Origin: Chloroflexota bacterium | GTDB taxonomy: Bacteria > Chloroflexota > Anaerolineae > Aggregatilineales > Phototrophicaceae | Assembly (NCBI GenBank): GCA_003695675.1 | Contig: RFIA01000026.1 | Span: 1-55,626 of the forward strand | Reading direction: 5' to 3' | DNA length: 55,626 bases | Part shown: positions 1 through 55,626 of the stretch, one piece after another | Layout: the number at the start of each line of letters is the position of its first letter | How positions within the stretch are numbered: position 1 is the first letter of the stretch | Notes under the pieces: model-generated | The model's database searches: none | What the model was told of the DNA's origin: nothing | What the model saw: the letters and a program-made list of their open reading frames with translations, nothing else | Position numbers and translations under genes: made by a program

Positions 1-42
1 GGGCTGGTGGGCGACGCGGCGATTGAGATGTTTCATGCGTGA
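1..42 (+). CDS. Possible C-terminal end of a truncated gene
   Basis: The first frame is open from the window edge to a TGA at 40-42 and reads GLVGDAAIEMFHA, which looks like the end of a normal protein. Only 13 residues are visible, so no family can be named. The stop lies inside a small palindrome (35-47). It may be chance coding; a longer contig would show it. Confidence 0.25.
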   Translation, partial: GLVGDAAIEMFHA

Positions 43-47
43 CGCAT
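35..47. promoter_or_regulatory. Palindrome ATGCGT-G-ACGCAT
   Basis: This is a perfect 6-bp inverted repeat around one base. The same half-sites, CGCAT and ATGCG, recur as an inverted repeat at 192-203 inside the promoter spacer. It could be a second operator or a weak hairpin at the end of the upstream gene; no T-run follows. Confidence 0.3.
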
Positions 48-184
48 CACATTTTGTGGCACTAAAACGCGATTTGCCAATGCCGCAATTGCCGCAATTG
101 CCGCCACAAAAACACGTCAGCCATCAGGGCGAAAACATCTGGCGGCGTGATGCAAGATACCTGACTGCGTGCCTGAATTGGCAC

Positions 185-213
185 TTGACCACGCATCAAT
201 GCGGTCGTACAAT
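185..213 (+). promoter_or_regulatory. Sigma-70-type promoter with palindrome in the spacer
   Basis: TTGACC (185-190) and TACAAT (208-213) are separated by exactly 17 bases, each matching five of six consensus positions. The spacer holds the inverted repeat CGCAT-CA-ATGCG (192-203), placed where a repressor would block RNA polymerase. The promoter leads into the small membrane gene at 262 and then tetR and the exporter, so autoregulation by the TetR protein is a reasonable inference. Confidence 0.6.
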
Positions 214-261
214 TCCGCTTAATTAACACTCGTTAAGTTTGGGTACCTATCAAGCGTTTTG

Positions 262-630
262 ATGAACGATCAGACAATTTGTTATTGGAATATCGGCGTT
301 GTTGAGCGGCGCAAGCGATTGCAATTTGGCATTATCAGTTTTGTGATTGGCATCGTCGTCGGTGTCGTATTGATCGCACTTGACGTATCGAATCTGTGGC
401 GGTTGCTTTTGTTCTTGCCATTTGTCGGTGGTGGCATCGGCTATTTTCAAGCGCATGAGAAGACCTGAGTCAATCTCGCACAGCGCGGTCTGCGCAACTT
501 AGACAATGGCACAGAAACGATTGAAGATCAACTGATTGCCGCACAATTACGCAAACAGGCACGCAAAGTCTATCTTGAAGCAAGCGCCGTCGCTGTCGTC
601 ATGACAATTGTTTTTGTCGCGCTGCCATGA
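262..630 (+). pseudogene. Small two-segment membrane protein gene with in-frame TGA
   Basis: An ATG at 262 (a TTG precedes it at 259) opens a frame encoding a short N-terminus, two hydrophobic segments (about residues 24-40 and 46-60) and FQAHEKT, then meets TGA at 466-468. The same frame continues without a stop for another 53 codons to TGA 628-630. That part encodes a plausible cytoplasmic stretch (VNLAQRGLRN...) and a third hydrophobic segment near the end. Composition is the same on both sides of the TGA, so it looks like one gene of about 122 codons with one codon turned to TGA. From memory, related small proteins carry Cys at this position (KTCV), so TGA could be a TGC/TGT mutation, a sequencing error or, less likely, selenocysteine. 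A strong promoter lies upstream. Its function is unknown. Confidence 0.55.
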
Positions 631-660
631 TGAATGTGTTGACAATCTGCTGAGGTGAAC

Positions 661-1233
661 ATGTCTGAACGTGTGAATCGCCGCGAACAAATTTTGGACA
701 CGGCGGGCAAGCTGTTCATGGAGCACGGTTATGAGGGCACATCTGTCCGGCAAATTGCTGAGCAGGTCGGGTGTACCGAAGCCGCGCTCTATTATCATTT
801 CAAAGAGGGCAAACGCGAATTGCTCAACTGCGTCGTCGAGCACAATATGCCGGATTTGCTCTATGTGCTCGATGGCATCGAAGAGGCGACGTCGCTGCGC
901 GAACTCATCATGATTTTCGGCGAACGCATCACCATCAATTGGTCGCAGCGTATGGAGCGTTTGCGCTGGGTGATGAGCGAGTTCCCACGTTGGAGCGATG
1001 ACGAACGTGCGCTGTTTCATGACAAGCATCGTTTGTTAGAAGAAGGACTCGTCGGCGCGATTGAGCGTTTTGTCGACAGCCGCGAAGCAGCACATCGCAT
1101 CGCCTATACATTGATGTGCGCCTTTTTCGGCTATGGCAGTCTGTTTCTGAATCTCGATTTGCAATCGGTCGTGGACTTCGACCCAACGACCTTGACCGAA
1201 ATGCTGGCGGTTGCGCTGGCGAGTGGGCGGTAA
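661..1233 (+). CDS. TetR/AcrR family transcriptional regulator
   Basis: This is a 190-residue DNA-binding repressor of the TetR type. The N-terminal helix-turn-helix is clear: REQILDTAGKLF near residues 8-19, then GTSVRQIAEQVGCTEAALYYHF ending in the canonical YYHF before the ligand-binding domain. The ligand domain is helical and not assignable to a ligand. ATG 661 is chosen because GAGGTG lies just upstream; a GTG at 655 would put the ribosome-binding site too close. It follows the small membrane gene by 30 bases and precedes the exporter by 105 bases, so it probably controls that exporter and itself through the palindrome in the upstream promoter. The palindrome-bearing repeat at 1260-1285 separates it from the exporter. 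Confidence 0.9.
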   Translation: MSERVNRREQILDTAGKLFMEHGYEGTSVRQIAEQVGCTEAALYYHFKEGKRELLNCVVEHNMPDLLYVLDGIEEATSLRELIMIFGERITINWSQRMERLRWVMSEFPRWSDDERALFHDKHRLLEEGLVGAIERFVDSREAAHRIAYTLMCAFFGYGSLFLNLDLQSVVDFDPTTLTEMLAVALASGR

Positions 1234-1259
1234 TTTACTCTGAATGAGACATTTGGGCA

Positions 1260-1285
1260 GGGGCGAGGTAGATACGCCTCGCCCC
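1260..1285. repeat. Family A palindromic repeat, 9-bp stem
   Basis: GGGGCGAGG (1260-1268) pairs with CCTCGCCCC (1277-1285), followed by TAC. It belongs to the dispersed GGGGC...GCCCCTAC family and sits between tetR and the exporter, where it could act as a partial transcription barrier. Confidence 0.7.
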
Positions 1286-1338
1286 TACGTTGTGCTTATT
1301 GAACATAAAGGCACGATTTTGAGGAGGCGCTTGAACGC

Positions 1339-3237
1339 ATGAATCAACCACACACATGGGATCATTTGCCGGGATATGCAACCCGTTGGACGGGGCTGAT
1401 TTTCATCGGCATCTCGTTGATTGTCATCAGCCTCGACAATACGATTCTAAATGTTGCGATACCCTCGATTTCACGCGATCTTGGCGCGACGGCGAGTGAA
1501 TTGCAATGGATTGTCGATGCCTACATTTTGATATTCGCGTCGCTGTTGTTGACACTCGGCGCCATCGGCGACCGTTTCGGGCGCAAGCGCCTGTTAAAAA
1601 TCGGCCTTGTGTGGTTCGGCATCGGCTCACTCGCCGCAGCGTTGGCGCCATCGACCGAAGCCCTCATCGCAGCACGCGCCTTTCTTGGCATCGGCGGCGC
1701 GATGATTATGCCGTCTACGCTCTCAATCATCAGCGCGACTTTCCCACCGATGGAACGCCCGAAAGCGATTGCGATTTGGGCGGCGATTTTCGGACTCGGT
1801 GTTGGCATCGGCCCGGTGGTCGGCGGCGCACTGCTGACTCAATTCGAGTGGAATTCGGTCTTCTTGGTCAATCTACCGGTCGTGTCGATTGCGCTTTATG
1901 GTGTGACGAAATATCTCGGCGAATCAAAAGATGACAATGCGCCGCGAGTCGACTTTCCCGGCGTTGTGTTGTCGATTATCGGCTTGTTCGCGTTGATCTT
2001 CGCCATCATCGAAGCCGGTGTCAAAGGTTGGACGGACACGCAAGTGTTGATCGCATTCGGCGTCGCAGCGGTCTTGCTGACGTTATTCGCCATTTGGGAA
2101 GCGAAAAACCCGGACGCGATGTTGCCGCTCCACTTCTTCAAGAATATGTCCTTCACCGGCGCGAATCTCGCGCTGGCGATGGTCATCTTCAGCTTGTTCG
2201 GCGTCGTCTTCTTCCTCAATCAATACACACAATCGGTGCTCGGTTACAGCCCACTCGAAGCCGGGTTGATCTCGTTCCCACTGGCGCTTGTGTTGGCGAT
2301 TACGGCCTCGAACTCGGCGCGGTTGGCGGCGTGGCTCGGCACAAAGATCACGGTCGCGTTGGGCATTGCTATCGCGGCGACGAGTCTGTTGTTGATGTCG
2401 CTCATCTTCGATGTGACGACGAGCATCGTGACGATCATCTTGATCGAGACGATCTTGGCAGCCGGTATGGGCATCGCCATGAGTCCGGCGACGAACTCGA
2501 TTATGGGGTCTGTCCCGGTGCGCAAAGCGGGGATTGGCTCTGCAATGAACGATACCAATCGGCAGCTTGGCGGTGCGCTCGGCGTCGCGATTCTCGGCAC
2601 GATTATGAACAACGCTTATATCGACGGCCTCGCCGGTCTGCCGCAAGCGTTGCCGCAAATCCCGGCGGAGGTGTTGGCCGGTGTGTCGAACAGTATTCAA
2701 GCTGCGCACATCATCGTACAAAATCCGCAAATACCGGAAGCCGCACGCAATATTATTGTGTCGATGGCGGATGCCGCTTTCGTCGATGGCATGACGCAAG
2801 CGATGCTCATCGGCGCGTTCATCATGTATGGCGCGGTGTTGTTTGTGTTGGCCGTCTTACCGGCACAGGTGCGGCGTCCACAAGAAGACCTCGAACGCGA
2901 AAGCCGCCTAGCAGCACAGCCGGCGCCTGCATCGCCTCGATTGCGCCCGGTGACACAGCCGGTGCGCCTCGTCAATGGCAACACGGTGGACGCAATCGAA
3001 ATCATGACGGTGATGCGTGATGTCAAGACAGGTGCCTATGTCGTGCAGCTCGGCGAACAAGCCTACGATGGGCTGGCAGATATACCGCGCACAAAGCAAG
3101 ACTTCATGCGAGTCTTGCGCGGCGTCGCCAAAATTGTCGAGCGCGACTCCGGTGTGCAGCAGGCTGCGCAATCCGAAAATGGCAGTGTGCAACCCTTGCC
3201 GTCTTCACCCCGCGAAGCACCCGCAATTGGGGATTAG
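1339..3237 (+). CDS. DHA2-type MFS drug exporter with C-terminal soluble tail
   Basis: This is a 632-residue major facilitator transporter of the 14-helix DHA2 (EmrB/QacA) type, which exports hydrophobic drugs in exchange for protons. Diagnostic motifs are LDNTILNVAIP in helix 1, GAIGDRFGRKRL (motif A) after helix 2, and GLGVGIGPVVGGALL (motif C) in helix 5. Membrane segments continue to about residue 515. The last 115 residues are not transporter: a Pro/Ala-rich linker is followed by a small domain containing VNGNTVDAIEIMTVMRD, a GAYVVQLGEQAYDGLADI-like stretch and a final helix, then a disordered end. ATG 1339 has GAGGAGG upstream. Context with TetR suggests induction by an exported compound; the substrate is unknown. 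A terminator follows at 3263. Confidence 0.9.
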   Translation: MNQPHTWDHLPGYATRWTGLIFIGISLIVISLDNTILNVAIPSISRDLGATASELQWIVDAYILIFASLLLTLGAIGDRFGRKRLLKIGLVWFGIGSLAAALAPSTEALIAARAFLGIGGAMIMPSTLSIISATFPPMERPKAIAIWAAIFGLGVGIGPVVGGALLTQFEWNSVFLVNLPVVSIALYGVTKYLGESKDDNAPRVDFPGVVLSIIGLFALIFAIIEAGVKGWTDTQVLIAFGVAAVLLTLFAIWEAKNPDAMLPLHFFKNMSFTGANLALAMVIFSLFGVVFFLNQYTQSVLGYSPLEAGLISFPLALVLAITASNSARLAAWLGTKITVALGIAIAATSLLLMSLIFDVTTSIVTIILIETILAAGMGIAMSPATNSIMGSVPVRKAGIGSAMNDTNRQLGGALGVAILGTIMNNAYIDGLAGLPQALPQIPAEVLAGVSNSIQAAHIIVQNPQIPEAARNIIVSMADAAFVDGMTQAMLIGAFIMYGAVLFVLAVLPAQVRRPQEDLERESRLAAQPAPASPRLRPVTQPVRLVNGNTVDAIEIMTVMRDVKTGAYVVQLGEQAYDGLADIPRTKQDFMRVLRGVAKIVERDSGVQQAAQSENGSVQPLPSSPREAPAIGD

Positions 3238-3262
3238 CTGCCGCATTGCTCAGACAAATCAC

Positions 3263-3293
3263 AACGAGCAGTCATTGTGGCTGCCCGTTTTTT
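3263..3293 (+). terminator. Rho-independent terminator after the exporter
   Basis: AACGAGCAG (3263-3271) pairs with CTGCCCGTT (3281-3289) with one mismatch. A run of six T follows, overlapping the stem end. It separates the exporter from the convergent monooxygenase gene. Confidence 0.7.
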
Positions 3294-3327
3294 ATTGACA
3301 CTGATATGCGCTAATTTTAGAGGCCTA

Positions 3328-4407
3328 TTAATTACGTGATGTTATAGCCTGAACAACATACTTCGCGTCTCTCGCGATGCCGTTAATCTGCGCCGATGAG
3401 ATCGAAGTCAGAAAATGTAGACCAACGAAATACAATCCCGGTTCGTTGTGGACAATCCCGCGTTCGTGCATTGGGTCACCCTGTTCATCAAAGACCGGGA
3501 GATCAATCCACGAAAAACCGGGATGAAATCCAGTACACCAAATGATATTCGCCACATCGAGCAAGCGCCCATCTTCTAACAGGGGCAATCCGTCACCGAC
3601 ACCCACCGTTCTGGGAACTTGCTCAACCCCCGCAGCAGTGACATCGCTCGGTTTTGTGCGCACAAGCGGTGCGGTGCCATGCAGGCGTTTTGGTCGTACT
3701 CGACGACCAATCGGTGTTTTGACGTGCATCACATGATAGAAGATGAAGCCGAGCACGAAAGGTATCAACAAGAAACGCGCTACGAGTCTGTCGATGCGAA
3801 ATGGAATATGACCGGGATATTGCCCTGACAACCATGTGCGCCGCTTGTCGGCAATGTCAAGCGCGATTTCAACACCGGAGTTGCCCGCACCCACGATGAG
3901 GACATCGCCATCTTGCAATTGTGAGGGGTTACGATATTCACTCGAATGCAATTGCCTGATAGCCGGATTGAGTTGTGTGGCGAATTCAGGTACGGCGGGG
4001 CACTGATAATTTGCCATCGCGACGACCACATTGTCAGCCTCGTAGCGCTCGTCACCGGCTGTCACATTGAAGCGACCATTGTGCTTTGAGAGCGAGTCCA
4101 CCCGGCTACTGGTTTGCACCGGCAAGTCAAATCGTCTCGCATACGTTTCAAGGTAATCGCCCATTTCGTCTTTGGTTGGAAAGGTGTGTGCCGGGGCTGG
4201 GAACGGCATTCCCGGGAGCGCATTGTAACGGTTCGGGGTAAACAAACGTAGCGAGTCCCATCGGTTGCGCCACACATCGCCGATCCGTTGGTTGGCATCG
4301 AGAATGACAAAGTTATTGCCGTGTTGCTTGAGATAATATCCCGTACCCAACCCGGCCTGTCCTCCACCGATAACGATAGTATCGTAATGATGTATTTGTT
4401 TTATCAT
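3328..4407 (-). CDS. FAD/NAD(P)H flavin monooxygenase-like oxidoreductase
   Basis: This 359-residue protein is related to flavin-containing monooxygenases (CzcO/YUCCA group), which use NADPH and oxygen to oxygenate soft nucleophiles. The FAD-binding Rossmann motif VIGGGQAGLGTGYYL is at residues 12-26, followed by an acidic strand end (ILDAN). A second dinucleotide motif, VLIVGAGNSGVEIALDIAD, lies at about 169-187 and would bind NADPH. A C-terminal ATG-like motif, IIWCTGFHP, is present. The start at 4407 (MIKQIHH) is preferred over the upstream extension because the Rossmann fold begins at residue 10 and GGAAA lies upstream. The direct repeat at 4490-4511, between it and the LuxR/MalT-type gene, may control it. 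The natural substrate cannot be read from sequence. Confidence 0.85.
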   Translation of the reverse strand: MIKQIHHYDTIVIGGGQAGLGTGYYLKQHGNNFVILDANQRIGDVWRNRWDSLRLFTPNRYNALPGMPFPAPAHTFPTKDEMGDYLETYARRFDLPVQTSSRVDSLSKHNGRFNVTAGDERYEADNVVVAMANYQCPAVPEFATQLNPAIRQLHSSEYRNPSQLQDGDVLIVGAGNSGVEIALDIADKRRTWLSGQYPGHIPFRIDRLVARFLLIPFVLGFIFYHVMHVKTPIGRRVRPKRLHGTAPLVRTKPSDVTAAGVEQVPRTVGVGDGLPLLEDGRLLDVANIIWCTGFHPGFSWIDLPVFDEQGDPMHERGIVHNEPGLYFVGLHFLTSISSAQINGIARDAKYVVQAITSRN

Positions 4408-4489
4408 GGATGATTTTCCTGTTTCCTCAGCTTCGCCACTTGCGTACTTCCAGCGTAAAGGAAGCAACACGAGATAACATGCCCTGATT

Positions 4490-4511
4490 GGGGTATTTCA
4501 TCGGGGTATTT
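4490..4511. promoter_or_regulatory. Tandem GGGGTATTT direct repeats upstream of the monooxygenase
   Basis: GGGGTATTT occurs at 4490-4498 and again at 4503-4511, a 13-base period in the 135-base gap between the MalT-like regulator and the monooxygenase start. MalT-family regulators bind short, G-rich, directly repeated boxes, so this is a candidate site for the neighbouring regulator. It is not tested. Confidence 0.4.
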
Positions 4512-4542
4512 TGTTCATTAAGAGATTAACGTGAGGTTGATG

Positions 4543-7215
4543 CTAGTCGAACAGGTTGAGTTCTCTGGCTCTCATCGCGGCTTCGGTGCGATTGCTGACA
4601 CCCAACTTGCTGTAGATGTTGCCGGTGTGTTTCTTGACAGTCTCAGGAGAGATAACCAGCTCATCGGCGATTTCGCGGTTTGTCAACCCGGTAGCCATCA
4701 GATGCAATACTTCATGCTCACGAGATGTTAGCACTTCGAGGAGAGACTCCTCTATCACGCCGGAAAAAGTGTCGTCATCGCCAAAAGCCGTCAACAACTT
4801 GCCAGTGTATTCCGATAGTACACCACGAGAGTCGGCCTCTTGCAACAATCGTGCCATTGGGAGTCTGAAATCAAGGAAGAGGCGCACATAGCCCTCTGGT
4901 TCGGCCAAGCGCAGCGCACGTTCCAGCGCGATGAGCGCACTCGCTTCGTCATTAAGACGCCAATAAGCCAATGCGCTTAAAGCAAGTCCTTCGACAATGA
5001 TTCCCATCAGCCCTTCTGCTTCCGCCGCTTTGATCGAACGTTCGAGTAGCGCTAACGCGCGATCAATAGATTGTGTATTACCTATGACGATCAACACGAG
5101 TGCCACGTCTAGCTCTACGAATTCACTATCGATTTGTTTTGGTGGGAAAGTACCATCTTGCAACATGCCATCACACCAAAGAATGGCGGCTCGCAAGTTA
5201 TTCTGTGCTAACCATATTTCGAGTTGAAAGCGTTCAAAACGACTGCGCCAGTGAGCAAACTGGGTACTTTCGACATGGGGACGTGCCTGCTCAAGGTAAT
5301 GCTCAGCGGTCTCAGTATCGCCCTGTGTGAGCTTCAGACGACCGGCGATCAAATATCCTGCAATCAACGTCTGTACATCGCCACCGAGTTCGGCTCGTTC
5401 CAATCCTTGAGAGATATGATCCCACGCATCAATGAGCTTATTCCACTCATAGAGCAATTCACCCATGCGAATATAAACCCAACCGATGAGTGGAAGCGGA
5501 TAGCCATTCCAATTGTGTCTCTGCTGAATGGCATCGAGTGCCCGTCGCCAATAACGCTCAGCTTCGCGAAGCTGCCCTCGCCGTAACTCAAGATCAGCCA
5601 ACGCGCCATAGACATGTACGGCTAGGACACGGAAGGCTGGGGCGTCGCTGTAATCGAGTAATTGCAGATATGCTGCTTGCGCTTCTTGCCAACGTCCATT
5701 ACGGCGGTAGGTGTCCCCTAATGCGCCATGAATACCCGCTCGGAAGTCAAGATCATCTCGCGGCAGGTCTTGCAGTGCGCGGTTGGCAAATGTTTCTGCT
5801 TGCGTCAGATCATTTTGAAAGCAAGCAATATTACAGCGCATCGCAATGACCCGTGCCCGATGTCCTTGCGCGTTTTCGTTGGTGCGCGTGAGTCGCTCAA
5901 CCTCGTTCAAATATCGTTCACAAGCACCAAATTGCCCGGTGACGAGCGCGACCCCTGCGTGGGCAATTTCAATCATCGGATGACGGAAACGCCAAGTATC
6001 GGGCAGCAGTGCAAGCCATTCTTGTACGATACGGATTTCATGCCCCAACAATTTGACAATGAAATAATGCTCAAGTATGTCAGCGACGAGATCAATGTCT
6101 TCCCCGGCAACGGCGTGTTGCAAGGCCGCTTCCGGCAAGTTATGTGCTAGATACCAGCGTCCGGCGCGGCGATGCAGATTTGCTACATCGTCAGATGCTG
6201 GTTGACGAGGCATTTCACGCAGGAAGTCGGCGAACAGATGATGATAACGATACCATTGACGTTCTTCATCAAGCGCGACGATGAACAGCTTCTCGCGTTC
6301 AAGGCGTTCAAGCATCGTCTGTCCATCCTCTCGCAATGTGACAGCATCACACAGCGAGCCGCAAAATTGCTCCAAAATACTGGTCTGGAGCAAGAATTGT
6401 TGGGTGTCGGCAGGTAATGCGGCAAACACATCTGTGCTTAAGTAATCCGCAATAAAACGATGCTTCCCTGTGATCGACAACGCGAAATTATCTTCATGAT
6501 GATGCTTGATTGTGAGTGCGGCAAGTTGTAAACCGGTAATCCAACCCTCAACTTGATCTTGCAAAGCCGCGCTTTGATCTGGTTCAATTTCAAGTTGCAT
6601 CGCTTGCTGCAAGAAGTCTCTTGCTTCTGTGTCAGAGAATGCAAGCGCGGCCGCATCAATTTCCAATAATTCTCCACGCGCACGATAGCGGGCGAGTGGA
6701 AGTGCCGGTTCAACCCGCCCGGCCAATACAATGTGCAAAGTTGGCGGTAGATGATCGATCAAGAATGTGAGCGCCTGATGAATGCTCGGTTCTGTAATCA
6801 AATGATAATCATCGAGTACAATCACAAACGGGGTGGTTAATTCATCAGCAGTATTGATGAAGACTGATAAAGTTGTTTCGCTGTCTGGCAATACGCTGCC
6901 AAGCAGCAACCCCAATTGGCTTGCTCGAATATGAGGTTGTGCGTGCGCCCATGCCGCCAGCAAATAGCGGAAGAAGCGCTCAACATCGTTATCCGCTTCG
7001 TTGAGTGTCAGCCATGCGACCGCGAATTGGCTCGTGTGTGCCCACTGTACAAGTAGCGTCGTTTTACCATAACCAGCCGGTGCAAGCACCAAACCAAGTT
7101 TGTGTGCGATGATGTTGTCTTCTAGTTTCCCGACGAGGCGCTTGTGATGTACGAGACGCTTCGATATTGGAGGAACACGCAATTTTGTGGACAAAAGGGA
7201 ATCGCTCAAAACCAA
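4543..7215 (-). CDS. MalT-like LuxR-family ATP-dependent transcriptional regulator
   Basis: This 890-residue protein has the domain order of MalT/LAL regulators. A P-loop NTPase at the N-terminus carries Walker A APAGYGKT (residues 45-52) and a Walker B-like VIVLDDYHL near 130. A winged-helix segment and a long all-helical TPR-like region (about 330-800) follow. The C-terminal LuxR helix-turn-helix reads [22 protein letters not shown] and ends in [20 protein letters not shown]. Such proteins are inducer- and ATP-dependent activators. The start is probably TTG 7215 since the STKLRVPP motif typical of the family N-terminus begins nine codons in; no clear Shine-Dalgarno is visible. A good promoter lies at 7252-7280. 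The divergent-looking FMO is actually downstream on the same strand, 135 bases away, and is a likely target. Confidence 0.9.
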
Positions 7216-7251
7216 TTTACCATTATCTATCCGATTGGTGTTCAGATATTC

Positions 7252-7280
7252 ATTGTATTAGGCGATGATTTCTAAGTCAA
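7252..7280 (-). promoter_or_regulatory. Sigma-70-type promoter for the MalT-like regulator
   Basis: On the minus strand, TTGACT (7280-7275) and TACAAT (7257-7252) are spaced by 17 bases, five of six matches each. It lies just past the end of the epimerase gene, so the regulator has its own transcript. Confidence 0.6.
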
Positions 7281-7290
7281 ACACAGCGAC

Positions 7291-8271
7291 TTACAAATAA
7301 CCGTGTTCGACATACCAGCGATACGTATCTTCAAGACTTTGCCGCAGGCTGATTTGCGGCTCGCCGAGTTCGGTGTGCATCTTCGTGAAGTCGAAATAAA
7401 TATGGCGACTGCCCATGCGGATTTGATTGGGGTCAACCGGTGTGTTGATGCCGAGTCGTCGGGCGAAGCCGAATGCGGTCGCAATCGGCGACAGCGCAAA
7501 GTCCGGGACATAGACAATCGGTCGCCCAACCCCGACGACCTCCGCGACAAGCGGCAGCAAGTCACGCAAGGCGATATTCTGTGTGCCGAGAATGTAGCGC
7601 TCTCCGGTGCGGCCTTTTGTCGCCGCCGCCAGATGCCCCCGTGCCACATCGCGCACATCAATCACGGCGATGCCGCCCGACGCCACCGTCGTGAAGCGCC
7701 CAAATCGCTTGACCTCTTTGAACATACTGCCGGAAATCATATTCAAGTCGCCGGGGCCGAAGATGACGACCGGGTTGACGATGACGACGTCTTGCCCCGT
7801 TTGTACCGCCTCTTGCACAACTTGTTCCGCCAACAATTTGCTGTATGCGTAGGGGAAACGCGCCGCTGAGTCGTGGAAGAAATCGCTCTCATCCGCCGGT
7901 TGACCGTCAGCGCGTGTGCCGACAGCGGCAGCGCTACTCGTGAAGACTACCCGCGCAACACCGGCGTCTTTCGCCGCCCGCAGCACGCGCCGCGTGCCTT
8001 CGACATTCGCTTCCATCATCCGCGCTTTGTCCGCCCGCCAATAATCCGCAATCGCCGCGACATGAAACACCCACTCGCATCCGGCAAATGCAGGGCGCAG
8101 CGCGTCTTCGTCCAAGATGTCCGCGACTACCCCGTCATAGTCGAGACTGTCAAGCGCGTCGAGGCGCGATGTCGCCCGATGCACCACGCGCACACGATGC
8201 CCCTCAGCGATGAGCAAACGCGCAATATGTGATCCAACGAAACCCGTGCCGCCGGTGATGGCTGCTTGCAT
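7291..8271 (-). CDS. NAD(P)-dependent epimerase/reductase (extended SDR)
   Basis: This 326-residue extended short-chain dehydrogenase resembles dihydroflavonol-4-reductase and hopanoid-associated sugar epimerases. The nucleotide-binding motif TGGTGFVG is at residues 6-13. VFTSSAAAVG provides the catalytic Ser/Thr strand, and YAYSK gives the Tyr-x3-Lys catalytic pair. A NPVVIFGPGD motif follows. ATG 8271 is chosen because the Rossmann motif begins at residue 6 and AAGGGA lies upstream; an upstream extension is non-homologous. It follows the amidase by 143 bases on the same strand, and may be cotranscribed with it. The substrate is not determinable. Confidence 0.85.
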   Translation of the reverse strand: MQAAITGGTGFVGSHIARLLIAEGHRVRVVHRATSRLDALDSLDYDGVVADILDEDALRPAFAGCEWVFHVAAIADYWRADKARMMEANVEGTRRVLRAAKDAGVARVVFTSSAAAVGTRADGQPADESDFFHDSAARFPYAYSKLLAEQVVQEAVQTGQDVVIVNPVVIFGPGDLNMISGSMFKEVKRFGRFTTVASGGIAVIDVRDVARGHLAAATKGRTGERYILGTQNIALRDLLPLVAEVVGVGRPIVYVPDFALSPIATAFGFARRLGINTPVDPNQIRMGSRHIYFDFTKMHTELGEPQISLRQSLEDTYRWYVEHGYL

Positions 8272-8414
8272 GATGTGTCCCTTCCCTTGCGTGTAAGAGC
8301 ATGTCGCGTCGCCCCCGCGAAAACGCCCGGTTGGGGCAAGCACGCTCTGCCCATTTTCATGTCTTTATGATGGCACGCAGCGGCATGGGCGTCTCATTTG
8401 AAGTTCTACAACGA

Positions 8415-9797
8415 TCACAACTCCGGCGCAACAAACCCACCGAGTTCGCTTTCAAGATATTCAGCGACGGCCAACGCAATATCTTCGCGCCATGGATGCG
8501 CCACAATCTGCACCCCGATGGGCAGCCCGTCGGGGTCTGTGCCACCACGCACCGTCGCGCCCGGCCATCCGGTCAAGTTATAACTCATCGTGTACGTCAA
8601 GCCGGTGTAATGTTCTTTCGCTGTGCCGTGCGGTGTCGCCGGATACGCATTGACCGGGCACAGCAGCACATCATAATCTTTGAACCATCGCCACATGCTG
8701 CTGCGATAAGCATCCCATTGTTCAATCAGCGCGTTGAAGTCTGCGACCGATTTGGGTTCTGCAGTGACGATTCGATGCAGCGATTGAAAATACTCGGTCG
8801 TGCCATATTTGTCGAGCAAACGGCGCACCCAAGCGCCGCCATCGCCGCGCGTCAAATCGCGATGCAATTCAAGTGTTTGTTCAATGCCGGTGGGCCGGCT
8901 TTCGATGATCGACGCGACTTGTTTGCTCAATGCGTCGGCAGCTTTACGAATCACGGCGACAGTTTCGGGCGTCGCCGGGACGATGCCGTTATCGGTGTAA
9001 AAAGCGACGTGCAGATACCGCAAGTCCACATTGGCCGGGTTACGATACATAACCGGGACGATGAATGGGTCGTAGTCGTCCGGCCCACAAATGAGCGGCA
9101 AAATCAATTTGAGGTCTTCGACATTGCGGGCGATTGGGCCGAGCGTTTGAAAATATTCGACCGCACCGGCGACATAATCGATAATGTGACCGGTGCGCGG
9201 CACACGGCCTGACGTCGGCTTGATGCCCGCGAGACCACACAACGCCGCCGGGAAGCGCACACTGCCGCCATAATCGCTGCCGATGTCGAAAGGCGAACCA
9301 CCCGCCGCGACAATCGCCGCCGCGCCGCCACTGCTGCCGCCCGGCGTGCGTTCGAGATGATAAGGGTTATTCGTGCGGCCATAAATCAGATTATCGGTTT
9401 CAATGTAAATCGTGAGTTCTGGCGTGTTGGTTTTGCCGATCAGAATCGCACCGGCCTCGCGCAAACGTTTGACAACCGTCGCATCTTTTTTGGGGACGAA
9501 TGTCGCCCGGCCTGTCGTCCCGCCCGTGCTGATGACTCCGGCTGTGTCGAGCGAATCTTTAATCGTCATCGGCACGCCGTGCAATGGCCCCAACTTCTCA
9601 TGATTAGCGATGGCTTTGTCCGCAGCGTCGGCGGCTTCAAGCGCTTCATGCGCTGTGCGTTGGACAACTGCATTCAATTTCGGATTAACGGCCTCAATCC
9701 GGTCGAGATGCGCTTGCACGACTTCCCGCGAAGAAACTTCTTTTCTGCGTATCATCCGCGCTAATTGTGTGGCGGAGGTGTAAATCAATTCGGTCAT
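8415..9797 (-). CDS. Amidase (amidase-signature family)
   Basis: This 460-residue hydrolase of the amidase-signature family cleaves amide bonds with a Ser-cisSer-Lys triad. All three residues are visible: Lys80 in PMTIKDS, the cis-Ser in GGSSGG (153-158), and the nucleophile Ser179 in GSDYGGSVRFPA. Family members include aryl/acyl amidases and GatA; the absence of gatC/gatB nearby and the divergent C-terminus argue against GatA. The start codon ATG follows directly on the TAG stop of the upstream methyltransferase (TAGATG), so the two are translationally coupled. Length is normal for the family. Confidence 0.9.
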   Translation of the reverse strand: MTELIYTSATQLARMIRRKEVSSREVVQAHLDRIEAVNPKLNAVVQRTAHEALEAADAADKAIANHEKLGPLHGVPMTIKDSLDTAGVISTGGTTGRATFVPKKDATVVKRLREAGAILIGKTNTPELTIYIETDNLIYGRTNNPYHLERTPGGSSGGAAAIVAAGGSPFDIGSDYGGSVRFPAALCGLAGIKPTSGRVPRTGHIIDYVAGAVEYFQTLGPIARNVEDLKLILPLICGPDDYDPFIVPVMYRNPANVDLRYLHVAFYTDNGIVPATPETVAVIRKAADALSKQVASIIESRPTGIEQTLELHRDLTRGDGGAWVRRLLDKYGTTEYFQSLHRIVTAEPKSVADFNALIEQWDAYRSSMWRWFKDYDVLLCPVNAYPATPHGTAKEHYTGLTYTMSYNLTGWPGATVRGGTDPDGLPIGVQIVAHPWREDIALAVAEYLESELGGFVAPEL

Positions 9798-10598
9798 CTA
9801 TTGACATTTCCCTCGAACTGCCCATGCCTGTGCTGTCAGGTCAATCGAGCCATCTTCAGCAACCGGCAATGTCGCTCGTAACTGCTCTTGTAAAGTGGCG
9901 CGTTTTGCATCGTCCAACGCGCGGACATAAGCACCGCCCGGCCCCTGCCCGCCGAGAAATGGCTTCCAGTAATCATCAAAGTTGGCGAAATGCGTTCGCA
10001 CATCAATCGGGTAAACTTCGACATCCATAAAACCGACGGTATTGAACAATTCGCGTAATGAGTCGGGTTGGCAGATTGGGAACATATTGCCCTCGTCGTT
10101 TGCACGCATTGACGGGTCGAGCACGATGACCGCATCCCAAAAATAACGCAACCACGCCATCCCACCCGCATAATCCCACACATAGACCGCGACGACACCG
10201 CCTGTTTTTGTGACGCGCTTCATCTCTGAAAGGGCCTGCACTTTGTCCGGTAAAAAGTTGAGCACAAGCCCCGAGACGACCGCATCATAGGTTGCCTCAT
10301 CATAAGGCAATTGATTAACATCAGCGACATCGAATTGAAGGCGATGATCGTTCGCCTGTGTACGGGCGAAAGCGACATAATCCGCCGACGCATCGATACC
10401 CTGTACAAGTTGTGGACTCATCATGGCGAGAATCGTCCGCGAAAGTGCCCCCGTCCCACAACCAATATCGAGCCAGCGACCACCAAGCGAAACATCTAAC
10501 GTGGGCAAAAATTCTCGCGCAATCAAGCGACTCCAACGCCCCATAAAATATTCGTACTCATCGCCGCTCGCCCATGATTTGTCATACTGTTCGGTCAT
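9798..10598 (-). CDS. Class I SAM-dependent methyltransferase
   Basis: This 266-residue methyltransferase has the UbiE/Methyltransf_11-type fold. Motif I WLDIGCGTGALS lies at about residues 42-53, an acidic motif II (GIDAS) follows, then FDVADVNQLPYDE and DAVVSGLVLNFLPD. The target is unknown; small-molecule targets are typical. Its TAG stop abuts the ATG of the amidase, suggesting one operon in which the methyltransferase product and amidase may act on related compounds (inference). No membrane segment or extra domain is seen. Confidence 0.88.
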   Translation of the reverse strand: MTEQYDKSWASGDEYEYFMGRWSRLIAREFLPTLDVSLGGRWLDIGCGTGALSRTILAMMSPQLVQGIDASADYVAFARTQANDHRLQFDVADVNQLPYDEATYDAVVSGLVLNFLPDKVQALSEMKRVTKTGGVVAVYVWDYAGGMAWLRYFWDAVIVLDPSMRANDEGNMFPICQPDSLRELFNTVGFMDVEVYPIDVRTHFANFDDYWKPFLGGQGPGGAYVRALDDAKRATLQEQLRATLPVAEDGSIDLTAQAWAVRGKCQ

Positions 10599-10628
10599 CG
10601 ATAGGCTTTCTTGGAACTAAAAGTAATT

Positions 10629-10651
10629 AAACCGCAAAGACGCAAAAAGAC
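10629..10651 (+). repeat. Family B purine-rich repeat copy
   Basis: The segment begins AACCGCAAAGACGCAAAAAG, one of at least six dispersed copies of the AACCGCARAGRYGCARAG family in this window. It lies in the 377-base gap 10599-10975, which holds only repeats and hairpins. Confidence 0.65.
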
Positions 10652-10820
10652 TCAATACATATTACAAGGGCGATGCCTATGTTGGACGGCATGGGGGAGT
10701 GTACCTATTTTTGCGACAAATGGTTGTATCTGATAGATGAATGCAATCCCGTTCTCGATTTCGCAACATCGTTCCGTCGTGACCCATCGATACGGTTCCA
10801 TTGATAGCGACATCTCGTAA

Positions 10821-10840
10821 GGGCGGTCTGAGACCCGCCC
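10821..10840. repeat. Family A palindromic repeat
   Basis: GGGC-GGTCT-G-AGACC-C-GCCC forms a stem with one bulged C. The preceding 18 bases (GCGACATCTCGTAAGGGC) are identical to those at the copy at 41724-41740, which proves a shared repeat origin. Confidence 0.7.
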
Positions 10841-10898
10841 TCACACAGACGAAGTCATCACTCAGATCGTCTCACACAACCACAAAGGGTCAAACAAG

Positions 10899-10937
10899 GT
10901 GTCACTTTTGAGGGTATAACCCTCTAGCGTGTGACAC
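10899..10937. repeat. Nested inverted repeat (outer 7 bp, inner 5 bp)
   Basis: GTGTCAC (10899-10905) pairs with GTGACAC (10931-10937), and inside it GAGGG (10910-10914) pairs with CCCTC (10920-10924). Adjacent to it CATGCC (10937-10942) pairs with GGCATG (10957-10962). Both lie just downstream of the SH3b gene on its strand and may end or stabilise its transcript, though T-runs are poor. Confidence 0.5.
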
Positions 10938-10975
10938 ATGCCGTGCCCCTACATTTGGCATGTTGGTAATTCTAA

Positions 10976-12124
10976 TCAGGCTGGGAAAATCGGCAACAGG
11001 CTGACATCGCCGCGCACGAGCGCGAAATTGCGATTAATCCAGCCGCGCCCGAACTGACCTTCGACGAGCAGCCAAACACCATCGCCCGCCCGCCCGATGA
11101 CATCCACGCTTGAACCACCAGGCAACGAGGTGACAACCGACCATTGCACACCCGGCCCACTGCGGATATTGAGGCGTCCGGTATTGATGATCGCTTCCGG
11201 TGTGGCCGGTGCGGGGCGTGTGCCCCCGAAGCTGTCGTTGATAATCGGGACGACGCCGACGTCGCCGCGCACAAGTGTGAAGTTGCGATTGACCCAACCG
11301 CGTCCGAAATTTCCCCTGACTAACAACCACACGCCGTCATCCGCAATGCCGATCACGCGCAAAGTTGTCCCGCCAATCACCGATGTGACGATGCTGAATT
11401 GCACGCCCGGCCCACTGCGAATATTCAATTGCCCGGTGTTGACGACCGCTTCGACCCGCGCAGGTGCTGCCGACCGACCGGTCGCAATCTCAATATCGCG
11501 GATGATGGGCAGCAGGCCGATGTCTCCGCGCACGAGTGTCAATGTACTGTTGAGCCAGCCGCGCCCGAAACGGCCTTCGACCAACAACCACACATTATCA
11601 TTGGCGCGACCAACGACATTCAAGCGCGTGCCGCCAACCACCGATGTGATGATTCTGAATTCGATGCCCGGCCCACGACGGATGTTCAAGCGTGCTGTAT
11701 TGACGACGACTTCAACACCGGCGGCTTGTGGTATCACGCCCGCCGCGCCCGGTGCAGGGGCTGCGCCCGGCGGTGGAGGCGGGGGTGGTAATGCCGGTCG
11801 TGGCACAACCGGCGCATTGGCGAGGGTGCCGCGCACTGTGGTGAAAAGCGCGTTCACCCAACCCGGCCCAGCCGTCGTCGAAACCTGAAACCAAACCCCA
11901 TCGCCAATTTGCGCGATGACTGGCAGTGGCGTCCCGCGTGGCACACTGAACATCACCGGGAATTCAAAACCCGGCCCAGTACGTACATTGAGCACATCGC
12001 TGTTGACGACAAGTATCGGTTGTTGCAATTGCGCGGTCGGCGCGGCGGCGGCGATACTCGCGCTGAGCACTGTGATGATGAGAAGCAAAATGAAAATGAA
12101 TGCGACATTGCGATTTAATTTCAT
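10976..12124 (-). CDS. Secreted protein with four SH3b domains
   Basis: This 382-residue exported protein starts with a signal peptide (MKLNRNVAFIF then a hydrophobic core and ASIAAAA, cleavage near residue 28). Four bacterial SH3 (SH3b) repeats follow at about 38-98, 138-199, 225-286 and 312-373. Each carries LN(V/I)R-x-GPG near its start and a GW(V/L/I)N near its end. Repeats 2-4 are much more alike than repeat 1, pointing to recent duplication. A Pro/Gly/Ala-rich linker (107-135) separates repeat 1 from the rest. SH3b domains bind cell-wall peptides or other extracellular ligands; no catalytic domain is present. ATG 12124 is chosen for the signal peptide and the GGGGGA upstream. Confidence 0.88.
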   Translation of the reverse strand: MKLNRNVAFIFILLLIITVLSASIAAAAPTAQLQQPILVVNSDVLNVRTGPGFEFPVMFSVPRGTPLPVIAQIGDGVWFQVSTTAGPGWVNALFTTVRGTLANAPVVPRPALPPPPPPPGAAPAPGAAGVIPQAAGVEVVVNTARLNIRRGPGIEFRIITSVVGGTRLNVVGRANDNVWLLVEGRFGRGWLNSTLTLVRGDIGLLPIIRDIEIATGRSAAPARVEAVVNTGQLNIRSGPGVQFSIVTSVIGGTTLRVIGIADDGVWLLVRGNFGRGWVNRNFTLVRGDVGVVPIINDSFGGTRPAPATPEAIINTGRLNIRSGPGVQWSVVTSLPGGSSVDVIGRAGDGVWLLVEGQFGRGWINRNFALVRGDVSLLPIFPA

Positions 12125-12260
12125 AAGTCCCCCGGCATAAACTTCAAGAACGTTGTTTTCTATCGTTAAGTGTATCATCTTGTGACGAATTCGGCAGCAC
12201 GATTCGGTATATTTTAAGGCTTGCACAGATGTGTATGTTTGGGAGAAAAGCGAAAAGATT

Positions 12261-12295
12261 CAACGCAAAAGCGCAGAGATGCAAAGAACCCAGAG
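12261..12295 (+). repeat. Family B purine-rich repeat copy
   Basis: CAACGCAAAAGCGCAGAGAT followed by GCAAAGAACCCAGAG is a diverged copy of the family. It lies in the 230-base gap between the histidine kinase end and the SH3b gene start, in which nothing else is apparent. Confidence 0.6.
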
Positions 12296-12354
12296 CGGAT
12301 TTCGGTTTTCTTGGCGAACGTGGCGTCTTTGGGGGCGAAGTTTCCCGGTTTGAT

Positions 12355-14067
12355 TTAATTCGCTTCGCTAACAGTCAGCGGCAGCCGAATAGTGAATGTG
12401 CTGCCTTCACCCGGCGTGCTATCGACATCAATGACGCCCTGATGCAACTCAACGGCTTGTTTGACGATAGAAAGCCCTAACCCTGCGCTGCCATTCAGAC
12501 CGGTACGCGCCCTATCGCCACGATAGAAAGATTCAAAAATCTTATCAATCTCATCTGAGTCGATGCCGACCCCCGTATCACATACGGAGATAATAGCCGA
12601 CTCTGTCGTCAAACAGGCTTCGATACCGACCGTGCCACCCGCATCGGTATAATGTATCGCATTCTCGATCAAATTCATCAAAGCGCGTTCAATCAGGCTC
12701 TCGTCAGCAAGCAGGATTAGCGGAGTGTCGGATTGTGTGTATTCGAGTGTAATTTGTTTGCTTTCAACCAACGGGCGAAAATAGTCGATAATTTCGTTAA
12801 TCAAACGCGAAAGATCAAATGCCTCACGATTGACATGCGGCAAGCGTTCAAGCCGCGAAACCGTGAGGATATTTTGAATCAGCCGTTCGAGATGATGTAC
12901 TTGGTGTTTGATGGTCTCCATTTTTTCGTGCTGCTTAACCGGGTCGTCCCAGCGTTCCAACAAATACAAACTGGTCTTGATGATAGTCAGCGGGGTTTTG
13001 AGGTCGTGCGAGACATTGTTGACAAATTCCTTGAGTAGGTCGATACGTTTTCGTTCCAACGCGACTTTCATACGTTCGGCTTCGGCTTCTTTGCGCATTG
13101 TGATGTCACGGCTGATACCAACAAGGCCGATGATGTTACCATGGTGGTCACGCAATGGAATCTTCGATGTTGAATGCCAATAAGATTTCCCGGAGTGATC
13201 GATGCTCGTCTCTTCTTTGTTGATGAGGGGTTTCCCATCCTTGAACAACCTGCATTCATCGGACAGATACGTCGCCGCGTCTTCGGTGGGATGATAATCA
13301 AAATCCGTTTTGCCGATCAATTCTTCGGGCGATGACGCCCCCATGAAGGCAACATGCGCTTTATTGTTGAGCACGAAGCGGCTCTGCAAGTCTTTGACAT
13401 AGATCAAATCGGGGAGATTATCGATGAGTGTGCGTAGCAGATTGCGTTCTTCTTCAAGTTTGATCTGCATCCATTTGCGTTCGGCATTTTCTGTTTGTGC
13501 GCGACGCAATGCCCGGTCGATGCTGTCGAGCGCCAGATAAAGCAGCAGCGCTGTCAATGTCAGGTTTGTCGTCAAGCTGAGGGCGCGGTCGATAGATGTT
13601 GGGCTGAGCTGCGATTCGGGCAGGAGTGTATTCACTTCAGCAAAATGAAATCCCCACCCGGCGAGAACACTCATGACGGCGACAACTAGTGCCGCACGGC
13701 CATTGATGAGCAACCCGGCCATCAACGTGACGATGGTGTAATGTTGTATGCCAGGATTCAATGTGCCGCCGAAGATGACATTCACGCTCGTTAAATAAAT
13801 CCACGAAATGGCGACGAAGATGATACTGACCGACCGAACATGCCCGTGCCGCAACAACACCAACATGGCAAGCACAATCAGAATAAGAACTACAAACGAC
13901 AATATCGCGGCGACGGGGGCGTCGGCGGTTGGAACCGCGATGGAAGCGAGGACGGTGAATAGAGCCAAAAACACGACGAGAATCGTATGCAACAAGCGAG
14001 CTACACGAGTTTCGTTCTCATCTTCAAATTTAGGGGGAACAAGCAGCTTCCCAAAAAGTTTGTCCAT
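12355..14067 (-). CDS. Membrane PAS-domain sensor histidine kinase
   Basis: This 570-residue kinase has six or so hydrophobic segments in residues 25-182, a coiled-coil-like linker (183-212) and a PAS domain (about 213-325, with LPDLIYVKD and a terminal SRDITMRKEAE). The HisKA domain carries the phospho-acceptor His354 in NVSHDLKTPL. The HATPase domain has the N box NLIENAIHYT (465-474), G1 DTGVGI (497-502) and G2 GLGLSIVK (529-536). It would autophosphorylate in response to an intracellular or membrane signal. No response regulator is adjacent, so it is an orphan. The start at 14067 has no strong ribosome-binding site. Confidence 0.92.
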   Translation of the reverse strand: MDKLFGKLLVPPKFEDENETRVARLLHTILVVFLALFTVLASIAVPTADAPVAAILSFVVLILIVLAMLVLLRHGHVRSVSIIFVAISWIYLTSVNVIFGGTLNPGIQHYTIVTLMAGLLINGRAALVVAVMSVLAGWGFHFAEVNTLLPESQLSPTSIDRALSLTTNLTLTALLLYLALDSIDRALRRAQTENAERKWMQIKLEEERNLLRTLIDNLPDLIYVKDLQSRFVLNNKAHVAFMGASSPEELIGKTDFDYHPTEDAATYLSDECRLFKDGKPLINKEETSIDHSGKSYWHSTSKIPLRDHHGNIIGLVGISRDITMRKEAEAERMKVALERKRIDLLKEFVNNVSHDLKTPLTIIKTSLYLLERWDDPVKQHEKMETIKHQVHHLERLIQNILTVSRLERLPHVNREAFDLSRLINEIIDYFRPLVESKQITLEYTQSDTPLILLADESLIERALMNLIENAIHYTDAGGTVGIEACLTTESAIISVCDTGVGIDSDEIDKIFESFYRGDRARTGLNGSAGLGLSIVKQAVELHQGVIDVDSTPGEGSTFTIRLPLTVSEAN

Positions 14068-14102
14068 CAGCTTGCCAACACAACGCGAACAAGTTTAAAT
14101 CT

Positions 14103-14108
14103 ATTATA
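14103..14108 (-). promoter_or_regulatory. Possible -10 element of the histidine kinase promoter
   Basis: A perfect TATAAT on the minus strand lies 36 bases before the kinase start codon. The -35 region at 17-base spacing (TGCTTG) is weak, so the promoter may be regulated. Confidence 0.4.
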
Positions 14109-14224
14109 GAGGCAAGATAAGGGTACAAGCATTCACGTTTGTCTTAATCGAGCAAACACCATGTTTTGGCATAGGACGCCCAAGCGTTATGGGGGCATAG
14201 TCGTGAACTATAGAGAGGACATAC

Positions 14225-14482
14225 TTGCACAAAATTGCGATTATTCGGCGCGAATTGGCGACAGAGGACGGTCAACGTGAACATTTAATGAGAGTAACGT
14301 GTAATAGATGTAAGAGTTTTCCAGATGTTTATGTCATTTTTGCAAGATTTGTATTAGAATCAAGAGACAGATACCCCACTGCTCTAATCACCATGCCACG
14401 AACGAAAATTAAATGTTTACTGAGCAATACATCCGTTAGAAACCAAAAATACGTTATTATGGTTATGATTGACGAAAAGTAG
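14225..14482 (+). other. AT-rich stretch with an unrecognised small ORF
   Basis: The gap 14068-14541 between the divergent kinase and lipoprotein genes is AT-richer than its surroundings. It contains an open frame (TTG 14225 or ATG 14288 to TAG 14482), with a CNRC motif but no recognisable domain and no ribosome-binding site. Another frame from ATG 14161 runs 39 codons. A hairpin CACTCG/CGAGTG (14491-14513) follows. It may be a remnant of a lost gene, imported DNA or non-coding sequence. Confidence 0.25.
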
Positions 14483-14541
14483 AATCTATTCACTCGATCA
14501 TCATCGACGAGTGTTGAAATGCTAAGCTAAGGACCCAGATC

Positions 14542-15210
14542 GTGACTAAGTTACCCAAACCCCTCAAATTATCGATATTTTTGTTGTTTTTCGCGGCGGG
14601 TTGTAGTGCCTTGCCCGGTTTGCGAGTCATCACCGGCGAAGATACGCAAGACGATAGCCTCGCGGCACAAGCTATTGAAAATATCGATCTCGTCATGGCC
14701 GACAAAACTGGCTCGACTGACCCCTCGATTATCCGCGCTGCTGACCGGATCGAAGCAGCGTTGCGTGGTTTTGACATCATCGAAATTCGCAACAACCCGG
14801 TAACACACGAATTCACCGTCAATGCTATGAACGACCCTCGTGTGCCTATCGCTAGTATGGATGACCTACGCCGTATGATTGAACTCACATGGCGCGGCAC
14901 CCTCAGCGAAAGCGAAGGCAGCGATAAGCTGAATATCACCATTCTCAGCCCGATTGAAGTCAACACCCTAGATCGCGGTTCGAGTATCATCGGTCAAGTG
15001 TTGTTTAATGTGGAGATTGCCCGTTCCGACGCGGTTGTGTATCTCTCGAATGGGCCGAATATCAACGATTTCATCGGTATGATTCTCGACGAGACGATGA
15101 CCTTTAACCAACCGCAAACCCTCCAAATCTATCGCGGCAATCCCAATCATCCGATGTTTGCTTTGCCCGATACCAGCAATATCCCCAATCTTGCCGATTT
15201 TACCGGGTAA
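14542..15210 (+). CDS. Putative lipoprotein of unknown function
   Basis: This 222-residue protein has a lipoprotein signal: positive N-terminus (KLPKPLK), hydrophobic core and lipobox FAAG-C with Cys21. The mature part begins with helices (SLAAQAIENIDLVMADKTG) and later has an alternating strand region (DKLNITILSPIEVNTLDRGSSIIG, residues about 133-156). It has no family I recognise. GTG 14542 has AAGGA eight bases upstream. The gene precedes two FtsH-like proteases by 95 bases on the same strand and probably shares their transcript, so it may be an envelope partner or client of them. That link rests on position only. After anchoring by Lgt (a candidate is at 50412) it would face the outside of the membrane. 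Confidence 0.65.
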   Translation: MTKLPKPLKLSIFLLFFAAGCSALPGLRVITGEDTQDDSLAAQAIENIDLVMADKTGSTDPSIIRAADRIEAALRGFDIIEIRNNPVTHEFTVNAMNDPRVPIASMDDLRRMIELTWRGTLSESEGSDKLNITILSPIEVNTLDRGSSIIGQVLFNVEIARSDAVVYLSNGPNINDFIGMILDETMTFNQPQTLQIYRGNPNHPMFALPDTSNIPNLADFTG

Positions 15211-15305
15211 GTGCTAATTGCTTGCATGTTCATGTCCGCCCGGCACTGTACCGTCTTGTAACACACACCGGGCTTATCGAGAAAATATTTTTACAGGATG
15301 AAGCT

Positions 15306-17189
15306 ATGAGTTTAGCCAAACGAGAACCCAGTCCCAATCTATCGAACGAACCGCCACGCCAACGTTTCGCGTGGGAAGACGAGGCGACTTTAGTCGACGA
15401 GCGGCGTAAGCTGAGCAATCGTATCAAACGATTGCCGTTCAAACGTCTCATCTTGTTAGCGCTCATCTTTTGGGCATTGGCAGATGCCGATGTCATGCGG
15501 GCGGTATTAGCTGGTTTGGGATGGGCGCTGCCGTTCGTCGGACGTTTCTTGTTCATCGGCGCATTCATCATCGGGCAGTTCGGGCTGATGTTTTGGTTTC
15601 TTGGCCGGGCGCGGATGTATACCATCTGGCCGGGTTCGGAAGCCGAGGGGGTGAGCTTTGCGGATTATCGCGGGCAACCGGAATTGCTCGAACAAGCACG
15701 CCAAATCGTGACGCTGCTGCGCGGTGTCAAAGCGTTTGAAGACGCCGGTGGTGAGCCGTTACACGGCTTACTGCTCGAAGGCCCGCCCGGCACCGGCAAA
15801 ACTTGGTTAGCACAGGCGATTAGCACCGAAGCCGGTGTGCCCTTCTTCTATATTGATGCGTCGGGCATGACATCGATGTTCTTCGGCATCGCCCCGCTCA
15901 AAGTGATGAACCTGTATCGCAAAGCACGCAGCGCCGCCAACGATTACGGCGCGTCCATCATCTTCATCGATGAGGTGGACGCGGTTGGCTCTCGCGGCGG
16001 GGTGGCGCAAAAACGTGAGACCTATCGAGAAGACGAAATCATCGACGATGCGACGGTGGGCAGTTGGTTTTCGCGCCTGCCGATTATGTTCGGTGGCATG
16101 GGCGGCGCGAATCTCGGTTTGCTCAGCACGCTGCTGGTTGAGATGAGCGGCTTCAGCCAAGAGCATGGCTGGATGGCGCGTAAGAAGCGCTGGTTCTACA
16201 ACACTTTCCTGCGGCGCGACCCACCGCCCCCCAACAATCGCGTGTTGACGATTGGCGCGACCAATCGCATCGAAGCGCTCGACCAAGCCTTGCTGCGTCC
16301 GGGACGGTTCGACAAAAAGATTCGGGTTGACGCGCCCGACCTCGAAGGCCGCCGCGACATCTTTGAATATTACCTGTCGAAGATGGCGCATGACGACAGC
16401 ATGGATCCATTGATTCTCGCCGTCGAGACGCAATTCTACACCCCGGCGGACATCAAGTATCTGCTCAACGAGGCACTGCGCTATGCGCTCTTTGATGGCC
16501 GCACGTATATGACCTATCGCGATTTCAAATTGGCGCAGCCGGAGCACGAGATGGGTTTGCGCACGCCGATCAAGAATCTGACTTACGAGGCGAAATATCG
16601 CTTGGCAGCCCACGAAGCCGGTCATGCGATGGCGGTGCGCATGTTCATGCCCGACCATCGTATCTCCCGCATCACAATTATCCAACAGGGTTTTGCGTTG
16701 GGTCATGTGAGCCACATGCCCGCCACCGAAAATTATCAGTATATTCGCACTTATGAAGAGTTGCATAATCATCTGCGCGTGGCCGTTGCAGGCAAAGCGG
16801 GTGAAATGGAATTCGCCGGTGAAGATCAACAAACACTCGGTGTCGCCGGGGACTTCGCTTCTATTCGCGCTGTGCTAGGGCAGATGGGGCGCGCCGGTAT
16901 GTTTGGGCCAATGGGTATGTTTGACGAACCGGAGGCCAGCAAGGAAATCCGGCAGATGATGGAAGAGACTTTTTTGCAGGCGCTAGAAGAAGTGCGGTTG
17001 GCATTTCGTGCGCATCACGAGATGGGTGAGGCGCTCATCACATTGTTGATGGAAAAAGATGAGTTGCTGTCCGATGAAGTCGAAGCCTTTTTCGACCAAT
17101 ATGGTTTCTTCACGCCGAAGGTGCATTTGCTTGAAGAGCAAGACAAGGCAGGGGCTGTCATTCGCGATGATGTTCCTGAGCTTGAGTAA
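15306..17189 (+). CDS. FtsH-like membrane AAA metalloprotease, copy 1
   Basis: This 627-residue protein has the order of FtsH: two N-terminal membrane segments (about 47-60 and 80-100), an AAA+ ATPase and an M41 peptidase domain. Walker A GPPGTGKT is at 159-166, Walker B IIFIDEVD at 218-225, pore-loop aromatic in MFFG (191-194), SRH arginines in LRPGRFD (330-336), zinc site HEAGH at 436-440 and a third-ligand candidate Asp516 in GVAGDF. All catalytic residues are kept, so an active ATP-driven membrane protease is likely. Two departures stand out: the loop between the membrane segments is about 20 residues rather than the usual 70, and an insertion of about 30 basic/aromatic residues (285-311) sits between Walker B and sensor 1. 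ATG 15306 is preferred, with AGGATGA upstream, over an upstream in-frame start. Confidence 0.88.
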   Translation: MSLAKREPSPNLSNEPPRQRFAWEDEATLVDERRKLSNRIKRLPFKRLILLALIFWALADADVMRAVLAGLGWALPFVGRFLFIGAFIIGQFGLMFWFLGRARMYTIWPGSEAEGVSFADYRGQPELLEQARQIVTLLRGVKAFEDAGGEPLHGLLLEGPPGTGKTWLAQAISTEAGVPFFYIDASGMTSMFFGIAPLKVMNLYRKARSAANDYGASIIFIDEVDAVGSRGGVAQKRETYREDEIIDDATVGSWFSRLPIMFGGMGGANLGLLSTLLVEMSGFSQEHGWMARKKRWFYNTFLRRDPPPPNNRVLTIGATNRIEALDQALLRPGRFDKKIRVDAPDLEGRRDIFEYYLSKMAHDDSMDPLILAVETQFYTPADIKYLLNEALRYALFDGRTYMTYRDFKLAQPEHEMGLRTPIKNLTYEAKYRLAAHEAGHAMAVRMFMPDHRISRITIIQQGFALGHVSHMPATENYQYIRTYEELHNHLRVAVAGKAGEMEFAGEDQQTLGVAGDFASIRAVLGQMGRAGMFGPMGMFDEPEASKEIRQMMEETFLQALEEVRLAFRAHHEMGEALITLLMEKDELLSDEVEAFFDQYGFFTPKVHLLEEQDKAGAVIRDDVPELE

Positions 17190-17222
17190 TCACAAGTAAT
17201 CGATAATAGAACTGAGATTAAG

Positions 17223-19079
17223 ATGACTATTGAGCACAGTTCACAGCCAAAAGAACGCTTCTACTGGGAATCTGAACAGACCCTCGTCGATCAATATAAT
17301 CGACCATCGAAACGAATCAAACGTTTTCTGCGTCGCCGCAAGTTTTCGTTGATCTTCTTGGCGATTGTTTTCGTCCTTCTTTCGAATGCCAGTTTGATGC
17401 GTGGCTTCTTGTCAATCGCGGAAACACTGGTGACGATCATTCTGTTCATGTTAATTTTCGTCTCGCAGTTTGTTTTGCTGTTTTGGTTTCTCAGTCGTTC
17501 GCGGCAATACACGATTATGCCCGGCACGAAGGGTATCAGCTTCAAAGATTATCGCGGGCAACCCGAAATCCTCGAACAAGCGCAGCAAGTCGTCACCTTA
17601 TTGCGCGGCGTCAAGGCTTATGAAAATGCCGGTGGTGAGCCGCTTTCTGGCTTATTGCTCGAAGGCCCGCCCGGCACCGGCAAGACATGGCTGGCACAAG
17701 CCATCAGCACGGAGGCCGGTGTCCCCTTCCTATATATGGACGCTTCTGGCTTGCAAGCGATGTTCATCGGTGTTGGCCCGATGAAAGTCATGCGTTTGTA
17801 TGGCAAAGCACGCAAACTCGCCAAAGAATATGGCGCGGCGGTCATCTTCCTCGACGAAATCGATGCGATTGGCTCGCGCGGCACCGTTGCCTCGGTGAAT
17901 GAAGATATTACCCAAGAGCGAGATGGTATGTTCGGTGGTGGCATGACCGGCGGCATGGGCGTACTCAGCACGATGCTGATTGAAATGAGCGGCTTCAGCC
18001 AAGTGCATGGTTGGCGTGCGCGTCTGCGGTCATGGTTCTATAAGACTTTCCTGCGCCGCAAACCGCCGAAGCCCGAAAAGCGTGTCCTCACCATTGGCGC
18101 GACGAACCGTGTGCAATCACTTGACCCGGCTATCTTGCGTCCGGGACGTTTCGACAAAAAGATTCGTGTCGATGTGCCCGATATGGCGGGGCGCCGCGAC
18201 ATTTTTGAATATTATCTGAGCAAATATGCGCATGATGAAACGATGGATCCGTTGATTTTAGCGACCGAGACGCCCGGTTACTCACCGGCGGACATCAAGT
18301 ACCTGCTCAATGAATCGCTGCGTCACGCTTTCTTTGACGGGCGCGACGTCATCACCTACGATGACTTTATGTATGCGAAACCCGAACATGAGGTTGGCAT
18401 TCGTGCCCCACTGAAGCACATGGCCGAAGAATCACGCTATCGCCTAGCTGTGCATGAGGCCGGTCATGCGGTTGCTGTGCGCCTGTTCCAACCCCATCAT
18501 CGGATCACACGCATCACGATTATTCGGCAAGGACGTGCTTTCGGTTATGTACAACATTACCCGGCGCGGGAAGCGTATCGCGGTTTACACACACGCGATG
18601 AACTGCTCGATTATGTGCGGGTATCGATTGCCGGTAAAGCAGCCGAAATCGAATTCTGCGGGATCGAAAATCAGACGCTCGGTGTGGCCGGAGACTTCAG
18701 ACAAATCGAAGGCATCTTGAGCGCGATGGCGAATGCTGGTATGTTCGGTACGATGGGCGCAACGATGGGTGTACAACTTGATCTTATGAAAGGCGCACGA
18801 ATCAAATGGACGAGAGAGCAAGCACAAGCCCTTGAAGAAGCCTATCAACAAGTGTTATCGGAAGTTCGTGTCGCGCTTCGAGAACACGCACACATCATGG
18901 ATGCACTGGTCGAACATTTGTTGAAAGTCGAAGAAATGAACGCCGATGAAGTCCGTGCTTTCTTCGACCAATACGGTTTGCACACACCCGACCCCAGTTA
19001 CATTCGCGATGGCGAGGAAATCAAGCTGTTCCCGAAAGATGGGGAGACGCCACAACTCGAAGCCGAGTCCGGCGACTGA
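17223..19079 (+). CDS. FtsH-like membrane AAA metalloprotease, copy 2
   Basis: This 618-residue paralogue of the preceding gene begins 33 bases after it. Membrane segments lie at about 41-55 and 67-90. Walker A GPPGTGKT is at 148-155, Walker B VIFLDEID at 206-213, the pore motif MFIG at 180-183, SRH LRPGRFD at 305-311, HEAGH at 411-415 and Asp491 in GVAGDF. The same insertion after the MSGFSQ motif is present (259-286), so it predates the duplication. The N-terminal region before the membrane segments is short and ends in a very basic patch (KRIKRFLRRRK). The pair could form hetero-hexamers, as known for mitochondrial and plant FtsH pairs (analogy). The transcript ends at the terminator 19109-19140. 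Confidence 0.88.
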   Translation: MTIEHSSQPKERFYWESEQTLVDQYNRPSKRIKRFLRRRKFSLIFLAIVFVLLSNASLMRGFLSIAETLVTIILFMLIFVSQFVLLFWFLSRSRQYTIMPGTKGISFKDYRGQPEILEQAQQVVTLLRGVKAYENAGGEPLSGLLLEGPPGTGKTWLAQAISTEAGVPFLYMDASGLQAMFIGVGPMKVMRLYGKARKLAKEYGAAVIFLDEIDAIGSRGTVASVNEDITQERDGMFGGGMTGGMGVLSTMLIEMSGFSQVHGWRARLRSWFYKTFLRRKPPKPEKRVLTIGATNRVQSLDPAILRPGRFDKKIRVDVPDMAGRRDIFEYYLSKYAHDETMDPLILATETPGYSPADIKYLLNESLRHAFFDGRDVITYDDFMYAKPEHEVGIRAPLKHMAEESRYRLAVHEAGHAVAVRLFQPHHRITRITIIRQGRAFGYVQHYPAREAYRGLHTRDELLDYVRVSIAGKAAEIEFCGIENQTLGVAGDFRQIEGILSAMANAGMFGTMGATMGVQLDLMKGARIKWTREQAQALEEAYQQVLSEVRVALREHAHIMDALVEHLLKVEEMNADEVRAFFDQYGLHTPDPSYIRDGEEIKLFPKDGETPQLEAESGD

Positions 19080-19108
19080 CAATCGCGGAGCAAGTCTTCA
19101 GTAACAGC

Positions 19109-19140
19109 AACACCCTGTCCATAGCGGCAGGGTGTTTTAT
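19109..19140 (+). terminator. Rho-independent terminator of the FtsH-like operon
   Basis: AACACCCTG (19109-19117) pairs perfectly with CAGGGTGTT (19128-19136) around a 10-base loop and runs into TTTTATT. It ends the lipoprotein-protease transcript. Confidence 0.8.
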
Positions 19141-19167
19141 TGGTAGAGTCCGGAAAATAATTTCAAA

Positions 19168-19196
19168 AACCGCAAAGGTGCAAAGGACGCAAAGAG
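19168..19196 (+). repeat. Family B purine-rich repeat copy
   Basis: AACCGCAAAGGTGCAAAGG then ACGCAAAGAG forms a good copy of the dispersed family, right after the terminator. Confidence 0.65.
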
Positions 19197-19238
19197 GTCA
19201 TAAAGGTGGCACGATGATGAATATGTTGCGTGTTTTTT

Positions 19239-19266
19239 GTAGGGGCGCAGCGCGCTGCACCCCTAC
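19239..19266. repeat. Family A palindromic repeat, near-perfect
   Basis: GTAGGGG-C-GCAGCG pairs with CGCTGC-A-CCCCTAC; the only mismatch is C opposite A. It lies between the operon terminator and the convergent amidohydrolase. Confidence 0.75.
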
Positions 19267-19390
19267 ATACACCGATTTTCTGACGAGTCGCGCTTTTCTT
19301 GACGCTCTTGATGGTTGAGGTCGTTCCAATTGTTTTCCAAATACTAACCGAAGGCCACTTATTTTGGGTGATGAGAAATTCGGCTTGTGT

Positions 19391-19417
19391 GGGGACGACT
19401 CCACAGGTCGCCCCTAC
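19391..19417. repeat. Family A palindromic repeat
   Basis: GGGG-A-CGAC pairs with GTCG-C-CCCC (7-base loop), followed by TAC. This is a diverged copy, close to the end of the amidohydrolase gene. Confidence 0.65.
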
Positions 19418-19429
19418 GACGCCATGATC

Positions 19430-21004
19430 TCAACTACGCTTTAGATACCGTCCCGGCAGTGACTGTGACTCAAAGTCAACACGTTGCCCATTATCGATGA
19501 CGGGTACGCCATTGACCATCACATCGCGGACGCCGCTCGTGAATTGATGCGGGTCGGCATACGTCGCGTGGTCGATGATCGTCTCCGCGTCGAAGATGAC
19601 GACATCGGCGGCATAACCCGCGCGCAGCAGGCCGCGCTCTTTGAGGCCGAAGCGTTGTGCCGGGCAGCCGCTGAGTTTATAGACGGCGTCTTCCCATGAC
19701 GTGATCTCGCGCTCGCGTACATAATAACCGAGAAAACGCCCGACCGACCCGTACTGCCGCGGATGTACACGACCATCGGCGAAGTAGATGCCGTCTGTGC
19801 CCATCATGTATTTGGGATGCGACAACAGCGCGTCGAGAATGGCATCATCGTCCGGCTGTGGATTGCCGAAGACGAGCAACACCGCGAGCCGTTGTTCGAT
19901 CAATAAATCGCAGAGTGCATCCGCCGGGGGGGCATTGAGATCGTCGCTGTATTGTTGCAGCGATTTGCCGATGTGCTCGCGGTGGTCTTCGCCCGGCAGC
20001 CATGCGATGCGAATCGCATCAAGTGGCTGCGATTCGAGATAACGCGCGAAACGCAAACGCATATCTCGCGCAGCCAGATGCGTCATGGCGGCAATCGAGC
20101 CGTCGCCCCATACTTCATACGGCAGCAAGAAGTTGAGCATCGTCGAACTCGGCACATACGGATAGACATCGAATGAGAAATCGACTTCATTGACGGCGAC
20201 TTCATTGACGTATTTGAGCAGCGCCTCGTTCTCGGCGAGGGTGGTCGCTTTCATGTGCGAGATATGCACGGCGACACCGGCGCGTTTGCCGATTTCGACG
20301 GCCTCTTTGACGGCATTGAGCAAACCGGTCTTATATCGGATGTGCGTCACATACAAGCCGTTGTAGGGCGCAATGGCACTCGTCGCGGCGACGAGTTCGT
20401 CTGTTGTGGCGAAACACTCGGCGATGTAATCGAGTCCGGTTGAGAGACCGACAGCCCCCGCGTCCATCTCCGCAGCGATGATGTCTTGAATGATGCGCAT
20501 CTGATAATCGTCCGGCGCAGCGCGGCCAAAACCGCAAGTCATCGCCCGCACATTGGCATACGGGATATGCGTCGCGGCATTTTGCACAGTCGCCCCGTCG
20601 AGCAGCGTCATGTAATCGCTGATGCTGCGCCATCCCTGATATTTGTCGAGCGTCAGCCCATTCAAGCAGCGCAGATAAAAGATCCAATCATGCACCGTCG
20701 CCTCATTGACCGGCGCATACGAAATGCCGTCGGCCATGATAATTTCGGTCGTGAAGCCCTGTCGCGTTTTCTCTTCGAGATGCGCAAGTTCGAGCAACCA
20801 CGAGTCGCTGTGATTATGGACATCGATGAAACCCGGAGCGACGATAAGCCCCTGCGCGTCGATAATGCGGACAGCATCGCTATCGCTAAGGTCGCCGACC
20901 GCCGCGATGCGTCCCTCACGCATGCCGACATCGACCTGCTGACGCGCCTCGCCGCTGCCATCAATGACCGTGCCGTTTTGAATTAGAATGTCGAATGTCG
21001 CCAT
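19430..21004 (-). CDS. Amidohydrolase of the N-acyl-D-amino-acid deacylase group
   Basis: This 524-residue metal-dependent hydrolase belongs to the amidohydrolase 3/D-aminoacylase group, which removes acyl groups from N-acyl-D-amino acids. PGFIDVHNHSD (58-67 region) supplies the two metal-binding His, VHISHMKA a third, and MGTDGIYF a catalytic Asp. Around residue 92 the protein has ADG where classical D-aminoacylases have the metal ligand Cys in a NCG motif, so the metal centre or substrate may differ. The C-terminus shows the usual beta-sandwich end (AGYAADVVIFDAETI). A GGAG box precedes ATG 21004. It stands alone, 32 bases downstream of the R-M genes on the same strand. Confidence 0.85.
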   Translation of the reverse strand: MATFDILIQNGTVIDGSGEARQQVDVGMREGRIAAVGDLSDSDAVRIIDAQGLIVAPGFIDVHNHSDSWLLELAHLEEKTRQGFTTEIIMADGISYAPVNEATVHDWIFYLRCLNGLTLDKYQGWRSISDYMTLLDGATVQNAATHIPYANVRAMTCGFGRAAPDDYQMRIIQDIIAAEMDAGAVGLSTGLDYIAECFATTDELVAATSAIAPYNGLYVTHIRYKTGLLNAVKEAVEIGKRAGVAVHISHMKATTLAENEALLKYVNEVAVNEVDFSFDVYPYVPSSTMLNFLLPYEVWGDGSIAAMTHLAARDMRLRFARYLESQPLDAIRIAWLPGEDHREHIGKSLQQYSDDLNAPPADALCDLLIEQRLAVLLVFGNPQPDDDAILDALLSHPKYMMGTDGIYFADGRVHPRQYGSVGRFLGYYVREREITSWEDAVYKLSGCPAQRFGLKERGLLRAGYAADVVIFDAETIIDHATYADPHQFTSGVRDVMVNGVPVIDNGQRVDFESQSLPGRYLKRS

Positions 21005-21036
21005 GACTGCTCCGAAGTCCGTTCAAGAATACAATT

Positions 21037-22257
21037 TTATCGCGGTTTCTGGGCTGATACGAGAAACTCGTATAATTCTTTCTTAGAGTTTCGTTTTCTA
21101 ATCGTTTTGATTTGTACATCAATAAAGCCGTGTTGTTCCATCAAATCGGCATAAATTTGTTCAACCGGGACAAGTGTATCGTAAAACTTTGAGTTGCCGA
21201 TAATATAATAGAGCTTACCACCCGGTTTAACGACTTGATTGAGATTCGCAAAATGCGCTGCTATGTCTGCAAAATACTTATGCACATAGCGGCTCAAGAC
21301 TTCACTCGACTGTGCAATTTCATCAACAATCGACTTGAGTTGCGGTATGTTGTCAGCCGTATCGTCTGGCTGCCAGTCATTGAGTCTGCTTGTTGCGATG
21401 CCCCACGTCCCGCCGATAGCTTGCCAGTCAAGTTCTCCGGCTTCTCGTGCTTTTTTCAAATATCCCAACCAATACATATAGGGGCGCAGCTCACGAATAT
21501 AACTCATGCGATTCACATAAGGCGGCGATGTGATAACCGCGTCATACCGCTTATCTCCATTAAGCATTACCTGACGCGAATCATGCAAGAAAACATTGAT
21601 TATCCCTGTTATTGCTTCATTGGCAGCTTGCGATATTCTCGTCACATCGTCGAGAAAACTTTGATAGATAGTCTCTTCTTCATCAAACATTTGCAGTTGA
21701 TGCACAGCTTTTTTGAACGACATAGATTGATGATTAAACGCTGCGTTCGACCATCGCATAATAAGACGGCAAAAGGCAATCAACAACAAATCTTTTTCGG
21801 GTGATGGGGTCGGGAATTCTTGATGCAGCACATGAAATATCTTGCTCAATGTGTGCAAACGGCCATCAGACCACCACCGTTCAATATGATTAATTGGCGG
21901 TTGCCACAAGTCGTTTTCGTGATGCAATTCTTTAGCCTGTTCGAGAATCACACTTGCGGCCTCGCGCATTCGCTTCAATTGCTCTGTTTCGTAGTTGGCG
22001 CATTTGACCCGTGCCAGCCATACCAGAAAAGGATTGATGTCGAGCAAATCACACTGCAATCCACTTTGCGCGGCGACCAACCCAGTTGTGCCGGTGCCTG
22101 AAAATGGCTCCAAGATCGATTGAATGTTTGGATTTTCGATCAGAATCTGCTGGACAATTTTCACCGAATAGGCGGGAGTCAGCCGCACCCAGCCATGCCT
22201 GCCGCGTTTCACATTATCTTTAAATGTCAAGTCAGCGCGTTGCTTATTCGGCATCAT
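21037..22257 (-). CDS. DNA methyltransferase of an R-M pair (amino-MTase type)
   Basis: This 406-residue protein has the motifs of exocyclic-amino DNA methyltransferases. A motif X-like HGWVRLTPAYSV lies at 21-32, the SAM-binding motif I ILEPFSGTGTTGL at 48-60, DLLDINP (motif II) after it, and the catalytic motif IV TSPPY at 243-247. TSPPY is typical of N4-cytosine enzymes, though N6-adenine cannot be excluded. About 180 residues between motifs I and IV probably hold the target-recognition region. Its ATGATG start overlaps the last 14 bases of the upstream nuclease-like gene, so the two are coupled. It would protect host DNA from that nuclease. Confidence 0.85.
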   Translation of the reverse strand: MMPNKQRADLTFKDNVKRGRHGWVRLTPAYSVKIVQQILIENPNIQSILEPFSGTGTTGLVAAQSGLQCDLLDINPFLVWLARVKCANYETEQLKRMREAASVILEQAKELHHENDLWQPPINHIERWWSDGRLHTLSKIFHVLHQEFPTPSPEKDLLLIAFCRLIMRWSNAAFNHQSMSFKKAVHQLQMFDEEETIYQSFLDDVTRISQAANEAITGIINVFLHDSRQVMLNGDKRYDAVITSPPYVNRMSYIRELRPYMYWLGYLKKAREAGELDWQAIGGTWGIATSRLNDWQPDDTADNIPQLKSIVDEIAQSSEVLSRYVHKYFADIAAHFANLNQVVKPGGKLYYIIGNSKFYDTLVPVEQIYADLMEQHGFIDVQIKTIRKRNSKKELYEFLVSAQKPR

Positions 22258-23080
22258 CGGCCCGTAACAGACTCTCTAAAACCTCTTGGATAAATTGGCT
22301 CAACCGCTCACTGTTTCGCTCAAAGAACGCCGCAAGATCATATCCGATAACTTCTCGGGCGAACGTGTAAGTCGACGATAGATCATCGCCCGCGACAGAG
22401 CCACGAAGGACAAGCCATTTACCACGTTGATAGCGCTCAACAATATCATAATCGATTTGTGTCGAAAGCACGACGAGAACCGGCAGGTAACCTTTTGTAT
22501 AGGCTTCGGCGGCATTCGCCATATCTGCGTTTTGACGTTTTGAATCTTTACTCTTGTAGCCTTGCCGAACTTCCATCACCATACCGCGCATGGCATCGGC
22601 AACACGTTGTTCCAATTGAAGCGAATCGGCTACTTTTTGCATCCACAAGTTGACGATTTCTTTTCGCTCACTGTCCGCAATATGTTCCGGCTCAATCCGC
22701 CCGTCGAGTTTGAGGGTTCGTTTGCGACCGGTGTTCGTCATGATTCGATATGACCACCGCGATTGCTCATCGGTCAAGCCAAGGTGGTCTTGAAGAATTT
22801 GTCGAAAAAGTTCCTCGCCGCCGATGCCGATTTGTCGATAAACAGAGGTGATGCCACCCGCAGCTTTATGCGCAGCATACATCAATGGTGTATTCAATCC
22901 CAACCATGTATACAGTGGGTCGGCATTGTAAAGTGTCTGAAAGTCTTCCAGTGTAAACCCGTCGCCACCTTGCCCAAATTTTGGTCGATATGCTTTGCAT
23001 ACGGCGATACGGTCGAGCAAGATTTGCAAATACTGTTGATCGAATGAGGCGTCCACAAGCAGAACTATCCCTTGATACAA
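22244..23080 (-). CDS. Probable type II restriction endonuclease, ApaLI-like
   Basis: This 278-residue protein directly upstream of and overlapping a DNA methyltransferase is best explained as its cognate restriction enzyme. The segment VMEVRQGYKSKDSKRQNAD (168-186), followed by YTKGYLPVLVVLSTQID, resembles from memory the ApaLI-type endonuclease family; no search was possible. A PD-(D/E)xK-like core may include Glu170 and Arg172 or nearby Lys, but I cannot fix the catalytic set. The start is uncertain: an in-frame TAA lies three codons before TTG 23080, and no good ribosome-binding site is seen; GTG at residue 9 is an alternative. If the family is right, the target would be a short palindrome such as GTGCAC. 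Confidence 0.6.
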   Translation of the reverse strand: MYQGIVLLVDASFDQQYLQILLDRIAVCKAYRPKFGQGGDGFTLEDFQTLYNADPLYTWLGLNTPLMYAAHKAAGGITSVYRQIGIGGEELFRQILQDHLGLTDEQSRWSYRIMTNTGRKRTLKLDGRIEPEHIADSERKEIVNLWMQKVADSLQLEQRVADAMRGMVMEVRQGYKSKDSKRQNADMANAAEAYTKGYLPVLVVLSTQIDYDIVERYQRGKWLVLRGSVAGDDLSSTYTFAREVIGYDLAAFFERNSERLSQFIQEVLESLLRADDAE

Positions 23081-23102
23081 ACTGAATTAAGGAAATCGCA
23101 CT

Positions 23103-24908
23103 TCAACTCTCCACCGGCACAACGTTGAGGTCTGTGCTCGATTCCGGTGTGGCGAATTGAGCGCTGACCCAACCGACGACATTGTTAAAGCGGATGCGCC
23201 ACCAACTGTTGTCGAAGCTACGGGCGATCAGTTCTGCCGTGCGCCCGGCGGGGAATTGTCCGAGTACAGCAGTGCGCGTGCCCGGCCCCTCGCGGATGAT
23301 GACGGTCTCGTCGGCGCGAACGGTGAAGCCGGTTGGCGTCACAGCGGGACCGCTGCTTTGATTCGTCACCGGGACATTCTCAGTCCCCGTCACCTGTACG
23401 AGCGCATTGAACACCCAACCCATCGTGCCGTTGACATCGAGTTGCCACCACGTACTGTCGGCATTGCGCCCGACAATCGGGTACGTTTCGCCGCGTTCCA
23501 TCACCGTGAGGACATCGGATGAGGTATTCGGCGCGGAACGTAAATTGAGCCGCGCTGTGTTGACGGTCGCGAAGGCATTCGTCACCGCCGGTTGCCCAAC
23601 GGTCGATGAGTCGCTCAGGCGATTGAAGCCGAAGTCAATGAAGGCTATGTCGAGCGCATCGAAATACTCGACGACAATTTGATGCTGCCCAGCCAACAGG
23701 TCTACCTCGACGATGTACGCCTGCCCCGTCGCCAGATGAAATTCGTTGATGACGGCGCGGCCATCGACCAACACGCGCACACCGTCGTCCGCCGTCGCCG
23801 TGAATTGATACGTCCCGCCTTCGAGTGTCGTGCTCAATGTCCAACGTGCCGAGAAATTGTTGATTGGAATCGTTGCGAGTGGCGAACTCGTGCCCCAATT
23901 GTGTGTCGGGCCGATTTCGACTTGTGTGAAGGTCGGTGCGCCATTCAGGGCCGGGTTCGACCAATATTCCGCCGTCCACAAATCGACATCGGTGGGGATG
24001 GTGTCTGAGTCTAAACGAAAGAGCGTGTAATCAATGAAAGCCTCGCCATTGTCCTCGAAATATTCAATCATGATATTGTGTGTCCCGGCGATGAAGTCTT
24101 GATTGAAAGTATACGTTTGCCCAGTGGCCTGATGAAATTCGTCGATGACGACGACACCGTTGACCGTCACACGCACGCCATCATCGGCGCGGACGGCGAT
24201 TTGATAACGCCCGGCTTCGAGAGTCTGCACACTCGTCCAACGCGCCGAGAAGCCATCTGCCGGGAGATTCGGCAAGGGCGCCCCCGTCCCCCACACATGC
24301 TTCGGGATTTCTTCGGCCATAATCGCCGATGGCGTGCCGGAAAGCCCGGCGTTGGCATAATACTGCGCCGTCCACACGCCATTATTGACCGGCACAGGTT
24401 GTGTCGGAATCGTGAAGTTCGGGCCGGTCGGATTGGTGGCGAGATTTTGCCAATCGACGAATATACCGGCATCGCCGGAGTCTTCGCGATAATCGACCTG
24501 AATGTGGTGAGTCCCGCCGGTAAGGGTGATGTCCGCCGTGATGACTTGTCCCGGTTGTGGCGCACTGAAGGTGTCGATCAGGGGTTGAAAAGCGAAGTCG
24601 ATGTTGATGCGGGCGGCATCATCGGCCAACATGAAGAAGCGATACGTCCCCGCTTCAAAGAAGACATCCGTCCCCCATCGCGCCGAGAAATTGTCGCTGT
24701 TCACAGCCGGGTCGGGCGAACCCGTGCCCCACTGATAACCGATGCCGATCTCTTGGCGTTGCAACACGGGGTCTCCAGATAAGAATTGATTGTTGAAGTA
24801 GGCTGCGCTCCAAACGACATCGTTTTGTGCGGCGGCGAATTGCACGGCGAATGTCGCCAGCGCGAGGATCGATAACCATACGATGAAGACAAATTTTGTG
24901 CGAAGCAT
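23103..24908 (-). CDS. Secreted protein with three PA14-like and two SH3b domains
   Basis: This 601-residue exported protein has a signal peptide (MLRTKFVFIVW core, cleavage after AAA near residue 27). Three PA14-like beta-barrel repeats follow at about 31-155, 178-298 and 309-430. Each has an aromatic YF/YY start, a WGTG or WGTS motif, FSARW, ADD(G/A)-(V/A)R in the middle and an H-(H/N/Q)-I-x-(V/I)-(D/E)-Y end. Repeats 2 and 3 are closest. Two SH3b domains occupy about 447-507 and 527-586. PA14 modules often bind carbohydrates in a calcium-dependent way and SH3b bind wall peptides, so an adhesin or surface scaffold is likely. AGGAGG precedes ATG 24908. Function beyond binding is not readable. 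Confidence 0.85.
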   Translation of the reverse strand: MLRTKFVFIVWLSILALATFAVQFAAAQNDVVWSAAYFNNQFLSGDPVLQRQEIGIGYQWGTGSPDPAVNSDNFSARWGTDVFFEAGTYRFFMLADDAARINIDFAFQPLIDTFSAPQPGQVITADITLTGGTHHIQVDYREDSGDAGIFVDWQNLATNPTGPNFTIPTQPVPVNNGVWTAQYYANAGLSGTPSAIMAEEIPKHVWGTGAPLPNLPADGFSARWTSVQTLEAGRYQIAVRADDGVRVTVNGVVVIDEFHQATGQTYTFNQDFIAGTHNIMIEYFEDNGEAFIDYTLFRLDSDTIPTDVDLWTAEYWSNPALNGAPTFTQVEIGPTHNWGTSSPLATIPINNFSARWTLSTTLEGGTYQFTATADDGVRVLVDGRAVINEFHLATGQAYIVEVDLLAGQHQIVVEYFDALDIAFIDFGFNRLSDSSTVGQPAVTNAFATVNTARLNLRSAPNTSSDVLTVMERGETYPIVGRNADSTWWQLDVNGTMGWVFNALVQVTGTENVPVTNQSSGPAVTPTGFTVRADETVIIREGPGTRTAVLGQFPAGRTAELIARSFDNSWWRIRFNNVVGWVSAQFATPESSTDLNVVPVES

Positions 24909-24996
24909 GACGCCTCCTTCCTTAATTTGATGAATAGAGGATTCGATGTGCAATGAACAGTCTGTCCTAGAATCCAGTATAGCATTAGACGCAAAA

Positions 24997-25019
24997 GGGC
25001 ACAGCAACTGTGCCCCTAC
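24997..25019. repeat. Family A palindromic repeat
   Basis: GGGCACAG (24997-25004) pairs with CTGTGCCC (25008-25015), then CTAC. The following TGTGCCCCTACGAAAG is shared with the copy at 41737. Confidence 0.7.
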
Positions 25020-25060
25020 GAAAGACCTACGTGAGCTTTTTCGTGTCGTGTGGTAATGGT

Positions 25061-25528
25061 TTACGCTTCTTTGAGCGCAATCAGCAAGGACATTTGTCCG
25101 GACTGCACGGTCTTATCGTCTTGATTGAGAATTTTGACATCAGACGTCACCCAACCGCCGCCCATGCGACGCGCTTCTTTCTTGTCGGTGATTTCGATTT
25201 CAACATGAATCGTATCGCCGATGAAGACCGGCGCGCTGAATTTCATTTCGACCGAGCGAAAGGCGAGCACCGTGCGCTCCATGAAACCGAGTTGATACAA
25301 TTGCCCGACGGCATAACTGAGCGTCAACATGCCGTGCGCGACTCGTTGCCCCATCATGTGCGACTTCATATATTCGGCGTTGGTGTGCATTGGGTTGAAG
25401 TCGCCGGTGAGCGCGGCAAATTGCACGATGTCGCTTTCGGTGATCGTGCGACCGCGCGTGATAAATTTCTGTCCAATTTCGATTTCTTCGTAAAAATAGC
25501 CCATCGGGCCATCGTCGAGATAACGCAT
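25061..25528 (-). CDS. MaoC-like acyl dehydratase
   Basis: This 155-residue single hot-dog-fold protein of the MaoC/R-hydratase family adds water to enoyl-CoA or similar thioesters. The hydratase signature is visible as FAALTGDFNPMHTN followed by VAHGML, giving the catalytic Asp and His. AGGAGA lies upstream of ATG 25528. It is isolated from other fatty-acid genes, so its exact substrate is unknown; it points away from the ribosomal cluster. Confidence 0.9.
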   Translation of the reverse strand: MRYLDDGPMGYFYEEIEIGQKFITRGRTITESDIVQFAALTGDFNPMHTNAEYMKSHMMGQRVAHGMLTLSYAVGQLYQLGFMERTVLAFRSVEMKFSAPVFIGDTIHVEIEITDKKEARRMGGGWVTSDVKILNQDDKTVQSGQMSLLIALKEA

Positions 25529-25647
25529 CGTATTTCTCCTCAGGTTGTCAGGTTATTGGAGCGTATTCTATTCTATGACGCGATTGTAGCGTGTTTGTCT
25601 CGCCTAGCAATACAAGAATTAGCGATAATTTCGTTGCTTTGCTTCCC

Positions 25648-25676
25648 TTGACAGCCGCGCAGAGCAATGATAGTAT
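25648..25676 (+). promoter_or_regulatory. Main promoter of the str ribosomal operon
   Basis: A perfect TTGACA (25648-25653), a 17-base spacer and TAGTAT (25671-25676) preceded by TG one base upstream (extended -10) form a strong promoter about 190 bases before rpsL. A second TTGACA at 25772-25777 lacks a convincing -10. Confidence 0.65.
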
Positions 25677-25808
25677 TACGCTCCGGTCACATAGAACGCA
25701 ATGCGTGTAATCCTCATCCTGTAGGCAATGACGCATTGAATTAAATGTGTATTGGCGAAAGCACTTTGTAATTGACAAAGCAGCTCGCCGGTGAAGGTAG
25801 TCAAATAC

Positions 25809-25835
25809 AGGCGTTCACTAGAGGTGCGCCTTTTT
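25809..25835 (+). terminator. Attenuator-like hairpin in the rpsL leader
   Basis: AGGCG (25809-25813), a TT bulge and CAC pair with GTG-CGCCT (25824-25831), and TTTTT follows at once. It lies between the promoter and the rpsL ribosome-binding site, as expected for transcription attenuation of the ribosomal operon. Confidence 0.55.
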
Positions 25836-25863
25836 GCTTGCCCGAAAGAATTTGGAGTGTTTT

Positions 25864-26280
25864 ATGCCAACAATTAATCAATTGGTGCGCAAAGGGCGCA
25901 AGGCGAAGAAAAAGAAAACCAAAGCCCCGGCCTTGCAATACACACTGAACGCTTTTTCACAAAAGCGGACTCGTCGGCGCAAAGGATCGCCACAAAAGCG
26001 TGGGGTGTGTACGCAAGTCAAGACGATGACACCGAAGAAACCGAATTCTGCGCTGCGCAAGGTCGCCCGTGTTCGCTTGTCCAACGGGCTTGAAGTCACG
26101 GCCTACATTCCCGGCGAGGCGCACAATCTTCAAGAGCACAATGTTGTTCTCGTGCGTGGTGGGCGTGTCAAAGACCTGCCCGGTGTCCGCTATCACATCG
26201 TTCGTGGGACACTCGATACCGAAGGCGTGCAAGATCGTAAAAAAGCCCGTAGTAAATATGGTGCCAAGCGACCGAAATAA
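25864..26280 (+). CDS. rpsL: Small ribosomal subunit protein S12
   Basis: This 138-residue S12 of the decoding centre starts the str operon. KKPNSALRK (58-66) is the loop where streptomycin-resistance changes occur; its Lys and Pro are wild type. Asp104 in KDLPGVRYH is the usual RimO methylthiolation site. The region around 24-42 carries the longer, basic insertion seen in Gram-positive-type S12. ATG 25864 fits [11 protein letters not shown] and has TTGGAG upstream. Confidence 0.97.
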
Positions 26281-26298
26281 GTGAAGCGAGGTTGAGCG

Positions 26299-26763
<465 letters not shown>

Positions 26764-26811
26764 GATAAATCACTGCGTCTGGCGAATTTGGACTGTCGCT
26801 AGAGGCCGTTA

Positions 26812-28941
26812 GTGCTAAAGGTTTTCATAAACCCAATTATGGCTAAGAACAATCAGCAACTTGATCTGAATCGCGTCCGTAACATCGGCATTATCGCGCA
26901 TATTGACGCCGGTAAGACGACAACAACCGAACGGGTGTTGTATTACACCGGGATGGTGCATCGCATCGGTGAGGTGCATGACGGCGCGGCGACAACTGAT
27001 TATATGGAACAAGAACGCGAACGCGGCATCACCATCACGGCTGCTGCGGTGACGGCGAGTTGGCGCGGGCATCAGGTCAACATCATCGATACGCCCGGTC
27101 ACGTCGACTTCACGGCTGAAGTACAGCGCAGTTTGCGCGTGCTTGACGGCGGTATCGTCGTCTTTGATGGTGTCGCCGGTGTCGAACCGCAATCGGAAAC
27201 AGTTTGGCGGCAAGCCAACGATTATCATGTGCCGCGCATTTGTTTCATCAATAAGATGGATCGTACCGGCGCGAATTTCCAACGCGCTATCGATATGATT
27301 GTCGAACGGCTGAACGCCAACCCGGTCGCGATTCAAATGCCGTATGGCGAAGGCGAAAACTTCAACGGCATCATCGATCTCATTGATATGGAACTCATCA
27401 CGTATGGCGATGATCTGGGCACGGCCATCGAACGCCATCCGATTCCCGAAAGTCATCGCGAGCAGGCTGAGACGATGTACGCCGAAATGGTTGAGAAAAT
27501 CGTCGAGAATGATGATTACTTGACCGAGAAGTATCTGATGGAAGAAGAGATCACCAAAGAAGAACTCATCGGCGCTTTGCGGGCGGCGACGATTGCCAAC
27601 AAAGTGCAGCCGGTGTTGTGTGGTTCGGCTTTGAAGAACAAGGGCGTGCAAGTGTTGCTCGACCGTGTGGTGGATTTGCTGCCGTCGCCGCTTGATGTGC
27701 CGCCGGTTGAAGGCATCGACCCGCGCAAAGACAAAACGGTTTTGCGTGCGCCGTCGAACGATGACCCACTCGCAGCGTTGGTCTTCAAAATTGTCACCGA
27801 CCCGTATGTGGGGCGTCTGGCTTTCTTCCGCGTCTACTCTGGCGTGATGAAAACCGGCACGATGGTGCTGAACACATCGACCGGCAAGAAAGAACGTGTC
27901 GGGCGGATTGTCCGGATGTTTGCCGACCGGCGCGAAGATGTCGAAGAAGTGCAAGCCGGTGACATCGCTGCGATTCTCGGCCTCAAAGAAACCTTCACGG
28001 GCGACACATTAGCCGACCCGCAGCATCCGATTGTGCTTGAGAATATCACCTTCCCCGACCCGGTGATTGAGGTTGCGGTTGAGCCGAATACAAAAGCCGA
28101 TCAAGACAAAATGGGATTGGCGCTGCGTCGCTTGGCCGAAGAAGACCCGACTTTCAAAGTCGAAGTCGATGACAAGCTCGGCCAAACCATCATTCGTGGG
28201 ATGGGTGAGCTGCATCTCGAAGTGCTCATCGACCGCATGACGCGCGAATTCGGCGTGGCGGCGCGTGTCGGTGAACCGCGTGTTGCTTATCGCGAAACCA
28301 TCACGAAGAGCCACCGACAGGATACGACCTTCAAACGGCAGACCGGCGGTTCGGGGCAATACGCCCGCGTCGTCATCGAATTCGAGCCGTTGCCGGAAGA
28401 GGAACGCGACGAAGCGGTAGACGGTTTGTTGTTCGTCGATGCCATTCGCGGCGGGGCGATCCCGAAAGAATATATCAAACCGACGATGAACGGCATCCTC
28501 GAAGCGATGCAGGGGGGCGTCCTCGCCGGCTATCCGGTTGTTGACATCAAGGCGACGCTCGTCGATGGCGCTTTTCATGAAGTTGACTCGAGCGAAATCG
28601 CCTTCAAAATTGCTGGGTCGATGGCGCTCAAGGAAGCCGTCTCAAAAGCGAAACCGGCGTTGTTGGAGCCGATGATGAAGGTTGAAGTTGTCGTGCCGGA
28701 CGATTATACCGGCGCTGTGGTCGGCGACTTGTCATCGCGTCGTGGGACGGTGACGGGGATGGAACCGCGCGGCTTGGGTACGACATCGATTCGGGCGTCG
28801 GTGCCGCTTGGGAATATGTTCGGTTATGCAACCGCGTTGCGTAACATCACACAGGGTCGTGGTAACTTCACGATGGAATTCGATCAGTATAGCATCGCGC
28901 CGCCAAGTGTCGCCGATGAGGTGATTAAGAGCGGTCGCTAG
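26812..28941 (+). CDS. fusA: Elongation factor G
   Basis: This 709-residue GTPase drives translocation on the ribosome. G1 AHIDAGKT is at 29-36, switch region RERGITI, G3 DTPGHVDF and G4 NKMD follow, then domains II-V with the C-terminal [12 protein letters not shown]. The start is ambiguous. GTG 26812 has AGAGG six bases upstream, while ATG 26839 (MAKNNQQ) looks more like the family N-terminus but lacks a ribosome-binding site at proper distance. I report the GTG. It lies between rpsG and tuf as usual. Confidence 0.95.
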
Positions 28942-29024
28942 ATTTTATCGGTCTAGGTTCGATCCTGCGGCGTGATCGCGCCGTCGGTTTAGAATAAATT
29001 CTAGTTCACAAGGATTAAAGCAGG

Positions 29025-30224
29025 ATGGCAAAGGGAAAATTTGAGCGTACAAAACCGCATGTGAATATCGGCACCATTGGTCATGTCGATCATGGTAAAA
29101 CCACGCTGACCGCCGCTATCACGAAAGTTTTGGAGATGGCTGGCCGGGCACAGTATCAGGCTTATGATGAGATTGATAATGCGCCGGAAGAACGCCAGCG
29201 CGGCATCACCATCAATATTCGTCATGTTGAGTATGAGACCGAAGCGCGGCATTATGCCCACGTAGACTGTCCCGGTCACCGTGACTACATCAAGAATATG
29301 ATTACCGGCGCGGCACAGATGGACGGCGCTATTCTCGTCGTGAGCGCGCCGGACGGCCCGATGCCGCAGACTCGTGAACACGTTCTGCTGGCGCGTCAGG
29401 TCGAAGTCCCGGCGATGGTCGTCTTCCTCAACAAAACCGATCAAATGGACGATCCGGAATTGCTTGAGCTGGTCGAAATGGAACTTTCGGAATTGCTTGA
29501 AAGCTATGACTTCGACCCGAACACACCCATCGTCAAGGGGTCGGCACTTGCTGCTATGGAGTCCGACAGCACCGACATCAACGCGCCAGAATATGCACCC
29601 ATCTTGGAGCTGATGGACACCGTTGACAACTGGATTCCGACGCCGGAACGCGAAGTGGACAAGCCGTTCTTGATGCCGGTTGAAGATGTCTTCACCATTC
29701 AGGGTCGTGGGACGGTTGTGACCGGGCGTGTTGAACGCGGCAGATTGGAGAAAAATCAAGAGGTGGACATCATCGGGCTGCGCGACGAAATTAAGAAAAC
29801 TGTCGTCACCGGAATCGAGATGTTCCACAAAGAACTCGACTCTGCCGAAGCGGGCGATAACGCCGGTATTCTGCTGCGCGGTATCAAACGCGATGAGGTT
29901 GAGCGCGGCATGGTGCTCGCGAAGCCCGGCAGCATCACCCCACACAAGAAATTCATGAGCGAAGTCTACGTCCTCAAGAAGGACGAAGGCGGTCGTCACA
30001 AGGCCTTCTTCACCGGCTATCGCCCGCAATTCTACATCCGCACGATGGATGTCACCGGCACGATTGAACTGCCGGAAGGTGTCGAAATGGTGATGCCTGG
30101 CGACAACGTCAATCTCAAAGTCGAGTTGATTACACCGGTTGCGCTAGAGAAAGGCTCCAAATTCGCAATTCGCGAAGGTGGCCTGACAGTCGGCGCGGGT
30201 GTCATCACCGAAATTCTCGAATGA
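29025..30224 (+). CDS. tuf: Elongation factor Tu
   Basis: This 399-residue EF-Tu delivers aminoacyl-tRNA. G1 GHVDHGKT, switch I RGITI, G3 DCPGHRDY and G4 NKTD (NKVD or NKCD is more common) are present, as are domain II ([13 protein letters not shown]) and the domain III end. Switch I reads [14 protein letters not shown], where ITINTAHVEYET is usual. Only one tuf copy is in this window. AAGGA lies ten bases before the ATG. Confidence 0.97.
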
Positions 30225-30249
30225 TTCGCTCATGCAGCGATCAAACACC

Positions 30250-30274
30250 GATGCCGGGCCGCGTGCCCGGCATC
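30250..30274 (+). promoter_or_regulatory. Strong hairpin between tuf and rpsJ
   Basis: GATGCCGGGC (30250-30259) pairs perfectly with GCCCGGCATC (30265-30274) around a 5-base loop. No T-run follows, so it is more likely an RNA-processing or stability element than a terminator. Confidence 0.5.
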
Positions 30275-30318
30275 TCAATGTTAGCGGTATGTAGCTGACA
30301 TGCGAAGGAACAGCATCT

Positions 30319-30627
30319 ATGGCGAAGAGCAAAATTCGTATCCGGTTGAAGGCTTACGATCACAGAGCGTTAGATCAATTCGCACAACGCATTGTTGAAA
30401 CGGCAGAGCGTACCGGGGCACGTGTTGTTGGCCCTGTGCCGTTGCCGACTCGTATCGAGCGCTTTACGGTGCGCCGTTCACCGTTTATCGACAAAGACTC
30501 GCAAGAGCATTTCGAGATTCGGACGCATAAACGGTTGATCGATGTTTTGGACCCGGATAGCAAAACGATTGATACCCTGATGCGCTTGAATGGGCCAGCC
30601 GGGGTGGACATCGAGATTAAAATCTAA
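30319..30627 (+). CDS. rpsJ: Small ribosomal subunit protein S10 (NusE)
   Basis: This 102-residue S10 starts with [16 protein letters not shown] and ends DVDIEIKI-like (GVDIEIKI), full family length. It sits in the 30S head and doubles as NusE in antitermination. AAGGA precedes the ATG. A 150-base structured spacer separates it from rplC, longer than in most S10 operons. Confidence 0.97.
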
Positions 30628-30718
30628 GCACGTAAGCGGGTAGCCTTTCCCCCATACGGTTTGTGCTCTGAAATCGTTTGGCCATTGTTTATCACCCGCC
30701 AATGCGTAAAACATCAAC

Positions 30719-30759
30719 AGGGGCGGCAAGCTGTTTGCTGCTGATGCACGTCTGCCCCT
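30719..30759 (+). promoter_or_regulatory. Structured leader upstream of rplC
   Basis: AGGGGC (30719-30724) pairs with GCCCCT (30754-30759), ending three bases before the rplC ribosome-binding site GGAGG. An inner GCAA/TTGC pairing and an outer GCGGGT...ACCCGC pairing further upstream are also possible. Folding here could control access to the rplC start. Confidence 0.4.
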
Positions 30760-30777
30760 TTGGAGGCAAGATTTATT

Positions 30778-31428
30778 ATGAAGGGCATGATTGGTAAAAA
30801 AGTTGGCATGACTCAGATTTTCGACGAGCAGGGCAATGTGATTCCTGTGACAGTCATCGAAGCCGGGCCATGCTATGTGACGCAAATTCGCAGCGCAGAA
30901 CGCGACGGTTATACGGCGGTGCAATTGGGTTACGGCACGACAAAACCACAACGGTTGACCAAAGGCCAGATGGGGCATCTTGGCCGCAACAAATTGCCGG
31001 CGCTGCGTTATTTGCGCGAATTTCGCCTGCCCGAAGCTGATGTCGATGTTGAAGAAGGACAGGAAATCAAAGTCGATGTTTTTGAGACGGGCGAGCGAGT
31101 CGATGTGATTGGCGTTAGCAAAGGACGTGGTTTCGCCGGGACGGTCAAGCGGCATGGTTTCAATCGCCAGCCGAAGACGCACGGCCAGTCCGACCGTGAA
31201 CGTGCGCCGGGTTCGGTCGGCGCGGGTTCGACACCGGGGCGCGTCGTCAAAGGCAAGCGAATGGCGGGGCGGATGGGGAATGATCGAGTGACGATCAAGA
31301 ATCTTGAAGTCGTGCGGATCGACCCCGAACATAATTTATTGGCTGTTCGTGGCTCGATTCCCGGTTCACGCGGCGGCATTGTGATGATTAAGCCCGCCCG
31401 CACCGGTCGCACGGGACGCAAGTCATAA
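30778..31428 (+). CDS. rplC: Large ribosomal subunit protein L3
   Basis: This 216-residue L3 is an early 50S assembly protein near the peptidyl-transferase centre. [19 protein letters not shown] at the start, the [13 protein letters not shown] loop and [20 protein letters not shown] identify it. The Gln methylated in E. coli L3 lies in a comparable PGRV(V/F)KG region but here reads [12 protein letters not shown] 30778 is preferred, with GGAGG upstream. Confidence 0.97.
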
Positions 31429-31454
31429 GTCACCGGCGACGAGGAGTATTTGCA

Positions 31455-32084
31455 ATGAAAGTACCAGTTTTGGATTTGAACGGCAAGGAAGTTGAACAGG
31501 TTGAACTGCCTGGCGATATTTTTGAAGCCGAAGTCAATGTCGGGTTGATGCACCAAGCGTATGTTCGTCAAATGGCGAATGCGCGGCTCGGCACCCACAA
31601 GGTCAAATCGCGCGGTGAGGTTCGCATGACGACCGCCAAATGGTATCGTCAAAAAGGCACAGGCCGCGCCCGGCACGGCGCACGCAGCGCCCCGATATTC
31701 GTCGGCGGTGGGCAGGCCTTTGGGCCGCGCCCGCGCAAATATACCAAGAAGATGCCGAAGAAAATGCGGCGCGAAGCCATTCGCAGTTGCCTGAGCGCCC
31801 TGCTGCGCGACGACCAACTCGTTTTCGTCAACCAGCTTACGCTCGATACGCCAAAAACGAAAGCGATGCAAGCCTTGCTCGACAAACTCGTGGGCGGCTC
31901 GTCGGCGCTGCTGTTGTTGGCAGAGCGCAACGACAATGTTGAATTGAGCGCGAACAACCTCCCCAATGCGATGACGTTGCGTGCCAACTACCTCAATATC
32001 CGTGATTTGTTGCAATACGACAAGGTCATCGTGCCGCTTGATGCGTTGGAATTGATCGTCAGCATCTGGGGCAAGGGGGCATAA
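31455..32084 (+). CDS. rplD: Large ribosomal subunit protein L4
   Basis: This 209-residue L4 lines the exit tunnel with its extended loop ([19 protein letters not shown], about 63-81). In gamma-proteobacteria L4 represses the S10 operon; here the structured spacer before rplC is the only candidate target nearby. GAGGAG lies upstream of the ATG; rplW starts five bases after its stop. Confidence 0.97.
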
Positions 32085-32089
32085 CAATC

Positions 32090-32383
32090 ATGAATCTCCA
32101 TCTTTATGACGTCATTGTTCGTCCGGTTGTTTCTGAAAAATCGACGCTGCTGGCCGAATACGAGAATCAATATGTGTTTGAAGTCGCGCCGACAGCCAAC
32201 AAAATTCAGATTCGCGAAGCGATTGAGACGATTTTCGATGTCGATGTGGTCAAGGTGCGCACGATGGTGATGCCTGCCAAGCGCGGTCAACGAGGCCGCA
32301 AGAAATATCGCCGCACATCGCAATGGAAGAAGGCGATTGTCACACTGGCGCCGGGCGACTCGATTGACCTGTTCGACCAATAG
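32090..32383 (+). CDS. rplW: Large ribosomal subunit protein L23
   Basis: This 97-residue L23 surrounds the exit tunnel mouth and docks trigger factor and [19 protein letters not shown] at the start, the [12 protein letters not shown] strand and [19 protein letters not shown]-like end are typical. Its ribosome-binding site lies within the end of rplD. Confidence 0.96.
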
Positions 32384-32403
32384 AAGTTGAGGAAGACAGA
32401 CTC

Positions 32404-33237
32404 ATGGCGGTAAAAGTTTATAAGCCCACTTCGGCAGGTCGCCGGGGGATGACAGGGCACACCTTTGAAGAAATCACCAAGTCGAAGCCAGAACGGTCGT
32501 TGACGCAGGCGCTGCGCAAGACCGGCGGGCGCAACAACAAAGGACGCATCAGTGTGCGGCATCGTGGTGGTGGCCACAAACGCCGTTATCGCATCATCGA
32601 CTTCAAGCGCGACAAATTTGACAGCACGGCGACCGTCCTCGCGATTGAGTACGACCCCAACCGGTCGGCGCGTATCGCTCTCGTGCAATACGAAGATGGC
32701 GAAAAGCGTTACATCATCGCGCCGATAGGCCTCAATGTGGGCGACACAATTGGCAACGGCGCCAACGCTGAACTGCGGCCTGGCAATGCGCTGCCGATCA
32801 AAGATATTCCGGTCGGTATGCAAATTCACAATATCGAATTGCAACCCGGTCGTGGTGGGCAAATCGCACGTTCTGCCGGTGTGTCGGCACAATTGTTGGC
32901 CAAAGAAGGCGAGTATGCACAAGTACGCTTGCCGAGTGGCGAAGTCCGCCTGATTCATGAACGCTGCATGGCGACACTCGGCCAAGTTGGCAATACCGAT
33001 CACGGCAACATCAAACTCGGCAAAGCCGGTCGGCGGCGTTGGTTGGGTTGGCGTCCATCGGTTCGCGGTACGGCGATGGATCCCGCAAGCCACCCGCATG
33101 GGGGCGGCGAAGGGCGTTCGGGTATCGGGATGCCGGGTCCGAAAACCCCGTGGGGGCAGCCGGCACTTGGTAAACGCACCCGCCGCAACAAACGTACAGA
33201 CAAATTCATCGTCCGGCGACGTGGCAAGAGACGTTAG
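32404..33237 (+). CDS. rplB: Large ribosomal subunit protein L2
   Basis: This 277-residue L2 is needed for subunit joining and peptidyl transfer. [18 protein letters not shown] at the start, the [16 protein letters not shown] segment, and [18 protein letters not shown] with the essential His of the HPHGGGEG loop are all present. Length is standard. Confidence 0.97.
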
Positions 33238-33283
33238 TCAGACGCCACGCCAACAAGATGTTATTTGACGAGGGAAAATCAAT

Positions 33284-33562
33284 ATGTCGCGTTCATTAAA
33301 AAAAGGGCCTTTCGTTAGCCCGAAACTTCTCAAAAAAGTCGAGAAGTTGAACCAAGAAAATAAGAAGGGAACGGTCATCATCCGCACTTGGAGTCGAGCG
33401 AGCACCATCTTCCCGCAGATGGTCGGGCATACGATTGCGATCCATGATGGTCGTCGCCATGTGCCGATTTTCATCACCGAGAATATGGTTGGGCACAAGT
33501 TGGGCGAATTCGCACCGACACGTACCTATCGTGGGCATGACCGCGAGCAGAAGAAAAGATAA
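33284..33562 (+). CDS. rpsS: Small ribosomal subunit protein S19
   Basis: This 92-residue S19 forms a dimer with S13 in the 30S head. [11 protein letters not shown] at the start, [11 protein letters not shown] and [16 protein letters not shown] identify it. GAGGGA precedes the ATG; rplV follows after 12 bases. Confidence 0.97.
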
Positions 33563-33574
33563 GGATGCCGGATT

Positions 33575-33928
33575 ATGCAAGTACGAGCAAGAACCAAGCA
33601 TCTGCCCATATCGCCGCGAAAATTGCGTTTGGTTTGCGATCAAGTTCGCGGTATGGACGCGATACAGGCGCGTACTGTCTTGGAGCACATGCCGCAAAAA
33701 GGCGCGGGCATCATCTATAAAACATTGGTCTCGGCGATGGCAAATGCGGAGAATAACTTTGAGTTGAATCCGTATGACTTATACGTCGCCGAAATTTATG
33801 CCGATGAGGGGCCGCGTTTGAAGCGCTTCACAGCCGGTGCGCGGGGGCGTTATAAACCGCGTGTCAAACGGACAGCACATCTGACAGTGATACTGGCAGA
33901 GCGGGACGAAGAAGAAGAGGACATTTAA
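33575..33928 (+). CDS. rplV: Large ribosomal subunit protein L22
   Basis: This 117-residue L22 lines the exit tunnel; its beta-hairpin ([22 protein letters not shown], about 83-104) is the site of macrolide-resistance changes and looks wild type. The C-terminus ends in an acidic ERDEEEEDI, longer than the usual end and in line with other acidic tails in this cluster. Confidence 0.97.
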
Positions 33929-33930
33929 TT

Positions 33931-34602
33931 ATGGGTCGTAAGGTTCATCCGATTGGATTTCGACTGAAAATTAACCGCGATTGGGACGCACGTTGGTATG
34001 CCGAAGGAACGCGCTATACCGAGCTGCTCCAAGAAGATTTTGCCATCCGCCGCTATATCAAAAAAGAAGGCGCACGGGCGGGGATCTCGCGGATTGAAAT
34101 CGAGCGCTTCCCGAATCGCCTGCTCATCACGATTCACACCGCACGACCGGGCATTCTCATCGGGCGTAAAGGCGAAGTCGTCAAGAAATTGCGCACCGAT
34201 CTCGAAGCATTGACCGAGAAGAAAGTCAAAATCGAAGTCAACGAAATCGAAAAACCTGATCTTGATTCGACACTCGTCGCCGAAAATATCGCCGGGCAGC
34301 TCGAACGTCGTATCGGCCATAGCCGAGCGATTAAACGGGCGATTGGCCAAGCGATGCGACAAGGCGGCGAAGGTATCAAGATTGAGGTCAGCGGTCGGCT
34401 TGGCGGGTCGGACATGGCGCGTCGTGAATGGCAGAGTGAGGGGCGCATCCCACGCAATACATTGCGTGCCGATATTGATTATGGCACGGCTGAGGCGTTG
34501 ACGACATTTGGTCGCATCGGTGTCAAGGTTTGGATTTATAAGGGCGATGTGTTGCAAGAAAATAAACCCGGCGACGGGCAAGATGTTTACGTCAGCCCGT
34601 AA
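33931..34602 (+). CDS. rpsC: Small ribosomal subunit protein S3
   Basis: This 223-residue S3 has the KH domain with the GxxG motif inside [14 protein letters not shown] and the C-terminal domain with [13 protein letters not shown]. It helps form the mRNA entry tunnel and helicase. It begins two bases after the rplV stop, suggesting coupling. Confidence 0.97.
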
Positions 34603-34629
34603 CGACCCGGCGATAAAGGAGCAATCATC

Positions 34630-35064
34630 ATGTTGATGCCAAAACGTGTCAAATATCGAAAACAAATGCGTGGCCGTATGAAGGGCAAAGCCCGGCGCGG
34701 CGCGGTCGTGCAATTTGGTGATTACGGATTGCAGGCGCTTGAACCGGTGTGGTTGACGAGTCGTCAAATTGAAGCCGCCCGTCGCGCGATGGTGCGTTAC
34801 ATCCGCCGGCGCGGCAAAATTTGGATTCGTGTCTTCCCGGACAAACCCGTCACGCAAAAACCGGCTGAAACGCGCATGGGTAAAGGCAAGGGCGGTGTTG
34901 AATTTTGGGTCGCCGTCATCAAACCGGGACGCATTTTGTTCGAGATGGGCGGTATTGATGAAGCGACAGCCCGCGAAGCGTTACGTCTCGCGTCATATAA
35001 GCTGCCCTGCAAGACCCGTATCGTCAAACGCATCGACCCGATTTCGGGACAGGAGTTGACATAA
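34630..35064 (+). CDS. rplP: Large ribosomal subunit protein L16
   Basis: This 144-residue L16 sits at the A-site tRNA elbow. [22 protein letters not shown] at the start (broken by an extra ML if ATG 34630 is used) and the [18 protein letters not shown] motif are diagnostic. ATG 34630 is at a better distance from AAGGAG than ATG 34636. Its stop overlaps the rpmC start (TAATG). Confidence 0.96.
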
Positions 35065-35288
35065 TGGACGTGCGCGAAATTCGCAGGATGTCGGACGAAG
35101 AAATTCTTGAAGTGCTCGAAGAACAAAAGCGCGGTTTATTCAATTTGCGCTTTGAGTCGGTCACGGGTGAGGTGACGGATACCAATTCGCTGCGGCGTGC
35201 GCGGCGCGATGTTGCCCGCCTGATGACTGTTTTGCGAGAACGGCAGTTGGCCGCCGAAGTAGTAAGTGAGGACGAAGATGGCGAATAA
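35064..35288 (+). CDS. rpmC: Large ribosomal subunit protein L29
   Basis: This 74-residue L29 is mostly two antiparallel helices: [20 protein letters not shown] and [17 protein letters not shown]. It sits at the tunnel exit. The end [10 protein letters not shown] is acidic. It shares one base with the rplP stop and overlaps rpsQ by 11 bases. Confidence 0.95.
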
Positions 35289-35805
35289 TCGTCGCAGGCT
35301 GGTGGGCCGTGTCGTCAGCAACAAGATGGACAAAACCGTTGTCGTTTCGATTGAGCGGCGACAGATTCACCGCCTGTATAAAAAAGTTGTGACGGTGCGC
35401 AAACGTGTTATGGCGCACGATGAGTCAAATCAGCTCGATGTAGGCACGATGGTGCGAATTGTCGAAAGCAAGCCGATTAGCAAACGCAAACGTTGGGTGG
35501 TCGAGTCGGTGATTGCAGAGGTCAAAGGTGGGATTGCCGAAGACGTGACAGTTCAAGATGAGTTGGCCGAAATGCTCGGCGAGGATGAACCCGAGGTCAC
35601 CCCAGACGACACCGCCGACGCCAGCGAAGTTGTCGAAGCCTCTGTTGACGCGGCAGCCGAAGCAGCAGCCGCTGTGGAAGAGGCGGCGGATGAAGCCGAC
35701 GATGAAGATGCTGAAGCACAAGCGGTTGGCGAGGCTGAAGATGTTGAAGCTGATGAGGATGAGTCGTCTGATGGTGAAGACGATGACGCGGAGGCAACGA
35801 CATGA
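35278..35805 (+). CDS. rpsQ: Small ribosomal subunit protein S17 with long acidic tail
   Basis: This protein is 175 residues long, about twice the usual S17. Residues 1-82 are a normal S17: [19 protein letters not shown] at the start, [19 protein letters not shown] and [16 protein letters not shown]. Residues 85-175 form a low-complexity tail rich in Asp, Glu and Ala, with an [20 protein letters not shown]-like core; it is probably disordered or partly helical. The frame is continuous, and the last codons overlap rplN by ATGA, so the tail is really translated and not an assembly artefact at the gene end. GAGGA precedes ATG 35278. The tail might neutralise the basic S17 or bind another factor (inference). 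Confidence 0.93.
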
Positions 35806-36170
35806 TTCAACAAGAGTCTCGGCTGAAAGTGGCCGACAATAGCGGTGCGCGAGAATTGCTCGTCATTCGTATTCTGGGCAGCGGTAAAACCGTCGGCACA
35901 GTGGGCGATATTGTCGTCGCGACGGTCAAATCTGCCGCGAGCGATGGCAACGTGAAGAAAAGCGAAGTTGTGAAAGCGGTGATTGTGCGCACGGCGAAAG
36001 AGCGTCGCCGGTCGGACGGGTCATACATCCGCTTTGACGACAATGCTGCTGTCTTGTTGGCCGATGATTTGACCAATCCGAAGGGCACTCGTGTTTTCGG
36101 CCCGGTTGCACGCGAATTGCGCGACAAAGGCTTCTTGAAGATTGTCTCGCTCGCGCCGGAAACCTTGTAG
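35802..36170 (+). CDS. rplN: Large ribosomal subunit protein L14
   Basis: This 122-residue L14 at the subunit interface starts [24 protein letters not shown] and has [13 protein letters not shown] and [26 protein letters not shown]. The ATG overlaps the rpsQ stop by four bases, so translation is coupled through the acidic tail. Confidence 0.97.
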
Positions 36171-36190
36171 GAGCTTGTAGGAGAACGAAG

Positions 36191-36514
36191 ATGCAACGAA
36201 TAAAAAAGGGCGATACGGTCGAAGTCATCGCCGGGAAAGACATCGGCACACGGTCTGAAGTCGTCAACGTGTATCCGAAAAATCAACGTGTGGTGCTCAA
36301 AGGTGTCAATATTCTCAAGAAACATCAACAGGCCAAGCAAGCCGGTGGGCAGCAAGTGCCGGCGCAAATTGTCGAATTTGAGGGGCCGATTCACCTGTCG
36401 AATGTGATGTTGGTGTGCCCGAAGTGTAAAGAGCGCACACGAGTTGGTTTCCGCAAAGACGATGATGGTTACAAGACTCGTGTCTGCCGTAAATGTGACG
36501 AAGATATAGATTAG
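36191..36514 (+). CDS. rplX: Large ribosomal subunit protein L24
   Basis: This 107-residue L24 initiates 50S assembly. The KOW motif is in [23 protein letters not shown]-terminal zinc-ribbon-like [11 protein letters not shown]...CRKCDE supplies two CxxC pairs, as in many L24 proteins. AGGAG precedes the ATG. Confidence 0.96.
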
Positions 36515-36531
36515 TCCGGAGCAGGTCGAAA

Positions 36532-37077
36532 ATGGCTGAACATATTCTCAAACAACGCTACCGGGAAGAAGTTGTTCCGGCACTTGTTGATGAATTCAAA
36601 TATACGAATTTGATGCAGGTGCCCGGTATCCAAAAAATTGTGGTGAATATCGGCGTCGGCGAAGCGCTTGACGATGCCAAAGCGTTGGACAGTGCGGTCG
36701 AAGATGTGCGGACGATTACCGGGCAGCAACCGGTCATCACCCGCGCCAAGAAAAGTATCGCCGGGTTCAAGTTGCGCGAAGGACGTGCGATTGGCGTCAA
36801 GGTGACACTGCGTGGCGAACGTATGTGGGCGCTGCTCGACCGGCTGGTGAATGTCGCGCTGCCGCGTATCCGCGACTTTCGCGGCGTCCCGCCGAAGTTG
36901 GACGGGCGCGGCAATTATACCGTCGGCTTGCGCGAACAACTGGTCTTCCCAGAGATTCGATACGACAAGATTGACAAAGTGCGTGGCATGGAAATCACCA
37001 TCGTCACCACCGCTCAAACGGATGAAGAAGGCCGTCGCCTGCTCAAATTGCTGGGGATGCCTTTCAGAGACCATTAA
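36532..37077 (+). CDS. rplE: Large ribosomal subunit protein L5
   Basis: This 181-residue L5 binds 5S rRNA and contacts P-site t[59 protein letters not shown] and the [23 protein letters not shown]-type end are diagnostic. Standard length and place before rpsN. Confidence 0.97.
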
Positions 37078-37095
37078 AGGATGTGGGGAAATATT

Positions 37096-37302
37096 ATGGC
37101 AAAAAAGTCGATGACGGCCCGCGAGGGCAGACGTAAATATAAAGTTCGGGTGCGCAATCGTTGCCAATACGTCGACCCCAACTCCGGCAAAATATGTGGC
37201 CGCCCGCGGGGTTATATTCGCCGGTTTGGGTTGTGCCGCATCCACTTCCGTGAACTCGCGCTGCGGGGGCAAATCCCCGGCGTCGTGAAATCGAGTTGGT
37301 AA
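37096..37302 (+). CDS. rpsN: Small ribosomal subunit protein S14, zinc-type with altered knuckle
   Basis: This 68-residue protein is a type-Z S14: [21 protein letters not shown], then [21 protein letters not shown] and the end GVVKSSW. Zinc-type S14 is normally 61 residues with two CxxC pairs. Here the first pair is Cys23 and Cys34 with ten residues between ([10 protein letters not shown]) instead of two, and the second is Cys47-x2-His50 instead of CxxC. The reading frame is intact, so a zinc site of C-C-C-H with a bulged first knuckle is likely. ATG 37096 is preferred over the in-frame upstream start. Confidence 0.95.
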
Positions 37303-37317
37303 GGGAGATGGTCGCCA

Positions 37318-37728
37318 ATGTCGATGACAAGTGATCCGATTGCAGATATGTTGACGCGCATTCGCAACGCGCTAATGGCCGGGCATCGTACCGTCGATAT
37401 TCCAAAATCGAAGATCAAAGTAGAGATCGCCCGGATTTTGAAAGAAGAAGGTTATATTGAAGATTATACGGTTGGTGACGAAAAACCAGTCGCCATGATT
37501 CATGTCACGCTGAAGTATTATGGTTCGCGCCGCGACCGTCGCCCGGTCATCACCAAGATCGAACGTATCAGCAAGCCGGGACGCCGCATTTATCGCGGGC
37601 GGCGCGATTTGCCGCGTGTGATGAGCGGTATCGGTATCGCGATTATGACGACACCAAAAGGCGTGATGACGGCTCAACAGGCGCGTCGCCAACGGCTTGG
37701 TGGTGAAGTGCTCTGTTATGTCTGGTAG
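37318..37728 (+). CDS. rpsH: Small ribosomal subunit protein S8
   Basis: This 136-residue S8 binds central-domain 16S r[43 protein letters not shown] and the end [21 protein letters not shown] with GGEVLCYVW identify it. GGGAG precedes the ATG. Confidence 0.97.
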
Positions 37729-37737
37729 GGGGTGTGT

Positions 37738-38283
37738 ATGTCTCGTATAGGTAATCAACCCATTCCGTTGCCCGACAAGGTGACGGTGGACATTAACGGA
37801 CAAGATGTCAAAGTCAAGGGGCCGAAAGGCGAACTTGCGATGACGATTCGTCCTGAAATCTCGTTGGAACTTGAAGATGGCACGTTGTTCGTCAAACGCC
37901 CGAATGATGAACGCCAGACGCGAGCGTATCATGGCATGACGCGGGCTTTGGTTGCCAATATGGTGACCGGTGTTTCTGAGGGTTTCCAGAAGACGCTCAT
38001 CATTGAAGGCGTCGGTTTTGCCGCCGAACTGCGCGGTAAAGACCTCGTGCTCAAGCTCGGCAAGTCGCACGAAGATGTCGTCTCGCCGCCGGATGGGGTG
38101 TCATTTGAAGTTGAAAATCGTGGTCAGCTTGTCCATATCAAGGGTATCGATAAGCAGGTGGTTGGTGAACTCGCAGCCAATATCCGCAAACTGCGCCCAC
38201 CCGAACCTTACAAGGGCAAAGGCATTCGTTATGTCGATGAGCACATCCGCCGCAAGGCCGGTAAAGCCGCTAAGACCGCTTAA
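37738..38283 (+). CDS. rplF: Large ribosomal subunit protein L6
   Basis: This 181-residue L6 near the sarcin-ricin loop starts MSRIGNQPIPLPDKV and ends with PPEPYKGKGIRYVDEHIRRKAGK, the family signature. ATG 37738 has AGGGGG just upstream; the GTG two codons earlier is not preferred. Confidence 0.97.
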   Translation: MSRIGNQPIPLPDKVTVDINGQDVKVKGPKGELAMTIRPEISLELEDGTLFVKRPNDERQTRAYHGMTRALVANMVTGVSEGFQKTLIIEGVGFAAELRGKDLVLKLGKSHEDVVSPPDGVSFEVENRGQLVHIKGIDKQVVGELAANIRKLRPPEPYKGKGIRYVDEHIRRKAGKAAKTA

Positions 38284-38316
38284 TCGAAGCGATATGGAAG
38301 ATTTGAGGTAGTAAAG

Positions 38317-38685
38317 ATGGCAAAGACAAATCAGAGGGCGGCGTCGCGCCTACGACGTCATCGCCGGATGCGCAATCGCGTTGTCGGCACGCCGGAACGC
38401 CCTCGCTTGAATGTGTATCGCAGCCTGCAACATATTTATGCGCAGGTGATTGACGACATCAACGGGAAAACATTGGTCTCGGCATCGACGATTGACAAAG
38501 AAGTTGCCGCGAAAGCTGTCGGCAAGTCGGGTGTCGAAGCGGCGCAAATTGTCGGCCAAGTCGTTGGTGAACGGGCGAAAAAAGCAGGTATCAACACGGT
38601 TGTTTTTGATCGTGGTGGCTACAAATATCATGGCCGTGTCGCGGCATTGGCGGCGGGCGCCCGTGAAGCCGGTTTAGAATTCTAA
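38317..38685 (+). CDS. rplR: Large ribosomal subunit protein L18
   Basis: This 122-residue L18 binds 5S rRNA together with L5. [36 protein letters not shown] and the end [26 protein letters not shown] are diagnostic. GAGG lies upstream. Confidence 0.97.
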
Positions 38686-38701
38686 ATCTGGAGTAATTGA
38701 T

Positions 38702-39259
38702 ATGGCAGAGAATAAACAACGCAGAGAACCGCGCCGCCGCGACGAAGAGCGTGAAGAACTGGACGAGCGTGTCGTCGACATCAAGCGTGTCGCCAAAGTG
38801 ATCAAAGGCGGTCGTCGCTTTGCCTTTCGCACCGTCGTCGTCGTTGGCGACAACAAAGGGCAGGTCGGTGTCGGCGTCGGCAAAGCGCGTGGTGTGCCGG
38901 ACAGCATCCGCAAAGGGAGCGAACGCGCCCGCCGCAATATGACGAAAGTCGCGCTTTCTGGCTCGACGATTCCGCATCCGATAACGGCGCGATATGGCGG
39001 CGCGGTTGTCATGCTCAAACCGGCAGCACCCGGTACAGGCGTCATCGCCGGGGGGAGTGTGCGTGCTGTGTTGGAGGCCGTCGGTGTGCGCGACATTCTG
39101 ACGAAAAGTCAAGGTAGCCCGAATTTGCTCAATGTCGCAATGGCAACGATGAAAGCGCTCGAACAATTGCGCAGCCCGCAAGAAGTGGCGGCTATTCGCG
39201 GCAAAGATGTCAACGATGTCTTGCCGTTCTGGGAACGCAAGAAAGCGAGTGAAGACTAA
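38702..39259 (+). CDS. rpsE: Small ribosomal subunit protein S5
   Basis: This 185-residue S5 has a charged N-terminal extension ([18 protein letters not shown]-like) before [21 protein letters not shown]. The [14 protein letters not shown] and [20 protein letters not shown] motifs follow. It controls decoding fidelity with S4, whose gene rpsD is absent from this cluster. Its stop overlaps rpmD (TAATG). Confidence 0.97.
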
Positions 39260-39456
39260 TGGCAAAAAAAGCGACAAAATTGCGCATCACACTCGTGAAA
39301 AGTCCGATTGGTTACGAAAAAAGCCAACGCGCAACAGCCGAATCGCTGGGTTTGCGCAAACTCAACGCGACGGTAGAGCATAACGACACGCCGCAAATTC
39401 GCGGCATGATTAACAAAATCAGCCACCTGTTGCAAGTTGAAGAGGTGAAGGCGTAA
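39259..39456 (+). CDS. rpmD: Large ribosomal subunit protein L30
   Basis: This 65-residue L30 reads [28 protein letters not shown] and [19 protein letters not shown]. The ATG shares a base with the rpsE stop, and rplO follows after three bases. Confidence 0.96.
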
Positions 39457-39459
39457 CAG

Positions 39460-39984
39460 ATGAAATTACATGATCTCAAACCCATGCCGGGTTCAAAGAA
39501 GAAACGCACCCGTGTCGGTCGTGGCATTGCCGCGGGCAAGGGGAAGACAGCCGGGCGCGGTCATAAAGGACAAGGTGCGCGCAGTGGCGGCGGCAAAGGC
39601 CCATACTTCGAGGGCGGACAGTTGCCGCTCGTTCGTCGCCTGCCCTTCAAACGCGGCTTCACAAATATCTTCCGCATTGAGTATCAAGAAGTCAATGTCG
39701 GCAAGCTCGAAGCACGTTTTGATAAAGGGGCAACCATCACCCCGGCGCTGTTGGCCGAAAACGGTCTGATTCGTGATGCCGACAAACCGGTCGTCATTCT
39801 CGGCAACGGTGACTTGAGCAAGAGCTTCACTGTGCAGGCGCATCGCTTCACAAAGAGCGCCGCGCAAAAAATTGCCGACGCTGGCGGCAGCATCGAAGTG
39901 CTCGAATTGAAAGTGACGGGCGCGCGCGCAACCGTCAAATTGTTGCCGAAAGCGCAGCGCGAAGAACTTTCGCAGGCCGAATAG
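39460..39984 (+). CDS. rplO: Large ribosomal subunit protein L15
   Basis: This 174-residue L15 is slightly longer than average. [43 protein letters not shown] and [10 protein letters not shown] define the extended rRNA-binding arm, and the C-terminal domain ends [10 protein letters not shown]. It is the last gene before a terminator, so the long str-S10-spc transcript probably ends here. Confidence 0.97.
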
Positions 39985-39989
39985 ATAAT

Positions 39990-40020
39990 CCCCGTCCGCG
40001 TGGATGGGCGGGGTTCTTGT
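39990..40020 (+). terminator. Rho-independent terminator after rplO
   Basis: CCCCGTCC (39990-39997) pairs with GGGCGGGG (40006-40013), including one G-U pair, then TTCTTGTTTG. The next 370 bases hold only repeats and the secY promoter. Confidence 0.65.
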
Positions 40021-40151
40021 TTGTGCGTATTTATTCACCGACCATCATCGGATGAGTGTTTGCAACGACGATAAAACGAAATCATTGGGGGGCATAACTT
40101 GCTACTTGCGCATCAAGATAAGGATTAATGCTTCCAAACCTCACCCCCGGC

Positions 40152-40175
40152 CCCCTCTCCGCACGCGGAGAGGGG
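40152..40175. repeat. Palindrome CCCCTCTCC/GGAGAGGGG
   Basis: CCCCTCTCC pairs with GGAGAGGGG around GCACGC. The flank CTCACCCCCGGCC resembles a third dispersed palindrome type found in other genomes. It sits seven bases before the family A copy. Confidence 0.6.
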
Positions 40176-40181
40176 AGAAAA

Positions 40182-40209
40182 GTAGGGGCGACGCATGCGT
40201 CGCCCCTAC
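40182..40209. repeat. Family A palindromic repeat, perfect
   Basis: GTAGGGGCGACGCA and TGCGTCGCCCCTAC form a perfect 28-base palindrome. It is the least decayed copy of the family in this window. Confidence 0.8.
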
Positions 40210-40287
40210 AAGCAAAAATCTCGAATTGGTGAATAGATACTTTTGTGCAATTTGATGAATATTCGGTAACAACCCATGAACAATCTA

Positions 40288-40317
40288 TTGCTTTCGGGTG
40301 TGCAGGTGGGTTATCAT
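40288..40317 (+). promoter_or_regulatory. Probable secY promoter
   Basis: TTGCTT (40288-40293) and TATCAT (40312-40317, five of six) with an 18-base spacer lie 75 bases before secY, downstream of the rplO terminator. Confidence 0.45.
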
Positions 40318-40392
40318 TTGTGAACCGTCTGTGCCCTGAATGGGTATTGGATGTGTTGTTACTGTTAAATGTTCAATAAAAGGAATTGATGT

Positions 40393-41712
40393 ATGCTCGG
40401 TGCTCTTCAAAATGCTGTTCGATTGCCCGATGTGCGCAATCGTTTGCTGGTCACAGGCGTTATTCTGGTATTTTATCAGTTTGTGACGCATGTGCCGGTG
40501 GTGGGGGTCGATACAGAAGCGCTCAGTAATGTGCTGAATCAAAATAACAGTTTTCTTGGCGTGTTGTCGCTGCTTTCTGGCGGCGCAGTTGACAACTTCA
40601 GTGTTTTAGCGAATGGTGTTTACCCCTACATTACCGCCTCGATTATCTTGCAATTGTTGGTGCCGATTGTGCCTCAATTGGAAGCGATTCAGAAAGAACC
40701 CGGCGGTCAAGAAAAGATTCAGCGTTACACCTATTACCTCGCGATTCCAATGGCTTTGGTGCAATCGGTCGGACAAGTTCAGATTTTCTCAAGATTGCAT
40801 ACCGGAGGCGGCCCGATCATTCCCGGTTTTGGTAGCGACCCGTTGTTGACGTTGTCGGTGCTGTCTACGATGGTCGCCGGGACGATGATGGCGATTTGGC
40901 TTGGCGAACTCATCACCGAACAAGGGATCGGCAATGGGATTTCGATCATCATCTTCGCCGGTATTGTCGCGCGGGCACCGGCTAATCTTGCGCGTTTGAT
41001 CGGTGTTTCGGCACGCCCGGCAGTTGATCTTGGGATGTTCATCATCATCGTTACGTTGAGTATCATCGCGATTATTTACATTCAAGAGGGTGTCCGCCGT
41101 ATCCCGGTGCAGTATGGCAAGCGGGTGCGTGGTCGTAAACAGTATGGCGGTGGCCAACAACATATCCCGTTGAAAGTCAACCCGGTCGGCATGATCCCGT
41201 TGATTTTTGCGCAATCGATCATTTCGTTCCCGGCGATTTTGGCGAGCTTCTTGCCGCAAGGCGACTTCGCACAGAGCATCACGAACACCTTCGGCAATCA
41301 AACCGGCATCGCCTATTGGGGGTCGTTCTTCCTCCTTGTCTTCGGCTTTACCTTCTTCTACACCGAGATCATGGTCGGCAATCAAGGCTTGGCCGAAAAT
41401 TTGCAACGGCAAGGCGGTTTCATCCCCGGCATTCGACCCGGTAAACGCACACAAGAATATATCTTGCGGGTGACGCGGCGCATCACCCTTGTCGGCGCGG
41501 TATTCCTCGGTTTGATCGCGATTGTGCCCGGTTTCGTCGATGTCATCAACAATCTCTTCTTCGCAACATCGTCGGTTAGTGGTGTCGCGGGGAATGCGGC
41601 GTTGGTCTTGACGGGTTCCGGCCTCATCATCGTCGTCGGTGTCGTGATTGACACGATGCGTCAGCTCGAAGCACAGCTTGTGATGCGCAATTACGAGCGC
41701 TTCATGCGTTAA
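40393..41712 (+). CDS. secY: Preprotein translocase subunit SecY
   Basis: This 439-residue channel protein of the Sec translocon has about ten hydrophobic segments. MLGALQNAVRLPDVRNRL, GGAVDNFSVLANGVYPYITASIILQLL, KEPGGQEKIQRYTYYL and the cytoplasmic loop VRRIPVQYGKRVRG are conserved. The plug region follows the first membrane segment. AAGGAA precedes the ATG. It starts a second transcription unit after the break at 39985-40392. Confidence 0.97.
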   Translation: MLGALQNAVRLPDVRNRLLVTGVILVFYQFVTHVPVVGVDTEALSNVLNQNNSFLGVLSLLSGGAVDNFSVLANGVYPYITASIILQLLVPIVPQLEAIQKEPGGQEKIQRYTYYLAIPMALVQSVGQVQIFSRLHTGGGPIIPGFGSDPLLTLSVLSTMVAGTMMAIWLGELITEQGIGNGISIIIFAGIVARAPANLARLIGVSARPAVDLGMFIIIVTLSIIAIIYIQEGVRRIPVQYGKRVRGRKQYGGGQQHIPLKVNPVGMIPLIFAQSIISFPAILASFLPQGDFAQSITNTFGNQTGIAYWGSFFLLVFGFTFFYTEIMVGNQGLAENLQRQGGFIPGIRPGKRTQEYILRVTRRITLVGAVFLGLIAIVPGFVDVINNLFFATSSVSGVAGNAALVLTGSGLIIVVGVVIDTMRQLEAQLVMRNYERFMR

Positions 41713-41736
41713 GTATTGGCTCGCGACATCTCGTAA

Positions 41737-41756
41737 GGGCACAACACGCTGTGCCC
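41737..41756. repeat. Family A palindromic repeat
   Basis: GGGCACA (41737-41743) pairs with TGTGCCC (41750-41756), then CTACGAAAG. The upstream 18 bases match the copy at 10821 and the downstream bases match the copy at 24997. Confidence 0.7.
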
Positions 41757-41808
41757 CTACGAAAGGCTTGCTCGAATTTTCGAACTGCGTAAGCCTTAAA
41801 TGAGTCAA

Positions 41809-41840
41809 TCAGAGCCGGGCGAGACACCGGCTCTGATTTT
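41809..41840 (+). terminator. Hairpin between secY and adk with short T-run
   Basis: TCAGAGCCGG (41809-41818) pairs perfectly with CCGGCTCTGA (41827-41836), then TTTT. It lies 40 bases before adk and may end or attenuate the secY transcript. Confidence 0.6.
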
Positions 41841-41880
41841 GCATAGCCAACAACAAAGACATTATGGAGGCAAGGCTCTC

Positions 41881-42591
41881 GTGAGTTTGTATATCATTAT
41901 CATGGGGGTACAGGGCGCGGGCAAAGGCGTTCAGGCCAAATTCATTCAAGAACAATATGGTATCCCACAAATTTCAACCGGCGACTTATTCCGTGCGATG
42001 AAAACGCGCGATGACGACTTTGCCCGGCATGTGCAAGAAATTATGGCGTCAGGGCAGCTCGTGCCGGACGACGATACCAACGAAATGGTACGCGAGCGAC
42101 TTGAACAAGCCGACGCGCAAAATGGCGCCATTTTTGATGGCTTCCCGCGTAATGCCGTACAAGCGCAGTGGTTAGAAGCATACCTTGCGAGTAAAGGCGC
42201 TGCGATAACGGCCGTTTTGCTGCTTGAACTCGACCTGTATGTGGCGTTCAAGCGGGCATTTGGCCGGGTGACGAATGCTGCGGGCAAGAGTTACAACATC
42301 TACTCGAATGCAGAAGGTATCGAATGGACATTCGAGGAACATCCTGAAAAACTGTTCCCACCGCGTCTCATCGCGCGGGAGATCGCGACCGGTGAATTGC
42401 TGCATCGGCGGCCTGATGATGCCAATGCTGCGGCGGTGATCAAACGGATCGATGATTATCTACAACTCACACAACCGGTGATCGACTATTATAAAGATAA
42501 AGGGCTGCTCGTTCGGATTGATGCCGAACAGTCGATTGAAGCAGTGCGCAGCGCTATCGCTAATGTGATTGAACGGGCATACGCAGGATAA
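41881..42591 (+). CDS. adk: Divergent adenylate kinase-like protein
   Basis: This 236-residue nucleoside monophosphate kinase stands in the adk position between secY and map. The P-loop is GVQGAGKG (9-16), where adk usually has GPPGAGKG, and the next residues read VQA rather than TQA. ISTGDLFRAM, DGFPRNAVQAQWL and REIATGELLHRRPDD are recognisable, so AMP/ATP phosphotransfer is likely. The LID region (about 128-175) is longer than usual and different in sequence, without Cys for zinc. GTG 41881 is chosen because the first strand follows at once; AAGG or GGAGG lies upstream. Substrate preference may differ from classical Adk. Confidence 0.85.
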   Translation: MSLYIIIMGVQGAGKGVQAKFIQEQYGIPQISTGDLFRAMKTRDDDFARHVQEIMASGQLVPDDDTNEMVRERLEQADAQNGAIFDGFPRNAVQAQWLEAYLASKGAAITAVLLLELDLYVAFKRAFGRVTNAAGKSYNIYSNAEGIEWTFEEHPEKLFPPRLIAREIATGELLHRRPDDANAAAVIKRIDDYLQLTQPVIDYYKDKGLLVRIDAEQSIEAVRSAIANVIERAYAG

Positions 42592-42595
42592 TACG

Positions 42596-43411
42596 ATGTC
42601 ACAAAATGGACGCGATGATCGAGGGCCGCATATCAAATCGGCGGAAGAAGTCGCCATTATGCGCGAAGCGGGGCGAATTGTCGCGCGGGCGCACGAAGCG
42701 ATGCGCGAAATGATTCAGCCGGGTGTGACGACAGCGCAGCTCGACGCTGTGGCCGAAACGGTGATTCGAGATCATGGGGCGATACCGGCGTTCTTGAATT
42801 ATCCTAAAAAAGATTCGCCGAATTTCCCGGCGTCGATCACGGCTTCGATTAATAACGAACTCGTACATGGCATTCCGTCGAAGAATCGTGTCCTACAAGA
42901 GGGCGACATCATCAGCCTAGACACCGGCGCGATTTATCAAGGGTTTGTCGGCGATGCGGCCTATACATATCCCGTCGGCGACGTGCCGCCTGCGGTGCAG
43001 CGCTTGCTCAAGGTGACGGAAGAGGCGTTGTATGTCGGCATTGAGGCTTCTGTGCTGCCGAACCACACCAAAGATGTGTGCCTCGCGATTCACCGTTTTG
43101 TCGCCGAGCACGGTTACGATGTTGCCCGCGAGTATACCGGGCACGGTGTCGGGCGGCGGATGCACGAAGAACCACAAGTGCCGAATTGGTGGCCAAGCCG
43201 CCGGATGGCGCGGAAGATGAAGTGGGTCAGCTATCCGCTTCAAGTTGGGATGACTTACGCGCTTGAGCCGATGGTCATCGCTGGGCGTGCCGAGACGGAT
43301 GAGTTGGACGACAAATGGACAGTCGTGACAAAAGACGGGTCGTTGTGTGCCCATTTCGAGCACACAATTGCCATCACCGAGGGCGAACCGGTCATTCTCA
43401 CCCTGCCCTAG
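42596..43411 (+). CDS. map: Methionine aminopeptidase, type I
   Basis: This 271-residue enzyme removes N-terminal Met. Metal ligands are Asp109, Asp120, His183, Glu224 and Glu255, in SLDTGAIYQGFVGDAA, YTGHGVG, LEPMVI and FEHTIAIT. The stretch 197-213 (NWWPSRRMARKMKWVSY) makes the His-to-Glu spacing eight residues longer than in E. coli. ATG 42596 has AGGAT upstream. It overlaps nothing and is followed by rpmJ, not infA. Confidence 0.95.
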   Translation: MSQNGRDDRGPHIKSAEEVAIMREAGRIVARAHEAMREMIQPGVTTAQLDAVAETVIRDHGAIPAFLNYPKKDSPNFPASITASINNELVHGIPSKNRVLQEGDIISLDTGAIYQGFVGDAAYTYPVGDVPPAVQRLLKVTEEALYVGIEASVLPNHTKDVCLAIHRFVAEHGYDVAREYTGHGVGRRMHEEPQVPNWWPSRRMARKMKWVSYPLQVGMTYALEPMVIAGRAETDELDDKWTVVTKDGSLCAHFEHTIAITEGEPVILTLP

Positions 43412-43479
43412 ACAATTTGTTATCACTTTGATACAATGCTTCGTCCCGAATAGATGGCAATTATCAAGAGAGTTTGAAC

Positions 43480-43593
43480 ATGCGTGTATCATCATCGGTG
43501 AAGCGCCGTTGCCCGAAGTGTCGTATTATCAAGCGGAGTGGCCGGGTAATGGTGATTTGTGAAAATCCAAAACACAAGCAGCGTCAGGGTTAA
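43480..43593 (+). CDS. rpmJ: Large ribosomal subunit protein L36
   Basis: This 37-residue L36 reads [20 protein letters not shown] and then [17 protein letters not shown]. The zinc ligands Cys11, Cys14, Cys27 and His32 are all present (the zinc-containing form). It is too short for many gene finders. AGAG lies upstream. The canonical infA between map and rpmJ is absent: only 68 bases separate them. Confidence 0.96.
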
Positions 43594-43632
43594 TACCCGC
43601 TTTGGGTAACAGACGAGAGGCGAGTATAACAC

Positions 43633-44019
43633 ATGGTACGTATTGAAGGCGTAGACCTGCCACGGAATAAACGAGTCGAAATCGGCCTGACGTATATTTA
43701 TGGCATTGGCCGTTCGACAAGTCAGATGATTTTGGCGACCGCCGGTATCAATCCGGACACACGAGTCAAAGATTTGACGGAAGATGAAGCGCAAAAGCTG
43801 CGCGAAATCGTCGGCAAGTTGACGACCGAGGGCGATTTGCGCCGCGAAGTGCAGACGAATATCAAACGGCTGATCGATATTGGCACCTATCGTGGCAAAC
43901 GCCATCGTATGAATTTGCCGGTACATGGTCAACGCACGCGGACGAATGCCCGCACAAAACGCGGCGTCAAGAAAACGGTGCCGGGTCGTGGCCGTCGGCG
44001 TGGTGCGACGAAGAAGTAA
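43633..44019 (+). CDS. rpsM: Small ribosomal subunit protein S13
   Basis: This 128-residue S13 bridges the subunits and contacts P-site t[29 protein letters not shown] at the start and the end [24 protein letters not shown] are diagnostic. GAGG precedes the ATG. A 128-base gap with a hairpin follows. Confidence 0.97.
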
Positions 44020-44064
44020 TATATTCGCTCCGGTTGAACCACAATCAATGTTGAAAATTCAATT

Positions 44065-44091
44065 GCGCCCTGTCGATGATCTTCAGGGCGC
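44065..44091 (+). promoter_or_regulatory. Hairpin between rpsM and rpsK
   Basis: GCGCCCTG (44065-44072) pairs with CAGGGCGC (44084-44091). A decayed family A copy (GGGCACAGTGCGTTGTGCTC, 44109-44128) follows. Neither has a T-run; they may shape RNA stability between the two genes. Confidence 0.45.
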
Positions 44092-44147
44092 GTCGTGTGA
44101 TGTAGTCAGGGCACAGTGCGTTGTGCTCATAGTTAAAGGATAGATCA

Positions 44148-44549
44148 ATGGGACGTGCGAGACGAACAAGTGGACGCCGTGCCACCCGAAAAGTAGCCAA
44201 GAATATTCCTTACGGGCAGGCGCATATTCACGCCACATTTAATAATACGATTGTGTCGATGACCGATCAACTCGGCAATGTGATTGCATGGGCGAGCGCC
44301 GGCACATCGGGCTTCAAAGGCAGCCGCAAGAGCACCCCGTATGCAGCGCGTATGGCGGCACAAACCGCCGCCGAAGCTGCACAGGGGCAGGGTATGCAAG
44401 AAGTCGATGTGTTTGTCAAAGGCCCCGGCCCCGGTCGAGAGGCCGCCATTCGGTCGATTCTGTCGAGCGACTTGAAGGTGCGCTCGATTACCGATGTGAC
44501 GCCGGTGCCTCATAATGGTGTGCGACCGCCGAAGAAACGCCGCGTTTGA
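44148..44549 (+). CDS. rpsK: Small ribosomal subunit protein S11
   Basis: This 133-residue S11 lies in the 30S platform. [43 protein letters not shown] and [13 protein letters not shown] are conserved; the end [17 protein letters not shown] is standard. AAAGGA precedes the ATG. rpoA follows after 43 bases with no rpsD in between. Confidence 0.97.
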
Positions 44550-44592
44550 TTTTTTGAGTCGCTTTGATATTGAAATATAGATTCGGGAGGAC

Positions 44593-45600
44593 GTGGCATT
44601 GGTAACGAATAATCTTGTTCTGCCCCATAAGATTGAAACTGAAGAGACGACGACACAGAAATATGGGCGCTTCATCATCAGCCCGCTTGAAAGCGGTTTC
44701 GGCACAACATTGGGGACGGCTTTGCGTCGTGTCTTGCTGTCGTCATTGCCCGGCGCGGCGGTGACGAGTATTCGCGTGTCCGACGTGCATCATGAATTCT
44801 CGGCCATTCCGGGTGTTCGTGAAGATATGACTCAATTGATTTTGCAGATTAAACAACTGCGCTTCAATCTCTTTGAGGTCGAATCGGCGCGTTTGCGACT
44901 TGAGCATCGTGGCGAAGGGACGGTGACGGCGGCGGACATCATCTGCCCGCCTGAGGTCGAAATTGTGAACACCGATTTGTATCTGTTCACGGTTGACGCT
45001 GCGAACGCGCATGTCGAGATGGAATTTGAGGTGCGATTAGGGCGTGGTTATACCCAACCGGAAGAACGCGGGCGCTTGCCGATTGGCGAAATTCCGATTG
45101 ATGCCATCTTCAGCCCGATTCGGCGCGTCAATTTTGAAGTTGAACCGGCGCGTGTTGGCCAACGCACGAATTATGACCGGCTGACTATCGAAATTTGGAG
45201 CGATGGCACCATTCGCCCGAAAGAGGCTTTGGCCGAAGCTGCGAGTATCTTGATGAATCACCTCAAGATCATGGGCGGTGTCGAACCGGAACCGTGGGAG
45301 CTGCCCGAAGAAGTCGGCGAAGAAACTGACAATGCACGGACATTTTTGTATGAGCGCCCGATTGAAGAACTCGACCTCAGCGTGCGCGTCTTCAATTCCC
45401 TCAAGCGCACCGGCATCACAACAGTCGGCGATGTCATTGATATGTTGGAACGCGGCCCCGACGCCATGTTAGCGATTCGCAATTTTGGCGAAAAGTCGCT
45501 CGACGAATTGGTTGACAAGCTGCGCGAAAAGGGCTACTACGATACCGACAATGATGATGATGCCGATTTTGTTGAGGGGCAGGAGTTCGTCGAAGAGTAA
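44593..45600 (+). CDS. rpoA: RNA polymerase alpha subunit
   Basis: This 335-residue alpha subunit assembles RNA polymerase. The N-terminal domain has GFGTTLGTALRRVLLSSLPGAAVTSI and the C-terminal domain (about 258-322) has LSVRVFNSLKRTGITTVGDVI and the GEKSLDELVDKL helix that binds UP elements and activators. GTG 44593 is reported, but GGGAGG lies only two bases upstream of it. TTG 44599, two codons on, is at the better distance of eight and may be the real start. The tail (DNDDDADFVEGQEFVEE) is acidic. Confidence 0.96.
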   Translation: MALVTNNLVLPHKIETEETTTQKYGRFIISPLESGFGTTLGTALRRVLLSSLPGAAVTSIRVSDVHHEFSAIPGVREDMTQLILQIKQLRFNLFEVESARLRLEHRGEGTVTAADIICPPEVEIVNTDLYLFTVDAANAHVEMEFEVRLGRGYTQPEERGRLPIGEIPIDAIFSPIRRVNFEVEPARVGQRTNYDRLTIEIWSDGTIRPKEALAEAASILMNHLKIMGGVEPEPWELPEEVGEETDNARTFLYERPIEELDLSVRVFNSLKRTGITTVGDVIDMLERGPDAMLAIRNFGEKSLDELVDKLREKGYYDTDNDDDADFVEGQEFVEE

Positions 45601-45633
45601 GTTGGCGGGTTTACGAAAACAAGGTAACGAATT

Positions 45634-46020
45634 ATGCGACATCGTGTAAAAGGCAAAAAGCTGAACCGCAATGGTGCGCAGCGTAAAGCGCTTGAATTAG
45701 CGCTGACATCGGCGCTCATCGAACATGAACGCATCAAGACGACAGAAGCCAAAGCGAAATTTGTGCGCGGGCATGTCGAGCGTTTGATTACGATTGCGAA
45801 GCGTGCTTTGGCGCATGACGACCCCGCGCGTGGGGTTCATGCGCGGCGGATTGTGGCAAGCCGTTTGAACAATAATCGCAAATTGGTGCAGAAGTTGTTC
45901 GACGACATCGCGCCGCGCTTTGAAGAGCGTCCCGGCGGGTACACTCGTATTTTGAAGCTGGGGCCGCGCAAGGGCGACAATGCCGATATGGTCTTCCTCG
46001 AGTTGGTCGAGGAAGATTAG
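45634..46020 (+). CDS. rplQ: Large ribosomal subunit protein L17
   Basis: This 128-residue L17 starts MRHRVKGKKLNRNGAQRKAL and contains EHERIKTTEAKAKFVRGHVERLITIAKR; it lies near the tunnel exit. AAGG precedes the ATG. truA starts 19 bases after it. Confidence 0.97.
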   Translation: MRHRVKGKKLNRNGAQRKALELALTSALIEHERIKTTEAKAKFVRGHVERLITIAKRALAHDDPARGVHARRIVASRLNNNRKLVQKLFDDIAPRFEERPGGYTRILKLGPRKGDNADMVFLELVEED

Positions 46021-46039
46021 ATTATTCAGTCGTTTGGTG

Positions 46040-46801
46040 ATGACAACCCGTTATCGTGCGACAGTCGCCTATGACGGGACGGCCTATCAGGGATTTCAAC
46101 GACAGGCTGGCGCAACGCCGACAGTGCAACTCGCGCTTGAAGATGCGATTGCTGCGACGACAACGCAGCGTGTGACGGTCATCCCGGCGGGGCGTACCGA
46201 TAGCGGTGTTCATGCGACGGGGCAGGTCATCGCCTTTGATGTAACGTGGCAGCACGAAGACGAGGCCTTGTTGCGGGCGATTAATGCGCGATTGCCGGAA
46301 GACATCGCCCTGCAAGACATCGCGCAGCAGCCCGGCTTTCATCCGCGCTATGATGCGTTGTCGCGGGTGTATATCTATCGCGTGATACAAGCGGCGCGGC
46401 CACAGCCGTTATTGCGGCGTCAAACTTGGCGTGTGCATCAACCCCTTGATATGGTGCTGATGCAACAAGCGGCGGGCTTGCTCATCGGCGAGCATGACTT
46501 CGCGACATTCGGTCAACCGCCGCAGGGTAACAACACCGTCCGCACGGTGATGCAGTCGCTGTGGCAGCGCGACGCGGCGGCTTACGGCGCTAAGCTGACG
46601 TACACGATAGAGGCCAATGCGTTTTTATATCGCATGGTACGGCGTGTGGTTGGCATGTTGGTTGATGTCGGGCGCGGGTTGCTGTCGTCGGCTGAATTTG
46701 AGGCGGCCTTCCGCAAAGCGGAATTGTCGCAGGCGGGGACGATAGCGCCACCGCAAGGTTTGACGCTTGCGGCTGTGCGTTATCCACAACAAGATGTATA
46801 A
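46040..46801 (+). CDS. truA: tRNA pseudouridine(38-40) synthase
   Basis: This 253-residue enzyme makes pseudouridine at positions 38-40 of tRNA. The catalytic Asp54 is in AGRTDSGVHATGQV. YDGTAYQGFQRQ at the start, YIYRVIQAARPQPL and ANAFLYRMVRRVVGMLVDVG are family motifs. ATG 46040 follows GTG 46037; no clear ribosome-binding site, so coupling with rplQ is likely. It separates rplQ from rplM as in many Gram-positive clusters. Confidence 0.95.
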   Translation: MTTRYRATVAYDGTAYQGFQRQAGATPTVQLALEDAIAATTTQRVTVIPAGRTDSGVHATGQVIAFDVTWQHEDEALLRAINARLPEDIALQDIAQQPGFHPRYDALSRVYIYRVIQAARPQPLLRRQTWRVHQPLDMVLMQQAAGLLIGEHDFATFGQPPQGNNTVRTVMQSLWQRDAAAYGAKLTYTIEANAFLYRMVRRVVGMLVDVGRGLLSSAEFEAAFRKAELSQAGTIAPPQGLTLAAVRYPQQDV

Positions 46802-46810
46802 AAAGATATT

Positions 46811-46840
46811 GAACTGCAAGGGCGCAGAGGACGCAAAGAA
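46811..46840 (+). repeat. Family B purine-rich repeat copy
   Basis: GAACTGCAAGGGCGCAGAGG then ACGCAAAGAA lies in the truA-rplM gap. Confidence 0.6.
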
Positions 46841-46900
46841 ATAATCCCATCGCCTTATTAAAAACAGTGGCGAATGTCAGATTTGCCGGAGGAAAGTTTC

Positions 46901-47350
46901 GTGGCACAGAAAACGTATGCACAAAAAACATTCACTGTCTCAGAAGACGATATTGAACGCAGTTGGTGGGTTGTCGACGCCGAGGGGCAGAATCTCGGTC
47001 GTCTCGCGACACGCATCGCGACTATTCTGCGCGGCAAACACAAGCCGACCTACTCGCCGCATCTCGATGTCGGCGATTATGTGATTGTCATCAATTGCGA
47101 AAAGATCGCCGTGACGGGCAACAAGTTGAATGACAAGGTTTATTATCGACACTCGCAATATCCCGGCGGCCTCAAACAGGTCACATTAGGAGACCAACTC
47201 GACAAATTCCCTGAGCGCGTGATTGAGGCGGCGGTGCGCGGTATGCTGCCGAAAAACGCGCTCGGTCGCAAAATGTTCCGCAAGCTGAAGGTTCATGCCG
47301 GGCCGACTCACCCGCATGAAGCGCAACAGCCGAAACCGTTAGAACTTTAG
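46901..47350 (+). CDS. rplM: Large ribosomal subunit protein L13
   Basis: This 149-residue L13 starts assembly of the 50S subunit. [42 protein letters not shown] and [21 protein letters not shown] are diagnostic. GTG 46901 is chosen because GGAGG sits eight bases upstream. An ATG at 46874 would place that site inside the coding region. rpsI follows 13 bases after it. Confidence 0.96.
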
Positions 47351-47363
47351 GAAGGTGCGTTGA

Positions 47364-47759
47364 ATGTCTGCACAATATTACGAAGGCATTGGTCGCCGTA
47401 AGTCCGCGACGGCGCGAGTCCGTTTATTCCCTGGCGGCACGGGTAAAATTATTATCAACGGCAAGGATGGTCACGAATATTTGCCGCGTATCGGCGATGT
47501 CGATATTTTCCTTGAGCCGTTGCGTGCAGTTGGGCAAGAAAATGTTTACGACATCAGTGTGCATGTCACCGGCGGTGGCGTCAGTGGTCAGCGCGACGCG
47601 ATTCGTCTCGGTATTGCCCGTGCGCTGCTCGAATTTGACCCCGACCTGCGCCCCGAATTGAAAGCACGCAAAATGCTGACGCGCGATGCCCGTGTCAAGG
47701 AACGTAAGAAACCGGGTCTCAAGCGTGCGCGTAAAGCCCCGACCTACACGAAGCGTTAG
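47364..47759 (+). CDS. rpsI: Small ribosomal subunit protein S9
   Basis: This 131-residue S9 reaches the P-site with its C-terminal tail. YYEGIGRRKSATARVRLFPG, GGGVSGQRDAIRLGIARALL and the basic end KKPGLKRARKAPTYTKR (last residues KR) are typical. GGAAGG precedes the ATG. It ends the ribosomal block; repeats and a terminator follow. Confidence 0.97.
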   Translation: MSAQYYEGIGRRKSATARVRLFPGGTGKIIINGKDGHEYLPRIGDVDIFLEPLRAVGQENVYDISVHVTGGGVSGQRDAIRLGIARALLEFDPDLRPELKARKMLTRDARVKERKKPGLKRARKAPTYTKR

Positions 47760-47816
47760 ACCTTCACTTGGCTTTCTTATCGTAGAGGCGAGCTTGTTGC
47801 GGCATCGCTTGTGTTG

Positions 47817-47836
47817 GGGCATAGCTTGCTATGCCC
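47817..47836. repeat. Family A palindromic repeat
   Basis: GGGCATAGC and GCTATGCCC pair perfectly around TT. The core differs completely from neighbouring copies while pairing is kept. Confidence 0.7.
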
Positions 47837-47856
47837 AAAGAAGTGGATATTGAATT

Positions 47857-47877
47857 GGGCACAGCGTGCCGTGTCCC
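47857..47877. repeat. Family A palindromic repeat, imperfect
   Basis: GGGCACAGC and GCCGTGTCCC form an imperfect stem; the flank CTACG matches other copies. Confidence 0.55.
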
Positions 47878-47915
47878 TACGGTTGAACGCACATCGAATC
47901 TTTTTGGCATAATGC

Positions 47916-47949
47916 GGCAAGGCGATTGAGTCTTGCCTTTGTTGTTTTC
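47916..47949 (+). terminator. Probable terminator after rpsI
   Basis: GGCAAG (47916-47921) pairs with CTTGCC (47932-47937) and TTTGTTGTTTT follows. It lies 157 bases after rpsI, beyond two repeats. Confidence 0.55.
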
Positions 47950-47997
47950 GGGCATCTGCTCAGCATATCGACGTGAATCGAGCGGGACAAAAATTTG

Positions 47998-48069
47998 AAC
48001 CGCAGAGACGCAGAGGACACAGAGATTTCTTACAAATCCCCCTTTGCGTTCTTTGCATCTTTGCGGTTT
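47998..48069. repeat. Family B repeat in inverted pair
   Basis: The left arm (47998-48024, AACCGCAGAGACGCAGAGG...) and right arm (48041-48069, ending TTTGCGGTTT) are inverted copies. They form a long hairpin 30 bases before mazG. The arms differ only by A/G or C/T changes. Confidence 0.65.
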
Positions 48070-48097
48070 AATCGCTTTTATTGTTATGGGAGTTTAT

Positions 48098-49549
48098 ATG
48101 ACACTCACGATTGTCGGTTTGGGGCCGGGCGCGGTTGATGATTTGTCGCGCCGAGCGTGGCGCACACTCAAACAAGCCGAGCGCATCTTTCTGCGGACGG
48201 AGAAGCACGGCTGTGTCTCGTGCTTGCCACAGATGGAGCAGACCTACACGAGCTTCGACGACCTTTACGAGTCGTTGGACAGCTTTGAACTCGTCTATGA
48301 GCGCATCGTCGAGCGTGTGATGGATGCGGCGCGTCGTGGCGATGTCGTCTACGCCGTGCCGGGCGACCCACTCGTCGGCGAGTCAACCGTGCTCAAGTTG
48401 ATGGACGCCGCCAACAAAGCCGACATCGCCGTCGAAATCGTCAACGGCATCAGCTTTGTCGAACCATCGTTGAAACTCATCGGGGTCGATGCACTCGACG
48501 GCTTGCAAGTCGTCGATGCGTTGGCGGTCGCGGCGTTGCATCACCCGCCGATTAACCCCGACTACCCCGCCCTGCTTGGGCAGGTGTATAGCAAACAGGT
48601 CGCCTCGGATGTTAAGCTCACGCTGATGAATCAATATCGCGACGAGTTTCCGGTCACATTGATTCACGCCGCCGGAACAGACAAAGCGGCGGTCGAGGCG
48701 GTGCCGCTCTACGAAATCGACCGCAGCGAACACATCAGCCACACGACATCGCTGTATATTCCGTCTATTGGCGACATGTCGAGCTTCGAGCAATTCCAAG
48801 AAATCATCGCGCATCTGCGTGCGCCCGAAGGTTGCCCGTGGGACAGAAAGCAGACACATCTTTCGTTGCGCGAATATCTCATCGAAGAAACCTACGAAGT
48901 GCTTGAAGCGCTCGACAACGAAGATGCGCAGGCGTTGTGCGAAGAACTCGGCGATTTGCTGATTCAAGTCGCGCTGCACACACAGATTGCGATTGACGAC
49001 GGTGAATTTAGGATGACAGATGTCCTCAGCCACGTCAATGAAAAACTCGTGCGACGCCATCCGCATGTGTGGGGCGATGTACAAGTCGATGGTGCGGAGC
49101 AAGTGCTGACGAATTGGGACGCGCTCAAGGAACAAGAAAACGCCAACAAAGGCAAACAGCGCGAGTCGATTCTCGATGGCATCCCGAAAGGCAGCCCGGC
49201 GTTGTTGCAAGCCTACAAATTACAAGCGAAGGCCGCGAAACCCGGCTTCGATTGGGATGACGCCGCCGATGTGTTGGCGAAAGTGCGCGAAGAAATCGAT
49301 GAGATTCTCGCGGCGGAAGATGACGAACAACGGGCGAAGGAAGTCGGCGATTTGTTGTTCGCGGTCGTCAATTGGGCGCGATGGCTAGATGTCGAACCGG
49401 AGACGGCGCTGCGCGAAACCAATCAGCGTTTTTATCGCCGCTTCCGCTATATTGAAGAAGCGGTCGCCGCGAATGGCAAAGCGCTGACGGATTATTCGCT
49501 GGCCGAACTCGACGCGCTGTGGAACGAAGCGAAGGCGCAGGGGTTGTGA
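48098..49549 (+). CDS. mazG: Tetrapyrrole methylase-fold/MazG fusion NTP pyrophosphohydrolase
   Basis: This 483-residue protein is a two-domain fusion like B. subtilis YabN. Residues 1-225 form a tetrapyrrole (corrin/porphyrin) methylase fold with TIVGLGPGAVDDLS at the start and VVYAVPGDPLVGESTV (SAM-type loop) at 83-98; its activity is unknown. Residues 229-483 form MazG with RAPEGCPWDRKQTH, LIEETYEVLEALD and EELGDLLIQV, the acidic metal ligands of NTP pyrophosphohydrolases. A second such segment (EEIDEIL...KEVGDLLFAV) follows. It hydrolyses NTPs or damaged nucleotides. ATG 48098 has GGGAG upstream; the earlier in-frame ATG lies in a repeat. Confidence 0.9.
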   Translation: MTLTIVGLGPGAVDDLSRRAWRTLKQAERIFLRTEKHGCVSCLPQMEQTYTSFDDLYESLDSFELVYERIVERVMDAARRGDVVYAVPGDPLVGESTVLKLMDAANKADIAVEIVNGISFVEPSLKLIGVDALDGLQVVDALAVAALHHPPINPDYPALLGQVYSKQVASDVKLTLMNQYRDEFPVTLIHAAGTDKAAVEAVPLYEIDRSEHISHTTSLYIPSIGDMSSFEQFQEIIAHLRAPEGCPWDRKQTHLSLREYLIEETYEVLEALDNEDAQALCEELGDLLIQVALHTQIAIDDGEFRMTDVLSHVNEKLVRRHPHVWGDVQVDGAEQVLTNWDALKEQENANKGKQRESILDGIPKGSPALLQAYKLQAKAAKPGFDWDDAADVLAKVREEIDEILAAEDDEQRAKEVGDLLFAVVNWARWLDVEPETALRETNQRFYRRFRYIEEAVAANGKALTDYSLAELDALWNEAKAQGL

Positions 49550-49560
49550 TGGTTGTGATG

Positions 49561-49588
49561 ATAGGCGCACAGCGTGCTGCGCCCTTAT
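49561..49588. repeat. Family A palindromic repeat
   Basis: ATAGGCGCA pairs with TGCGCC(C)TTAT around CAGCGTGC, just after mazG. A fragment of family B (GCCCTCTGCGTCTC) follows at about 49607-49620. Confidence 0.6.
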
Positions 49589-49623
49589 AGAAATCGCGCT
49601 ATTTGTGCCCTCTGCGTCTCAAA

Positions 49624-49660
49624 GAAATAAAAAATCCCGCCTTGTCGGGTGTGCGGGATT
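49624..49660 (-). terminator. Terminator of tRNA-Pro (minus strand)
   Basis: On the minus strand AATCCCGC pairs with GCGGGATT (49633-49640 with 49653-49660), followed by TTTTTATTTCTTT. It begins 13 bases after the tRNA end. Confidence 0.75.
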
Positions 49661-49672
49661 GTGTGTATGCTG

Positions 49673-49746
49673 TCGGGGTGCCGGGATTTGAACCCGGGAC
49701 CTCACCGACCCGAACGGTGCGCGCTACCGGGCTGCGCTACACCCCG
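49673..49746 (-). tRNA. tRNA-Pro (anticodon CGG)
   Basis: On the minus strand, acceptor arms CGGGGTG and CACCCCG pair, the D arm is GCGC-AGCCCGGTA-GCGC, the anticodon arm is CACCG-TTCGGGT-CGGTG with anticodon CGG, and the T arm is CCCGG-GTTCAAAT-CCGGG-like with the GTTCAAATC core. Discriminator A; CCA is not encoded. A promoter and a terminator flank it, so it is transcribed alone. Confidence 0.95.
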
Positions 49747-49759
49747 GAACATGAGCGCA

Positions 49760-49788
49760 AGTGTAATGGCTAACGCATCGATTCGCAA
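49760..49788 (-). promoter_or_regulatory. Promoter of tRNA-Pro
   Basis: On the minus strand TTGCGA (49788-49783) and TACACT (49765-49760) lie 17 bases apart, ending 14 bases before the tRNA. Each matches four of six consensus bases. Confidence 0.5.
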
Positions 49789-49799
49789 GAGTAAATCTT

Positions 49800-50408
49800 A
49801 TGTATAATCATGGCCTGACACTTTCAGATTATATGCGCAAGCGTACCCGCACGCTGACCACGGCGCTCGGTAACGCGCTGCATCGCGCCGGTGTCCATCC
49901 CGATATGTTGACGATTGTCGGCTTCATTTTCGTGGTGATTGCGGGTGTCTTCATCGGGCGCGGGCAGCATCGGCTCGGCGGCGTGCTCTTGATTGTCGGC
50001 TTGCCGCTTGACGCACTTGATGGCGCGGTGGCGCGGGCGATGCAGCGTCAAGACAAATTCGGCGAAGTGCTCGACTCGACACTTGACCGTTATGCCGATG
50101 GGATTATATTTGGCGCACTTGCCTATTATTTTGCGAGCCAAGATGCGTTAAACTATGTGTTGCTTGCGTTGGCAACCATGATAGGCAGTCAAGCCATCAG
50201 TTATATTCGTTCGCGTGCTGGTGAAGTCGGCGTCAAAATGAAAATCGGACTCTTCACCCGCATGGAACGCATCGTCACGATTATCATCGCGCTGCTGATT
50301 CCGCCCCTACTCATACCGGGGATGTGGCTGCTGGCGATTGGCACAAATTTTACGGCGTTACAACGCCTATGGTTTGCATATAAACAATTGCAAAATAGAG
50401 AGGTTTAG
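49800..50408 (+). CDS. CDP-alcohol phosphatidyltransferase (PIP-synthase-like)
   Basis: This 202-residue integral membrane enzyme moves a phosphatidyl group from CDP-diacylglycerol to an alcohol. The signature Asp71-x2-Asp74-Gly-x2-Ala-Arg79-x8-Gly88-x3-Asp92-x3-Asp96 is complete (LDALDGAVARA through LDSTLDRYAD). About five membrane segments follow. The sequence after it (YIRSRAGEVGVKMKIGLFTRMERI) resembles phosphatidylinositol-phosphate synthase-like enzymes. The ATG at 49800 overlaps a TATAAT at 49803, which could be a promoter; a start at 49833 (MRKRT) is then possible. It overlaps none and lies three bases before lgt, so the two are one unit. Confidence 0.88.
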   Translation: MYNHGLTLSDYMRKRTRTLTTALGNALHRAGVHPDMLTIVGFIFVVIAGVFIGRGQHRLGGVLLIVGLPLDALDGAVARAMQRQDKFGEVLDSTLDRYADGIIFGALAYYFASQDALNYVLLALATMIGSQAISYIRSRAGEVGVKMKIGLFTRMERIVTIIIALLIPPLLIPGMWLLAIGTNFTALQRLWFAYKQLQNREV

Positions 50409-50411
50409 AAA

Positions 50412-51335
50412 ATGGAATTTCAACGCGAACTGGTTGTTTTATTTGATACGCTACAGGTTCGCTATTATGGCGTCATCATTGTCGTGGCGATGCTGATTGC
50501 GGCGACGGTGGCGACGAACCTTGTCAAGCGTGATGGCCGCGACCCCGACCACGTTTGGGGTACGTTGACGTGGGCGATTATCCCCGGCATCATCGGGGCG
50601 CGTCTGTGGTTTGTCCTCTTCCCGCCGATTTCGTTGGTTGACGCAGGCATCACCCGCTCATGGTTCTTCAATAATATCACCGACCTCGATCAAGGGCCGT
50701 TAGCAGTGTGGAGCGGCGGGCTGAGTATTTTCGGCGCGGTCATCGGCGGCATGATTGGCGGTTACATTTACATGCGCCGCAACAAGCTCGACCTCGCGCC
50801 GTGGCTCGATGTCGCCGGTGTCGCGCTGCCGCTTGCGCAGGCGATTGGGCGTTTCGCGAATTTCGTCAATCAGGAGTTGTACGGCACACCGACAACGCTG
50901 CCGTGGGGGATTCCCATCGATCAAGCGCATCGTGTCGGTATCTATCGCAACACCGTTAAATATCCGGTCGCCGGGCCGACTGCGACCAAATTCCATCCGT
51001 TGTTTGCGTATGAAGCCTTGTGGAATATCATCGCGTTTTTTGTCCTCTTGCGGATATATCGCAATCATCGCGACAAATTGCGTCCCGGCGATGTCTTCCT
51101 GCTGTATGTCGCGCAATATTCGTTCATTCGCTTCTTGCTCGAATTCATCCGTGTCGAAACGTCGATTGCCGGGGGCGTCAACACTTCGCAGGCGATTACG
51201 GGTCTCGCATTCTTCCTCGCTGTCGGCATGTTGTGGCTGCGCATTCAAACCGACCCGCGCAGACAAAAATCATCGAATGAAGCGACGGACACAGAAGACG
51301 AAGAAGACGAGTCGCCCGAAACACAGACGGCGTGA
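50412..51335 (+). CDS. lgt: Prolipoprotein diacylglyceryl transferase
   Basis: This 307-residue membrane enzyme attaches diacylglycerol to the lipobox Cys. The signature GRFANFVNQELYG (146-158) gives Arg147, Asn150 and Glu155, with Ala where Gly is usual. The region aligned with E. coli His103 reads GGLSIFGAVIGG, with Phe in place of the His. Seven membrane segments and an acidic tail (DTEDEEDESPETQTA) are seen. It would process the lipoprotein at 14542. A terminator follows. Confidence 0.93.
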   Translation: MEFQRELVVLFDTLQVRYYGVIIVVAMLIAATVATNLVKRDGRDPDHVWGTLTWAIIPGIIGARLWFVLFPPISLVDAGITRSWFFNNITDLDQGPLAVWSGGLSIFGAVIGGMIGGYIYMRRNKLDLAPWLDVAGVALPLAQAIGRFANFVNQELYGTPTTLPWGIPIDQAHRVGIYRNTVKYPVAGPTATKFHPLFAYEALWNIIAFFVLLRIYRNHRDKLRPGDVFLLYVAQYSFIRFLLEFIRVETSIAGGVNTSQAITGLAFFLAVGMLWLRIQTDPRRQKSSNEATDTEDEEDESPETQTA

Positions 51336-51364
51336 ACAATATGCGTCTTGATTTGCCTAAAAGT

Positions 51365-51391
51365 CCCCGATCATTGCGTCGGGGGTTTTTG
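51365..51391 (+). terminator. Terminator after lgt
   Basis: CCCCGA (51365-51370) pairs with TCGGGG (51379-51384) and GTTTTTG follows. Confidence 0.8.
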
Positions 51392-51456
51392 CTTTATGCT
51401 GCATGTCGCATTTTGTGATAGGCTGATGGTAACGTGATAAACAAGTGAGAAATCGA

Positions 51457-51858
51457 ATGACCGAATTTCCAACTGAAGGCATGGTGCTCACGCATATTCT
51501 CGTCGTCAGCGACATGGAACGTGCAAAAGTGTTCTACCGCGATGTGTTGGGCGCGACAGTGTATCGTGAGTATGGCGGCACATCGTGTGTGCTCGATTTT
51601 CAAGGCGCGTGGTTATTGTTGGTTACGGGCGGCGACCCGACTGCCGATAAACCGGATGTCACATTCGCGCCACCTGTCGATAGGCAGGCTGTCCACCATG
51701 CGATGACAATTCGTGTGCCCGATTGCCACGCTGCTTACAAAACACTCAAATCGCGCGGTGCGCAGTTCCTCACACCGCCGTATGATTGGGGTGCAGAAAT
51801 CCGTTGCTTTTTCCGCGATCCTGATGGGCATTTGTTCGAGATCAGTCAGGCCGTTTGA
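51457..51858 (+). CDS. VOC-family (glyoxalase/bleomycin-resistance fold) protein
   Basis: This 133-residue protein has the VOC fold: VLTHILVVSDMERAKVFYRDVLGA at the start and RDPDGHLFEISQAV at the end, where the final Glu and the early His are metal ligands in active members. Such proteins act as isomerases, dioxygenases or drug-binding proteins; the substrate is unknown. ATG 51457 is used rather than GTG 51445. It stands alone between lgt and the ABC genes. Confidence 0.85.
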   Translation: MTEFPTEGMVLTHILVVSDMERAKVFYRDVLGATVYREYGGTSCVLDFQGAWLLLVTGGDPTADKPDVTFAPPVDRQAVHHAMTIRVPDCHAAYKTLKSRGAQFLTPPYDWGAEIRCFFRDPDGHLFEISQAV

Positions 51859-52014
51859 TGCTTGATTGGCTGAAAAGCTGGCCGGCTGAACAACGCACAG
51901 TTGTGAAGAAAAAACGAAAATGCTGCGCATAACCACAAAGTACCGGGTCATATATCCTGACAATTCGTTTACAATTAGAAACGTAAATATTGTCCACTCA
52001 ATGTAGGATTGCCG

Positions 52015-52962
52015 ATGATTGAGGCGCATGGATTAACGAAAGATTTTGGTGACTTCCGCGCTGTGGATAACGTCACGCTGACGGTAGAACCGGGCACGGT
52101 GCTGGCGATGCTGGGGCCGAATGGCGCCGGTAAAACGACGACTGTCCGCATGATGACATCGATTCTCGCGCCGACTGCGGGCACGGCGACCATCGCCGGT
52201 TTCGATGTCGTCAAACAACCGTCGTATGTGCGGGCGCATGTCGGTGTGTTGACGGAGCAGCACGGCCTCTATGAACGCATGAAAGCGGTCGAGTATCTCG
52301 ACTTTTTTGGGCGTGTCTATCGGATGCCGCCCGAAATTTATCAAAAACGGGCGCTCGATTTGATGGAACGCTTTGACCTGACATTCGCGCTCGACAAACG
52401 GCTCGGCGAATACTCCAAGGGCATGAAGCAAAAACTCGCGCTCGTGCGTGCTATGCTGCACGACCCGCCGGTGCTGTTGCTCGACGAACCGACATCGGCG
52501 ATGGATCCGCAAAGCGCGAAACTGGTTCGCGATGCCATCATCGAATTGCAGCACGAGGAGCGCACCTTCCTCATCACGACTCACAATTTAGCCGAGGCGC
52601 AAATATTGGCAGACCGCATCGCCATCATCCGGCACGGGCGCATCATCGCGGATGGTGTCTTCAGCGATTTGGTACGGTCGTTTGTCGGCGAGCCGATGAT
52701 GGAATTGCGCGTCAACGGCGAACTCAACGGCCTCGTCAACGATTTGTCGTCAATGGTCGAGATTGACTCGAGCGGTATCGATTGGTTGCGTTACCGTGCG
52801 CCCGAACCGCGCAAAACGAATCCGGAATTGTTGCGGCGTGTGACAGCGCTTGGCGTCGAAGTCGTGACGCTCGCGCCGGTTTCGCAAACACTCGAACAGG
52901 TTTACTTACAAGTTGTGAAAGAAGACGAAGCGCAGGAGAATCTCAATGGCAACAACGGTTAA
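52015..52962 (+). CDS. ABC transporter ATP-binding protein (NatA-like)
   Basis: This 315-residue ATPase has Walker A GPNGAGKTT, signature EYSKGMKQKLAL (the LSGGQ position), Walker B VLLLDEPTSAMD and switch His in TTHN. It resembles drug/sodium ABC-2 exporters such as NatA. The C-terminal 90 residues are the usual regulatory extension. AGGA lies six bases before ATG 52015. It overlaps the permease gene by 17 bases. Confidence 0.93.
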   Translation: MIEAHGLTKDFGDFRAVDNVTLTVEPGTVLAMLGPNGAGKTTTVRMMTSILAPTAGTATIAGFDVVKQPSYVRAHVGVLTEQHGLYERMKAVEYLDFFGRVYRMPPEIYQKRALDLMERFDLTFALDKRLGEYSKGMKQKLALVRAMLHDPPVLLLDEPTSAMDPQSAKLVRDAIIELQHEERTFLITTHNLAEAQILADRIAIIRHGRIIADGVFSDLVRSFVGEPMMELRVNGELNGLVNDLSSMVEIDSSGIDWLRYRAPEPRKTNPELLRRVTALGVEVVTLAPVSQTLEQVYLQVVKEDEAQENLNGNNG

Positions 52963-54499
52963 ACCGGTTCGGTCGTATGAACCTTTCGGCATGGTCGAAC
53001 GCGAGTCGCTGACGCGCTGGCAAGATGCCCGCCTGACGTTGAGCAACGCGCTGATTGTGACGCGGCGCGAAGTCCGCGACAGCTTCCGCGATTGGCGCAT
53101 CATCGTGCCGATTGTCGTACTGACCTTTCTATTCCCCGCGCTAGCGCAATTCGTCGCGCAGCAATTCACCGGCTTCGTCGCCGAATACGGTGCAGACATC
53201 GTCGCCGAACGGACGATACCGTTCCTGTTGATGATTATCGGCTTCTTCCCGATTTCGATTTCGCTCGTCATCGCGTTGGAAACCTTCGTCGGCGAAAAAG
53301 AACGCCGCAGCCTCGAACCCTTGCTCAGCACGCCGTTGACGAATACCGAATTGTACATCGGCAAAACACTCGCCGCGATGATTCCGCCGCTCATCGCTAG
53401 TTACGGCGGCATGACGGTTTATCTCGTCGCGTTGGTGTTCGGCAGTTTGCAATGGCGTCCTGAGCCGGCGCTCGTCTTGCAAATTATTTTGATTACGACG
53501 GTACAAGCACTCGTCATGGTGACGGGCGCCGTCGTCGTTTCGAGCCAGACGACGAGCACCCGCGCCGCGAATCTGCTGGCGAGTTTCATCATCATCCCGA
53601 TGACGCTCGCTATTCAGGGCGAAAGCGCCATCATGTTCCTCGCGCCCGACGCCGAGTCGCCGCGTGGTATCTTCGCGTTGTGGGCGATCATCGTCGGCAT
53701 GTTCATCGTCGTGATTTTGCTGCTGCGGGTCGGCAACAGCATTTTCAATCGCGAAGAGTTGTTGGGGCGCAGCATCGATCAAATCCAATTGCGCAGTTCG
53801 CTGGCGAAAATTTGGCGTTACGTCCGCGCTGTCGATGAAGACGGCACACCGGCGCGCAATGTGTGGCATTGGTATACAAGCGGCATGGCGATGAGTTTGC
53901 GCCAATTGAAGACCGCTTCGTTGATTACAATCGCTGTGTTCATCATCGCGATGCTTGGCGGTTATTATGTCGGGCAACTCCCGCAATGGCATCTGCCCCT
54001 GCCGCAAGACGATTCGCTGACAGACACAGCGGAATTGCTCAACAGCCGCGCCTATTTCACCAATATTCCGTTGCAGAGCAAGGCGGTGCTGTTCATCGTG
54101 TGGCAAAATGCGCGGATTTTGGTGGGTGCGACGCTGCTCGCCATTTTCTCGTTCGGTGTGCTGCCGTTGGTGTTGACTCCGGTCGTGTATTTCTTACTCG
54201 GTTACATTTTCAGCCAAGTGATGTTGGCCGGACTTGACCCGACATTTTTGTTCGCGGGGATATTGACGCATGGCATCATCGAGATTCCCGTCATCATCAT
54301 CGCGACGGCGGCGGCGCTGCGACTCGGCGCTATCGTCACGCGCTTGCCAGAAGGCGAAACCGTCGGTCACGCATGGGTGACGACCTTCGGCAGCACGATC
54401 AAATTGTGGATTGGTTTGATTATCCCCGGGTTGATACTCAGTGCGCTCATCGAAGCCTTCATCACACCGCGCATCGTCATTTCGATTCTTGGGTCGTGA
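52946..54499 (+). CDS. ABC-2 type permease (NatB-like)
   Basis: This 517-residue permease has a soluble start (residues 1-48), a first membrane segment (IIVPIVVLTFLFPALAQFV), the large extracytoplasmic loop and a cluster of later segments, ending in LILSALIEAFITPRIV. ETFVGEKERRSLEPLLSTPLTNTELYIGKTL is the coupling region. AGGAG precedes the ATG. With the ATPase it forms an exporter of unknown substrate. Confidence 0.9.
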   Translation: MATTVKPVRSYEPFGMVERESLTRWQDARLTLSNALIVTRREVRDSFRDWRIIVPIVVLTFLFPALAQFVAQQFTGFVAEYGADIVAERTIPFLLMIIGFFPISISLVIALETFVGEKERRSLEPLLSTPLTNTELYIGKTLAAMIPPLIASYGGMTVYLVALVFGSLQWRPEPALVLQIILITTVQALVMVTGAVVVSSQTTSTRAANLLASFIIIPMTLAIQGESAIMFLAPDAESPRGIFALWAIIVGMFIVVILLLRVGNSIFNREELLGRSIDQIQLRSSLAKIWRYVRAVDEDGTPARNVWHWYTSGMAMSLRQLKTASLITIAVFIIAMLGGYYVGQLPQWHLPLPQDDSLTDTAELLNSRAYFTNIPLQSKAVLFIVWQNARILVGATLLAIFSFGVLPLVLTPVVYFLLGYIFSQVMLAGLDPTFLFAGILTHGIIEIPVIIIATAAALRLGAIVTRLPEGETVGHAWVTTFGSTIKLWIGLIIPGLILSALIEAFITPRIVISILGS

Positions 54500-54521
54500 T
54501 TTTTGGCGAAGATGCTGTGGC

Positions 54522-55508
54522 TTATAGCGGGCCGGGCTTGAGCAATTCGCGCCAAAAACCTACGCCCCATGCCAAGTGCATGATGAAAAACACCAGCATC
54601 ACGCGCCATATCGGGGGGGTATCAGCCGCGCGTTGTGCAGCGCGGACAGCGAAAATCACGCTGAGGATGAGATAGGCGGTGATGCCCGCCAACCATAAAA
54701 TCCCGAACGGTCGCCATAGTATCGCCAAGACGGGGCCGCTCACCAAACCGGCGACAAATAACGGCGCAACAACTTGACGGGGACGCAGCGAAGCCGGATG
54801 CAAACGCAGCGTTTTGACCTTCCCCCGTCCATAACGATAATATTGCCGCATCAGGCTGCGGAGGGTTTGCCGACTGTAATATTGCGATTGGATCGCCGGG
54901 TTGAAGTATATCGCCCCGCCGTTGGCGCGAATGCGGTAATTGAGTTCATAATCTTGATTGGTGACAAGCTGAGGATTGAAGCCGCCGATTTGTTCAAACA
55001 CGGTACGCGGCCATGCGCCCATGTACACCGTATCGGTATAACAAGCGGTTTCGCTATGATGAAAAGTCGTGGGCACGGCGAAGGGCGATTTACCCGCCGC
55101 CGCAATCGCCTTGCCGAACGCCGTGATGCCAACCGGGTTCATCGCGCCGCCGACATTGGCCGCGCCGGTTTGCTGCAACGTCGTCACGCATTGCTTGATG
55201 TAGTCGGGCGCGATGATCGTGTGTCCATCGACGCGGATGATGTAGTCGCCCCGTGCGTGTTCAAGTGCGTGATTCAAGCCATACGATTGAATCCGCTCCG
55301 GATTTTCGATGATGGTGACGCGGTCTACGCCGGGTAGCGATTGGATAATCGACAGCGTATCGTCGTCGCTCATCCCATCTGCAACGATAATTTCAACCTT
55401 CTCCGGCGGATAATCTTGCTCAAGCACCGCGCCGAGACTCCGCGCAATGAATGCCGCTTCGTTCCGCACCGGCATGATGACGGTGACCGTGGGCCATACT
55501 TCGTGCAT
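54522..55508 (-). CDS. Family 2 glycosyltransferase
   Basis: This 328-residue GT-A enzyme resembles ExoA-type succinoglycan transferases. VTVIMPVRNEAAFI starts the nucleotide-sugar fold; VADGMSDDDT and IIRVDGHTII (the DxD-like metal site) follow, then QDYELNYRI, the catalytic acidic region. Two or three membrane segments lie at 245-315. It would extend an exported polysaccharide or glycolipid. Its gene converges on the ABC permease. GAGGG precedes the start. Confidence 0.9.
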   Translation of the reverse strand: MHEVWPTVTVIMPVRNEAAFIARSLGAVLEQDYPPEKVEIIVADGMSDDDTLSIIQSLPGVDRVTIIENPERIQSYGLNHALEHARGDYIIRVDGHTIIAPDYIKQCVTTLQQTGAANVGGAMNPVGITAFGKAIAAAGKSPFAVPTTFHHSETACYTDTVYMGAWPRTVFEQIGGFNPQLVTNQDYELNYRIRANGGAIYFNPAIQSQYYSRQTLRSLMRQYYRYGRGKVKTLRLHPASLRPRQVVAPLFVAGLVSGPVLAILWRPFGILWLAGITAYLILSVIFAVRAAQRAADTPPIWRVMLVFFIMHLAWGVGFWRELLKPGPL

Positions 55509-55581
55509 TGAAATTTTCCCTCTAGGCGACTAGGCTCTGTTGACATTTGCGCTTTGATGCAAAAATAGGGGACAATCGTTG

Positions 55582-55601
55582 GGGTTTAGCTTGCTAAACC
55601 C
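55582..55601. repeat. Family A palindromic repeat
   Basis: GGGTTTAGC and GCTAAACCC pair perfectly around TT. Confidence 0.7.
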
Positions 55602-55605
55602 TTCA

Positions 55606-55625
55606 GGGCATTGCACGCAATGCCC
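55606..55625. repeat. Family A palindromic repeat
   Basis: GGGCATTGC and GCAATGCCC pair perfectly around AC. It lies in tandem with the previous copy at the window end. Confidence 0.7.
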
Positions 55626-55626
55626 C

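Follow-up and report, generated by a model that had tools for sequence, protein, structure and literature searches.

An in-frame TGA very probably read as selenocysteine in a small, apparently undescribed membrane protein family of Chloroflexota

MerT-type mercuric transport proteins have a three-helix topology. Some members of this family (PF02411) contain selenocysteine (Sec), according to the accessible part of a 2026 account of 119 prokaryotic selenoprotein families (PMC13188914). The same text describes bacterial SECIS (bSECIS) elements by a loop of 3–9 nt that has G within its first two positions, a stem of 4–16 bp, a spacing of 16–37 nt, and an energy of at most −7.5 kcal/mol (PMC13188914). 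Here, we describe a gene from a Chloroflexota bacterium that resembles SECIS-dependent bacterial selenoproteins in its UGA, in a hairpin with a G-containing loop 18 nt downstream, and in the presence of selA, selB, tRNA-Sec, and selD. Like the MerT-type selenoproteins, its predicted product is a small membrane protein.

The gene occupies positions 262–630 on the forward strand of the window, by which we mean the entire 55,626-nt stretch analyzed, and the window starts 261 bases ahead of it. The host is represented by a draft genome of 4.7 Mb that is 92% complete. A preliminary description, made from the sequence alone, had reported a frame open on both sides of a TGA at 466–468 and preceded by a strong promoter. 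Reading from ATG 262 confirms the former, as the frame is open up to TGA 466–468 and onward to a final TGA at 628–630 (forward strand). The predicted protein has 122 residues, with Cys7 (codon 280–282, forward strand) as the N-terminal Cys that comparison of homologues identifies as conserved, and with TGA 466–468 (forward strand) as Sec69. The open frame past the TGA was considered as evidence and rejected: the window, read in all frames, has 154 ORFs that reach 60 aa or more and end in TGA, and in 33 of these another 53 or more codons stay open. The gene rises above chance because of the conservation of the TGA column described below, not because of openness. As for the promoter, a consensus scan located a sigma-70-like site, TTGACC-17-TACAAT, at 185–213 (forward strand) with 10 of 12 consensus matches, but two such sites were observed in positions 1–1400 on both strands against 1.0 expected, and the site offers weak support. 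A TetR-type gene (661–1233) and then an MFS-type gene (1339–3237) lie downstream.

A search of 400 genomes sampled evenly across the phylum returned 40 matches, nine of which have a single internal TGA. When aligned at 466–468, the matches carry TGA (9), TGC (27), or TGT (4), and no other codon. One of the four TGT matches (L057, from genome G158) was rejected as a chance match within a histidine-kinase-like protein. A first contig scan gave no relatives; a later scan with a closer alignment (A3) gave 18 loci, comprising 16 with TGA, one with TGT (L067), and one with TGC (L075), a ratio biased by a query that was itself derived from TGA forms. Seventeen of these relatives belong to Chloroflexi or Anaerolineales-type bins and one to Gemmatimonadaceae. 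Extending the search to 396 genomes of the class produced 26 matches, 12 with TGA, of which five were new (G433, G587, G622, G645, and G666). A short match in G470 was not recognized, and L102, in which the family pattern was not recognized, was left out of the class set. Each TGA form carries a single internal TGA; for G587 a second one is listed, most likely the end of the gene. Pooled without duplicates (L059, L061, L066, and L070, which equal G297, G332, G018, and G392), the searches place TGA at this column in 26 assemblies, including L065, which was kept although its post-TGA stretch equals that of L066. The 14 whole genomes among the 26 are spread over seven families. The class search listed 20 other genomes from the window's own family, and the gene was present in none of them; its confinement to one listed genome may reflect loss or horizontal transfer.

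Positions 483–495 (forward strand) form a candidate bSECIS hairpin composed of GCGC (483–486), the loop GGTCT (487–491), and GCGC (492–495). The hairpin starts 14 nt past the TGA and its loop 18 nt past it, and the arrangement of TGA, 18 nt, and GGTCTGC is identical to that in Escherichia coli fdhF. Its geometry agrees with the bSECIS description (stem of 4, loop GGUCU, spacing of 18). The folding energy is −8.4 kcal/mol for the 42 nt from the UGA, a second small hairpin included, and −5.0 kcal/mol for the 13-nt hairpin alone. We scored homologues for a hairpin with a stem of 4 bp or more, a loop start 18–19 nt past the TGA, and G within the first two positions of the loop; such a hairpin was found in 26/26 TGA forms versus 14/39 Cys forms.

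We then resampled synonymous codons with weights set by third-position GC, leaving out L056 and L057. The hairpin reached p < 0.05 in 22/26 TGA forms compared with 4/39 Cys forms, and the combined p values, from sequences that are related, were 1.8e-23 and 0.73, respectively. Across 14 lineages chosen by eye, p combined to 2e-14, and for the window alone p was about 0.01. An earlier version of this control, on the first 39 sequences (L057 dropped), had given combined p values of 3.6e-8 for TGA and 0.92 for Cys forms. Taken individually, the TGA forms L022, L025, L071, and L072 fall short of p 0.05. The resampling led us to reject, for the TGA set, the idea that the hairpin is a by-product of conserved R-G-x-R codons.

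Compensatory changes were assessed in 20 TGA forms, those left of the 26 once L065 and the five new class-search forms were set aside, using shuffles that ignore relatedness. Five of the seven pairs have changed on both sides, with pair 21–27 being C-G in ten forms and U-A in ten. Double-change cells numbered 20, where shuffles gave 8.7; the covariation score was 0.38 versus 0.23, with 0 of 500 shuffles as high in either case. On two of the five measures, namely the number of pairs changed on both sides (129/500 as high) and the number of pair types (476/500), the shuffles were not exceeded. Across the 20 forms, pairing at the two outermost positions is mostly absent, and sliding the register by −2 still leaves 73.6% of cells paired versus 79.3% in the proposed register. 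By plain minimum free energy (MFE), the window's stretch is not below its shuffles (z −0.31), and none of five stretches folded, fdhF (z −1.41) included, went past z −1.5; L074 folds otherwise by MFE. The preliminary description had noticed the GCGC/GCGC hairpin with its five-base loop, placed its start about 16 bases after the TGA, and called it too weak to claim a SECIS. The hairpin is present, with its start corrected to 14 nt, and the verdict on its strength stands for the ordinary plain energy but not for the fdhF-like spacing and loop, the 26/26 occurrence, the synonymous-codon control, or the covariation. Three Cys forms (L029, L033, and L092) also carry a hairpin beyond the synonymous control (p 0.005–0.023); the genomes of L029 and L033 have no selA match, and that of L092 has selA. 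Our guess would be that these hairpins are relics of a Sec codon, that is, fossil SECIS elements.

The host genome encodes selA (549 bits), selB (380 bits), tRNA-Sec (71 bits; tca anticodon by ARAGORN), and selD, all on contigs other than the window's. In our first set, selA scored over the cut-off in 9/9 TGA genomes versus 15/31 Cys genomes (G158 included), and in the second set in 3/5 versus 6/8. Across the 14 TGA whole genomes, 12 have selA over the cut-off, 12 have tRNA-Sec, and 13 have at least one. No selA match was obtained in G433 and G645 and no tRNA-Sec match in G645 and G666; G645, in which neither was matched, is 78% complete. Twelve of the 17 Cys genomes scanned also have tRNA-Sec over the cut-off, and the matches in G037, G262, and G349, at 49–52 bits in genomes that lack selA, may represent other tRNAs. 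The machinery accompanies TGA forms, yet many Cys forms coexist with it. In the single-contig relatives G005 and G112, the TGA gene, selA, and tRNA-Sec are all on contig C1, so a binning error is no explanation in these two. The host selD has one in-frame TGA of its own (L058:1528–1530), where the DNA reads CAGUAS, and host SelD is therefore a predicted selenoprotein too. The host formate dehydrogenase over the model cut-off has no internal stop; the 122-aa protein and SelD may thus be what maintains the Sec machinery.

These data bear directly on how TGA 466–468 is to be read. The preliminary description had placed Cys here in related proteins, suggested aligning homologues and looking for selA, selB, and selC, and offered a fresh mutation, an assembly error, or a recoded codon as options. 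Its statement on Cys is borne out by the Cys codons of 31/40 matches, every codon in the aligned column is either TGA or one for Cys, all three genes are in the genome along with selD, and recoding is by far the best of the options. TGA is one base off TGC and TGT, the codons of those 31 matches, as would fit a Cys codon altered by nonsense mutation, in a pseudogene, or by an assembly error. However, TGA occupies the same column in 26 assemblies, whose 14 whole genomes span seven families, and this refutes both a fresh mutation and an assembly error. The sequence past the TGA also has a low dN/dS: about 0.14 for the pair L024/L025 (dN 0.07, dS 0.49), compared with 0.12 before the TGA (dN 0.09, dS 0.74), and 0.12 for L021/L022 (dN 0.15, dS 1.30), for which dS before the TGA is saturated. 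In two more distant pairs, dS is at or near saturation. The post-TGA sequence is thus under purifying selection in the two close pairs tested, and we consider a lesion of this kind barely credible.

The same pairs weigh against a genuine stop that would yield a 68-aa product and leave the remainder as a regulatory tail. Such a product would retain the two helices ahead of the TGA, and the ordinary plain MFE is compatible with this view; against it, the protein continues past this point in the Cys homologues, and R78, E85, and A100, all past the TGA, are invariant in the 13 rows of alignment A2, making a functional stop exceedingly improbable. Some tRNAs insert a different residue at UGA, and the column is otherwise Cys, so decoding as Cys, Trp, or another residue through a suppressor tRNA or a code change deserves slightly more weight. 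Yet each gene has only one internal TGA, and TGA is also the final stop in three of the first nine TGA forms, the window's included. The presence of selA, selB, tRNA-Sec, and selD and a hairpin control that separates TGA from Cys forms likewise argue for Sec, and non-Sec decoding is very unlikely. We conclude, from comparative sequence evidence, that the gene at 262–630 very probably encodes a selenoprotein in which TGA 466–468 is read as Sec, with the column, the machinery, and the hairpin each supporting recoding. In the proposed mechanism, the UGA would be decoded by SelB and Sec-tRNA-Sec, with the hairpin at 483–495 directing insertion.

The window protein passed no Pfam or NCBIfam cut-off. 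With 28 of the 40 matches as input, the best E values were 0.00057 (NCBIfam) and 0.00067 (Pfam, among the best 25 of 30 families), each for one member. Among those best 25 of 30 Pfam families, the YgaP-like TM domain (PF11127, DUF2892) matched 4/28 members weakly (best E 0.027) and not the window protein at E up to 1, and PF02411 was absent at E up to 1. Profile comparison of a wide alignment with 14 YgaP-like TM domains taken from relatives gave 68.8% probability (E 4.5e-5), and the same comparison with the narrower alignment A6 gave 16.3%; controls with two other membrane families, represented by four-sequence alignments only, gave 0.4–0.6%. The motif N-x-G-x-x-E/D-R-x-x-R aligns with PF11127, whose conserved Cys falls at the Cys/Sec column, whereas the window protein is longer, has three helices instead of two, and lacks the rhodanese domain. 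Among the 119 families in Table 1 of PMC13188914, none fits by name, domain, or motif, and the hypothetical proteins of that table that have NCBIfam models (for example GOS_B, DG, and DF) are absent among the 22 families listed for the 28 members. The open-access literature yielded nothing on such a family. Judged by these lists and descriptions, this looks like an undescribed membrane selenoprotein family, which would extend the known selenoproteins by a small integral-membrane family. Because annotation pipelines normally take the TGA of such a gene as its end, the family is probably truncated in public annotations.

An AlphaFold2 model built from 18 sequences (mean pLDDT 88.6, pTM 0.77) confidently predicts a three-helix fold, with helices at residues 13–39, 44–66, and 90–120 and Sec69 directly past the second. 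A PDB sequence search up to E 1 gave no match, and a fold search gave no useful one (Foldseek best E 2.3, best Z 5.9). A Cys lies 1–3 residues ahead of the N-I motif in 63/64 homologues; 24/25 Sec forms have it at −3, and 37/39 Cys forms have it at −1 or −2. Because RRKR precedes helix 1, the positive-inside rule suggests that the N-terminus and Sec face the cytoplasm; at the inner membrane face, Cys7 and Sec69 could then act as a redox pair. Handling of electrophiles, quinones, or sulfane sulfur by the 122-aa protein is conceivable, and this is the least certain step of the proposal, one we advance only tentatively. Equally doubtful as a whole is the joint reading of an unrecognized membrane selenoprotein class distantly derived from the YgaP-like TM domain, in which Sec, where helix 2 ends on the cytoplasmic side, would form a membrane-bound redox pair with the N-terminal Cys, with a role in quinone, catechol, or electrophile defense, repeated exchange between Sec and Cys, and fossil SECIS elements in some Cys lineages.

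Neighboring genes were surveyed at 28 distinct loci (21 Sec and 7 Cys) with flanks of 1.5 to 4 kb. One protein cluster occurs beside 11/28 loci, all 11 of them Sec forms, and its scanned member contains two glyoxalase/dioxygenase-superfamily stretches. No member was found in the first 6 kb of the window, which begins 261 bases 5' of the gene. Some loci have DoxX, luciferase-domain, LUD, F420H2-dependent quinone reductase, or DsbA-like genes. CatD is DoxX-like. Bacillus subtilis catDE, which the accessible part of the source links to catechol stress under a quinone-sensing regulator (PMC6212828), offers a loose parallel to these genes. The shared neighbors are suggestive only, a lead towards function.

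A tree of 64 homologues (25 Sec and 39 Cys; 124 columns) omitted L057, L065, and L056, the last because its end departs from the family, perhaps through a frame error. The tree implies at least three changes between Sec and Cys, two of them forced by supported branches; many forks are weakly resolved, and the direction is unpolarized. The Anaerolineales isolate TGS_CHL6 has TGT (L067:4199–4201) and no hairpin, and adjoins the TGA form L095. Such close Sec and Cys forms offer a natural experiment on the reason for using Sec. The Cys member from the Gemmatimonadaceae bin (L075:1760–2095), which is without the N-terminal Cys, groups weakly with L023, a Chloroflexota Sec form.

Follow-up and report, generated by a model that had tools for sequence, protein, structure and literature searches.

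A conserved gene trio of a lipoprotein and two FtsH-like membrane AAA+ proteases in Chloroflexota

Why would a bacterium with a full set of canonical FtsH proteases carry two further FtsH-like proteases side by side behind a lipoprotein gene, and do the three products act together? The question is raised by a window of 55,626 nucleotides, which is the whole stretch of DNA that was analysed (contig RFIA01000026.1 of a Chloroflexota bacterium). At positions 14542-19136 of its plus strand, a lipoprotein gene, protease A and protease B follow one another and are closed by a strong terminator (fold z-score of the hairpin, -3.5). The lipoprotein gene and A are separated by 95 bases, A and B by 33 bases. 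The start of A was taken as the ATG at 15306; the mechanical open reading frame begins at the TTG at 15222. Thus, the locus contains, as originally predicted, two closely spaced paralogous AAA/M41 proteases with intact motifs downstream of a lipoprotein of no known family. The terminator had been called perfect; it is nearly so, with one G-U pair. The parts of the locus are the following:

14542..15210, plus strand: lipoprotein gene (222 aa, GTG start), without a match in Pfam or NCBIfam
14602..14640, plus strand: lipidated Cys and conserved juxtamembrane segment CSxLPGLRVLTG (mature residues 1-13, from column conservation)
15306..17189, plus strand: protease A (627 aa), with TM hairpin, AAA domain and M41 domain
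15981..16256, plus strand: enlarged Walker B-to-sensor-1 interval of A, with a loop rich in Gly/Met and, ahead of sensor 1, a basic segment
16611..16625, plus strand: HEAGH zinc site of A (motif reading)
17223..19079, plus strand: protease B (618 aa), with TM hairpin, AAA domain and M41 domain
17349..17492, plus strand: two-helix membrane hairpin of B, without extracytoplasmic domain (hydropathy, model)
17865..18098, plus strand: enlarged Walker B-to-sensor-1 interval of B (interval measurement)
18453..18467, plus strand: HEAGH zinc site of B, intact in the window and destroyed in 14 of 33 orthologues
19109..19136, plus strand: intrinsic terminator hairpin of 11 pairs, one of them G-U, followed by a T-rich stretch

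Proteases A and B compared with canonical FtsH

Proteases A and B are paralogues that are about 57-60% identical. Pfam recognises an AAA and a Peptidase_M41 domain in each of them, and Walker A (GPPGTGKT), Walker B, the SRH with its arginine fingers, the HEAGH motif and the Asp that serves as third zinc ligand are intact in both. An AAA domain with Walker A/B and SRH that is followed by an M41 domain with HExxH and the third Asp ligand, together with two N-terminal TM helices (seen in hydropathy and in the model), places the pair in the FtsH-like superfamily of M41 AAA+ membrane proteases. The two-TM anchor at the N-terminus, the AAA motor with Walker A/B and SRH and the C-terminal M41 zinc protease are shared with canonical FtsH (TIGR01241; E. 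coli FtsH, PDB 3kds, 7tdo, 7wi4). Moreover, the FtsH structure 3kds is the closest to the predicted model of B (Z 26.1), which is weak over the AAA domain (mean pLDDT 61).

However, the pair differs from canonical FtsH in several respects. Against TIGR01241, the NCBIfam equivalog model of FtsH, A and B score 251.7 and 279.4 bits, which is below the curated cut-off of 600. The genome contains five M41 genes, of which three encode canonical FtsHs on other contigs (M41 scores of 244-248 bits, versus 80 and 53 bits for the pair). Thus, a normal ftsH does exist elsewhere in the genome, and the expectation that ordinary FtsH is usually single fails here because there are three copies. Similarly, most members of the subfamily to which the pair belongs reach M41 scores of about 48-117 bits, whereas the canonical FtsHs of the same genomes score about 150-250. 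FtsH_ext (PF06480) is matched in all three canonical FtsHs of the genome, in one of them just at the cut-off, while the Pfam profile search gave no match to it in A, B or the member from Thermomicrobium roseum. The two hydrophobic segments lie roughly 2-25 residues apart, compared with about 90-110 in most canonical FtsHs, which bears out the earlier remark that the extracytoplasmic loop of ordinary FtsH is longer. Furthermore, the interval between Walker B and sensor 1 spans 65-91 residues in 56 subfamily members and 39-41 in 32 canonical FtsHs, including that of E. coli, and the two ranges do not overlap. In a tree of 90 proteins, built without the columns of this interval, a long branch (support 100) parts all canonical FtsHs from A, B and the other members, so the proteases do not fall inside ordinary FtsH; had they done so, this would have spoken against the original prediction.

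The low TIGR01241 score, the missing FtsH_ext, the long interval and the position outside the canonical clade indicate that the pair is not an ordinary FtsH, from which it also differs by its fixed anchored neighbour and its local duplication. At the level of sequence, these comparisons show that A and B belong to a subfamily of membrane AAA+ zinc proteases that is found across Chloroflexota and is separate from canonical FtsH. As to local motifs, a Gly/Met-rich stretch replaces the canonical GLGGGHDEREQ within the interval, and a basic segment precedes sensor 1. In place of the canonical DGF motif, the window proteases have SGF and many single-copy members DPP.

Distribution, duplication and gene order

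Relatives of protein B (E<=1e-95) were found in 128 of 400 sampled Chloroflexota genomes, nearly always as a single copy. The survey covered Chloroflexota and, beyond the phylum, plasmid and phage records, and some of the subfamily genomes are incomplete MAGs. Outside the family of the window, the relatives are 36-47% identical to B. Among 24 further genomes that were inspected, 23 combine a canonical FtsH with a low-scoring subfamily member; the 24th (G084) is a non-carrier. The T. roseum member (WP_012643090) is annotated only as 'AAA family ATPase', and its nearest matches in plasmid and phage records are 31-35% identical, most of the annotated ones being called FtsH. Thus, about a third of the sampled Chloroflexota genomes contain a protease family for which the open literature that was searched yielded no description; most subscription papers lie outside that search.

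In the family of the window, 35 of 98 genomes are carriers, nearly all with two protease copies, and where a carrier has one protease match, as in a few cases, it lies at a contig end. The branch closest to the pair in the 90-protein tree (support 99) is a single-copy protease from a Chloroflexi MAG (L033), and directly upstream of it lies a lipoprotein gene whose product is 24% identical to that of the window. A and B are each monophyletic (100/99 and 98/92, respectively). Because the relatives are mostly single-copy and the L033 protease is the closest branch, the sequences place the origin of the pair in a local duplication within an older, phylum-wide, mostly single-copy subfamily, a point that was absent from the original prediction.

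The three genes are inherited together. Among 41 relatives, the same eight carry both the lipoprotein and the proteases, and every contig that contains the complete trio, 28 in number among 35 carriers, has the lipoprotein gene first, then A, then B, all on the same strand. The lipoprotein was detected in 34 of the 35 carrier genomes, the contig of the 35th beginning inside A. In a class-wide sample of 396 genomes, it occurs in seven, namely six known carriers and the genome of L033; among the genomes searched, it is confined to those that carry the protease. A and B are always adjacent and co-inherited, and only one of them is present solely where contigs break. Had the genes not been neighbours in relatives, the idea of a functional trio would have suffered; the conserved order speaks for it.

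Several loci deviate from or extend this arrangement. An adenylate/guanylate cyclase gene (DUF5939 plus cyclase) is inserted between A and B in one genome (G016, L034:11055-12977). At 21 of the roughly 33 loci from the window's family (e.g. L029:7900-9282), a VWA_CoxE gene lies within 800 bases downstream of B, and in seven of them an SRPBCC-like gene sits between the two. In the genome of the window, the VWA_CoxE orthologue (56% identical) is located away from the trio on another contig (C32). VWA proteins often partner AAA+ motors, and the VWA_CoxE protein may therefore be a fourth part of the system. Two single-copy relatives (L086:6991-9540 and L088:7024-9438) have a second M41 domain within the same chain, and HEAGH is present in each of the two domains; L086 is AAA-M41-M41 according to Pfam, and open reading frames of similar length (about 800-918 aa) occur in other genomes of their families (f67, f84). 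In Nonomuraea gerenzanensis (L116:4800-8631), a lipoprotein gene directly precedes a long AAA/M41-like open reading frame, which forms a long branch of unsure placement.

Loss of the zinc site in protease B and the question of a mixed ring

Protease B has kept HEAGH in 19 of 33 readable genomes, including the window, and lost the site in the other 14, in which YQAGx, YFAGQ, YYASK, REAAK or REAGK is found instead. By comparison, HExxH is kept in 32 of the 33 readable copies of A. No genome has both sites dead, among those in which both are readable, and all dead B proteins have intact ATPase motifs. On a tree that was built without the HExxH columns, the dead state of B requires 6 changes, or 7 if loss only is allowed, and branches with good support dictate at least 5 (counted by hand). 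The mean identity of the AAA domain is 0.77 in dead B, 0.78 in intact B and 0.77 in A, whereas that of the M41 domain is 0.55 in dead B versus 0.63 in intact B and 0.64 in A. As read from these alignments, the pattern is that expected if selection maintained B as a motor subunit but not its ability to cut. The window pair, with both sites intact, retains the ancestral state. By itself, the asymmetry of seven losses in B versus one in A is not significant (p about 0.07), and the absence of double loss equals the chance expectation at these loss rates. The reciprocal case was also observed once (G444, L184): A reads HQVGH, the catalytic Glu being changed to Gln, and B is intact.

The repeated loss of the B site with the motor kept supports the earlier proposal of a heteromeric machine, the complex itself being what we infer. 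On balance, we lean towards the reading that A and B form a hetero-oligomeric membrane extraction protease that relies on the anchored neighbour to provide, in trans, its extracytoplasmic recognition domain. A and B would assemble into one mixed ring, in which protease-dead B subunits would be tolerated since A cuts. Because B is intact in 19 of the 33 genomes, the window's included, mixed rings are not required there. It seems rather unlikely, although it deserves serious attention, that A and B are separate homohexamers with different jobs, the dead B proteins being stand-alone membrane unfoldases. The retention of all ATPase motifs in dead B would suit such unfoldases, and two old, monophyletic lineages fit specialisation; however, the two genes are consistently found side by side and inherited together, and several independent losses of one and the same site would be borne more easily if a partner subunit still cuts.

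A mixed ring would have parallels in plants. Plastid FtsH12/FtsHi and Ycf2-FtsHi motor complexes combine FtsH-type subunits, some of which lack HExxH (PMC8197885, PMC8042743; PDB 8xkv, 8xqw). The likeness lies in the dead subunits there and the repeated loss of HExxH in B here, with the motor kept. However, the present system is bacterial, would consist of only two subunits in a putative mixed ring and has a lipoprotein neighbour; moreover, a subunit with an intact motor and without HExxH, as in FtsHi, is present in 14 of 33 orthologues and not in the window, where B reads HEAGH. The FtsH hetero-hexamers of cyanobacteria and thylakoids are canonical and have the extracytoplasmic domain, unlike the window pair, and we know of no fixed trio with a lipoprotein among them. 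They resemble the pair in having two paralogous subunits that derive from an old duplication (PMC3339871, PMC8047818). A wider reading, which we put forward tentatively and would not yet bet on, is that of a bacterial split FtsH: the protease would have given up the extracytoplasmic domain that FtsH has in its own chain and would rely on a separate outer-face partner of at least two unrelated types. In one family, the ring would have become a mixed A/B ring, within which B has repeatedly evolved into a pseudoprotease motor, the counterpart of plastid FtsHi. If this is true, Chloroflexota offer a natural series in which one two-subunit membrane protease either has both active sites or lacks one of them, through several independent losses, and both the number of active subunits that an FtsH-type ring needs and the role of a dead subunit become testable in bacteria. 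It would also follow that an FtsH-type machine can have its extracytoplasmic part detached and replaced by another.

Anchored partners and a possible mechanism

The lipobox of the window lipoprotein ends at Cys21, and a lipobox is present in 34 of the 34 orthologues read. Mean column conservation is 85% over mature residues 1-13, 80% over residues 28-52 and 58% over the folded domain; conservation is poor over the last 16 residues, which are predicted to be disordered. Since the most conserved parts are membrane-proximal, they may constitute a docking segment. The predicted model is of moderate quality (pLDDT 70), and no known structure matches it significantly, Foldseek against the PDB giving nothing under E 0.04, so the fold gives no hint of function. 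Three candidates from VIA-align were rejected because their scores lie in the range of chance matches: a protease prodomain-like fold (4hlb, the best, Z 7.6), a CamS-type sex-pheromone lipoprotein (Z 6.5) and the ring-building motif of FliF/EscJ (Z about 5).

In other Chloroflexota classes, the position of the lipoprotein gene is often occupied by something else. At 27 of 40 sampled loci, a protein with one TM helix is encoded directly upstream of the protease, for instance WP_012642861 in T. roseum. It has a conserved C-terminal domain with the motif YLxGQxxFDAxxMW...YIGGxxLxDGxxxYFYV...DGKI or more distant variants, and the main-set profile and one variant-set profile match each other in hhalign at E 3.5e-11. 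The protein has no Pfam match above cut-off and looks NTF2-like to the eye. A comparison of its profile with that of the lipoprotein by hhalign detected no homology (E 0.17); any relationship would be remote. Judged by their N-termini, a lipid anchor in one case and a basic N-terminus followed by a TM helix in the other, both types would expose a small domain on the outside of the membrane. The remaining 13 loci have no upstream partner, and because nine of them form one tree branch, not all members of the subfamily can depend on such a partner. The double-M41 proteins of L086 and L088 belong to this branch. At one locus (L099, G158), the partner gene is absent between the protease and a flanking neighbour that is shared with the related loci L078, L079, L109 and L110.

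These observations would fit the favoured hetero-oligomeric protease as follows. A short membrane hairpin takes the place of the extracytoplasmic domain of FtsH. As FtsH does, the ring would extract proteins that sit in the membrane or are attached to it, draw them into the cytoplasm and degrade them. The lipoprotein, whose lipid would hold it in the outer leaflet of that membrane, would dock via its conserved juxtamembrane segment and provide an extracytoplasmic recognition or gating domain that stands in for the missing FtsH_ext. In the other classes, the unrelated one-TM protein would do the job of the lipoprotein. Membrane proteins that steer an FtsH-type protease are known, namely YqgP of B. 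subtilis and YciM of E. coli (PMC7231995, PMC7157816). However, these are other proteins that act on canonical FtsH, and no search performed here revealed a sequence relation between them and the lipoprotein.

The lipoprotein had originally been thought of as adaptor or substrate, and it may be either. That it is a dedicated substrate or a regulated client, such as a sensor that the protease degrades, rather than a structural partner appears improbable to us: protease-substrate pairs can occupy one operon, and the disordered C-terminal tail resembles a possible degron, but conservation peaks near the membrane, as expected for docking, and the filling of the same position by unrelated anchored proteins in other classes fits a structural slot better. 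An ordinary duplicated FtsH without special function beside an unrelated lipoprotein gene, for which domain order and fold would speak, is very hard to reconcile with the separate clade, the missing FtsH_ext, the enlarged interval, the three canonical FtsHs in the genome and the gene order kept across genera. A role in anti-phage defence was likewise rejected, since the matches to AAA systems such as IetA in PADLOC do not exceed 84 bits and cover the AAA domain only, and the lipoprotein has no match.

As to the surroundings of the trio, a DNA methylase gene (N6_N4_Mtase) and an overlapping gene for a 278-aa protein without Pfam family, possibly a restriction-modification pair, lie on the minus strand of the window (21037-23080). 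A protein that looks secreted and has three PA14 and two SH3 domains is encoded at 23103-25007 of the same strand. A second SH3-repeat protein is encoded at 10976-12226, also on the minus strand.
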